This document shows, one piece after another, positions 1-40,703 of a DNA stretch of 40,703 nucleotides; within the stretch, counting starts at the first letter, position 1; each line of letters starts with the position of its first letter. Below the pieces are notes generated by a model. It had not been told where the DNA came from. It worked only from the letters and a program-made list of their open reading frames with translations, and did no database searches. The DNA is taken from contig PMYD01000118.1 of NCBI GenBank assembly GCA_003171335.1, positions 1 through 40,703 on the forward strand, written 5' to 3'. The DNA is from Phycisphaerales bacterium. Lineage in GTDB: Bacteria; Planctomycetota; Phycisphaerae; SM23-33; FEN-1343. Both the position numbers and the translations under genes were made by a program.

Positions 1-11
1 TTTCATGAATA

Positions 12-35
12 GGGTGTGCAGCTCTGCTGTACACC
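12..35. repeat. Dispersed palindrome, copy 1 (GTGTGCAGC family)
   Basis: Ten-base arms GGTGTGCAGC and GCTGTACACC separated by the triplet TCT; one pair is G-T. It is a variant of the element at 68-90 and 38985-39005, in the opposite orientation relative to the flanking AGGG/CCCT. Confidence 0.7.
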
Positions 36-67
36 GCCGCGCTGAATGAACCTTGATTTTGCCGCTT

Positions 68-94
68 GGTGTGCAGCAAAGCTGCACACCCTAC
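68..94. repeat. Dispersed palindrome, copy 2, abutting the coaB ribosome binding site
   Basis: A perfect 10-bp inverted repeat (GGTGTGCAGC, loop AAA, GCTGCACACC) is followed by CCTACG. The same core and the same CCTACG flank recur at 38985-39009. The repeat ends directly at the GAGGGA that serves as Shine-Dalgarno for the gene starting at 105, so it forms part of that gene's leader. Confidence 0.75.
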
Positions 95-104
95 GAGGGA
101 CAAA

Positions 105-725
105 ATGCACGTCTTGATCACGGCCGGACCGACGCGGGCCTACATTGACCCCGTGCGGTTCATCACCAACGCCTCCAGCGGCACGATGGGCTGCGCCGTT
201 GCCGAGTCGGCCTTGGCCGCCGGCCACACGGTGACAATGTTGGCGGGGTCGATGACGGCCGCACCGCCGGCGGGCGCCCAGGTCGTGCCCTTTGTCACGG
301 TGCAGGACCTCCGCAAGGCCCTCAATGCCCACTTCGACGCCTGCGATGTCCTGATTATGGCCGCCGCCGTGGGCGATTTTGAGGTGGCCCACCGCCGCAC
401 GACCAAGCTGCGGCGCTCGGCTGGGCCCATCACGCTGGATTTGATGCCCACGCCGGACCTGCTGGAGGAGGTTACCCGCCGCCGCCGGCCGGGGCAGATC
501 ATCATCGCCTTTGCCGTGGTGGATGTGGAACCCGAAGCCGCCGCCCGCCAGAAGTTGCTAGCCAAGCGGGCCGACTACATCGTCGTCAACTCCCCCGCCG
601 CCATGGGCACGGCCGAAAGCCGGGCGGCGATCCTCTCGGCCGAGGGCAAAGTGCTGGACTGGGCCCAGCGGTCCAAGACAGATCTGGCGCGCGAGATTGT
701 TGCCCTTTTGGGCACAAGGAAATAG
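105..725 (+). CDS. coaB: Stand-alone CoaB-type phosphopantothenoylcysteine synthetase domain
   Basis: A 206-residue protein matching the C-terminal half of bifunctional CoaBC (DFP family), which ligates cysteine to 4'-phosphopantothenate in coenzyme A synthesis. Visible family motifs are ITAGPTRAYIDPVRFITN followed by NASSG (nucleotide and intermediate binding) near the N terminus, AAAVGDF in the middle, and the KLLAKRADYIVVN stretch near the C terminus that carries the conserved lysines. The flavin-dependent CoaC decarboxylase half is absent; it may be encoded upstream of the window or elsewhere. The ATG at 105 is chosen over the in-frame ATG at 66 because GAGGGA lies four bases upstream of it and the conserved fold begins immediately. 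The next gene follows after 38 bases, so the two are probably co-transcribed. Confidence 0.85.
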   Translation: MHVLITAGPTRAYIDPVRFITNASSGTMGCAVAESALAAGHTVTMLAGSMTAAPPAGAQVVPFVTVQDLRKALNAHFDACDVLIMAAAVGDFEVAHRRTTKLRRSAGPITLDLMPTPDLLEEVTRRRRPGQIIIAFAVVDVEPEAAARQKLLAKRADYIVVNSPAAMGTAESRAAILSAEGKVLDWAQRSKTDLAREIVALLGTRK

Positions 726-763
726 GATTCGTGCTGCGCCATCCGCGCGGCAGGAGTACGGCC

Positions 764-1372
764 ATGCCAATCATCGATCCGAATCATGCGGCCAAGCGGT
801 CCGGTCTCCGTGCGGCGGGTTTCATCCTCGTCGCAATCGGCGGCCTGATGACCCTCATCGGATTCGTCAGTTTTTTCGGCGCCTTCGCGGCCGTTCATCA
901 CCGCGCGCAGGGTTTCGTCGATCTGCCCGGCGCCGGGCCGGTGGGATTTCACGGCCGGTGGAGCCAGCCCGACGAGGGACCGCGCTACTTCTGGTGCGCG
1001 TTTGTGGGCCTGCCGACGCTTTTCGTGGGCATGATGCTGCTTCGTGCCGGCTATATCGGCGCCGTCGCCCGCTACGTGGCCGAAGAAGGCGAGCCCGTGG
1101 CGAAGGATACGTTCAACTATATGGCCGACGGCACGAAGGATGAAGTTCGGTCGGTCGCCGAGGCGATTGGCGAGGGATTGGGCCTCCGACCCGGCGGGCC
1201 AGAAGCCGATACGGCCTCTCGCTGCCCCAAGTGCGGCCACGCCAATCAACCCGCCGCAAAGTTCTGCGATTCCTGCGGCGCAGCGCTGGCCAAGGTCTGT
1301 CCCGCGTGCAACGCGCAGAACGAGCCGGCGGCCCATTTCTGCGAGGGGTGCGGGAAGAAGTTCGAATTGTGA
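764..1372 (+). CDS. Membrane protein with two C-terminal zinc ribbons
   Basis: A 202-residue protein of unknown function. Two hydrophobic segments at about residues 15-44 and 77-100 predict two membrane helices. The C-terminal 50 residues hold two CxxC-x10-CxxC zinc ribbons (C154/C157/C168/C171 and C179/C182/C193/C196), the double zinc-ribbon arrangement often tethered to membrane or regulatory proteins. The ATG at 764 has AGGAG at 752-756; a GTG at 731 is also in frame but has no such site. It lies just downstream of the CoaB-like gene on the same strand and converges with the NagA-like gene, whose stop is 18 bases away. The soluble tail probably binds zinc and a partner; the partner is not evident. 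Confidence 0.8.
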   Translation: MPIIDPNHAAKRSGLRAAGFILVAIGGLMTLIGFVSFFGAFAAVHHRAQGFVDLPGAGPVGFHGRWSQPDEGPRYFWCAFVGLPTLFVGMMLLRAGYIGAVARYVAEEGEPVAKDTFNYMADGTKDEVRSVAEAIGEGLGLRPGGPEADTASRCPKCGHANQPAAKFCDSCGAALAKVCPACNAQNEPAAHFCEGCGKKFEL

Positions 1373-1390
1373 TTCCACTCCCGGCCGGCA

Positions 1391-2548
1391 CTACCCGCGA
1401 AAATCCACGGTCCGCGTACCGACGGGGGCTTTGAGTAGCTCGCTACCCAGCGCGACGACCTGTTCGAGCTGAAGCCCGCGCCTCTCGTCAAAGCGTGCCA
1501 GCACGAATTCCGCCTCCTGCCCCGGCGCCAGCGCGGGCAGCGGCAGGTGGAACAGCCGCGCGGGAATCTCGCTCTGCTGGCGCCACGCCTCGGCCAGCGG
1601 CCAGCCCATCTCGCACAGCCGCTCCACGCAGCGGTCGGCCTGGAACCAGTTGCCGGCCAGCACATCTTCATCCTTCTGGTGGCAGCGGCCGTTGGGCTCG
1701 ATGACGAAGCTGCCATAATCGCCCGGCGGCGAGCCCGAGGCGGCGGCGGCGTCGGAGACGGTGAAAACCTTCTCGCGCGGCTTGACCTTGAAGACCACGC
1801 GGATCACCTCTTCGGGCAGGTGGTAGCCGTCGGCGATGATGCCCAGCGCCAGCCGGTCATCGGCCAGCCAGGCCCACAGCGGGTTGTGGTGGCGATGGAT
1901 GATGGGCGCGATGCCATTGCCGAAATGGGTGACGATATCTGCGCCGGCGTTCGCGGCGAGGCGGATGGCCTCCGCCGTGGGCCCGCAGTGCCCCATGGCC
2001 ACGCGCACGCCGGCGGCGACCGCCTGGCGGATCGTTTCGATGGCCCCGGGCAGCATGGGGTCGACGTTGAACAGCCGGATTCGCCCCCCCGCCGCCTGCT
2101 GGAGTTTCTGCCATTCGGGCCAGTTGGGGTCGCGCATGAACTGCGCCGGGTGGATGCCGCGCCAGCCCGGCTCGCGCGACATGTAGTTGCCCTCGTAAAA
2201 CACGCCCACGAAAAGGCGCGCCAGGTCCGCATCCGCCGAGAGCCGCCCATCCAGTTCGCGCAGGCTGCGGCGCTGGCTCTCGAAGTCGGCGGTCGTGAAA
2301 GTGGCCATCATGCGGCCGACGCCGTGCCGCCGCACGAACGCGGCGATTGGGCCGAGGGTCTCGCCGCGGCCGCACAGGTCGTTGAAGGCCATGCCCAACG
2401 CGCCGTTTTGCTGGAGGTCCACCAGCGGCGGGGCAATCAGCGGCCAGTCGCCGGGGGAAATCTCCGCGACCCTGGCGATCCGCGCACCCTCGACGGCGAC
2501 CTCGACCGCTCGACCATCCAGTGTCCTGCCGCGATACATCCTGGTCAT
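1391..2548 (-). CDS. NagA-like amidohydrolase (N-acetylglucosamine-6-phosphate deacetylase family), paralog 1
   Basis: A 385-residue metal-dependent amidohydrolase. NagA removes acetate from N-acetylglucosamine-6-phosphate in amino-sugar catabolism. The NagA pattern is complete: PPLVDLQQNGALG (the E. coli counterpart of DVQLNG), the metal-ligand Glu in FYEGNY (E119), His in MGHCGP (H187), His in VTHFGNG (H208), the IADGYH loop (H243) and the catalytic Asp in TVSDA (D266). A second member of the same subfamily is at 27471-28637. AGGAG seven bases before the ATG supports the start. Upstream is the candidate structured RNA at 2683-3116. The exact substrate is uncertain because this subfamily is divergent from characterised NagA, so an N-acyl sugar other than GlcNAc-6-phosphate is possible. 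Confidence 0.8.
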   Translation of the reverse strand: MTRMYRGRTLDGRAVEVAVEGARIARVAEISPGDWPLIAPPLVDLQQNGALGMAFNDLCGRGETLGPIAAFVRRHGVGRMMATFTTADFESQRRSLRELDGRLSADADLARLFVGVFYEGNYMSREPGWRGIHPAQFMRDPNWPEWQKLQQAAGGRIRLFNVDPMLPGAIETIRQAVAAGVRVAMGHCGPTAEAIRLAANAGADIVTHFGNGIAPIIHRHHNPLWAWLADDRLALGIIADGYHLPEEVIRVVFKVKPREKVFTVSDAAAASGSPPGDYGSFVIEPNGRCHQKDEDVLAGNWFQADRCVERLCEMGWPLAEAWRQQSEIPARLFHLPLPALAPGQEAEFVLARFDERRGLQLEQVVALGSELLKAPVGTRTVDFRG

Positions 2549-2682
2549 CGCACGGCTCCTGCCACAGGCGCTGCGCCGCCCGCGCGGCGGGGGCGCGCCT
2601 GAGGCACAAGGCTACAGACGCGGCCAGGGACAGTCAATGCGCGCGGAAAGGCGAACCTGGATTGCCCGACCCGTGAGAAGGC

Positions 2683-2722
2683 AAAAAAACGGCGGCCCTC
2701 CGCCCTCAGGCAGCCGGCCGCC
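2683..2722 (-). terminator. Rho-independent terminator of the candidate RNA
   Basis: On the - strand GGCGGCC (2722-2716) pairs with GGCCGCC (2697-2691) around an 18-base loop that has its own pairing potential, followed by GTTTTTTT (2690-2683). No gene on this strand ends just before it, which is the main reason to suspect a non-coding transcript. Confidence 0.65.
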
Positions 2723-3116
2723 TCCCAACAACCTCCGTTCTTCCCAGCCCGGGCCTCCCGTGGAGCCATGCCTTTCCCGGGCGCTGGGTGCCCGAGCTGA
2801 CCGGCCCGCCGGCCCTGACTGCCGACGGGCCACGTCCATCGGGGGCCACCCCCAATCTGGCCGCCGGCTTGCGGCATCCTGCCGCCCACAGCACAGGCGC
2901 CCACCCCGACGCGTTGTCCGCTCCCCCATCGTGCACGGCAGATCCCGACGTCTCGTCTCCCCCGCCTCTCACTTCAGACTCACTGTCCGGCCGCTGGCCA
3001 CCCCGATTGCGCGGCTGTGCCGCGCACGACTCGGACAGGTCGTATATTGCGCTCCTGAGAAGTCCCAAACGCCGAACGGCGGATACGAGCCTCACGCAAA
3101 AGCGAACGACGTCATC
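2683..3116 (-). ncRNA. Candidate long structured non-coding RNA
   Basis: The 686 bases between the NagA-like and DUF6785-type genes contain no convincing protein frame. On the - strand a perfect TATAAT (3128-3123) precedes the stretch and a strong hairpin with seven Ts (2722-2683) ends it. In between are several GC-rich helices: a 7-bp closing helix 2983-2989/3032-3038 that encloses two hairpins (3009-3025, seven pairs with a three-base loop, and 2989-2999, four pairs), plus further self-complementary blocks and G/A-rich linkers. This is the layout expected of a structured RNA of about 430 nt. RNase P, SRP and tmRNA hallmarks were sought and not found. It could instead be a long leader with an attenuator for the NagA-like gene, whose start lies 135 bases past the T run. 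Confidence 0.4.
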
Positions 3117-3122
3117 TGGACT

Positions 3123-3128
3123 ATTATA
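3123..3128 (-). promoter_or_regulatory. Candidate -10 box (TATAAT) of the candidate RNA
   Basis: A perfect TATAAT on the - strand with a possible start near 3116. The -35 region 16-18 bases upstream is poor. A second, weaker candidate lies about 90 bases downstream: TTGGGA, a 16-base spacer and TATACG, which would give a shorter RNA that starts near the 7-bp closing helix. Confidence 0.35.
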
Positions 3129-3234
3129 GACCTGAGAAAACCGGTAAGACTAATTAGGGACGTAACACTCGGCGCCCTCCGCGGCGCCCGCGACAAAAGG
3201 GGTCGCGACGCAAGTGCCGACGCCGCATGAAACA

Positions 3235-5484
3235 TCACGCGGCGGAGAAGACACTCGAGAGGAACGGCATCCAATCGTTGGTGCTGGGTTCCCGCACCTG
3301 GTAAACGATGATGTGGACAATGACCCAGATGACCAGCGTCACCGCCAGGCCCACGATCAGGCCCGTAAACAGCGGCCGCAACTGGTCGAAGAGCCGGTAG
3401 CCGCCGATCTTCAGCACCGCCTTCTTGACCGCCCAGCCGATCAGGAATGACCACCAGTACCGGCTCATCGTCCAGGTGCCCAGCAGCACCAGGGGCAGCG
3501 GGTGGAAGGGGAATCTCGGCAGCCGGATCTGGAGATACCCGATGACCAGCACCAGGGCCAGCCCGACGCCGCACATCACGGGCAGCTCTTTGGGCATTTC
3601 ATTGTGGATGTAATTCCACGAATTTCCCCATCGCTCCTGGGTGCTCAGCCGCCTGGTCACGGCGGCCCGCATCTTGTCCGGACTGTCCATGGCCTTGCGG
3701 ATGTAACCCTGGAGCATCGGCGCGTGATCCCACACTCCCGGGGCGATGCGGTCATCCGTCTTGCCCTCGAAGCTGTAGCCCATCCACAGCACGATGCCCG
3801 CCGACACGGCCATCATCAGCAGCAGAAACGGCGCGATCACCTTCAGCGAGGGATTGCGGCCGGTGACTCTGGATTCCACGTGGGCCGCGTTGGCCACCAT
3901 GGGCGTCATCGGCAGGATGGTCAGGCCCTGCTTGGCCACGAGGAACGTCTCGTACGTGCACAACTGCGAGAAGACCCGCGCGCCCACGCCGCCGATGCCT
4001 ACCACGTTGAGCAGCATGCTCAGGGGTCCCAAGCCCGAAAGCGGCGTCCAGGGAATGCCCATCGCCGCCACCAGCCGGCAGAGCACCAGGAACATGATCA
4101 CCAGTCCCAGCACCCACAGCACGGAGATGTCCAGCGGCAGGTCGTACAACTGGTTCAGGATCGCCATCAACCCCAGTGCCGACAGCAGGAATACCCGCGC
4201 CACCCACACGCTCTGGGTGTCGATGCCGGCCCGCCGGGGTCTACCCATCGCGGCGCTGAACAGGTTCCAGAAGTACCACCGCCCGGCGAAGATGATCAAA
4301 ATCGCCATGCCCCACCAGCAGCCCAGCAGGAACATCCCGTTGTGGCCATCGTTGAAGCGGTTGCCCGTCTGGTTGTAGTACAGGAAGGTGGCGACGACCA
4401 TCAGCGGCCAGGAGACCCAGGCCGTCAGGCTGATCTCCGAGGGTAGCAGGTACGCCACGGCCACGATGGCGAAATAGATCGTCCCGCGCAGCAGCGAGTA
4501 GCCCTCGCGGCTGTCGTTGAGGAAGGAGATCCGGGTCGACAGCACGCCGTAATCGAACTTGGTCCGCACGTAAATCATGTTGTCGACGAAGTTGGAGATG
4601 CCGCGGGTGGAGAAGATCACCACCATGGCAACGACGCCCACCCAGAACAACGGGCTGTAGAAGACATCCGGCAGCGCCTTGTTCTGCTTGCGGACCACCA
4701 GCGAGGCGGCGAACTCCGCCAGGGGGAAGGGCAGCAACTCCCTATGCGCCCACTGCCGGTACAACATGTAGCCCAGCGAGATGCTGAAGACCAGGAAGGT
4801 CAGCATCAGCGGGCCCCAGAACAGAGCCGGGGGCCCCCAGGCTTTAAGGACGTACACGAACGCCTGCCACGGATGATTCACGTTCCACGGCCTGATCAGC
4901 TGCCCCGACGTGTGGCCGGGCATCGTGCCGTCGAACGTCCGCGAATCTTCGAGCGTCAGGAATGCATGCCTGGGGTCCAGGGGACTGCGGAAGTCGCCGC
5001 CGGGGCCGAGGAAGGCGTACGGATTGGCCTTGTTCATGTCGGCCACATACGCCCGATTCTCCGCCATGCTGATGGGGGTGTAGCCGATCATCCCCATCTG
5101 GGATTGAATGAGGTAGCGAGGCACCGGGGCGGCCAGCATCGACAGCGCCACAACCAGCGCCAACTCACCGGCCCCCAACGCCAGCCGGCGGTGAATGCGA
5201 AACAGCACCGCATTGACCAGCAGCAGGAAGAAGAACATCAGCCCTATCACCAGCGGTGCAAAAAAGTTATGCAGCGTGGTGGAATCGCGGATCAGCTCGC
5301 CGGAGGAGTTGATCAGAACGTGCCCATCGTGCCAATGGCACAGGATGGCGGCCAGCGTGGAGACGAGAAACGCGCACAACAGGGCGCGGACCGTAATGAT
5401 TCGGGGCCCGCCAGTCTGCGGGCTGCCGACAGCACCAGATAAGCGGCCGGCCTCCTTGTCCACCGCCTGCACGACCTCTTCCAT
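3235..5484 (-). CDS. Polytopic membrane protein, DUF6785/DUF6784-type
   Basis: A 749-residue integral membrane protein with about 13 hydrophobic segments spread over the whole length (first near residues 27-48, last in the final 60 residues) and a large hydrophilic loop after the third segment (about residues 120-200). Length, composition and layout match the DUF6785-type proteins that are common in Planctomycetota next to sugar-degradation genes. Their biochemical role is not established; a transporter is a reasonable guess from the topology and from the neighbours (hexosaminidase, heparinase-like lyase, NagA-like deacetylase), but no transport motif was identified. The ATG at 5484 has GAGGTGAG two bases upstream. 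The low-GC islet lies directly upstream. Confidence 0.7.
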   Translation of the reverse strand: MEEVVQAVDKEAGRLSGAVGSPQTGGPRIITVRALLCAFLVSTLAAILCHWHDGHVLINSSGELIRDSTTLHNFFAPLVIGLMFFFLLLVNAVLFRIHRRLALGAGELALVVALSMLAAPVPRYLIQSQMGMIGYTPISMAENRAYVADMNKANPYAFLGPGGDFRSPLDPRHAFLTLEDSRTFDGTMPGHTSGQLIRPWNVNHPWQAFVYVLKAWGPPALFWGPLMLTFLVFSISLGYMLYRQWAHRELLPFPLAEFAASLVVRKQNKALPDVFYSPLFWVGVVAMVVIFSTRGISNFVDNMIYVRTKFDYGVLSTRISFLNDSREGYSLLRGTIYFAIVAVAYLLPSEISLTAWVSWPLMVVATFLYYNQTGNRFNDGHNGMFLLGCWWGMAILIIFAGRWYFWNLFSAAMGRPRRAGIDTQSVWVARVFLLSALGLMAILNQLYDLPLDISVLWVLGLVIMFLVLCRLVAAMGIPWTPLSGLGPLSMLLNVVGIGGVGARVFSQLCTYETFLVAKQGLTILPMTPMVANAAHVESRVTGRNPSLKVIAPFLLLMMAVSAGIVLWMGYSFEGKTDDRIAPGVWDHAPMLQGYIRKAMDSPDKMRAAVTRRLSTQERWGNSWNYIHNEMPKELPVMCGVGLALVLVIGYLQIRLPRFPFHPLPLVLLGTWTMSRYWWSFLIGWAVKKAVLKIGGYRLFDQLRPLFTGLIVGLAVTLVIWVIVHIIVYQVREPSTNDWMPFLSSVFSAA

Positions 5485-5680
5485 CGCTCACCTCGGCAAG
5501 CTGGCCAGTGTGCGGCCAGGACCGCCAGCGCCGCTTTACGCCCCGGCGGCCGCGCTAACAGCCACATCCATCGCCGCATGGGCGCCTTGCCAGTGGGCAA
5601 CCGGCGCCGAAAAGCCTCGGGATTCTATCCCGTTCGCTACCAAGCGTCCAAACAAATCGACATACAGTCAAGCGGAGTCA

Positions 5681-5713
5681 GCGACATGACTTCCTGCCGC
5701 AAAGTCATGTCGC
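5681..5713. repeat. Perfect 12-bp inverted repeat
   Basis: GCGACATGACTT (5681-5692) and AAGTCATGTCGC (5702-5713) are exact reverse complements around a nine-base loop. There is no T run on either side, so a terminator is unlikely. It lies about 200 bases upstream of the DUF6785-type start and could be an operator or one end of the inserted islet. Confidence 0.7.
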
Positions 5714-6137
5714 TCATATTGCGGAAGGCTATCGTCGCCTCACCGGACCGCGCATCTACGCTTAGACTCTTTGCCAAAAGCACTTAACTAATGCCAGAAG
5801 GTTGTAAAAAGGCCATTTTACAGCTTTAAGTTCATTTAGTACAAATGCTTAAACGTAAGTCCTTTGCCAGTATGGCCGCATGCAAAAGTGCATAATGCTT
5901 AAAGTGCATATTACCCATTTTCACATTTTGAAAGGAAGGCATCTCTTTCGAAAGGAAATCCAAAGAGAGATGGAGGCTCAGCGGTTTTTTGTTTCGCTTC
6001 AAAAAGATGTCGCCTGAAACGGTTCAGATATCGTCTGGATGTAGATCATATCCTACTTATCCACGATGTCAAGCATTATTTTCTAGAAATCCAACAAATG
6101 TTTTGCAGGAGGACAAACCTCGTGGATGAAACGGTGC

Positions 6138-6205
6138 CACGGCTGCGTCGTTTGCAGCCGTGCGCCGCAAGCTGCCCATGAGCGGGAGGCCCGCTGGAAA
6201 CCAGC
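6138..6205. repeat. Cluster of three palindromes
   Basis: CACGGCTGC/GCAGCCGTG (6138-6146/6154-6162, loop of seven), AGCGGG/CCCGCT (6181-6186/6190-6195, loop AGG) and GCTGG/CCAGC (6193-6197/6201-6205, loop AAA). The first keeps the GTGCCAC-type flank seen in other palindromes of this window. Confidence 0.6.
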
Positions 6206-6287
6206 GCGACCTTCGGCTATTCGGCTGGCATGGCCGTTTTGCTGACAAACTGCTAGAAACAAATCGCCGGGTAGGGTGCAGGAGCGT

Positions 6288-6998
6288 TTACTGCATCTCG
6301 GTGACGACTTCGTCAAGGCCGACCTTCTCGAGAAGTCGTATAAAACTGATCTTCACTTTTCTCTGGGCGCTGAGGTCCATGGGGCCTACACCAACAAGGC
6401 CACCTTCTATGGCCCGGTAGAACTCATGCCCAAAGTCAAATAGTATTTCCATGGTGCCACAGGACGGAAGAAACGTAAGGGTCCGATGAACCGGCAAGTT
6501 TGGGTTGAATTCACTATGAGCAAAACGTTTATCTCTCACATCCTTGAATCGCTTCAAATCCGCTTCATGACACGAACGGAATCTTCGGACAGTATCTTCA
6601 AGGAGCCGTATTGTATCATCATTCTGGGAGGTTCTGACTTCGATATTCTCGTCCCCATATTTTCTCAAAAACCTTTGTAGTCGATCGACATTCTGAACGC
6701 TTAGGCCATCTCCTGCTACAGCGTGGAGAACCCCGTCGATAGAACTGAGCGAGTAGACCACATTGCCATTCTTGTCATGTTTCTCCCGCTCAAACATCTT
6801 GCAAATGTCAATCGTGATTAATCGAACAGCGCACCTCTGCAGAAACGCAAAGAATTGACCGCTGACATCTTTGTCTTTTATGGTTATAGCATTTGCGCAT
6901 ATAAGACAGTAAACGTCGAGAATTGCGCGGAGCTCGTAAAGCATCCTAAGAAAATCAATGATCTTTCGACCAGTCACACTGTCCAAAGGATCTTCCAT
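6288..6998 (-). CDS. HEPN_AbiU2-like protein (putative ribonuclease of a defence or toxin system)
   Basis: A 236-residue, mostly alpha-helical protein. The stretch around residues 150-163, RFKDVRDKRFAHSEF, carries the HEPN signature R-x5-H (R155 to H161) in the context typical of the HEPN_AbiU2 family, whose namesake AbiU gives abortive phage resistance. HEPN proteins of this kind often act as metal-independent RNases. No nucleotidyltransferase-type or other obvious antitoxin sits beside it. The ATG at 6998 has AGGAGG four bases upstream; an in-frame extension toward 7667 is only the shadow of the hexosaminidase gene. Base composition is clearly lower in GC than that of both neighbours, and the start lies 26 bases after the hexosaminidase stop, so it may be a transferred gene using that transcript. 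Confidence 0.65.
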   Translation of the reverse strand: MEDPLDSVTGRKIIDFLRMLYELRAILDVYCLICANAITIKDKDVSGQFFAFLQRCAVRLITIDICKMFEREKHDKNGNVVYSLSSIDGVLHAVAGDGLSVQNVDRLQRFLRKYGDENIEVRTSQNDDTIRLLEDTVRRFRSCHEADLKRFKDVRDKRFAHSEFNPNLPVHRTLTFLPSCGTMEILFDFGHEFYRAIEGGLVGVGPMDLSAQRKVKISFIRLLEKVGLDEVVTEMQ

Positions 6999-7024
6999 AT
7001 TGCCTCCTATTGTCGCCGTGGCAA

Positions 7025-9271
7025 TTAGACGACCGCGCTGATGGCCGGCACAAGCACCACGCCTTTTCCCGTCGCATCGGGGCCGAGGGAGATCTCGACG
7101 CTCTCGATGCCCACGTTGGGCCGCGGGTTGACCCATTCCTGGACGTAGAACTTCTTGCCGCCCTTGCCGATCGACGCGGGGACCGAAAGGAACGCCGTGG
7201 CGTAGACCCAGTTGACGAATGGATACGGCCAGTATTCGTTCAACTCGCCGATGTGCTGGCCGTAGTTGGCGGTGAAGCTGGCCGTCTTTCCATCGCGGTA
7301 GCGCACGCGGTAGTTGATGAGCTTGCCCACGCCGCGGTGCCAGGAACTGAAGGTCAGCGCCAGGAAGACATTCTCCATGTTCGTGCCGTGCAGCATCAGC
7401 AGCCGGCTGCATTTTTTGCCTACGGGCACTTTGGCGTAGGAAGCCAGCGCGTCGCCCCCTGCCCCTTCCTGCGGCGCCTTGGCCAGGACGATGGCCTTGG
7501 CCAGCTTGCCGGCCCCATCGGCGATGAGCGAGAAGGAGCCGGTGCCCAGGACGGTGGTCATCTTGCTCCCGGTGGCCAGCTTGCCCGCCAGCCCCTTGGG
7601 CAGCGGCGCGGCGGCGCTGGAAAGATCCAGCGGCACGACCTTGCTGGCATCGGGCGAGACAATCCACCGCGGGTCATCGCGCAGGAAATCGATGGCCCAC
7701 GGGTGCCACTTCGCCTGGAGCTGGCAGACCGCAGGCTTGGGCATCGACTTGCCGTTCCACAGCGTGCCGGCGGCCGGGAACAGGTCGGCGACGATCCGGT
7801 TGTGACCCATGGCGTAAGCGGAAACCTCGCACCAGCTTGAGACCTCGGCGCCGAGATACCACTTGGGATCGCTGCGGCCGGCCCAGTCTTTAAACTCCAG
7901 GTCCACCCAGTTGCCGTAGATCTTGCGGAAGCCGTGCTTCTCGAAATAGGTCGACGGCAGCGGCGACGTCATGCCGTAGCCCGAGTCGATATCCTTCTGC
8001 TCGGCCGGCTGGCCGTAGCACCAGAACCAGTCGAAGATGATCACATCCTTGGGAATCATGTCGATGGCCTTGTACGTGGCCGGCACGCTCCAGATGCGGC
8101 CGGTGGCCTTCTCCACCTCCTGGCGGGCGTGGCCGCCCCACTTCATGGGCATGAGCTTGTCGCCCCACATGATGGTCTCGACGCCGCGGTCAGCCAGGAA
8201 ATCGTGAATGCGGGTGACATCGCCGGCCAGCAGGTCATGCCCGCTCTGGCCGCGGCAGCGCGGGCAGTGGCCCAGGTGCATCAGCTCGTCGTGGCCGATG
8301 TGCAGCATGGAGGGTTTGAACACCTCCAGCACCTCGTCCATGGCGTCAAAGAGCAGCTCGTACGTGCGGGGATGGTTGGGGCAGTACGTGTCGGGCCACG
8401 GATCATCGGCCCGCTCGGCGATCTCGGGGTACGCACAGCACAGCCAGTAGCAGTGCGAGAGCGACTGCAATTCGGGGACAATCTGGATCTTCCGGGCGTG
8501 GCACTCGGCGATGATGCGCTCGATCTGCCGCCGCGTCAGCCACGAGCCGCCGGCCAGCTCGGTGTGCGTGGAGTCCTTGGGGAAGAAGCGCGAGCCTTGC
8601 AGGGCCTCGGGGCCATCCGTGATGGCCCGCAGCGGGTTGCGCTGGCTGGCGCGGTGCTTATCCTTCGTGGCGTCGTAATGGTCGGCCTCGCGGCAGAATT
8701 TCTGCCAGGCCTTGTTGATGACCGGCTGGCGCAGGTATTCGAAGCCGCCGCCGACCTCGAGAAAGACCGTGTTCAGCCGCAGGCTGGCCATGACGTCCAG
8801 CCAGTGCCAGAAGAAATCCATCTCCTTGATGCCCGGCAGGTACATATGCACGCCGCGAATGCCCGCAAAGGGCCAATCGCGGATGGTTTGGCAGGGCAGC
8901 GCGCCGGCGTGCTTGTCCAGAAGCTGCCCCAGCGCCTTGACGCCGTAATACACGCCCGAGGCATCGCGGCCGGCAAGCTGGATCTCGCGCGGGCCGATTG
9001 TCAGCACGTAGCCCTCGGGGCGGCGAGCCACGCGGTCGGCGGCGGGAAGATCATCCATGTCCGTAATGGTCAGCGTGACCTTGCGGCCGGCGCTGTTGCC
9101 CGTGTGCGGCCGCAATTCCTGCTCGGCTTGCCAGGTGGCGGCGGCCACCCAGAATGCCCGACTGCCGGCCTTCACCGCGATTGGACCCACCTTCAACGTG
9201 CCGCGTGCGGCCTTCTGCTGCTGCGGCCGCGGCCAGGGATACACCGACTCGACGTTCGCGCTTTCGCTCAC
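7025..9271 (-). CDS. GH20-like beta-N-acetylhexosaminidase
   Basis: A 748-residue glycoside hydrolase expected to release terminal N-acetylhexosamine. An N-terminal GH20b-type domain (about residues 30-128, with YVLTIGPREIQLAGRD) is followed by a TIM barrel that starts at RGVHMYLPG (about 139). The GH20 hallmark HIGHDE (324-329) supplies the Asp-Glu pair used in substrate-assisted catalysis, and a C-terminal beta-rich region of about 220 residues follows. No signal peptide is seen, so it may act inside the cell or the periplasm by another route. The start is GTG at 9271, with AGGAG six bases upstream; the longer in-frame extension to 9724 has shadow-like composition. It lies 95 bases downstream of the heparinase-like gene and is probably co-transcribed with it. 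Confidence 0.8.
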   Translation of the reverse strand: MSESANVESVYPWPRPQQQKAARGTLKVGPIAVKAGSRAFWVAAATWQAEQELRPHTGNSAGRKVTLTITDMDDLPAADRVARRPEGYVLTIGPREIQLAGRDASGVYYGVKALGQLLDKHAGALPCQTIRDWPFAGIRGVHMYLPGIKEMDFFWHWLDVMASLRLNTVFLEVGGGFEYLRQPVINKAWQKFCREADHYDATKDKHRASQRNPLRAITDGPEALQGSRFFPKDSTHTELAGGSWLTRRQIERIIAECHARKIQIVPELQSLSHCYWLCCAYPEIAERADDPWPDTYCPNHPRTYELLFDAMDEVLEVFKPSMLHIGHDELMHLGHCPRCRGQSGHDLLAGDVTRIHDFLADRGVETIMWGDKLMPMKWGGHARQEVEKATGRIWSVPATYKAIDMIPKDVIIFDWFWCYGQPAEQKDIDSGYGMTSPLPSTYFEKHGFRKIYGNWVDLEFKDWAGRSDPKWYLGAEVSSWCEVSAYAMGHNRIVADLFPAAGTLWNGKSMPKPAVCQLQAKWHPWAIDFLRDDPRWIVSPDASKVVPLDLSSAAAPLPKGLAGKLATGSKMTTVLGTGSFSLIADGAGKLAKAIVLAKAPQEGAGGDALASYAKVPVGKKCSRLLMLHGTNMENVFLALTFSSWHRGVGKLINYRVRYRDGKTASFTANYGQHIGELNEYWPYPFVNWVYATAFLSVPASIGKGGKKFYVQEWVNPRPNVGIESVEISLGPDATGKGVVLVPAISAVV

Positions 9272-9322
9272 CGCTGACTCCTCTGTCACCAGCCTCTGGT
9301 ATTTGGATGCCCTGCCTCTTAC

Positions 9323-9346
9323 GGCACAGCCGAGGGCGGCTGTGCC
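9323..9346. repeat. Palindrome between the hexosaminidase and heparinase-like genes
   Basis: GGCACAGCCG, loop AGGG, CGGCTGTGCC: ten perfect pairs, flanked by CCACA. It has the same GTGCCAC-type edge as the other palindromes in this window but a four-base loop. It lies in the 95-base gap of a probable operon, where it could influence mRNA stability. Confidence 0.65.
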
Positions 9347-9366
9347 ACACCGACACCACTTGATCG

Positions 9367-12300
9367 CTAAATTCCCTTCACATATACCGGTCCGGCGGCA
9401 AGCTGGTCCAGCGTGATCTTCAGCTCTTCGCCTTCGACGGCCGTCCAGGTCTTGCCATCGGCGGACCAGGCCAGGCCTTCGGCCTTGGCGGGCTTGAGCG
9501 TGCAGGCGGTATTGCCGCGCATCTCGTACACGCCCTTGTCCACGCGCTTCAGCGTGATGGAGGATGGCGCCCGCCAGATATCGCCCACGCCGAACTCGTA
9601 CAGCCAGATGCGGTCGCCGGCCTTGAGCTGGCCGGGGGCGACGGGCTTGTCGTAGATGGTCACGGTGCCGTTGAGGGCGTGCTCGCCTTCGTAATTCGGC
9701 TTGGTCTGCCCATCGCAGCGCCACTTCAGCGAGCCGTCATCGTTGGTCAGCGTGAGTTGCGTGTTCTCGCCCTCGGCGAGGTTGGGCGCGAACTTCAGCT
9801 TGACGACGGTAGTGGGCGGATTCTTGTCATCCGCTTTCAGCTCGGTGATCTGGCCGGCGAACACATCGGCGCCCTTGCGCCACGTGATGAGGGTCGAACT
9901 GCCTCCATCGGCGGCCGGCCTGACGGCGGCGGCCTCGAAGCTGGTCCAGTGCGCCGCGTGCGGCCCGTGGGCGGGCGTGCCCACCTCGAAGAACGAACCG
10001 GCCAGCAGCTTGCCGGGCAGCGCCGCATCCAGCACAACCGTCTTCTCGGCGTAGTCCACCTTGGCGACGTGGCCGCCCCACTGCCGCACGGCCGGCGTCA
10101 GGGAAAGCTCATCGGTCGCCAGCGACTTGCCGCCGACCAGGGACACCTGCCGCAGGCCCTGGCCATCGCGCGAGATGTAGGCGAAATCGGCCTGCACGGA
10201 GGTGCCGTCGGCAAGCTGCCGCACCGGACCTCCGCGAACATCGGCGAAGGTCATGTCGCGGATGCCATCAACCGTCTCCACGTGGGCGACGGCAAAGCTC
10301 TTGGCATCGCCCGGGTCCCCTTCCATCGCCACCAGTTTGATGACCGGCTGAGCCAGGTACGGCTCCCAGACTGCCAGGAACAGGCTGGAGGCCTCACCAT
10401 TGGCATCCGCCGGATGAATCAGGTGCACCTGACGGGCGTACTCGCCATCATCCCGATTTCCGCCGTATGGGGCGATGATCTCCTCGCCGGTGACCACGCG
10501 ATTGCCCTTCTGGTTGGGCACGTGCACGCGCAGATACCGCCGCGGGAAGCTGGCATCGTACTTTTGGCCGAGCATGGTCTGCTCGGCGCCGGTGAAGAGC
10601 GTGGTGCCCTGCTCCTTGTAGGCGTAATAGGTGATCTCGGGGTACTTGGGGCAGATGAACGTCTTGCCCGTACGGTCCAGCCGCCAGGTGGCGGTCAGGC
10701 AGCCCTCGTTCAACTCGCCCGCCCAGTGGAGGTGCTCGCCCGGCTCGGTATACTTGGCCAGCAGGGCCTTTTCGCTCTCGGTGGGCGCGGCGGCCTCCAC
10801 GTTGATTGAGAATTCATCGTGCGGGAAGCCGTGGAAGTTGTACATGTGCTCCTTGCCGCCGATCGTGCGGCAGACATCGACCACGTACGCCCGCGGCAGG
10901 GCGGCCTTTTCGGCCGCGTTGCCGTGATCCAGCTCGAGCAGGGCCACCTGGCGGGAGTAGAGCTTCTGGTAGCGGCTGTCCGCCCGCAGATACTGGCAGT
11001 TGGGCAGGTCGGCAAGCTGGCCGACCCACGCGGCGCCTTGCCAGTTGGCGCCATCCACGGTCACCAGGTTGTGGGTCAGCGAGGCGGTCGTTTCGGGGTA
11101 GCCGTAGCCGCCGCGCCCGCCGCCACACACGCTGACCGGCACGCCCAGCGACCATACGGCCAGGTCCAGCGTATCGGCGTGGTGATGCCCCCAGCCGCGG
11201 CCCACGCGGATGCGGGCCGCGTGGCGGAAGAACAGCTCATCGCTGTCGGTGCCACCTTCCAGCACGCCGCCCCAGTCGCTCATGATGCGCGAGCGGCCGG
11301 CGAAGTAGGGATTGCGCTGGTGCCTGGCGACCTCGAGAATCTCCGCCCATTCGGGGTCGGTAAAGGTGCCGCGCTCATTGCGATTGGCCAGCACCCAGGC
11401 GAATCGCGGATCGTGCATCCAGCGCCAGCCCTCGGCGGAACCTTCGGTCTTGATCTCCCAGTCGTAGCGGCGGTAAAAACCGGCCACATCGCCGACATCC
11501 ATGGCGTACAGCCCCGCGACGCGGCTGTCGAAGCCGTAAAACAGGCCGGCCGTCACGCGCGGGTAGCGCTTGGCGTCGGTCAAGTCGTACGCGGCGTTGC
11601 CGCCGTTGCGGATGTACGTCTCCAGCGAGCGGGCCAGTTCCACGGCCGCCGCACTGGTGTACGACGTCGAACCGATCGCCGTGGTGCCATCACGCTGCAC
11701 GGCGGTGTACAGGTAGTCCAGGTAGCTGGCGGGCGGGAAGGGGTACTCCCACGTGCGGCTGAAAACGATATCGACCCAGGGGCCGGCGATCTTGGGGTCC
11801 ATCTGCAGCGCGGCCAGCTCCGCCATGACGCCGGCGTTGCCGTGGTCGTACCAGCCCTGCCGCCAGTAGGCAAGCTGATGGGCGGAGTATTGCAGGATGT
11901 ACGTATCCAGCAGGGTCACCACATCCTGCGGCGTTTTCACCCAGGGCACGAAGCGGCCGACGGCGTCGGCCAGTTCCTGGTTGTTCTGAATCACCGGGAA
12001 CAACCGGTCGTACGCCTGGGCCGCCGGCAGCAGGTCCAGGTACTGATAGAAGCGGTGCCAGCGCTGGTGCGCATACACGGTCGCCGGCAGCAGCCGGCTG
12101 AAATAGCGGTTGGGCTGCACCGCCGGGCTATCGTACGCCCAGCGCACCAGGCGAATCGCCTCATCGCGGGCGGCCATCACGTCACCGCTCTTGACGTAGC
12201 TCTGGGGGGCTGTCGGCCGCAGCAGGGCGGAGCCGAGAAACGGCGTGATCGGCGAGAAGAAGTACGCCTTGCCGTCGGCGCCCTCAAACCGCTTGCCCCA

Positions 12301-13602
12301 CGGGCACACATCAAACGGCAGGCCCGGCAGGGGCTTGTTGGCCATCAGGTCATCCAGCGTGTACACCACCTTCTCGCCGGCATCGGTCTTCTGCACCAGC
12401 CGCCAGGGACCCTCATCTTTGGGCAGGGACAGCTTCAGCGGCAAGATGCCCTTGGCCTTGAGCTCCTCGGCGGTGGCCGGGTCGGGCATGGGATAGTTGG
12501 CATGTACATCAATAGGCAGGCCGCCCCACTCATCGCCCATGAGGTTCACGTTCATCGGGAACGTCGAGTTCCACAGCCGGTCATCGCGCTGCTGCCGCCA
12601 CTTCTTGAGAAGTTCGTCATCGCTGGCCTTGGGGAATTGCTTGCGCAGGTCGGCGATTTTGGCGGCGGCCTGCTCGGCCGTCAGGATGTTCTTCCACTCG
12701 CCCTGGCGCAGCGGCGCCAGGCGTGTCTCGGGGTCGACGCCCCAGTTGGCCTTGAGCACATCGGCCGGCAGGGCCAGCGAGGCGGTCTTGCCCGCTTGTT
12801 TGGCGCACTCGCCCAGCACATCGTGCACGTCCAGGCAATGGGCCAGCAGGTCCACCTGGCTGTCGCCGTGCAGGCCTACCTCGATGTGCAGCGGCCGCGG
12901 GTCGTTCACGTGGAAGAAGAACTCCCCCACCGGGTAGAAATTGTCCGTGCCGCGGTGGCGCAGAACGTAATGGCTGAGCCCGCCGTCGGGCCCATCGTTG
13001 ATCGTGGCCTCGACGAGCAGGTTCCTGGGATTCTCCAGCACATCGGCCGTCTGAAGCGCGCCAATCAGCCGCACGACGTACAAACCCGTCGGCAGCGGCG
13101 GCAGGTCCATTTTCAGCCGCGCGCCGGCCGGCTTGAGGCGGACGACCTGCACGGGCGCGGCCTTCTCCCCGGTGTGCGTCACATCGGACCACTGCCCGTT
13201 GCCGGGCCGCAGGAACTGCACCGGCTCGGCGAACGACTCGATCAGGCCGCGGTCGATGCCGGGCGAGTCCACCGCCGGCTGAAATTTCACCAGGGTCCGC
13301 ACGTTATACGGGCTGATCCGCGGCACGAAGCTCAGCTCCGGCGTGTAATGCTCCACCGAGCCGGCGTAGGGCAGAACCTCCGGCGTGCCGCGCGGCAGCC
13401 GGCCTTTGGCGGGGTCGGGGTCCTTGCCGGGGTAGCCCGGCAGCGGCCGCGAGGGATAGGGCGCCATGCCGTCGGCAGTGCCCATCTGGTTGAGCTTCTC
13501 CGGCGGCGTGGGAACCATCTTCACGGGCGCGGGCCGACTGGCGCACCCGGCCAGAAGAACAAAACCCGCCATCGCCGCCAGCCGGATCGAAGTGAGACTC
13601 AT
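9367..13602 (-). CDS. Large lipoprotein with heparinase II/III-like domain (polysaccharide lyase-like)
   Basis: A 1,411-residue exported lipoprotein. The N terminus has a signal peptide with lipobox LAGC (cysteine 20). A long N-terminal part holds beta-rich sequence (about 80-300) and helical sequence (about 480-750) compatible with an alpha/alpha toroid. The segment around 800-860, with GWGHHHADTLDLAVW (HHH at 806-808), a GGYGYPE stretch and THNLVTVDG, is the heparinase II/III C-terminal signature found in PL12/PL17/PL21-type lyases. Further beta-rich sequence of about 500 residues follows. It probably cleaves an acidic polysaccharide at the cell surface, feeding the hexosaminidase encoded next. 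The start has AGGAG seven bases upstream. The PL family cannot be fixed by eye. Confidence 0.75.
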   Translation of the reverse strand: MSLTSIRLAAMAGFVLLAGCASRPAPVKMVPTPPEKLNQMGTADGMAPYPSRPLPGYPGKDPDPAKGRLPRGTPEVLPYAGSVEHYTPELSFVPRISPYNVRTLVKFQPAVDSPGIDRGLIESFAEPVQFLRPGNGQWSDVTHTGEKAAPVQVVRLKPAGARLKMDLPPLPTGLYVVRLIGALQTADVLENPRNLLVEATINDGPDGGLSHYVLRHRGTDNFYPVGEFFFHVNDPRPLHIEVGLHGDSQVDLLAHCLDVHDVLGECAKQAGKTASLALPADVLKANWGVDPETRLAPLRQGEWKNILTAEQAAAKIADLRKQFPKASDDELLKKWRQQRDDRLWNSTFPMNVNLMGDEWGGLPIDVHANYPMPDPATAEELKAKGILPLKLSLPKDEGPWRLVQKTDAGEKVVYTLDDLMANKPLPGLPFDVCPWGKRFEGADGKAYFFSPITPFLGSALLRPTAPQSYVKSGDVMAARDEAIRLVRWAYDSPAVQPNRYFSRLLPATVYAHQRWHRFYQYLDLLPAAQAYDRLFPVIQNNQELADAVGRFVPWVKTPQDVVTLLDTYILQYSAHQLAYWRQGWYDHGNAGVMAELAALQMDPKIAGPWVDIVFSRTWEYPFPPASYLDYLYTAVQRDGTTAIGSTSYTSAAAVELARSLETYIRNGGNAAYDLTDAKRYPRVTAGLFYGFDSRVAGLYAMDVGDVAGFYRRYDWEIKTEGSAEGWRWMHDPRFAWVLANRNERGTFTDPEWAEILEVARHQRNPYFAGRSRIMSDWGGVLEGGTDSDELFFRHAARIRVGRGWGHHHADTLDLAVWSLGVPVSVCGGGRGGYGYPETTASLTHNLVTVDGANWQGAAWVGQLADLPNCQYLRADSRYQKLYSRQVALLELDHGNAAEKAALPRAYVVDVCRTIGGKEHMYNFHGFPHDEFSINVEAAAPTESEKALLAKYTEPGEHLHWAGELNEGCLTATWRLDRTGKTFICPKYPEITYYAYKEQGTTLFTGAEQTMLGQKYDASFPRRYLRVHVPNQKGNRVVTGEEIIAPYGGNRDDGEYARQVHLIHPADANGEASSLFLAVWEPYLAQPVIKLVAMEGDPGDAKSFAVAHVETVDGIRDMTFADVRGGPVRQLADGTSVQADFAYISRDGQGLRQVSLVGGKSLATDELSLTPAVRQWGGHVAKVDYAEKTVVLDAALPGKLLAGSFFEVGTPAHGPHAAHWTSFEAAAVRPAADGGSSTLITWRKGADVFAGQITELKADDKNPPTTVVKLKFAPNLAEGENTQLTLTNDDGSLKWRCDGQTKPNYEGEHALNGTVTIYDKPVAPGQLKAGDRIWLYEFGVGDIWRAPSSITLKRVDKGVYEMRGNTACTLKPAKAEGLAWSADGKTWTAVEGEELKITLDQLAAGPVYVKGI

Positions 13603-13696
13603 GGTTTGCTCCTGTCAAATCAGAGGGCGCCGGATACGCGAAGAGCCAGACTACACAGCGTAAGTCCCGATGTCCACAAGTCCGTTATTGAAGTGG

Positions 13697-13808
13697 CATG
13701 GGCGTCTCGCCCATGAGTCCCACGGGCGTCCCGCCCGTGGCGAAAGGGGAAGAAACTGCCGGAAACACGGCCAAGATGGCCGTGCTACTCACGGGCGAGA
13801 CGCCCGTG
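13697..13808. repeat. Composite of four 8-3-8 palindromes
   Basis: Four perfect palindromes with eight-base arms and three-base loops begin at 13697 (CATGGGCG, loop TCT), 13721 (CACGGGCG, loop TCC), 13766 (CACGGCCA, loop AGA) and 13790 (CACGGGCG, loop AGA). Starts are spaced 24, 45 and 24 bases, so they form two pairs, and the loops are complementary between pairs. A second copy with three of the four palindromes is at 32482-32568, sharing the linker GAACTGCCGGAAACACGG. Confidence 0.8.
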
Positions 13809-13839
13809 CCACGGGTTGAACTTCCCGCCCGGCCGGGCC

Positions 13840-14898
13840 CTAGTGGTGGTCCGTTCCATCCAGCGTGAAGCACTTGCGCAGGCCGGCGAAGTCGGTGCCG
13901 GGCGTGTAGGCGGCCACATGACCATCCCAATGCGCGGCGGCCGGCCTGTCCTGGTAGTAGTCCCATTGGCCATAGGGCGAAACGCCCCAGCGGTTAGACC
14001 AGGTGCAGACCGCCCCGAAACAGGGGCAGTTCCCGGCGACGTCGCCGTAGCCGTAGTTCTTGCTGAAACTGGCATCGACCGGCATGATGGGATCGCGACT
14101 GCTCGTGTCCGAAGGGCTGATGTTGTGCGACACCGCCGTGCCGGCATCGGTGTAGGCGACGCCGTCGCCCATCCAGATCGTCTTGGAGGCATCCGCGACT
14201 TCCTCGGGCTTATAAGGCCCGTAACTGTTCGTGCGGTACGGGGCGACGCCGTTGTTGGCGGTTTCCGGCTCGCTGGTCATCAGGGGGGAAGAGAAGTACG
14301 TGATGCGCACTCGGCCAAAGGCGTTGTCCATATACACGCCATCCAGCAGCGGGAAACTCGCCGCCGCCAGCGGGCAGACGGCCAAGGGCGGTTCCGTCAG
14401 ATACTGCTTGGCGCTGTTCTGGAAGTACCGCCGCTTGGTGTGGTCGATCTGGATGGACAGCATCTTCATCACCACCCAGGAGTCCGCCACGCCGGGATAA
14501 TAGAACTGCACCGTGTTGTACCGGTACGGGTCGAATGAATTGGGGTCGGTCGGTTCGGTGAAGTTGAAGTACGGGGCCGGGATGGGCGCATCGAACTTCG
14601 TGCCCGTCCAGCCCCAGTAGCCGCAGCCGGTCCCTTTGTACGTGAAGCTTTGCATCGGATGGGTCATCCACCCGCCGCTCTGGGAGGCGTAGTACGTGGA
14701 GGAGATGAACAGCCCGTGGAGGTTCGCCTCGCACAGCGCCGCCATGGTCAGTTTTCTGGCCGCCTGGAGGCTGGGCAGCAGGATGCTCACCAACAGCGCG
14801 ATGATGGCAATCACCACCAGCAGTTCGATGAGGGTAAAGGCCTTTCGGGTCGGCATGCTTCGTGCGGCAGACGGTGTGAATGCCCGTGCAGCGTTCAT
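13840..14898 (-). CDS. Prepilin-type (pseudopilin-like) protein with C-terminal DGHV motif, paralog 1
   Basis: A 352-residue protein. The type IV prepilin/type II secretion pseudopilin N-terminal sequence [20 protein letters not shown] (from residue 21, with the conserved Glu at position +5) forms the hydrophobic helix cleaved and methylated by a prepilin peptidase. The residue before the cut is Ala rather than Gly. The large C-terminal domain has GPYKPEEVADA..IWMGDG and ends with AHWDGHVAAY, resembling the H-X9-DG processing-associated proteins that are expanded in Planctomycetota. Strong AGGAGG lies seven bases before the ATG. Two paralogs are at 15276 and 21656. The role is unknown; it is probably a minor pilin or a secreted surface protein. 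Confidence 0.8.
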   Translation of the reverse strand: MNAARAFTPSAARSMPTRKAFTLIELLVVIAIIALLVSILLPSLQAARKLTMAALCEANLHGLFISSTYYASQSGGWMTHPMQSFTYKGTGCGYWGWTGTKFDAPIPAPYFNFTEPTDPNSFDPYRYNTVQFYYPGVADSWVVMKMLSIQIDHTKRRYFQNSAKQYLTEPPLAVCPLAAASFPLLDGVYMDNAFGRVRITYFSSPLMTSEPETANNGVAPYRTNSYGPYKPEEVADASKTIWMGDGVAYTDAGTAVSHNISPSDTSSRDPIMPVDASFSKNYGYGDVAGNCPCFGAVCTWSNRWGVSPYGQWDYYQDRPAAAHWDGHVAAYTPGTDFAGLRKCFTLDGTDHH

Positions 14899-15275
14899 CC
14901 CGATACCTCCTCAACAAACGAAACGGATTGTCAACGACATGCGCTTCGAGCCGTCCCCGTTTTTGCCCGCCGGCCGCGGCAACCGAAGGCTGCCGAAGAG
15001 CGGCTGCATCCGTTACGGCGACGACTCCGCACTGACTTGCGCACATTCTATATAAACCGATTGAAGGCGGCAGCGATTCTTGTGAGAAAATTGTGCGCAA
15101 TGGGTTCATGCCACGAATCTTGCGCTACGCCCGGGGCCTCCCGCGCATGCGTCTTGGGCGTAAGTCGGTGCCCCGCAACGCCCTGCCCGCGCCTCAAAAT
15201 GCACCTGCCTCGCGAACGGCACAAGGCGCCATCCGCGAGGCAGGATCCGGCCCCGCTTGCCTTGGCGGCGGTCAG
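14899..15275. other. 377-bp intergenic region
   Basis: No gene recognised. On the - strand it contains TATATAGAAT near 15045-15055, a possible -10 region for the downstream pseudopilin gene, without a clear -35 box. Confidence 0.4.
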
Positions 15276-16367
15276 TTAAAGCGGCTTATTCGTGCCATCG
15301 CGCGTCAGGTGCTTGAGAATGGCCTGCACATCATCATCCCCGGGCGGGCTGTAGCTGCCGACGTGCCCATCCCAGTGAACGGCGGCCGGCTGCTGATGGT
15401 AATAATCCCATTGGTTGTAGACGGTCTGGGAGGTGGAGCCGGCGTAATAGTCCACCGAGTTGGTAATGGCGCCGAAGAGCCGGTAGGGGCAGGTGCCGCC
15501 GGTCAGGGCCACCTGGTAGTACCGGAAGTTCCGCACATAGCCCACATCCACCGACACCGGGCTGCCAACCGGGTTGCCGTTGGGGTCGACGGCGATGGTC
15601 TGCCAGCGGGCGGCTCCGACATCGGTCATCGCCAGACCATCGCACATCCACATGGTATTGGACGAGTCGGAAAGTTCCTCAGACTTGTACGGGCCGTAGG
15701 CGTTGTCCCTCGTGCGCGCGCCCGAGGGCCCCGGCGTGCCGTAGGGCCATTCGAGCATGAGCTGAGAGTACGAATACGACCCGCGCAGCCAGCCGTACGC
15801 GCCCCAATACAGGCCGGCCGGATTGGGAAACATCGTGCGGGCCAGCGGGCACATCGCCAGGTCCACGTCGACAAGGTAATGCTTCAGGCCGCCGTCGAGG
15901 GCCCGCTTGTGCGTGCGGTCCACCGTGCCGGTAACCAACTGCATGGCGTAAAAATGGTCCAGCGGCGTGAACGAGGGGATGTTGATCGGATAGCTGGCCC
16001 ACGGTTCCAGCGTGCGCGAGGCGATAACCGGCGGAATGGGACCGGCCCAAGGCTCCGCATCGGCCGGGGCGCCCCAGGGTATGGCCGAGACGCCCAACGC
16101 CTTGCTGTAAAACAGCTCATTTTGCGGCCCGGACCAGCCGTTGTTGCCCGCGCTGTACATCGTGCCGGCGTTGTACATGCCGTGCAGGTTGGCCATGCAC
16201 AGCGACTTCATGGCCATTTCCCTGGCCGCCCGCAGGCTGGGCAGCAGGATGCTCACGAGGAGCGCGATAATGGCGATCACCACCAACAGCTCGATGAGCG
16301 TGAACGCCGGGCGAGCCGGGGTCGCCGCCCAATGCCTGGGCCGATTGATTGCACGTGCGCTGTTCAT
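15276..16367 (-). CDS. Prepilin-type (pseudopilin-like) protein with C-terminal DGHV motif, paralog 2
   Basis: A 363-residue protein with the same plan as its neighbour at 13840: the prepilin helix begins FTLIELL at residue 22 (Glu at 26, Ala before the cut), the body has [20 protein letters not shown], and the C terminus has [22 protein letters not shown] seven bases before the ATG supports the start. The body between helix and C-terminal motif differs strongly from paralogs 1 and 3, as expected for proteins with variable exposed domains. It is separated from paralog 1 by 377 bases, so separate transcription is likely. Processing by a prepilin peptidase encoded elsewhere is assumed. Confidence 0.8.
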
Positions 16368-17276
16368 TGCCGAACTCCTTGGCTGCCCCCAAAAACCGGA
16401 TTGTCCCTGTTTTTCTTGATTGCCCGCGCCCCTTTAGCGGCGGCGGCGAGGTTTGCTAAGCACGCAACGGGTGGCACCTCCTCGGCGGACTCCTCTTTTC
16501 GGTGGACTTCTCTTGTATCCTATCCCGGCGGCGTGAGAACGGCAAGGCTAATTCCACCGTAAGTTCTGGCGGGGTGCAGGCCTGAATTCATCAGCCCAAG
16601 GCAGAGGGTGCGCGCCAAAATCGTGGCGTGAGGCGGCATGCCCTCGCGATGAAGGCCGCGGGCTGCGCCGAACGGCCGGGGTCCGCGATGGATGTCCGTT
16701 ACCGATAACGTGGGGGCTTGATGCCGGCATTTTCATCCTCTTTACGGTGGGCGACACTCGGGACTACGCATTTTCAGCCAGGAGCAGATTCTTTTACTGA
16801 GATTCCGCTCTGGTATTTTCGCGGTTGCAGGTTCCTCGGTTGCTTATCCTCGCTGAGCAGGTTAGCTCGGGATCGCCGGCAGCTTGTGGCCGGGGCTTCT
16901 TCTGGCCTGGCAAACGCCGTCGAACCGCTTTATTAAGGTACTGTTAGGCCTTCGCAACGTCAACAGAATTCGCGCCCGTCTGGACGCAAAAGGGTTGGGT
17001 TTGCAGGACGTACCACGGGCAATCACAAAATCCGGCCACGACGCCGGGCGTTTGGCGCTAGCGGGCTAACCGTGTCGCCTGTGCAAGGTTCAGGAGAGCG
17101 GGTTCGGCGGCTAGAGCACCGAACGATTGAGATGTCATATTCAGGCGTCGGCGAGACAAGGATGGCAAGGAAGAAAACCGAAGGCATATTCCTGATATGC
17201 TGAGGCTTTTCTGACGCCGCCAGCCGCAGTCGCAGCCAGCCTGAATGTGACAGATCAAGAGTGAGTTGCTCTAAAT
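16368..17276. other. 909-bp stretch without recognised genes
   Basis: Small open frames exist on both strands (for example + 16718-16936 and + 16884-17069), but none has a good Shine-Dalgarno, a recognisable family or coding-like composition. A short palindrome GCATAT/ATATGC (about 17184-17200) lies near the end of the PIN gene. It may be decayed sequence. Confidence 0.5.
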
Positions 17277-17684
17277 CTAGCGAATGACTACGATCTTGAA
17301 AGGCCACTTGAGCTTCGTCCAGGCTTGTTCTGCCGTCAAAATGATTGGGGTTGTCTTGGATTGAGCGGCCTGCTCGGCAAGGGCCAGGCAGGCCCGGTCG
17401 CCCAAGGAGGTTCCGAGGGAGCGGGTTGAGACACGCAGAACGGCGGCCCGTAGGGCCAACGCCGCGTCAAAGTCCACGATGATCAGTCCCAAGTCATCGA
17501 TGGCTGCTTGAGCTTCTTGCGGCGGCATGTCCCTCTCCTGGAGTTTGCCCAGGACCTCGCACATGTTGACGGTGCTCAGCCAACAGGGTTCTGCATCCAG
17601 GGCGGCTTCCACGCGGTCCTGGCCTTTCTCTTGCTGGAGGTAGGCTAAGACCGCCGATGCGTCCAGGACGTTGACCTTACTCAC
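17277..17684 (-). CDS. vapC: PIN-domain toxin, VapC-type
   Basis: A 135-residue PIN-domain protein, a Mg2+-dependent RNase of type II toxin-antitoxin pairs. Acidic active-site residues are visible as D8 in VNVLDASAVLAYL, E43 in NMCEVLGKL and D96 in SLGDRACLALA. The fourth position, usually TaD, reads TAE (residues 117-119), a conservative change. The start is GTG at 17684, with AGGAG seven bases upstream, and overlaps the 3' end of the antitoxin gene by eight bases, which implies translational coupling. Targets of such toxins range from tRNA to rRNA and cannot be told from sequence. Confidence 0.85.
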   Translation of the reverse strand: MSKVNVLDASAVLAYLQQEKGQDRVEAALDAEPCWLSTVNMCEVLGKLQERDMPPQEAQAAIDDLGLIIVDFDAALALRAAVLRVSTRSLGTSLGDRACLALAEQAAQSKTTPIILTAEQAWTKLKWPFKIVVIR

Positions 17685-17934
17685 GCTGGGACTCCTGCTT
17701 CCGTTCAGCCATCAATTCCTCGCTAAGTTTCGCGCCCGGCGCGACATATTGCCGAACTCGCTGTCGGGCCCGATGGCGTGCGGCCTTGGCGTTCATAAGG
17801 GTGGCGTGATCGTCCTGGACGGTCAAGACCAGATCGGCACCGACATCCAATCCCAGGCGATGTCGAACCTCGGCCGGGATCACGATGCGACCGCCATTGG
17901 CGACTCGAAGGGTCGTGCGCAACTCTTGCGTCAT
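17677..17934 (-). CDS. vapB: AbrB/SpoVT-type antitoxin, VapB-like
   Basis: An 85-residue protein. The N-terminal half, LRVANGGRIVIPAEVRHRLGL (about 9-29), is the swapped-hairpin AbrB/MazE-type DNA-binding domain; the charged C-terminal half (about 48-85) is the part that usually wraps the toxin. GGGAG lies six bases before the ATG. It is the first gene of the pair and would repress its own promoter, whose -10 region is a perfect palindrome at 17978-17989. It overlaps the PIN toxin gene by eight bases. Both genes sit alone between gene-free DNA and the SBBP gene, as is usual for mobile toxin-antitoxin modules. Confidence 0.85.
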   Translation of the reverse strand: MTQELRTTLRVANGGRIVIPAEVRHRLGLDVGADLVLTVQDDHATLMNAKAARHRARQRVRQYVAPGAKLSEELMAERKQESQRE

Positions 17935-17977
17935 GGCAAACTCCCATTGTTGACATTCGTGCCATAGCCTGCCATTT

Positions 17978-18009
17978 ATATTATAATATGGCCGGCGGTT
18001 AATGCAACG
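17978..18009 (-). promoter_or_regulatory. Promoter and likely operator of the vapBC-type pair
   Basis: On the - strand TTGCAT, a 16-base spacer and a perfect TATAAT precede the antitoxin start by about 45 bases. The -10 is embedded in the 12-bp palindrome ATATTATAATAT (17978-17989), a natural site for autorepression by a dimeric AbrB-type antitoxin. Confidence 0.6.
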
Positions 18010-18066
18010 GCAGAATCACGGTTATTGGCCTTCGAAAAAGGACGGCGAGTGGAGAGAATTCTCGGG

Positions 18067-18106
18067 TAAAAAAAGCGGGGGGCCCTGTTCTTCACAGGCC
18101 CCCGCC
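18067..18106 (-). terminator. Rho-independent terminator downstream of the SBBP gene
   Basis: On the - strand GCGGGGGCCTG pairs with CAGGGCCCCCCGC (one bulge), followed by seven Ts (18074-18068). It belongs to duplicated copy A and now serves the SBBP/dockerin gene. Confidence 0.8.
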
Positions 18107-18136
18107 GCATCGTGGATCCAGGATGCAAAAGCTCCA

Positions 18137-18181
18137 TCAGCCGCCGGTCATATCCGCGCCCATGGTGGCATCGCGGGTCAG
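18137..18181 (-). pseudogene. Remnant of the 3' end of a pseudopilin gene
   Basis: Read on the - strand the segment encodes TRDATMGADMTGG and a stop, nearly identical to the C terminus TRDATMGRDMTGG of the pseudopilin at 21656-22774. Upstream similarity stops before the SBBP stop codon at 18195, so only the last codons of a former gene copy remain. Confidence 0.75.
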
Positions 18182-18194
18182 GGAAAGAGGCGGT

Positions 18195-21100
18195 CTAACC
18201 ATGCCAGACTCCCTGGTTACTCTGCCAAATCAAGAAGTCATCGCCGTCAACTTTGCCATCATGGTTGAAATCTCCCATGTCCCAGGTGGCGCCAGAGGGG
18301 GTGGGATAGTGGGATTGCCAGATAAGAAAATCCACACCGTCCACGTAGCCATCACCGTTTGCATCTCCAGGGTGCAGCGGTACGGCTTTGATCGTCAGTT
18401 GCTGACAACTAGTGTTTGGATCATAGTCACGGATAGCATCAAACCGCTTAAGACCCTGTTGATGCATTTGCGTGCTAGTCAAGTTCGACAAGATGGCCAC
18501 CCCTTGCAGCCGGGTGCAGTTGGGATCGTATCCTTTGGAATCGGTGCTGGTCCAGGTTCCCCAAATTAGCTCGCCACCATTCTGCACGACGAAACTGTTA
18601 GGGTCGGGTTGAATGATGGTCCAAGTTTGGTTGGGTTCCGGCATGAGTCCCCCGAGGAATTTCAGGTTGATCGTGCCCTGGTAGAGCAATGCTTCGCTTC
18701 CCAGGGACAGAATTCCGTGCCCGTTCGGATCGACGTCAATCATCAGGTGGGCGTTGCTGTTCAGGTTCAAGTCAAATACAGGTGCGACACACCCCGAGCC
18801 CACTTCAAAAATCCCGCCCGCGCCACCGGGATCGCCCACCGAAAGGCGGTTGCCGACGGTTAGAGCCCCTCCGGTGAGATGCATCTCGCCGTAATTGCCG
18901 GCCCCAACGCGGAGGTTCTCGCCGACTTTCAGGCTTCCGGAAACCAGGTTGAGGTATCCGACGGAGGAGGGACCAATGTACACATTCAAGGCCACCGCGT
19001 TGGCTTCATTGATCGTACAATTCGACTCCAGATACGCATTCGTGTTCGTTCCAGGCACGTTGTTGGTCCATGAGTTGGAGTCCGACCAGATATGCAGCGT
19101 GCTTTGGGTGGTGAGAATTGACGGCATGTGAAGCTTGAAAATTGCCGTGTCGATAGCCGCCTGTGAGTCGTTGGGATCAAACGTCCCTTGTGTGGTTTGG
19201 AAACTAGGCTCCGGGTTATTCATTGTTGTGGCACCGTAGGCGTTTCCGTTTGAGTCGGTTACCACATAAGCGTTTTCAAAGAATGGCGGAACATTTACAA
19301 CTCCAACATAGGTGCTGTAATATAAGGAACTTCCATCCTCGGATAGGGCGCACAAGTACATGCTCGCAAGGTTGTTATTCGGGTCGTTCGAATCCCAGGC
19401 TGAAGGAGTTACCAGAAAATGTTTGCCGGTTCGGCCGGCGACAAACGCTCTTCCAGCATACGCAGCTATTCCGGTCGAGGAACAAACGCTTGGGCCGTCA
19501 ATGTAGGTCGCGTAGAGCAGGTCTGAAGATCCGCCACCTGCCGGGTTGATCTTCGCGACAAAGCCGGCCTGAGTGGTAGCAGTTGTGTCATAGGCGCTGT
19601 CAGAGACTGGGAAACCTTCCTCTGTGAGAGAAGAGGTCTGACCAGCCAAATAGACGTAGCCATCTGAATCAACATCCATTGCTAGAAAAAGATCATCGTT
19701 TATTCCACCGAAGTAGGTGGAATAGACCAACTGCTTGCCCGTGCTGTTGCCTTCTAGAATAACCGCCTCGTCGAAAATACTCAGAAAGCCGTCAATTCCC
19801 CCCGCATTCGATGAGTTGAAAGGCCCGGTTGGTGAGCCTGCGGTAGGGAAGTCGTTGGAGGCGGTGTAACCGGCGACATAGACTTGCCCGTTTCGTAGGG
19901 CTATAGCGGTTGGCTGATCGTTTCCGGAGCCACCAAGGAAGGTTGAATATCTCAGACCGGCGCTCCCACGGGCCTTGTCCAAGACCATCAAGAACGCATC
20001 CTTTCCGGAGATGTGGTTGGCGTCGTAGGCATTGCTTGTAGTCGCAAGTGGATTCTGGTTAGTTCCCGGGGTGGCCCAACCAGTGACAAAGATGAGTCCG
20101 CTATTCGGGTCATGAGCGATACCGGTGGGTTGCTGCGGCTCTGTCCCGCCGAGGTACGTTGAATAAAACAATTCTGTTCCGTCGGTGCTAAGTTCGAAAA
20201 CAACTCCTTCCGAAGTCGTCATGTTCGGATCGGGCCCCTTATAGGGGTAACATAATGGGAAGTTCCTTCCTCCGGTGGTCGCCGCCACATATGCGTTTCC
20301 ATTTGCGTCGATGCAGATAGCCGTTGGGGCCGTGTTACTATCCGTGCCTACCCATGTCCAATAAGTGATGGATGATGCATCCGAGGACAGCCTAGCAACC
20401 CCTAAGCGTAGACCAGTTCCCGAGAGCTGACTGTAACCCGGAGCTGCAACGTATGGCTCCGGGAAAGCATAAGCGTTCTCGTTCCAGGAGGCATAGACAA
20501 TATAAGGGCTCCCATCAGGCCCAACAGCCAGGGCCTGGGCAAGGTCATCCGCACGCCCCCCAAAGTATGTCGCCCAAATGATATCCGGGTCGATAGTCAA
20601 GGCGCGGGTTTGGTCAAACTTTCCTACGATGTAGCCGGCGGTGCAAGGCCCCAGGAGGCGGAAGGAGGACTCCACCTTCACCCGCTGTCCGTCGATCTCC
20701 TGGTAGGTGAACGGGGCCTTATCGACCAGGACACCGCCGGCGGTTTGAACGACCAGGTCGCCCTCGGCGTTGATGCTCAGGCCCTCGATGCCGCTGAAGC
20801 ACATGCGGATCAGGTCCGGCTGTGCCCCGGGGGCCAGCCGAAACTCGGTCTTGAGGAGTTCCTGGCAGCCGTGAAGAACCATGTCGATGCCTGGGTAAAC
20901 CTGGGGGTACGTGACCTGGGAAAAAGAAGGCACGCCAACGAACGACCGGCCCTTGCCCAGGAAGTTCTGGTTGCCCGGCAGCCGGTCGCAGGCTTGGGGC
21001 CGGACTTCCCTTGAGCCGGCCAGCACCATTCGGAATGTGGCCTCGGTGGTGCTTCCATCCTCCTGTCTGGACAGCATGCCAAAACTCAGGCCATCCGAAC

Positions 21101-21335
21101 AGACGTCCAGATAGCGATCTTTCCCGGCGAGGGAGTAAAGGACGCAGGGATCCGTGATCTGACCCGCATTTTCAGCGAACGAAAAAGGCAGGGCCATGAT
21201 CTTCTTCATGGCCTCTGCTTTCTGCGCCGCGACATTTGCGGGCGGGGCTGCGTACGCATAGACCCCCAGCAAGGTCGCGGCAGCCAGTGCCAGGGCAAAG
21301 CCTCTCGACGCGCGCGGACTCTCTCTGTTGACCAT
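18195..21335 (-). CDS. Secreted SBBP-repeat (beta-propeller) protein with C-terminal dockerin
   Basis: A 1,046-residue exported protein. After a signal peptide (hydrophobic stretch about residues 14-30, ending near AYAA) comes a DUF7948-type domain that starts FAENAGQI and ends TIDPDIIWATYFGG. Several SBBP blades follow with repeats of the form IALRNGQVYVAGYT and STYFGG. Next is a short series of LNLVSGSLKVGENL / MHLTGGALTVGNRL strand repeats typical of planctomycete surface proteins. The last 60 residues are a type I dockerin with two calcium loops (DANGDGYVDGVD and DFNHDGKVDGDD), which suggests docking to a cohesin partner at the cell surface. AGGAGG seven bases before the ATG at 21335 decides the start. 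Composition in the blade region is less GC-rich than in neighbouring enzymes. Confidence 0.8.
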   Translation of the reverse strand: MVNRESPRASRGFALALAAATLLGVYAYAAPPANVAAQKAEAMKKIMALPFSFAENAGQITDPCVLYSLAGKDRYLDVCSDGLSFGMLSRQEDGSTTEATFRMVLAGSREVRPQACDRLPGNQNFLGKGRSFVGVPSFSQVTYPQVYPGIDMVLHGCQELLKTEFRLAPGAQPDLIRMCFSGIEGLSINAEGDLVVQTAGGVLVDKAPFTYQEIDGQRVKVESSFRLLGPCTAGYIVGKFDQTRALTIDPDIIWATYFGGRADDLAQALAVGPDGSPYIVYASWNENAYAFPEPYVAAPGYSQLSGTGLRLGVARLSSDASSITYWTWVGTDSNTAPTAICIDANGNAYVAATTGGRNFPLCYPYKGPDPNMTTSEGVVFELSTDGTELFYSTYLGGTEPQQPTGIAHDPNSGLIFVTGWATPGTNQNPLATTSNAYDANHISGKDAFLMVLDKARGSAGLRYSTFLGGSGNDQPTAIALRNGQVYVAGYTASNDFPTAGSPTGPFNSSNAGGIDGFLSIFDEAVILEGNSTGKQLVYSTYFGGINDDLFLAMDVDSDGYVYLAGQTSSLTEEGFPVSDSAYDTTATTQAGFVAKINPAGGGSSDLLYATYIDGPSVCSSTGIAAYAGRAFVAGRTGKHFLVTPSAWDSNDPNNNLASMYLCALSEDGSSLYYSTYVGVVNVPPFFENAYVVTDSNGNAYGATTMNNPEPSFQTTQGTFDPNDSQAAIDTAIFKLHMPSILTTQSTLHIWSDSNSWTNNVPGTNTNAYLESNCTINEANAVALNVYIGPSSVGYLNLVSGSLKVGENLRVGAGNYGEMHLTGGALTVGNRLSVGDPGGAGGIFEVGSGCVAPVFDLNLNSNAHLMIDVDPNGHGILSLGSEALLYQGTINLKFLGGLMPEPNQTWTIIQPDPNSFVVQNGGELIWGTWTSTDSKGYDPNCTRLQGVAILSNLTSTQMHQQGLKRFDAIRDYDPNTSCQQLTIKAVPLHPGDANGDGYVDGVDFLIWQSHYPTPSGATWDMGDFNHDGKVDGDDFLIWQSNQGVWHG

Positions 21336-21581
21336 TTTCAGGCCTCCTGCAAGAACGACCCCATGACAATGCGACGAACCTAGACGAGGTGAAAGCGACA
21401 ACGCTCAAAGAAAGAAAGTTGGTTTATCCTGCCACGCCAATCTCCTAGACGTTACTGGCAGCCGCAGCCCCTCGGACAATTTGCCGAAGTCCCAAGCCAA
21501 CGGCCGCCCAAAAAAGTGGAATTGCCCCAGACAATTAAGCTTCCTACCGCGCCCAGTGGCTATTGTCAACAAGAAACTGGT

Positions 21582-21701
21582 GAATTCTCGAAAAAAAAGC
21601 GGAGGCCTGTGCTTCAGGCCCCCGCCGCATCGTGATTCCGGAAGTCGAAAACCGATCAGCCGCCGGTCATATCCCGGCCCATGGTGGCATCGCGGGTCAG
21701 A
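21582..21701. repeat. Duplicated block, copy B
   Basis: This is the probable source copy of the block at 18056-18181. It contains the terminator at 21591-21625 and the last codons of the intact pseudopilin gene that ends at 21656. Confidence 0.8.
21591..21625 (-). terminator. Rho-independent terminator of pseudopilin paralog 3
   Basis: On the - strand GCGGGGGCCTG, loop AAGCA, CAGGCCTCCGC, then eight Ts (21598-21591). It lies 30 bases after the stop codon at 21656. Confidence 0.85.
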
Positions 21702-22774
21702 TGCTTGCGGATGGCCGAGTAATTGTCATCGCCGGGCGGCGAGTACGTGGCCACATGCCCATCCCAGTGCACCGCCTCGGGATTCTCGTGGTAGTACTCC
21801 CAGGGCGTAAAAACACTCGGAGGATTATTCTCGTCGTTATACGACGAAATACAACCAAAGAGACGCCAGGTGCAGGAGCTGCCGGGGCCGGCAATGTGGT
21901 GGTAGCGGATATAGCGTGTCATGCCGGCGTCGACCTGATGGTGGCTCAAACAGGTAGTCGGATTAGCGGGATCGATGTTGGCAATCTCTTCGCCGGTCGC
22001 CCCGACATCGCCCATGTCCATGCCATCGCACATCCAGATGGTTACGGCGGCATCCGACAGCTCCTCGGGTTTGTAGGGCCCGTAGTAGTTGTCGCGATAG
22101 TGCCCGTACGGGCTGGCAGTATCCGCCGCCAGGGTCATGTCGGCGTTGTACGGGTAGCACATGATCAGGCCAGAGGCGCTATACGTGGTCCGCACGTGGC
22201 CATAGCCGCCGGCGCTGGTGGAGGCGATTGTCGGAAACATGTTTCGAGCCAGCGGGCAATTGGCGATTTCCGATTCAAGGACCAGGTGTTTCATGGACCC
22301 AACGGTCATTCGCCGCTGGTCGTGGAAAAGACTGCCCGGGATCATGCCCATGGCGACGTAAAAATCCTGGATGGTCCACGCGGGGCTCAAGCCGTCATAA
22401 TCAGCGAAAGGCTTGAACGGGTCCCCGTAGGCGTCGAACAGCATGGGCATCTTGGCGAACTGCCAGGAGACATTGTTCGTGGGGTTAACGAAGTACAGGT
22501 TGACCGCGTAGTTGTTGTACGGCAGGGTGTAGACCTCGCAGGTCGGGCCCGTCTGGCCGTTGTTGTCCGCGGCGTACATGCTGCCGGCCAGGAACATGGC
22601 ATGCTGGTTGGAGCCGCACATGGCCGCCATGGCCAACTGCCGGGCCGTGCGCAGGCTGGGCAGCAGAATGCTCACCAGCAGGGCGATGATGGCGATCACC
22701 ACCAACAGCTCAATGAGCGTGAATCCGCGTGCGGCGTTACGTCCTCTGCAATCTCGATCTTCTAAGCGGCTCAT
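21656..22774 (-). CDS. Prepilin-type (pseudopilin-like) protein with C-terminal DGHV motif, paralog 3
   Basis: A 372-residue protein. The prepilin signal is the classical Gly-Phe form: RGFTLIELL, with Phe at residue 18 and Glu at 22. The hydrophobic helix continues [12 protein letters not shown]. The body contains GPYKPEELSDAAVTIWMCDG and the C terminus VHWDGHVATYSPPGDDN, both closer to paralog 2 than to paralog 1. AAGGAGG lies six bases before the ATG. A strong terminator follows the gene, so it is transcribed apart from the SBBP gene. Its last codons and terminator are duplicated at 18056-18181. Its role is not known beyond the expectation of prepilin peptidase processing and export. Confidence 0.8.
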   Translation of the reverse strand: MSRLEDRDCRGRNAARGFTLIELLVVIAIIALLVSILLPSLRTARQLAMAAMCGSNQHAMFLAGSMYAADNNGQTGPTCEVYTLPYNNYAVNLYFVNPTNNVSWQFAKMPMLFDAYGDPFKPFADYDGLSPAWTIQDFYVAMGMIPGSLFHDQRRMTVGSMKHLVLESEIANCPLARNMFPTIASTSAGGYGHVRTTYSASGLIMCYPYNADMTLAADTASPYGHYRDNYYGPYKPEELSDAAVTIWMCDGMDMGDVGATGEEIANIDPANPTTCLSHHQVDAGMTRYIRYHHIAGPGSSCTWRLFGCISSYNDENNPPSVFTPWEYYHENPEAVHWDGHVATYSPPGDDNYSAIRKHLTRDATMGRDMTGG

Positions 22775-23441
22775 ACAGGCCTCCTTCAGGGCGGTCAGAC
22801 AGTTTTACACCACCTCTTCAACACACAACGCCGCCAGCAGCATACTCCCGATCCGGCTTTTCCCAATGCAATTCGAAGGATTGCTCGTGCAGTCGCTCGC
22901 GAGTCCAAACCACGTTGCGGGCTTACAGAAGTATTCTACTCACATCAAATCGACTACGCCATAGGTATTTATTCAAAAAATACTGTGCCTGCCAAGATGG
23001 CGGGCGAGGCTCTCTTGTTGCGTGCCTCTCTTTTGGGCAGCGTATCTCAACGCTTGAGGCGGCAGCCTCCACCGGGTGGGCATGCCCCGGGAAGTCCATG
23101 CCGGGCATGCCGGATCCTTCCAAAGGTCTGCGGCCTTATCGCCAGCCTCTCCCACGACTGCCAAAATTAGCCACGGGATCGTGATTTGGCAGTTTTTGGC
23201 AGCCACTCGCGGCTTACTATAGCGCAGCCAGGTCTAATTATATGCGTCAAATGCATATATTTTAATCAGTTATAAATATCTCCCAAAATATATGGTTCTT
23301 GGCACGCCTTTTGCTCACTCTTATACGGAGGCAAGCTATTCCGCCTTCTGCGCGGGCCGATGAGGGCAAGCCAATCGTTTCTTGAAATCCGAATAAAGGT
23401 GCGAACTCCTTGTGCCAGGTACAAAAGAAGGCAGTCGGAAT
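22775..23441. other. 667-bp gene-free stretch
   Basis: No gene recognised. It holds two copies of the self-complementary octamer GGCATGCC (23079 and 23104) in a palindromic setting and a markedly AT-rich patch at about 23230-23300. The upstream control region of pseudopilin paralog 3 must lie here, but no convincing promoter was identified. Confidence 0.5.
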
Positions 23442-23661
23442 CAACTGCGGAAATTCCGCAGTTGGATTATTCGGGTTTTCGCAGCCGCGACCGCCAGACC
23501 CGCCAACTGCGGAAATTCCGCAGTCGGATTATTCAGGTTTTGCCGCTTGAACTGCCAAGCCGTCAACTGCGGAAATTCCTCAGTCGGATTATTCAGGGTT
23601 TGTAGCCCCGACTTCCAAGTTGTCAACTGCGGAAATTCCGCAGTCGGATTATTCGGGTTTT
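23442..23661. repeat. Four-unit, 60-62-bp tandem array with a palindromic core
   Basis: Units start at 23442, 23504, 23564 and 23624. Each has a 38-base conserved part: CAACTGCGGAA, A, TTCCGCAGT(T/C)G, then GATTATTC(G/A)GGTTTT (unit 3 differs by a base or two). In unit 1 the first 23 bases are a perfect palindrome with 11-base arms. The 22-24-base parts between units are also recognisably related, so this is a degenerate tandem repeat. It begins 18 bases after the stop of the LacI-type gene. Confidence 0.85.
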
Positions 23662-23679
23662 CAGCCCGAGTGCCGCGGT

Positions 23680-24726
23680 TCAGCTTGACTGCCGCACGAC
23701 CAGCGTGGGGGCGATCATTACGCCGCGCTGGCTGGGGGGAATGGAGCCCTCCTCCACCAGGCGAATGACCAGGTTCATCATGGCCTCAGCGCAGATGAGG
23801 TGCCGGTGGTCAATGGCGGTCAGCTCCGGGTCAAGGAGCGAGGCGAATTCCCGGTTGTCGAAGCCCACCACCGCCACATCCTGCGGCACGCGATAGCCGC
23901 GGCGCTTCAGGGCCTTGATGCCCAGCGCCGCCCACCAGTCGCGCGTGAAGAGAATGGCATCGCAGCCCTTCTTCACGACCAGTTCGTCGATCACCTCGTC
24001 GGCGCGGCGGTCCTGGTCGGGTCCGTGCTCATCCTCGCCGATGAGGGCGATGCGCTCGGCGCCATCGGTCAAACCGTGCGCCGCCATGGCCGCCAGATAG
24101 CCGGTGCGCTTGTCCTCCTCCACCACCAGGCGGCCGGTGACGCGCTGGGCCTCGGCAAAGCCGATTCGCTGGCGGCCGCGCTGAACCAGGTGATCCACCG
24201 CCAGGCGGCTGGCGGCAGCGCGATCCATCTGGACGTAGCAGATGTCGTGGCCCGGCAGACGCACGCACGAGACCAGATTGGGCAGGTGGCTAAGCCGGCC
24301 GACGGCGGCCTCGCTGGTATCCAGGTAAACGATGGCCTCCACGCCGCGCGTGGCGAAGTCTTCCAGGTAGGCGTCCAGATCGCTCTGAGCCAGATCTGAT
24401 TGGGCCACAACCACGCGATAGCCGTGCCGGCGGGCCACGGCCTCAAAGGACAGCAGTCGGTCCGCCCGGCTCGTGCTGACGGCATGGGAGATAATGGTCC
24501 CGATGAGCCGGCTGCTCTTTCCGGTGAGCTGTTGGGCCACCTGGTTGGGTTGGTAGTTCAGGCGCGCCGCCACCTCGCGGATGCGGCTGGCGGTCTCCTC
24601 GCTGACGCCGATGTTGGAGCCCGAACCTAAAAGCACGCGGCCGACAGCCCCGCGCGAAACCCCTACTTCGCGCGCTATGTCCACCAGCCGCACGCGCTTA
24701 CGACCTGTTGTATCAATGCCTGACAT
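23680..24726 (-). CDS. LacI-family transcriptional regulator
   Basis: A 348-residue regulator. The N-terminal helix-turn-helix spans about residues 13-32 (VRLVDIAREVGVSRGAVGRV), followed by the hinge helix (AARLNYQPNQVAQQL, about 53-67) and a periplasmic-binding-protein-like effector domain beginning LIGTII. GAGGT lies a few bases before the ATG. It is the last gene of the catabolic operon, 111 bases after the D-2-hydroxyacid dehydrogenase, and probably controls that operon in response to a sugar or sugar acid. An extra Ser-Gly-Ser-Asn stretch in the recognition region (about 35-38) is unusual for the family. No operator could be assigned with confidence. Confidence 0.9.
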   Translation of the reverse strand: MSGIDTTGRKRVRLVDIAREVGVSRGAVGRVLLGSGSNIGVSEETASRIREVAARLNYQPNQVAQQLTGKSSRLIGTIISHAVSTSRADRLLSFEAVARRHGYRVVVAQSDLAQSDLDAYLEDFATRGVEAIVYLDTSEAAVGRLSHLPNLVSCVRLPGHDICYVQMDRAAASRLAVDHLVQRGRQRIGFAEAQRVTGRLVVEEDKRTGYLAAMAAHGLTDGAERIALIGEDEHGPDQDRRADEVIDELVVKKGCDAILFTRDWWAALGIKALKRRGYRVPQDVAVVGFDNREFASLLDPELTAIDHRHLICAEAMMNLVIRLVEEGSIPPSQRGVMIAPTLVVRQSS

Positions 24727-24837
24727 GTAACCTCACAGATTGACTAAGACCCATTCTACCGCGCTATTGCCCGCGCGATAGGGGGAAAAATGGCCCGATT
24801 GTGAACTGTTTTTGGACCTCAGATCATGCGTACGGCC

Positions 24838-25797
24838 CTAGCCCATTGCCCGAAGGTAATCCGCCAGCTTCTGAATAATGAAATCCCGCGTCATGGCCTG
24901 CGATTCAACGGTCACCCCGCCGATATGGGGCGTGATGACCAGGTTTTCGTGCTCGCGGGCGTAACGGATCAGCGGGTGCTCGGCCAGGTTGCTGGACCAC
25001 TCACCTTCGATCACATCCACGCCGGCTGCGCCAACCTGTCCCGAGTTCAAAGCCTCGACGAAGGCCTGCTCGTCGATAACGCCGCCCCGGCTGGTGTTGA
25101 CCAGGACCGTGCCCTTCTTGAACTTGGCGAACGCCTCACGGCCGATGAACTTCTCGTTGCCCTGAAGGTGAATATGAATCGACAGTACATCCGCCTGGCG
25201 GTACAGGGTGTCGTGGTCCACCTGGGTGATGCCCGGCGCCGCCCGCACCGGCCGGGTATCGCACGCCAGGACCTTCATGCGGAAGGCCAGGCCGTAATCG
25301 GCCACGATCGTGCCCAGCCGGCCGTAGCCCAGCACGCCGAGCGTCTTGCCCGAAAGCTGATGGCCGCGGCGCGGGCCGTCAAAGCCACGCCACTTGCCCG
25401 ACTTGGCGGCGTCGAAGGCCCAGGGAATCTTCCGCACCGAGGCCAGAAGCAGGCCCCAGGCCAGCTCGGCCGTGGCGGTCACGTTGCGAAGGAATTCCGT
25501 CTCTTCCTTGAGGCACAGGATCTTTATGCCGCGCCTCTCGGCGGCGGCCAGATCGACGTGGTCGCGGCCGGTGGCGGCGAAGGAGATGACACGCAGGTTG
25601 GGCGCTGTCGCCATGAGCGCATCATCAAAGATCACCGTCAGCCCCGTCAGCACGGCGTCGGCCTGGCCGATCTTCGCCAGTACGGCTGGGCGCTGCGCGG
25701 GCGCCTCGTCGAGGTCGGCCACCTCCCACAGCGGTTTATAGTGCGCCTCACGGGCTTCCTGGTTTCCGATCAGCAACACACGCCAACGACGGGCCAT
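24838..25797 (-). CDS. D-isomer-specific 2-hydroxyacid dehydrogenase
   Basis: A 319-residue NAD(P)-dependent dehydrogenase that interconverts D-2-hydroxyacids and 2-oxoacids. The Rossmann motif GYGRLG is at 157-162, with Asp180 at the end of the second strand favouring NAD. Catalytic residues are recognisable as Arg237 (NTSRGG), Glu264 (VDVIEGE) and His291 (TPHIGG). GAGGAG eight bases before the ATG at 25797 decides the start over an upstream in-frame ATG at 25830. Its place between an AGE-type epimerase and a LacI-type regulator suggests that it reduces or oxidises a sugar-derived acid; the substrate is not evident. Confidence 0.88.
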   Translation of the reverse strand: MARRWRVLLIGNQEAREAHYKPLWEVADLDEAPAQRPAVLAKIGQADAVLTGLTVIFDDALMATAPNLRVISFAATGRDHVDLAAAERRGIKILCLKEETEFLRNVTATAELAWGLLLASVRKIPWAFDAAKSGKWRGFDGPRRGHQLSGKTLGVLGYGRLGTIVADYGLAFRMKVLACDTRPVRAAPGITQVDHDTLYRQADVLSIHIHLQGNEKFIGREAFAKFKKGTVLVNTSRGGVIDEQAFVEALNSGQVGAAGVDVIEGEWSSNLAEHPLIRYAREHENLVITPHIGGVTVESQAMTRDFIIQKLADYLRAMG

Positions 25798-25863
25798 GGC
25801 AAACGCTCCTCTCAGTTCATCGGGCCACAAGCCTGGATAGCGGCCTGGCGCCCCTGCGGCGGC

Positions 25864-27273
25864 TTAAGCGACCGCGCGAATACACCGGATGAAATCAATA
25901 ATGCTCAGCCCCGTATGGTAGCCGGGATCGGCGTCGGGGGTAGCGGGAATCACATCCACGGGTTTGCCCTCGGCGCTGACGGTCTGGTAGGCCATCAAAT
26001 GCACCTTGCGATTGACGAAATTGCGGACAAACGCGTTGGAACAGTCGGCAATCGCCTGGAGCAACCGCTGCCGGCTCTCGCCATCGCTCATCAGCAGCAG
26101 TTCGGCCCCGGCCCGCATCGTCTCGGGCAGCGACCACCAGGGCATGTCGCTGTTGATTGGGGTGCGCCCGACCAGGTCAAACGCCTTGATGATGCCGCCG
26201 ACCTTGCAGGCAAAGCCGTTTTCAAAGTTACGGCCAAAGACCTTGGGCAGCACGTCGGCACAGTGCTGGAGCAGCGCACGCTGATTGCTGGACCGGTGCG
26301 GCCAGGCCCGCAGCAGCAGCAGAACCTTGGCCGCCAGGCCCACGAATTCCAGGCAGTGCCCCGGGTCGGAAAGGACCCGCCCGTCGCTTTCTCGCCACGG
26401 CTTTCGCTCGGCGGTGATGCATTCGACGAAATCGTACGGCTGGAGGCCTTTGGACTGTCCCGCATTGACGTGACGGTCCAGGATGTAGCGGATGAACTGC
26501 TCGGACAGCCGGAACCACGCCTCGGCCGGCGCCACCTCGGCCGCCAGGGCCAGAGCCCCCAGCGAGATCATAAAGCCGCCGTGGCCGAGCTTGCCGGGCA
26601 CGGATTCCACCTTGTTCTTCGGGTCGAACGAGAACCGGTCTCGCCCCCCCCGCCGCTCGACCGTATCGGCCAGGACGACCTGGAGATAATCCATCGCCTC
26701 GCGAACCTTGGCCGGCCGGCCCAGGAGCGCCGCCGCCGCCAGCATGCCCTTGGAATAAAAGCGATCGCCGCTGCTGGTGGCCGGGGCGGTCGAGCCGAAG
26801 TAGCGCCGCCGGCCCGAGTCATCCAGATCGAACAGCCGCCCGGTCCTGTCGAACACGAACCACACGCGGCCGCCATTGGCCGCACGAACCTGCTCCATCT
26901 GGTCGAAGACCTCCGCCATCATCGCCGTGAGGCCTTCGATGCGCTGGCGCTTGCCCGCCTCATCGAGCACGGAGCATTCCGGCAGCCAACGGATATGACC
27001 GGCCAGGGCCTCCAGGCCGCGGCCCTGGATCCACCCGTAGATGGCGGTCTTGCCTTTGTAGTCGTGCGAGTCATCGGCCGGCGTGGGAAAATCCTCGCCG
27101 GTGAGCATGCTCAGCTTGGTGTCGATGAAGTGATAGCCCGGATCGCGCCGGTAACGTTCCAGCATGGCGTCCAGGATGCTGACCAGCATGATCTCGTAGT
27201 CGGGAATGACGGCGCGAACCTCGTCTATCGTTGCGGATTCGATCAGCCGGCCTTCATAGCGGTCCTCGATCAT
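25864..27273 (-). CDS. AGE-family (N-acylglucosamine 2-epimerase-like) protein
   Basis: A 469-residue alpha-helical protein with the (alpha/alpha)6-barrel features of the AGE superfamily, whose members epimerise or isomerise sugars at C2. Typical motifs are DPGHCLEF (His306) and MPWWSLPETM (Trp379-Trp380, Glu384), corresponding to the conserved His and the WWPQAE-like loop. It is longer than typical AGE enzymes (about 400 residues). The start is ATG at 27273, preceded by AGAGGA; TTG at 27276 is also in frame. It is encoded 66 bases before the dehydrogenase and 197 bases after the NagA-like gene, from which it is separated by the AT-rich inverted repeat. With NagA it would fit N-acylamino-sugar catabolism. 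Confidence 0.72.
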   Translation of the reverse strand: MIEDRYEGRLIESATIDEVRAVIPDYEIMLVSILDAMLERYRRDPGYHFIDTKLSMLTGEDFPTPADDSHDYKGKTAIYGWIQGRGLEALAGHIRWLPECSVLDEAGKRQRIEGLTAMMAEVFDQMEQVRAANGGRVWFVFDRTGRLFDLDDSGRRRYFGSTAPATSSGDRFYSKGMLAAAALLGRPAKVREAMDYLQVVLADTVERRGGRDRFSFDPKNKVESVPGKLGHGGFMISLGALALAAEVAPAEAWFRLSEQFIRYILDRHVNAGQSKGLQPYDFVECITAERKPWRESDGRVLSDPGHCLEFVGLAAKVLLLLRAWPHRSSNQRALLQHCADVLPKVFGRNFENGFACKVGGIIKAFDLVGRTPINSDMPWWSLPETMRAGAELLLMSDGESRQRLLQAIADCSNAFVRNFVNRKVHLMAYQTVSAEGKPVDVIPATPDADPGYHTGLSIIDFIRCIRAVA

Positions 27274-27300
27274 CAATCAGTCCTCTGGTAAGCGGAACTC

Positions 27301-27469
27301 AAAATTCCAAATTCCAAATCCCAAATTCCAAACAAGCACCAAATTCCAAATCCCAAATGAAGATTCACCTACGGCTGTCGTCTCGGTTCAAACAAAATCC
27401 TTCGCACTGGGGTTTGGAATTTGGTGCTTGGGATTTGTTTGGGATTTGGGATTTGGAATTTGGGATTTC
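27301..27469. repeat. AT-rich inverted repeat built of AATTCCAAATCCCA-type units
   Basis: The left arm (27301-27359) repeats AAATTCCAAATCCCAAATT-like units; the right arm (27412-27469) carries the complementary GGGATTTGGAATTTGG units. The 52 bases between the arms are unrelated. The right arm ends two bases from the stop codon of the NagA-like gene, so in the operon mRNA a long imperfect hairpin forms directly after that stop. The composition contrasts sharply with the GC-rich genes around it. Confidence 0.85.
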
Positions 27470-27470
27470 T

Positions 27471-28637
27471 TCACTCCACCGTCCTTGGTGTCACTGGCTC
27501 TACCAACAACTCCTTGCCTCGATCCACCACCTGCTCGAGCTTGAGCTGCTTGCCGTCATAGCGGGCCAGGACGAATTCGGCCTCCTGGCCGGCGGCCAGG
27601 CGCGGCAGCTCCAGTCCGATGATAGAGGCGGGGATGATGCTCTGCTGCCGCCAGGCATCCGCCAGCGACCAGCCCAGCTCGCACATCCGCTCGACGTTGC
27701 GGTCGGCCTGGTACCACGCGCCGGCCAGCATCTCCTCGTTCTTGAGGCGGCACTTGCCGCCCGGCTCGATGACAAACGTGCCGTAGTCCCCCACCGGCCT
27801 GCCGGAATGGCCGCTGGCGTCCGAGACGAGGTAAACCTTCTCGCGGCCCTTGGCGGCGATGGCGGCCAGGATGACATCGCCGGGCAGGTGGTGGCCATCG
27901 GCAATGAGCCCCAGGGCCAGCCGGCTTTCCGCCAGCCAGGTCCAGAATGGGTTGCGGTGGCGATGCACCTGCGGCGGCGCGCCGTTGCCGAAATGAGTGA
28001 CAAGGGTCGCGCCTGCATCGGCGGCGGCGCGGATAGCCTCGGCGGCCGGCCCGCAGTGGCCCATGGCGATGCGCAGGTGCTCCTTCACCGCCCGGCGGAT
28101 CGTCTCGATCGCCCCGGGCAGCTCGGGGTCCACGTTGAACACCCAGAACCGGCCGCCGGCCGCCTCCTGCAGGCGGGCCCACTCGTCCCACGCGGGATTG
28201 CGCATGAATTGCGGATTATGGCCGCCGCGCCAGCCGTACTCGCGCGAGATATAGATGCCTTCGGAAAACGCCCCGAACCACAGGCGCTCCAGGTCCTGGT
28301 CGGCTTCGAGCTGCCGGTTGAACTCGGCCAGGCTTTTCAGCAGCAAATCGTAGTCGTACGTGGAGGTCGTGAACAGCACCCGCCCCACGCCGTGCTTGCG
28401 CAGAAACGCGGCCACCTGGTACAGGGCCTGCGGGTTCTCGTGCAGGCGGTTATTGCCAAAGCCCAGCGCGCCGTTCTGCTGGAGGTCCACCAGGGGCGGG
28501 GCGATCAGCGGCAGCGTGTCGCCGCCGCCGGCGGCCGGCTTGACCGATTCGATGCGCTCGCCCGTGACCGTCACCGCCACGGCCTGGCCGGTCAACGTTC
28601 TGCCGCGATAGGTTTTAGTAGTCGTCGTACTCGCCAT
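27471..28637 (-). CDS. NagA-like amidohydrolase, paralog 2
   Basis: A 388-residue homologue of the protein at 1391-2548, with the same subfamily traits: PPLVDLQQNGALG, the metal-ligand Glu in FSEGIY (E126), His in MGHCGP (H194), His in VTHFGNG (H215), IADGHH and the catalytic Asp in LVSDA (D273). It would deacetylate an N-acetylhexosamine phosphate or a related N-acyl sugar in the cytoplasm. GAGGGA six bases before the ATG supports the start. It follows the C45-type enzymes by 69 bases and precedes the AGE-type gene, giving the operon a deacylation step next to an epimerisation step. The N terminus has an extra Ser-Thr-rich stretch. Confidence 0.82.
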   Translation of the reverse strand: MASTTTTKTYRGRTLTGQAVAVTVTGERIESVKPAAGGGDTLPLIAPPLVDLQQNGALGFGNNRLHENPQALYQVAAFLRKHGVGRVLFTTSTYDYDLLLKSLAEFNRQLEADQDLERLWFGAFSEGIYISREYGWRGGHNPQFMRNPAWDEWARLQEAAGGRFWVFNVDPELPGAIETIRRAVKEHLRIAMGHCGPAAEAIRAAADAGATLVTHFGNGAPPQVHRHRNPFWTWLAESRLALGLIADGHHLPGDVILAAIAAKGREKVYLVSDASGHSGRPVGDYGTFVIEPGGKCRLKNEEMLAGAWYQADRNVERMCELGWSLADAWRQQSIIPASIIGLELPRLAAGQEAEFVLARYDGKQLKLEQVVDRGKELLVEPVTPRTVE

Positions 28638-28706
28638 GACCGTTCCCTCGTTTTTCTGCTCACGCCGCCTCCGACGCGTGATGACCGCCCTCGCGGCCGG
28701 CGCTCG

Positions 28707-29774
28707 TCACACGCTGTACGTCACGGGCCAGTTGCAGCAGGGCTGCCCGCGCACCACGTGCAGCAGGCCGCGGGTGGGCTCGGCGATCACGGCGGCGGTG
28801 GTGATATCGCCGTTGTCGCTACGGTGCTTGCACGTGCCCAGCGGGTAGCCGGCGTGTTCAGCCAGGAGCGCCAGCACCTTGGCCGGCGCCAGCCGGCCGC
28901 GCTCGCGTTCGAAGCGCCGGCAAAGCTGCTCGTGCCGGAAGACCGAGTCGCTCTCGGAGTCGCCGGGCGCATACTCCGCGAAGGCCAGCGTGTTTTCGCG
29001 CAGCGCGTGATTCGTATGCACGTTGATGCCGTCCACATCGCGGATATACGCCTGGCCGCCGGCGTTGGTTTCGACGGAGATGCTCTTTCCCGCCGCATCG
29101 GCCATCAGCGTGTTGCCCGTGCCGTTGCGGCCATGCGCTTGCACCAGTTCGGCCGCCTCATCGACCGACCGGCACGAGAGCATCACGATGGTCACCACGC
29201 CGTAATTCAGCCCCGAGGCACAGGGCCCCGCGGCGTACAGCGTATTGCGAAAGAGGCTCATGCCCGTGGACCAGAAGCCGTAGCCCATGACCTCGCCGGG
29301 ATAGGCCAGCACCAGAATCGTGGGCGCGGCGGTGATCCGCATGCGCAGCACGATGTACCGCCCCACGCGGTCCAGCGGCGTGTCCTTGGTCTGGCCGGAG
29401 ATAGGCGCCCCATCCAGCGTGACCGCCGGGGAAAGGCTGAACGACGAGCACCCGCCCGAGCGGCCGGGCGAGGGTTTTGGCGCGGGCGGCGGTGCGGCGG
29501 CGGCGTCCTTGCGGGGTGGGCCGGCCACATCGGTGATCCCGCGGAAGAGATCGATCAGATGCGGGGCGTGCTTCTCCACCAGCTTCTTCTCGCCTGTGCC
29601 CAGCTCGCGCCACGACCACGCCTCATCCAGGTACAGCCGAAAGCCGGGATACCGGCTCAGGACAATGTCGGCATACTGACTGCCACACTCGTAGGCCGAG
29701 CCTTCCACGGCGACCAGCGGAATGACGCCTTCGGGAATCTGCCGGGCAATGACAGGGACCTGGGTTGGGCTCAT
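28707..29774 (-). CDS. C45-type Ntn-hydrolase (acyltransferase/amidohydrolase), Cys form
   Basis: A 355-residue protein related to the C45 autoproteolytic acyltransferases (acyl-CoA:6-aminopenicillanate acyltransferase, AAT-like), Ntn hydrolases that self-cleave before a nucleophilic Cys. The expected site is GGCSSF, with Cys109, followed by the family pattern TLDGAPISGQTKD. The family feature YPGEVMGYGFW and the C-terminal LHVVRGQPC are shared with the paralog just upstream. A Pro/Ala/Lys-rich segment (about 88-106) precedes the predicted cut, as a flexible linker would. The start at 29774 lies nine bases after the paralog's stop. The substrate is unknown; hydrolysis or transfer of an acyl group on an amino sugar fits the operon. 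Confidence 0.75.
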   Translation of the reverse strand: MSPTQVPVIARQIPEGVIPLVAVEGSAYECGSQYADIVLSRYPGFRLYLDEAWSWRELGTGEKKLVEKHAPHLIDLFRGITDVAGPPRKDAAAAPPPAPKPSPGRSGGCSSFSLSPAVTLDGAPISGQTKDTPLDRVGRYIVLRMRITAAPTILVLAYPGEVMGYGFWSTGMSLFRNTLYAAGPCASGLNYGVVTIVMLSCRSVDEAAELVQAHGRNGTGNTLMADAAGKSISVETNAGGQAYIRDVDGINVHTNHALRENTLAFAEYAPGDSESDSVFRHEQLCRRFERERGRLAPAKVLALLAEHAGYPLGTCKHRSDNGDITTAAVIAEPTRGLLHVVRGQPCCNWPVTYSV

Positions 29775-29783
29775 GGGTATCTC

Positions 29784-30872
29784 TCACATCCCGAGGCAGT
29801 CGGCCCCGTCAAGGCTGTACGTGAAGGGCCAGTTGCAGCAGGGCTGGCCGCGTACGGCGTGCAGCAGGCCGCGGGTGGGCTCCACCACCACGGCCACCGA
29901 GGTGATGGCTCCATCGGCCCCCTCGTGCTTGCACGTGCCGTAGGGGTAGCCGGCATGGTCGGCCAGCATGTGGAACACTTTCTGCACCGTCAGGCGGCCG
30001 TGCTCGGCCTTCAGGGCTTCGTGCATCCGCTGGCGGCGGAAGAGGGAGTTTGGCTTCAGGTCGTCGAACACGTAGTGCTCGGCGGCCCGCGTGGTCTCGG
30101 CCAGCGGATGGTTCGTGTGCACGTTCAAACCGTCCACATCGCGCACGTAGCCCTGACCGCCGCAGTTGGTCTCGAAGGACACGCTCCGGCCGGCCACATC
30201 GGTGTAGGTGGTCGTGCCCATCGACATGCGCCCGTGCTTTTCCATCAGCTCGACGGCCGCCTCGACCGTCCGGCACGACATCAACACGCTGGTCATCACC
30301 GTATACTGGATGCCCGTGGTCGACTTGCCCCGCGAGTACAGCGTGTTGCGGAACAGGCACAGGCCCGGCGACCAGAACCCGTAGCCCATCACTTCGCCAG
30401 GATAGCAAAGCACCATAATGGCCGGCGCGCCGGTCATCTTCAGCCGCAGGATGATGTACAGCGGGATGCGGTCGGCGGTGATGTCCTTGGTCTGGCCGGC
30501 CATCGGGTGGCCATCGAGCGTCAGGGCGCCCGAGAGGGCGAAGGACACCGACCGTCCCGGGCGGCCGGGGGCGGCGTTGGGGTTAGCCGGCTGCACCGGC
30601 GCGCGGCCCGGCCCGGCCACCTCGTACAGCCCGCGGTACAGGTCCAGAAGCTGGGGGGCTTGCTGCTCCACCAGTTTCTTCTCGGCCGCCGGCAGGTTCT
30701 GCCAATTCGCCACCAAGTCCAGGTTCGTGCGGTAGCCGGGATAGCGGCTGAGCACCAGGTCGGCGTACTGGCGGCCGCAGTCGTAGGGCGCCCCTTCAAT
30801 CGAAATCAGCGGTATCCTGCCCTCGGGCACGGAACGCGGATGCACGGGGCAAGTCGCGGCGGTCGCTGTCAT
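29784..30872 (-). CDS. C45-type Ntn-hydrolase paralog with Ser at the nucleophile position
   Basis: A 362-residue paralog of the protein encoded directly downstream, alignable over its length (same opening VPEG.IPL, same YPGEVMGYGFW and RGLLHAVRGQPC). Where the paralog has GGCSSFSLS this one has GRSVSFALS, so Ser108 replaces the nucleophilic Cys109 and Arg replaces the preceding Gly. A Ser nucleophile occurs in some Ntn hydrolases, but loss of activity and a structural or regulatory role are equally possible. The start is taken at 30872, where AAAGAG lies six bases upstream; an in-frame ATG at 30893 has no clear site. It is the second gene of the operon, 48 bases after the propeller protein. 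Confidence 0.72.
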   Translation of the reverse strand: MTATAATCPVHPRSVPEGRIPLISIEGAPYDCGRQYADLVLSRYPGYRTNLDLVANWQNLPAAEKKLVEQQAPQLLDLYRGLYEVAGPGRAPVQPANPNAAPGRPGRSVSFALSGALTLDGHPMAGQTKDITADRIPLYIILRLKMTGAPAIMVLCYPGEVMGYGFWSPGLCLFRNTLYSRGKSTTGIQYTVMTSVLMSCRTVEAAVELMEKHGRMSMGTTTYTDVAGRSVSFETNCGGQGYVRDVDGLNVHTNHPLAETTRAAEHYVFDDLKPNSLFRRQRMHEALKAEHGRLTVQKVFHMLADHAGYPYGTCKHEGADGAITSVAVVVEPTRGLLHAVRGQPCCNWPFTYSLDGADCLGM

Positions 30873-30920
30873 GGTTTGCTCTTTCATTTGCATCGTGACC
30901 CACGGGTAAAAAAACCGACC

Positions 30921-32324
30921 TCACTCGCGGCCTCGCCGCTCCAGGTCCATGGCCAGGAAATACGGGATGCGGAACTCCCAGTACCGCCGGCTTTCCTCGG
31001 CCGTGCCGGAGAACAGCGAGTACAGCCTGGCATTGCGTGCTTCCACCTGCAGGCGAATCTGGCGGTTGGCCAGCACGGAGGCATCGCCCTGCCCGCGCCA
31101 TACGACGGCGTGCTGTATGGAATCGCCCGTTACGGGCAGGCAATCGGCAATGCCAAACCCCTGGATGGCTTTGCCATCGCTGTCCAGCACGCCCATGCGC
31201 ACCTGCCCGCCTTTGGCCACGTCGGCATTGATGAAAAACAGCGGCGTTTGGGTCCAGAACGGGCGGGTGAGCAGCTTGCCTCGCCGAGCGGCCGTCAGGC
31301 TGACGAACCGGTCGGGTTTGCAGGAGGCCAGGCCGATGCCGCAGCGGGGCTCCTTGCCCTTCCAATCCTTGCTCTCGCTGTGCAGCGGCCGCTGGCCGGC
31401 ATAGTAGAAGCGAATCTCATCCTCCAGCAGCAGCGGCGAGCTGGCCGCCTGGAGGCAGCCGCCGTCCCAGCTACCCGCCCGGCCGTGCGGAATGAATGGC
31501 TCGCCCAGCGCGGCCCGGTGCCAAGCGTAGCCGCTGCGGCAATACGCCAGCTCGGCGTGCTGCTGGCCGCCGCGCATCTTGTAGAAATCCATGTTCGCCG
31601 GGTCCGTGCGGTAGATCCAGAGCGTGCCCAACTCGTAGGGTCCGTAGGGAATCGAGCCCATGCCGTAAAACTGGGTCTGCGGCCCATCGCCAGCCTCCTG
31701 GTCAATGACGATGTGCGGCTGGCTCCAGTGGGCAAAGTCCCACGATTCGCTCCGGGCCACCCGCCGATCGCCAAAGCCGGGCCGATGATACGCCACGTAA
31801 TGGCCATCGGCCGCACGGTGCAGGCTCATGGGGCAGTCGGGGTTGGAGCCGGTGACCGGGTTCTCGGCGGCGTCGACCCAGTGAATGCCATCGGCGCTGC
31901 GAAAGGCGCAGATGCGGTGCGAGGGCGCGGCCCCGGTGAGCATCTTGTACTTCCAGCCGGAGCGGCTTTCGGCCCGGTCGTACAGAATGGTCGTCCCGTG
32001 CGGGCTTTTCGCGAAGACCAGGTGCGTGCGGCGGCCCTTGTATTTCACCACATCCAGCGCCGGCCGCTGCCAGTGCAGCCCATCCTCGCTCTGGGCGTAC
32101 GCCATCGCCCCATAGAGCGTGGGGTGATTGACGGTGTACCACATCTGGAACAGCCCATCTTCGCGCTGCACCACCGAGCCGTACATCGACATGCTGTTGC
32201 CTTCGGCCGGATCGTCCGACTGCAAGAGCGGGTTCTCACGGCGCTTGCGCGGAGCTTCCAGCCGCCGCTCAAAACCGTCCACAGTTTCCACGGCCCGAAA
32301 GTCCAGGAACAGAAATTTGATCAC
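30921..32324 (-). CDS. Five-bladed beta-propeller glycosidase-like protein (GH32/GH43 superfamily fold)
   Basis: A 467-residue protein without a signal peptide. Blade-like repeats such as SEDGLHWQRP, SADGIHWVDA and RSGYAWHRA, together with FQMWYTVNH and IRFYYAGQR, are characteristic of the five-bladed propellers of the GH32/GH43/GH68 and related groups. The acidic catalytic triad cannot be assigned by eye, so the activity is open. The start is GTG at 32324, with GGAGG six bases upstream. As the first gene of the operon it has the promoter candidate at 32398-32425 and lies 48 bases before the Ser-type C45 gene. It may process a disaccharide taken up from outside. Confidence 0.68.
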   Translation of the reverse strand: MIKFLFLDFRAVETVDGFERRLEAPRKRRENPLLQSDDPAEGNSMSMYGSVVQREDGLFQMWYTVNHPTLYGAMAYAQSEDGLHWQRPALDVVKYKGRRTHLVFAKSPHGTTILYDRAESRSGWKYKMLTGAAPSHRICAFRSADGIHWVDAAENPVTGSNPDCPMSLHRAADGHYVAYHRPGFGDRRVARSESWDFAHWSQPHIVIDQEAGDGPQTQFYGMGSIPYGPYELGTLWIYRTDPANMDFYKMRGGQQHAELAYCRSGYAWHRAALGEPFIPHGRAGSWDGGCLQAASSPLLLEDEIRFYYAGQRPLHSESKDWKGKEPRCGIGLASCKPDRFVSLTAARRGKLLTRPFWTQTPLFFINADVAKGGQVRMGVLDSDGKAIQGFGIADCLPVTGDSIQHAVVWRGQGDASVLANRQIRLQVEARNARLYSLFSGTAEESRRYWEFRIPYFLAMDLERRGRE

Positions 32325-32397
32325 GCCGCACCTCCGCCAGCGCGGGCCTGGGCCTAAGCGCTGTCGCCTGCGAAAACCACAGCCTGCGCTAACTCAC

Positions 32398-32425
32398 AGC
32401 ATAACGGAACTGGGCTGTCGTGCAA
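32398..32425 (-). promoter_or_regulatory. Candidate sigma-70 promoter of the catabolic operon
   Basis: On the - strand TTGCAC, a 16-base spacer and TATGCT lie about 70 bases upstream of the GTG start at 32324. It is the best match in the gap, but each box deviates from consensus at two or three positions. No clear LacI-type operator palindrome was seen next to it. Confidence 0.35.
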
Positions 32426-32481
32426 CACTTTCGGCCCGATTCGGCGTGATCAGTTGTCTTAGAACGTGTGTGAAAACGTAG

Positions 32482-32568
32482 CATGGGCGTCTCGCCCATG
32501 GCGACCTGGAGAGAACTGCCGGAAACACGGCCAAGATGGCCGTGCCACTCACGGGCGAGACGCCCGTG
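32482..32568. repeat. Composite of three 8-3-8 palindromes (second copy of the 13697 element)
   Basis: CATGGGCG-TCT-CGCCCATG (32482), CACGGCCA-AGA-TGGCCGTG (32526) and CACGGGCG-AGA-CGCCCGTG (32550). Relative to the copy at 13697 the second palindrome is missing and the linker is shorter, but the block from GAACTGCCGG to the end is almost identical. Confidence 0.8.
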
Positions 32569-32590
32569 CTACGATCGGAAACGGCCGGAA

Positions 32591-32654
32591 GGTGGCACAG
32601 GCTTTTAGCCTGTGTCTTTCCAGCACAGGCCACAGGCTAAAAGCCTGTGCCACC
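32591..32654. repeat. Inverted pair of CACAGGCT palindromes
   Basis: CACAGGCT-TTT-AGCCTGTG (32596-32614) and CACAGGCT-AAA-AGCCTGTG (32631-32649) are each 8-3-8 palindromes, and the 24-base block 32591-32614 is the exact reverse complement of 32631-32654. Sixteen bases separate them. Another copy begins at 40684. Confidence 0.85.
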
Positions 32655-32668
32655 ATCCCTCCGGCCGT

Positions 32669-32695
32669 TAAATTTGAAATTTGCAATTTGAAATT
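32669..32695. repeat. AT-rich AAATTTGAAATTTGC repeat
   Basis: Short tandem of AAATTTG/CAATTTG units directly next to the stop codon of the MlaD-like gene. It has the same composition as, but a different unit from, the element at 27301-27469. Confidence 0.55.
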
Positions 32696-32696
32696 C

Positions 32697-33911
32697 CTAC
32701 TGGGCCAGCTCCTTCCACAGCGACTGCTCGGCGGCGGTGAAGCGTTCGAAGGTGTCGTCCAGGTGCTGGCGGATCAGCAAAAGTTGTGGGTCATCGGCCG
32801 CGACCGGCTTAGTAGTAGTAGTGGCACTGGCCGCCCCATCCGTGCCGGGCGAGAGCGTCTTGAGGCTCTCCAGGGCGGCGTCGAGCTGCTTGGCGCCGTC
32901 GGAGAAGGCCAGGGCGGCCGACTCGATGTTGCGGCTGCGAACATCCTGGCCGTCCGACTTGGCCAGGAGCAGCCAGGGCCGGCGGCGAACATCGCGACTG
33001 GTGGCCTTGAGGTTGTCGCTGACCTGCGACAGATCGGCGATGATCGACTCGATGCTCGGCCGCTGCTTATGGACCACATCCTTGGCCGTGCCGGCCACAT
33101 CGCGCAAGTCGGTGGTGGCCGCCAGCACGCGGCTGGAGGCCTGGCGGAGATTCTGGAGCAGCACGGCCAGGTCGCCCTTGGTGTACTGGCCGACGGCGGC
33201 AGCGCTGTCCGCCACGTTGGCCACGGCCTCTTCCACGCGCGGCCGCACGGCGCAAATCATCTCGGCGGTTTGCCCAGTGGCGGTCTCGGCGTTCTGGGCG
33301 GCGTGGCGGACGGCCACGACGGCGGCCTTGGCTTCGCCCAGCAGGCTGGCCGAGTCGGAGGGGCTGAGCTGGCCTTGCAGCGCATCGGTCATGCCGCGGA
33401 CGCCCTCCAAAGCCAGGTGAATGTTCGTAATGGCCTGCTGGAACGCCTCGCGCTGCTCGGATCCGTAGCCGATCTCGCTGAGCATGTTGCCCACCAGCGG
33501 GTTAGGACCCACATCCAGGCGGGCCGGGTGCAGGCTATCGGCGGCGGGTGCGGCGGGTGAGCCCAGGTCCAGCACGGTTAGCGAGCCCACGCCCCCCAGC
33601 GTCGGGGCGGTGGCCAGCACGCGGGCATCCTGGCGGAGAACCACGTTGCGGGTGAGGCGAATGCGGTACGTGCAGCTTTTCCAGTCAGCGCTGGGGCTGA
33701 CGCGATCGACCTTGCCCACCTCGACGGTACCCACGCGCACAGCGCTGTCGGGCCGGATGCTGGTGTCGCCGACGTTCATCGTGGCGGTGACGTACGCGTG
33801 GTGGCCGCCCAGGTGCAGGCCGGACAGCCAGATGGCCACGGCCAGGATTCCCGCCACGGCGGCCAGGACAAAGCCGCCCGCGGCCAGTTCGTTTTTCATA
33901 CGGCCAGCCAT
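32697..33911 (-). CDS. MlaD/MCE-domain lipid transport protein
   Basis: A 404-residue protein with one N-terminal membrane helix (about residues 8-30, AAGGFVLAAVAGILAVAIW) followed by an MCE domain (about 38-115, including AVRVGTVEVGKVDRV) and a long helical C-terminal part (about 140-400). MCE proteins bind lipids and bridge the periplasm as partners of the MlaE/MlaF ABC unit in retrograde phospholipid transport. It is much longer than E. coli MlaD, as is usual for MCE proteins with extended helices. The ATG at 33911 has GGAGG seven bases upstream and lies four bases after the MlaF-like stop. It is the last gene of the six-gene operon. Confidence 0.85.
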   Translation of the reverse strand: MAGRMKNELAAGGFVLAAVAGILAVAIWLSGLHLGGHHAYVTATMNVGDTSIRPDSAVRVGTVEVGKVDRVSPSADWKSCTYRIRLTRNVVLRQDARVLATAPTLGGVGSLTVLDLGSPAAPAADSLHPARLDVGPNPLVGNMLSEIGYGSEQREAFQQAITNIHLALEGVRGMTDALQGQLSPSDSASLLGEAKAAVVAVRHAAQNAETATGQTAEMICAVRPRVEEAVANVADSAAAVGQYTKGDLAVLLQNLRQASSRVLAATTDLRDVAGTAKDVVHKQRPSIESIIADLSQVSDNLKATSRDVRRRPWLLLAKSDGQDVRSRNIESAALAFSDGAKQLDAALESLKTLSPGTDGAASATTTTKPVAADDPQLLLIRQHLDDTFERFTAAEQSLWKELAQ

Positions 33912-33915
33912 GAGA

Positions 33916-34839
33916 TTACCTCCATCCCGTCCAAAGCGGCCGGCCAGCGCGGCCGGCAGCCATGAGAATGTCATCCGCGTAGCCGCCGGAGAGCCTCCGG
34001 TCGGTGATCGGGCCGTGGGAACTGCCGGTGAGGAACTGGCGGATCAGGTCGCTGGCGCGGTCGCCCGTGGGCGGGCCATCGCGCAGAAGCTGGAATTCCT
34101 GCCGGGCGCCGGTTCGCAGCACCTTGCCTTCATCGAGCATCACCATGGTGTCGGCGACGCGGAAGGCGGAGTCCATTTCGTGCGTCACCACCACGCTGGT
34201 GACGCCGAGCTTGTCCGTCAGGTCGATGATGAGCTGGTCGATCTCGGCGCTGGTCACCGGATCGAGGCCGGCCGAGGGCTCATCGTAGAAGAGCACCTCC
34301 GGATCCAGGGCGATCGCCCGCGCCAAACCGGCCCGCTTCTTCATGCCGCCGGAGATCTCCGCCGGCATGCGGTTGGCGGCAGCGCGCAGGTTCACCAGCT
34401 CGAGCTTCATCTTGACGATCACATCGATGGTGGCCGCATCCAGCCGGGTGTGCTCGCGCAGCGGCAGGGCGACGTTTTCCGCCACGGTCATCGAGTTGAA
34501 GAGCGCCCCGCTCTGGAAGAGGATGCCAAACCGGCGGCGCACGGCCTCCAGATCGCGCTCGGCCAGCTCGCCGAGGTTGTGGCCCAGCAGCTCCACGCGG
34601 CCGCGCGTGGGCCGCATCGAGCCGATCAAGTGGCGAAGCAGTGTGGTCTTGCCGCAGCCGGAAGGCCCCATGATGACCAGGGTTTTGCCGCGCGGCACGT
34701 CGAAGCTGACGCCATCGAGCACGGGCCGGCCATCCAGGACGCTCACCAGGTCCACCACGGCAATGGCGGGCGGCGGCGCTTCGGCGGCCGCGGCCGGTGC
34801 GACAGGTGCATCCAGAAGGCTGTCGGCTTTGTCGATCAC
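33916..34839 (-). CDS. MlaF-type ABC transporter ATPase
   Basis: A 307-residue ATPase with Walker A GPSGCGKTT (58-66), the Q-loop Gln at 109 (LFQSGALF), the signature SGGMKKR (163-169) and Walker B LFYDEP (183-188). The sequence SGALFNSMTVAENV and the GMKKR signature are typical of MlaF, which powers phospholipid movement through MlaE. The start is GTG at 34839, overlapping the MlaE stop as GTGA, so it relies on coupled translation. An Ala/Pro-rich stretch (about 10-26) precedes the ATPase core, and about 45 extra residues follow it. It is followed at once by the MlaD-like gene. Confidence 0.9.
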   Translation of the reverse strand: MIDKADSLLDAPVAPAAAAEAPPPAIAVVDLVSVLDGRPVLDGVSFDVPRGKTLVIMGPSGCGKTTLLRHLIGSMRPTRGRVELLGHNLGELAERDLEAVRRRFGILFQSGALFNSMTVAENVALPLREHTRLDAATIDVIVKMKLELVNLRAAANRMPAEISGGMKKRAGLARAIALDPEVLFYDEPSAGLDPVTSAEIDQLIIDLTDKLGVTSVVVTHEMDSAFRVADTMVMLDEGKVLRTGARQEFQLLRDGPPTGDRASDLIRQFLTGSSHGPITDRRLSGGYADDILMAAGRAGRPLWTGWR

Positions 34840-35660
34840 AGTTTGCACACGAAAAAGAGGACCGTAAACAGGCAGTCCACCAGCACCAGCGAGATGATGG
34901 TGTAGACGACCGTCATGGTCGTGGCCCTTCCGACGCCTTCGGCGCCGCCGCGGACGCGCAGGCCCTCGAAGCACGCCAGCAGGCCCAGGATCAGCCCGAA
35001 CACGCCGGCCTTGATCAGGCCGGTGAGAAAATCCCCCACGGTGAGCTGCTCGGCGATGCGCGCCCAGTAGCCCAGGTGCGCCGCCGGCCCGATCACCAGC
35101 AGCGAGCTGAGGTAGCCGCCCAGGCAGCCGGCCAGATCGGCCACGACGCACAGGCAGATCATGGCGATGACCGTGCCGGCCAGCCGCGGCAGAATCAGGA
35201 ACCGCACCGGCGAAATGGCGTGAGCCTCCAGGGCCTCGACCTCCTCGCCGACGACCATGGCGCCCAGCTCGGCGGCAATCGATGCGCCGGCAAAGCCGCA
35301 TAGCACGATGGCCGAGATGAGCGGCCCCAGCTCGCGGAAGACGGCCACGCCGATAATGTTGGCCACCATGCTGACGTACCCGAACGGCTCCAGCGGCGGG
35401 GCCATTTGGAGGGCCAGGATGACGCCCACGAAGAACTGCACCAGCGCCACGATGCCCACGCTGCGAATGCCCAGCCGCACGACCTGTCGCGCCAGATGGG
35501 CCGCCGCGCTGGCGCGGTGCGGGCGGCTGGCCAGCACGCCCGCCGCCGCGCGGGCCGTCTCCTGGAGCAGCAGCGCCATGCCGCCGATGTAGCGGATCAC
35601 ATCCAGCCCGCGCGTGCCCAGGTGGGTCAGCCGGCGAGATTGTGTCGATGCGGCATCCAT
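34836..35660 (-). CDS. mlaE: MlaE-type ABC transporter permease
   Basis: A 274-residue permease with about five to six hydrophobic segments. Family motifs include FVGVILALQMAPPLEPFG, REL(G)PLISAIVLCGFAGASIAAELGAMVVGEEVEALEA and the ISPVRFLILPR stretch that follows it. MlaE forms the inner-membrane channel of the Mla lipid transporter with MlaF, MlaD and a STAS protein. The start codon overlaps the STAS stop by one base (TGATG) and the stop overlaps the MlaF-like start by four, so all three are translationally coupled. An N-terminal amphipathic part (about 1-55) precedes the first membrane segment, as in other MlaE proteins. Confidence 0.9.
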   Translation of the reverse strand: MDAASTQSRRLTHLGTRGLDVIRYIGGMALLLQETARAAAGVLASRPHRASAAAHLARQVVRLGIRSVGIVALVQFFVGVILALQMAPPLEPFGYVSMVANIIGVAVFRELGPLISAIVLCGFAGASIAAELGAMVVGEEVEALEAHAISPVRFLILPRLAGTVIAMICLCVVADLAGCLGGYLSSLLVIGPAAHLGYWARIAEQLTVGDFLTGLIKAGVFGLILGLLACFEGLRVRGGAEGVGRATTMTVVYTIISLVLVDCLFTVLFFVCKL

Positions 35661-36010
35661 CAGGCCAGCGCATCCTTGAGAGCCGGGCAGATGTCGAACA
35701 CGGTGTCCAGGCGGGTGATCTCAAAGATGCTCTTCACCCGCGGCGCCATGCCGCACAGTTTCAGTTCGATGTTCTGGCGGCGCGTGCTGGAGAGCAGCTT
35801 CACCAGGCTGGCCACGCCGGAGGAATCCATGTACTGCACGGCGGTCAGGTCCAGCACGATCCGCCGGGGCCGGCGTTCCACCACGCGCACCAGCTCCTGC
35901 TGGAGCTCGGGCGTGCGGTGCAGGTCCACATCGCCGGCCAGCGTGACCACCAGGGCCTGGGGCTCCTGGCGCACCTGGCGCACGGGGCTGTTGAGTTTGG
36001 CTTCAACCAC
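35660..36010 (-). CDS. STAS-domain protein (MlaB / anti-sigma factor antagonist-like)
   Basis: A 116-residue single STAS domain. The core VVTLAGDVDL (about 21-30) and the VQYMDSSGVASLVKLL helix (about 58-73) are typical. The DSSG motif (62-65) keeps the serine that anti-sigma factor antagonists have phosphorylated by RsbW/SpoIIAB-type kinases, which E. coli MlaB lacks. The start is GTG at 36010, with AGGAGG five bases upstream, and overlaps the kinase gene by eight bases; its stop overlaps the MlaE start. It is therefore placed to act both as the kinase substrate and as the MlaB-like subunit of the transporter. A sigma-factor pathway cannot be excluded. Confidence 0.85.
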   Translation of the reverse strand: MVEAKLNSPVRQVRQEPQALVVTLAGDVDLHRTPELQQELVRVVERRPRRIVLDLTAVQYMDSSGVASLVKLLSSTRRQNIELKLCGMAPRVKSIFEITRLDTVFDICPALKDALA

Positions 36011-36497
36011 GAGTGCCTCCTGTCAGTTGAGGTTGGCGAGCGCCGGGTTTATCCGCCGCCCGCAGGAACTTGGTCATCGTTAAACGGGTGCCGCCGCCCT
36101 CGCGCGGCGTGTAGTCCACGCGGTCCATGCAGCAGCCCATGATGTGCACGCCCAGGCCGCCGGGGCGGACATCGTCCAGGTCGCGGCTGCGGACGGCGGC
36201 CGGGTCGACAGGCTTGCCGCGGTCTTCCAGCACGATGGTCAGGCCGGCTGGGCCGCCGTCGGCCGCCTCGGACAAGGCGGTGAAGGCCGCCTCGATGGGC
36301 TGATCGTTGCGGCCGTCGTAGGCGTGCTTGATGATGTTGGTCATGGCTTCATCGACGGCCAGCACCACGGCGTCGACGGCCTTTTCGTCAAAGCCCACCA
36401 GGCGGGCGATCTCGCCCACCCCCGCCCGCACGATGGGCAGGTGCGCCGGCGTCGAAGCCAGCGACAGGCGGATGGGTTGTGGAGGAATGGCAGACAT
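36003..36497 (-). CDS. RsbW/SpoIIAB-like serine/threonine kinase (HATPase_c_2)
   Basis: A 164-residue GHKL ATPase of the anti-sigma factor kinase type. The N box is AVDEAMTNIIKHAY (E50, N54), the G1 box EDRGKPVD (about 91-98, Asp92) and the G2 box GGLGVHIM (113-120). Such proteins bind ATP, phosphorylate a STAS partner on serine and, in the sigma branch, sequester a sigma factor. Here the STAS gene follows with an eight-base overlap and no sigma factor gene is nearby. GGGAGAG upstream of the ATG overlaps the end of the preceding gene. A C-terminal 20-residue tail rich in Gly, Gln and Lys is extra to the domain. Confidence 0.85.
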   Translation of the reverse strand: MSAIPPQPIRLSLASTPAHLPIVRAGVGEIARLVGFDEKAVDAVVLAVDEAMTNIIKHAYDGRNDQPIEAAFTALSEAADGGPAGLTIVLEDRGKPVDPAAVRSRDLDDVRPGGLGVHIMGCCMDRVDYTPREGGGTRLTMTKFLRAADKPGARQPQLTGGTRG

Positions 36498-36503
36498 TTT
36501 CGA

Positions 36504-36863
36504 TCACTCTCCCGCCGACAGGGCCGTGGCCGGCCCGACGCCCCACCACTGCCGCCAGCGCTGGATGGCCGCCTGGCGCTCCTCCGGCGAGGCCCACGGG
36601 CGATAGCCCAGGTCCTGGCCGGTGATCCGCCTTAGCGAGGTGATGGCGAACAGCCGCACATCGGCCGCCTCGTGCTCCAGGGCCTCGATGAGGTACGGCA
36701 CCGCCTGGCGGTCGTTGGCCGCGCCGGCATCCACCGCCGCCTGGGCCAGTTCCGACTCCTGATGGCTTTGCAGCCGCTGGTACAGCCCGCCGGGCCGCTG
36801 GCCGCAGCCGGCGGTGATCGCCGCCAGCATCACGGCCGCCAGGATGTTGCCTCGTCCGCGCAT
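36504..36863 (-). CDS. Small HEAT-repeat lipoprotein
   Basis: A 119-residue lipoprotein: signal peptide with lipobox TAGC (cysteine 20; Thr at -3 is slightly unusual). About one HEAT-like helical repeat is visible (AVPYLIEALEHEAADVRLFAITSLRRITG), followed by a Trp-rich tail (AIQRWRQWWGVGP). The start at 36863 is chosen because the signal peptide begins there and GGGGA lies just upstream. It is the first gene of the kinase/STAS/Mla operon, six bases before the kinase start, and may be its outer-membrane or periplasmic partner; the sequence shows no more than that. Confidence 0.72.
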   Translation of the reverse strand: MRGRGNILAAVMLAAITAGCGQRPGGLYQRLQSHQESELAQAAVDAGAANDRQAVPYLIEALEHEAADVRLFAITSLRRITGQDLGYRPWASPEERQAAIQRWRQWWGVGPATALSAGE

Positions 36864-36956
36864 GAGGTCCCCGTCGCGTTGGCCTCTCACACGGGGATAT
36901 ATCGGTTTTTTTTGAGGCGACCTGAGGTAGTCAAAGCCCGCGCAAGAAGGCATGAA

Positions 36957-37090
36957 AACCCCTCTCCCTTCTACGGGAGAGGGTGGCCCGCAGGGCCGGG
37001 TGAGGGTTCCGCGCAAATAGGTGACATGCTCCTGCGAGACACCCTCGCCGGGCCTGAAGGCCCACCTCTCCCGTCAAGGGAGAGGGGTTA
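36957..37090. repeat. Inverted pair of CCCTCTCCC/GGGAGAGGG elements
   Basis: Copy 1 (36957-37008) has CCCTCTCCC-TTCTAC-GGGAGAGGG, then GGCCC-GCA-GGGCC and GGGTGAGGG. Copy 2 (37041-37090) is the same element in reverse orientation with a few changes. The element is of a type found dispersed in many GC-rich genomes. It separates the HD-GYP gene from the Mla operon and may serve as a transcript boundary. Confidence 0.8.
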
Positions 37091-37119
37091 CTGCCGGCCC
37101 CCCCTCACTGCCGCACCCC

Positions 37120-38796
37120 CTACGCCGGCCGAATGATCTTTTCCGGGTTGACCTGCATCCACTGGATGGCCACATCGGCCAGCGCGGGGTCGAACTGCTT
37201 GCCGCGGCCGTTCCGCAGCTCGCCGATGACGCGCTCGACGGGGAAGGGTTCCTTGTACACGCGGCGCATCAGCATGGCGTCCACGCAGTCGGCAAGCTGG
37301 ATGATGCGGGCCCCCAGCGGAATCTGCTCGCCGGCCAGGCGGTCGGGGTAGCCCGAGCCGTCCCACTGCTCGTGGTGGTGACGGATGAGCCGGCCTTCGG
37401 CGGTCAGCATGGAGATCTTCAGCACGATGTTGGCGCCCATCCGCGGGTGGTCGCGGATGAGGGCGAATTCCTCCTCCGTGAGCTTTCCCGGCTTGGTGAG
37501 CACCGTGTCGGGGATGCCGATCTTGCCCACATCGTGCATCATGGCCGCCACGCGGATCGTCTCGATCACATCGCCCGGCAGGCCGAGCTGGCGGGCGAAC
37601 TGCTCGGCGTAATACGCCACCTGCTCGCTGTGCCGGCGGGTGTAGGGGTCCTTGGCCTCCACGGCGCTGACCAACGCGCCCACGCCTTCCAGGCAGGCCA
37701 GGCGGAGCTGGCGGTTCAGGTTGGTGGCGTCTTCCCAGGCCTTGTGGAGCTGGTCGTTCACCAGCGCCCACTGGCCCTCGCCGCTGGCCACCAACTCGCC
37801 ATGGGCGACGACGCGGTTTCGACCGGCCCGCTTGGCCTCCTTGAGCGCCTGGAGCGCCCGGCCGCGCAGCTCGGCCTCCGAGACGGCAAAACCCGGCCCC
37901 GCCTCGGCGATGCCCATCGAGAGCGTCAGCGACACGGGATGGTCCTGCCAGGTCAGCCGGCAGCGACTGAACTGCTCGCGCAGCTTCTCCGCCGCCGCGC
38001 GTGCGGCCGCCTCATCGACATCCTTCAGCGCCACGGCGAAATGGTCCTCGCCCATCCGGCACAGAAGCGCGGCAGCGCCGAAGGCCTCCTGGAGGCAGGT
38101 CCCCACGCGACGCAGCACCTCATCCCCAAAGCCGTAGCCGAACATCTGGTTCGCATCGGAAAACTCATCGACATCGACGATGAGCATGGAGCAGGTCCGC
38201 CGGTCGGCCAGGCTGTCCAGGCGGATGGCGCTGAGCTGCTCGAAGAACGCCCGCGGCGAGAGCAGACCGGTCAGCGCATCGCGCGGGCCACCGGCGACAT
38301 CCTCCGCGGCGACGTTTGAACTGCCTGCGCTGTTGACGGTGGGCGCGATGGTCGCATCGCCGCCCGCAATGGCGCTGGATGCCACGGCGGCCGAGGCACG
38401 ATGGCGGGCGAACCCCAGGCTGGCGGCATCATCCACCACCTGGCACAGCGTGTCGGTGTGGAAGGGTTTTTCGAGGTAGTCGTAGGCCCCGTTGCGGATG
38501 GCCTCTTTGGCATCGGTGATGGAGGCGTTGCCGCTGATGAGGATGACCGGCGTCTGCGGCCGGCGCTGCCGGCAGAGGGCCAGCAGCTCCAGCCCGGTGG
38601 GCGGCGGCATCTTCACATCGCATACGACGGCGTCGTAGCTCTCGCGTTCGATGAGCCGCTGCGCCGAGCGCGAATCCGTGGCCGTCGTGATGCGCAGCTT
38701 GCGCTCCGCCAGCAGCACGCGAATCAAATCGCAGATCGCCGGCTCATCATCGACCACCAAAACGTTTCTGTCATTACCCTGGTCCATGTACCCCAT
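37120..38796 (-). CDS. REC-GGDEF-HD-GYP response regulator with degenerate GGDEF site
   Basis: A 558-residue three-domain regulator. The receiver domain (about 10-125) has the acidic pair near DDE, phosphoacceptor Asp60 and Lys110. The GGDEF-like domain (about 170-335) has GEDHF at 249-253 instead of GGDEF, so the catalytic Glu is replaced by His and diguanylate cyclase activity is doubtful. The HD-GYP domain (about 370-558) is complete, with HD at 421-422 (MMHDVGKIGIPD), the HHHE cluster (473-476) and DGSGYP (479-484), as expected for a cyclic-di-GMP phosphodiesterase. The degenerate domain may sense GTP or c-di-GMP. The start at 38796 is chosen from GGGGG six bases upstream; ATG at 38787 is an alternative. 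Confidence 0.88.
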   Translation of the reverse strand: MGYMDQGNDRNVLVVDDEPAICDLIRVLLAERKLRITTATDSRSAQRLIERESYDAVVCDVKMPPPTGLELLALCRQRRPQTPVILISGNASITDAKEAIRNGAYDYLEKPFHTDTLCQVVDDAASLGFARHRASAAVASSAIAGGDATIAPTVNSAGSSNVAAEDVAGGPRDALTGLLSPRAFFEQLSAIRLDSLADRRTCSMLIVDVDEFSDANQMFGYGFGDEVLRRVGTCLQEAFGAAALLCRMGEDHFAVALKDVDEAAARAAAEKLREQFSRCRLTWQDHPVSLTLSMGIAEAGPGFAVSEAELRGRALQALKEAKRAGRNRVVAHGELVASGEGQWALVNDQLHKAWEDATNLNRQLRLACLEGVGALVSAVEAKDPYTRRHSEQVAYYAEQFARQLGLPGDVIETIRVAAMMHDVGKIGIPDTVLTKPGKLTEEEFALIRDHPRMGANIVLKISMLTAEGRLIRHHHEQWDGSGYPDRLAGEQIPLGARIIQLADCVDAMLMRRVYKEPFPVERVIGELRNGRGKQFDPALADVAIQWMQVNPEKIIRPA

Positions 38797-38984
38797 CCCA
38801 TGCCCCCGACCCGGCGTAGTGGAATGTGCGACTGGACAGCTCCACTGCGGGAGATATCGACCGGGCGCGGCGGCGGGTTTAGCACGACAGAGGCGGGTGT
38901 GCAGCATTACCTGCACGCGCATTCAGGAAAGAGACCTATTTGCAAATCGACATGCGCAAGAACCCGACCTCGCTCGAACTTCCC

Positions 38985-39009
38985 GTGTGCAGCGAAGCTG
39001 CACACCCTA
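38985..39009. repeat. Dispersed palindrome, copy 3, carrying the tolC-like stop codon
   Basis: GTGTGCAGC-GAA-GCTGCACAC followed by CCTAC. The core and CCTACG flank match the copy at 68-94. The - strand TAG stop of the outer membrane gene (39009-39007) lies inside this conserved flank. Confidence 0.75.
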
Positions 39010-40665
39010 CGGGGCCGGCGGCGGGTTGTACTTGCGCAGATCGGCCGCGTTGATCTCGACGGCCTTGTCGCCGGGGCTGGCGATGTTGCGGCGCAGCAGC
39101 AGCGAGCCGTTGAGCCGGTAGAGTTCTACCAGCGAATTGGTGTAGGCGACCACGGCCTGCACCTCGGCGATCTGGGCCGAGAGCAGGTCGCGCTGGGCCA
39201 GGCTTACCAAGAGCGAGGTGGACTTGCCCACCTGGAACCGCTCCATCTCGGCGCGCACGGTTTCCTGCTGGAGCCTGCTCGTGGCGGCGGTGGCGGTCAC
39301 CTGCTCCTGCGTGCGGCGGGCCTCGATGAAGGCCGTGCGAACGTCCGACTCGACGAGCTGCGCCATGTTGCTCACGGCCATCATCGCCTGGTCGCGGGCC
39401 AGCACGGAATTGGTGTACTCGGCGCGGGCCAGGCGGTTTAAGGGCGGCAGCGAGAAGGTCGCCCCGGCCAGGAATGTGTAGTTGGGCGACTTGAGATTCG
39501 TGACCGACGCGCCGAACGAGTCGGCGTAGCCCGTGCGGCTGAGATTGGCGAACAGGTCCAACTGCGGCAGCAGGCCGTTCTTGGTCTTGACGATCTGCAA
39601 ATCGCCGCGGTTGACCTGAAGCTTGGCCTCGTTCAGGTCCGGCCGCAGCTTCAGGCCCACCTGCACGTACGGGTCGGGGTCGTTCAGCTCGACGGCCGGC
39701 ACGGCGGGGGTGTCCAGCAGCGTGATCTCGCGGTCGAAGGTCGTGCCCCCCGGGCTGAGCAGCCGCAGCAGCGTGATGCGCGCCTTGTCGGCGGCGCTGC
39801 GGGCGTCGATCAGGGCCTCGTGGCGGCTGGCCACCTCGGCCTCGGCGGCGGCCTGCTCGGTCTGGGCCACGGTGCCCACGCGAATCCGCTCCAGGGTGTC
39901 ATCAAGCTGCTTTTGGGCCAGGCCCAGCGACTGGATGACGATCTCGATCTGCCGCTGGGCCAGTGCGTAGTTCCAATACGCCTCCTCCGTCGAGGCCACC
40001 AGCGACTCGGCAAAGCCGCGAAGCTGGTACTGCGAGTTCAGTACATCCAGCCGGGCCTGGCGCAGCGAGACATAGTTCACATCCGGCCCAAAGCCGCGCA
40101 GCAGCGATTGCGTGGCCGAAAACCCGGCCGTGGTGGCGAACTTGTCCTGCGGGATGCCGGGAAATTCGTTGATCGTCGTCTGGCCCATCAGGGCCAGCGT
40201 CGTGCCGGTAGGCAGAAATTCCGACAGGGCCAGTTGCGGGGTGTAGCTCTGGCTGAACGTCTTGCCCAGCGTGAGATTCTGGGCTGTCGTGCTGAGCCGC
40301 TCGAAGGTGAAGCTGCCGCCGAAATTCGGGTCAAACGCCGCCAGTTGCTGCTCGACCAGCGTGCGTTCCAGCGGCGGGTTGTAACGCTGAACCACAAAGG
40401 CGCGGTTGTTCTCCAGGGCCATCAGCACCGCCTGGCTGAGCGTCACCTGGATCGGCCCGGAGGGCTGCGTGGCCGGCTCGGTGGCGGCGTTCACCTGGCG
40501 CAGCGCCTCGGCGCGCGTGGTTTCCTGGACGAGCGCACGCTGCGGCGCCGGGCCGATGAAGTCCTCATTCGAGCCGGTCTCGACGGGGCTGCACGAGGCC
40601 AGCAGCAAACAGGCGGACCCCAGAAGCAGCCAGGAAAACACATGACTCCTTTGCACGATCCACAT
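39007..40665 (-). CDS. TolC-family outer membrane efflux lipoprotein
   Basis: A 552-residue outer membrane channel subunit for type I secretion or efflux. The signal peptide ends in lipobox LASC (Cys25). Two OEP repeats are visible: one starting near VTLSQAVLMALENN (about 73-86) with long helices ending in VAQTEQAAAEAEVASR, and the other around LKLRPDLNEAKLQVNRGDL through RAEMERFQVGKSTSLLV. The helical segments RLQQETVRAEMERFQVGKST are typical of TolC-like proteins. The start at 40665 has AGAGAGG upstream; a GTG at residue 9, after AAAGGAG, is possible and would still leave the signal peptide intact. Its inner-membrane and periplasmic partners would lie beyond the window. Confidence 0.85.
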   Translation of the reverse strand: MWIVQRSHVFSWLLLGSACLLLASCSPVETGSNEDFIGPAPQRALVQETTRAEALRQVNAATEPATQPSGPIQVTLSQAVLMALENNRAFVVQRYNPPLERTLVEQQLAAFDPNFGGSFTFERLSTTAQNLTLGKTFSQSYTPQLALSEFLPTGTTLALMGQTTINEFPGIPQDKFATTAGFSATQSLLRGFGPDVNYVSLRQARLDVLNSQYQLRGFAESLVASTEEAYWNYALAQRQIEIVIQSLGLAQKQLDDTLERIRVGTVAQTEQAAAEAEVASRHEALIDARSAADKARITLLRLLSPGGTTFDREITLLDTPAVPAVELNDPDPYVQVGLKLRPDLNEAKLQVNRGDLQIVKTKNGLLPQLDLFANLSRTGYADSFGASVTNLKSPNYTFLAGATFSLPPLNRLARAEYTNSVLARDQAMMAVSNMAQLVESDVRTAFIEARRTQEQVTATAATSRLQQETVRAEMERFQVGKSTSLLVSLAQRDLLSAQIAEVQAVVAYTNSLVELYRLNGSLLLRRNIASPGDKAVEINAADLRKYNPPPAP

Positions 40666-40683
40666 CTCCTATTCCTCTCTCTT

Positions 40684-40703
40684 GGTGGCACAGGCTTTTA
40701 GCC
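40684..40703. repeat. CACAGGCT palindrome, cut by the window end
   Basis: GGTGGCACAGGCTTTTAGCC matches the first 20 bases of the element at 32591-32614; the second arm runs out of the window. Confidence 0.7.

Follow-up and report, generated by a model that had tools for sequence, protein, structure and literature searches.

The palindromes in the window (the whole stretch of 40,703 nt analysed) very probably represent three families of GTRG-tagged REP elements, A, B and C, that are recognised by RAYT transposases; family A also forms the body of a transposon with terminal inverted repeats (TIRs), and the likely RAYT of family B is kept within leuS. All palindromes named in the first-pass annotation were present in the sequence, and all except one were near copies of the three families, with the core CAYGGGCG in A, the arm CACAGGCT in B and the arm GGTGTGCAGC in C. 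The architecture proposed there, exact arms of 8–10 bases around a three-base loop, was recovered at 68–90, 13697–13715, 13720–13740, 13766–13784, 13790–13808, 32482–32500, 32526–32544, 32550–32568, 32596–32614, 32631–32649 and 38985–39005; the copy at 9–35 was also found, with arms that are not exact (one arm mismatch). The reported spacing of 24 bases was correct for the half-units of family A. The elements are listed below.

9..35, + strand: family C REP, degenerate, tag ATAG, left half of an inverted pair; 3 mismatches to GTAGGGTGTGCAGCTTYGCTGCACACC
68..94, - strand: family C REP, exact, right half of the pair with 9..35; GTAG + GGTGTGCAGC ttt GCTGCACACC
9323..9348, - strand: single REP-like element of another type; GTGG CACAGCCG ccct CGGCTGTG, 4-base loop
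13693..13715, + strand: family A module, hairpin H1; GTGG + CATGGGCG tct CGCCCATG
13717..13740, + strand: family A module, hairpin H2, variant tag GTCC; CACGGGCG tcc CGCCCGTG
13741..13765, no strand: family A module, variable spacer, differing among copies in which the hairpins are conserved
13766..13788, - strand: family A module, hairpin H3; GTAG + CACGGCCA tct TGGCCGTG
13790..13812, - strand: family A module, hairpin H4; GTGG + CACGGGCG tct CGCCCGTG, outer tag pairing with the H1 tag
32462..32477, + strand: left TIR of the mini-transposon, GAACGTGTGTGAAAAC with 1 mismatch; this copy has lost its right TIR
32478..32572, no strand: shortened family A module, H2 missing; H1 32478–32500 (+), H3 32526–32548 (-), H4 32550–32572 (-)
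32592..32614, + strand: family B REP, left half of an inverted pair (REPIN); GTGG + CACAGGCT ttt AGCCTGTG
32631..32653, - strand: family B REP, right half of the REPIN begun at 32592
38984..39010, - strand: family C REP, single
40685..40703, + strand: family B REP truncated at the window end, with a second B copy in inverted orientation beyond the scaffold gap

The key shared feature, missed by the earlier reader, is the tag: GTAG or GTGG lay directly 5' of the palindrome in every window element except H2 (GTCC) and 9–35 (ATAG), and the GTRG tags faced outward in each inverted pair, as in a REPIN. To judge from their sequence, these hairpins are REP elements, the kind moved by RAYT (HUH tyrosine) transposases. 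REPs of families B and C occurred singly or as inverted pairs, and those of B also in tandem. The window ends at 40703 in a scaffold gap (NN) within an inverted B pair, and B or C repeats stood at the start or end of many contigs of this genome. Upon inspection of ab initio open reading frames, performed with no gene caller, the window palindromes were located outside the larger frames. A RAYT at another locus (L295) was flanked by repeats similar to the element at 9323..9348. The window also contained four hairpins ACTGCGGAaatTCCGCAGT at 23444–23644, spaced 60–62 bases apart and each followed by YGGATTATTC, with differing intervening sequence; these carried no GTRG tag, gave 8 matches on both strands (0 expected), and one further copy was seen beside a B repeat elsewhere.

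The genome (4.2 Mb) was examined by pattern searches and in sampled stretches; its assembly is a draft (91% complete, 169 contigs), many contigs breaking in these repeats. The genome-wide patterns GTRGCAYGGGCGTCTCGCCCRTG (A), GTGGCACAGGCTTTYAGCCTGTG (B) and GTAGGGTGTGCAGCTTYGCTGCACACC (C) returned 222, 138 and 38 matches, respectively, and 0 each for the reversed-pattern control. Hairpins with arms of at least 8 bases and a three-base loop numbered 228 in 700 kb of sampled sequence, compared with 19.6 ± 4.1 in first-order Markov simulations, an excess that is somewhat inflated because the sample was enriched for A sites; the whole-genome counts are not inflated in this way. At the level of the window, an inverted-repeat search drowned the elements among GC-rich chance palindromes, whereas the genome-wide signal was clear. 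The elements thus combine a tetranucleotide tag at the hairpin foot, a short stem and loop, and a copy number well above chance, the features of GTAG-type REPs. Among 392 genomes of the phylum surveyed, the A pattern was detected in 29, with high numbers in few, and the B pattern was almost confined to the present genome.

Searches for a Y1/RAYT-type transposase, as had been suggested, gave 13 Y1_Tnp matches in this genome, one of them between B REPs. On contig C118 of the assembly, B REPs at 26 and 53 (+) and at 757 (-) surrounded a RAYT gene at 307–753, and an identical B REP adjoined a related RAYT (L269) in a deltaproteobacterial MAG. REPs of A type flanked RAYTs in other genomes, namely L247 (G120, loop cct), L253 (G174, loop tcc), L248 (G319, loop tcc) and L271 (a Planctomycetota MAG), the last with the loop tct of the window copies; the tag was the same, and the hairpin matched exactly in L271 and to within one loop base in L253 and L248. 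An associated RAYT was therefore found in the same genome for B (C118), and only in other genomes for A; in this 91% complete assembly no RAYT adjoined A or C REPs, and none was found beside C repeats. The RAYTs carry the HUH motif, a single tyrosine with the NP motif and the conserved tryptophan (alignment A1; Pfam Y1_Tnp matches), the HUH and tyrosine motifs being invariant in the alignment. Several other Y1 genes were rejected as movers: the IS200-like L001–L007 as movers of A, B or C, as their flanking palindromes, where found, differ (GTAG CCGGGGGC, GTAG CCCAGCAC); the RAYT-like L008 and L010–L013 as movers of A, with no A repeats within 1.5 kb; and L012 also for lack of the HUH motif. 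L001 and L007 are IS200-like Y1 genes with a Y----Q motif, each flanked on both sides by GTAG-tagged palindromes in inverted orientation whose loops have 4 bases (CCGGGGGC, CCCAGCAC); these differ in their tag from class 3, whose foot is CnGA (PMC6006769).

On this basis, each hairpin with its 5' GTAG or GTGG would serve as the end recognised by a single-strand transposase of the HUH type (RAYT), two inverted REP ends would make up the mobile unit (REPIN), and RAYTs presumably cut and move the REPs in this genome. The putative substrate of the C118 RAYT is single-stranded GTGGCACAGGCTTTCAGCCTGTG.

The RAYT on C118 (L123), which lies between B repeats within the leuS frame, is likely the mover of family B. 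On this contig, the B REPs are followed by the RAYT and then by the editing and anticodon-binding domains of LeuRS in one stop-free frame of 881 aa. The B REPs read GTGFQPV in the leuS frame; the loop was TTC in 3/3 copies, and a TTT-loop variant would place a TAG in that frame. A second contig, C144, carries the N-terminal part of LeuRS, which runs into a B REP at the contig end. Because the assembly breaks in the B repeat, the arrangement was observed on two contigs, whose junction we infer. Residence in frame would explain why the B RAYT persists: the REP-flanked unit could hardly be lost without harm to an essential enzyme.

Comparable arrangements were identified elsewhere, with RAYTs in frame in alaS (L256, G120:C30), fabZ (L258, G120:C16) and valS (L248, G319:C24). 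In one scan of genome contigs, a recognisable host domain was in frame with the RAYT in 32 of the 35 long frames tested; the hosts, assigned by Pfam matches and mostly from MAGs, included the aminoacyl-tRNA synthetase genes valS, ileS, leuS, thrS (three) and alaS, in addition to carB (three), purH, priA, recG (two), rarA, gcvP, ispG, pcnB, rdgB (two) and several restriction-modification enzymes, and came from Planctomycetota, Verrucomicrobiota, Bacteroidota, Ignavibacteria, Proteobacteria and others. The valS product of G319 shares 56% identity over 1360 residues, insert included, with that of L270 (a Phycisphaerales MAG), and L271 has a RAYT at the same point of valS; the shared insert suggests that this insertion is old and, in addition, that the class from which the window comes is Phycisphaerae. 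Within the class (61 genomes), 11 of the 15 strongest matches to the RAYT alignment lay in frames of more than 600 aa, against 2 of the 133 weaker ones among the matches listed (Fisher p = 8e-12), a contrast that shows a subfamily habit and not a general RAYT rate, since the alignment was built in part from in-frame RAYTs and strong matches are close to those by construction. A host domain was present in 8 of the 9 top frames tested in the class. It is probable that a RAYT sublineage found in several phyla resides as in-frame, REP-bounded inserts in essential or housekeeping genes, the stop-free hairpins serving as peptide linkers and the transposase as a domain within the host protein that is hard to lose.

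Most copies of family A form a module of ~118 bp consisting of two inverted half-units (e.g. 13693–13812), in the order H1 (GTRG-CATGGGCG), H2 (usually GTCC-CACGGGCG), variable spacer, H3 (CACGGCCA) and H4 (GTRG-CACGGGCG). Folded as a single strand, the module forms an outer stem of 20 bp, tags included (-51 kcal/mol, z -9.6). The outer tags were concordant (GTAG/GTAG or GTGG/GTGG) in 32 of 37 modules. The left tag was shared with the nearest-spacer neighbour in only 21/37, so lineage alone explains the agreement poorly. We do not claim the concordance as proof of guide-target pairing: the 20-bp outer stem permits hairpin-mediated correction, which is equally possible, and the spacers are short.

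About half of the full A modules examined were located inside a mini-transposon of ~160 bp with 16-bp TIRs, GAACGTGTATGAAAAC, which had 47 matches genome-wide (control 0). Identical 3 bases stood outside both ends in 18 of 20 readable TIR pairs (0.3 expected); the duplication was always TNA, mostly within CTNAG, and points to a DDE transposase, not to single-strand HUH transposition. Duplication of TNA is a feature of IS1031-like IS5 elements, whose MITEs are short TIR elements. To our knowledge, RAYT/IS200-type transposition does not yield such target duplications. Family A would hence also make up the interior of a miniature TIR transposon whose insertion duplicates TNA, and part of its spread would be due to a DDE transposase supplied from elsewhere. 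The assembly contained no autonomous TIR element, the longest TIR pair spanning about 280 bp, and no cognate DDE transposase with the same TIRs; the TIRs and the 3-bp TNA duplication are those of an IS5/IS1031-type MITE, and the mini-transposon was not filed as a member of IS5. The TIR pairs leave no room for a gene and do not enclose a tyrosine transposase as in TIRYT or TIRtron elements. Many A modules in this genome lack the TIR, which in the window accompanies only the copy at 32478, on its left side, and it was essentially absent from seven other genomes with A-type repeats (one single match, with mismatch). The arms GAACGTGTATGAAAAC were rejected as an independent repeat, having been seen only around A modules or assembly gaps. 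In two longer TIR elements, L155 (C151:46270–46750) and C155:613–891, the A module contained a further inverted repeat (CATGACAGCGCTAGTTT...), which may represent a nested mini-transposon.

Three other explanations were considered. If the REP-like hairpins of family A had arisen by chance in a purely DDE-type MITE, with a RAYT never involved, its TIRs and TNA duplications and the lack of an A-flanked RAYT in this genome would be accounted for; the A hairpin nevertheless flanks RAYTs elsewhere with the same tag (exactly in L271, also in L253 and L248), and it occurs without the TIR both in other A-rich genomes and in many modules here, which makes this explanation very unlikely. A chimeric assembly at the RAYT–leuS frame, or an intact leuS elsewhere that would leave this one as a broken copy, is equally hard to credit. 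In favour of it, the assembly is a draft with the leuS halves on separate contigs. On C118, however, a single frame joins the RAYT without a break to the C-terminal two thirds of LeuRS; C144 breaks off within a B REP at the corresponding position of LeuRS; the assembly yielded no further LeuRS editing domain; and the same arrangement recurs with other hosts in independent assemblies.

Selection of the palindromes at gene ends as immobile transcription terminators or mRNA-stabilising hairpins would fit their stability and their intergenic position in the window by ORF inspection. Such an origin is extremely unlikely in view of near-identical sequences at tens to hundreds of sites with a constant GTRG tag, inverted pairing of conserved length, siting around RAYT genes and target duplications in the TIR form; the RAYT association and the duplications led us to reject termination as the main role, and the palindromes may act on mRNA secondarily.

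The first-pass annotation had likened the palindromes to REP/BIME elements spread by RAYTs. This reading held for their build, with its GTRG tag, short loop, inverted pairs and high copy number, and was strengthened by RAYTs between inverted REPs of the same family, of B here and of A type in other genomes. It does not fully cover A, since roughly half of the full modules examined sit in the TNA-duplicating TIR element. The remark that such repeats are known mainly as spurious peptides was wrong, as REPs with a GTAG tag and 2–3 base loops were described in 2013: this super-family occurs in Planctomycetes and Verrucomicrobia, with GTRG/GTGG variants (PMC3733652). Such tagged sequences are recognised by RAYT transposases (PMC2817692, PMC6006769), and RAYTs and REPs have been tabulated (PMC2817692). 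REPs, REPINs and RAYTs are already known, as are in-frame REPs within genes. The present families resemble the GTAG-tagged ones (PMC3733652, PMC2817692) in their GTAG/GTGG/GTRG tag, 6–13 bp stem, 2–3 base loop, inverted dimers, clusters and RAYT association, but A differs in being a fixed four-hairpin module. As in REPINs and REPtrons (PMC3116915, PMC6006769), the unit comprises two inverted REPs and the RAYT gene lies between REPs, whereas here the RAYT-bearing unit is in frame within essential genes. TIRtron and TIRYT elements, and TIRs made of a degenerate REP plus a stem-loop (PMC3733652), likewise have REP-like hairpins beside long TIRs in many copies; here, by contrast, no transposase lies between the TIRs, and the element shows a 3-bp duplication. 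With IS5-family (IS1031-like) MITEs, the A element shares the short TIR structure and the TNA duplication in a CTNAG context, but its body consists of REP hairpins, and no transposase was identified. In-frame REPs within genes have been reported for subclass 2.4 tnpA_REP and other genes (PMC6006769), alongside the RPEs of Rickettsia and REPs carried by uvrA/uvrB (PMC3733652). Those cases (PMC6006769, PMC3733652) are alike in that palindromes lie within genes and often keep the reading frame, and differ in that the insert here includes a whole transposase gene; proteins longer than expected were excluded from a 2018 survey of the superfamily, which regarded them as fusions or errors of annotation (PMC6006769). 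A four-hairpin module in a TNA-duplicating TIR element was not found in the literature searched, which left subscription papers mostly outside and is weak evidence, nor was a description of in-frame RAYT-bearing REP units in essential genes, an absence that is again weak evidence.

How RAYTs and REPs persist for long periods despite rare movement is an open question. Their persistence has been read as a sign of host benefit. A direct alternative is provided by the location of RAYTs in frame within genes for aminoacyl-tRNA synthetases and other core functions, from which the transposase could hardly be removed without breaking an essential protein. The REP-in-MITE form would bring two unrelated modes of transposition to bear on one repeat and can confuse repeat-based inference. 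Finally, two related hairpins with 5–6 base loops, CCCTCTCCC...GGGAGAGGG, were observed in the window at 36960–36983 and 37065–37085, ~100 bases apart.
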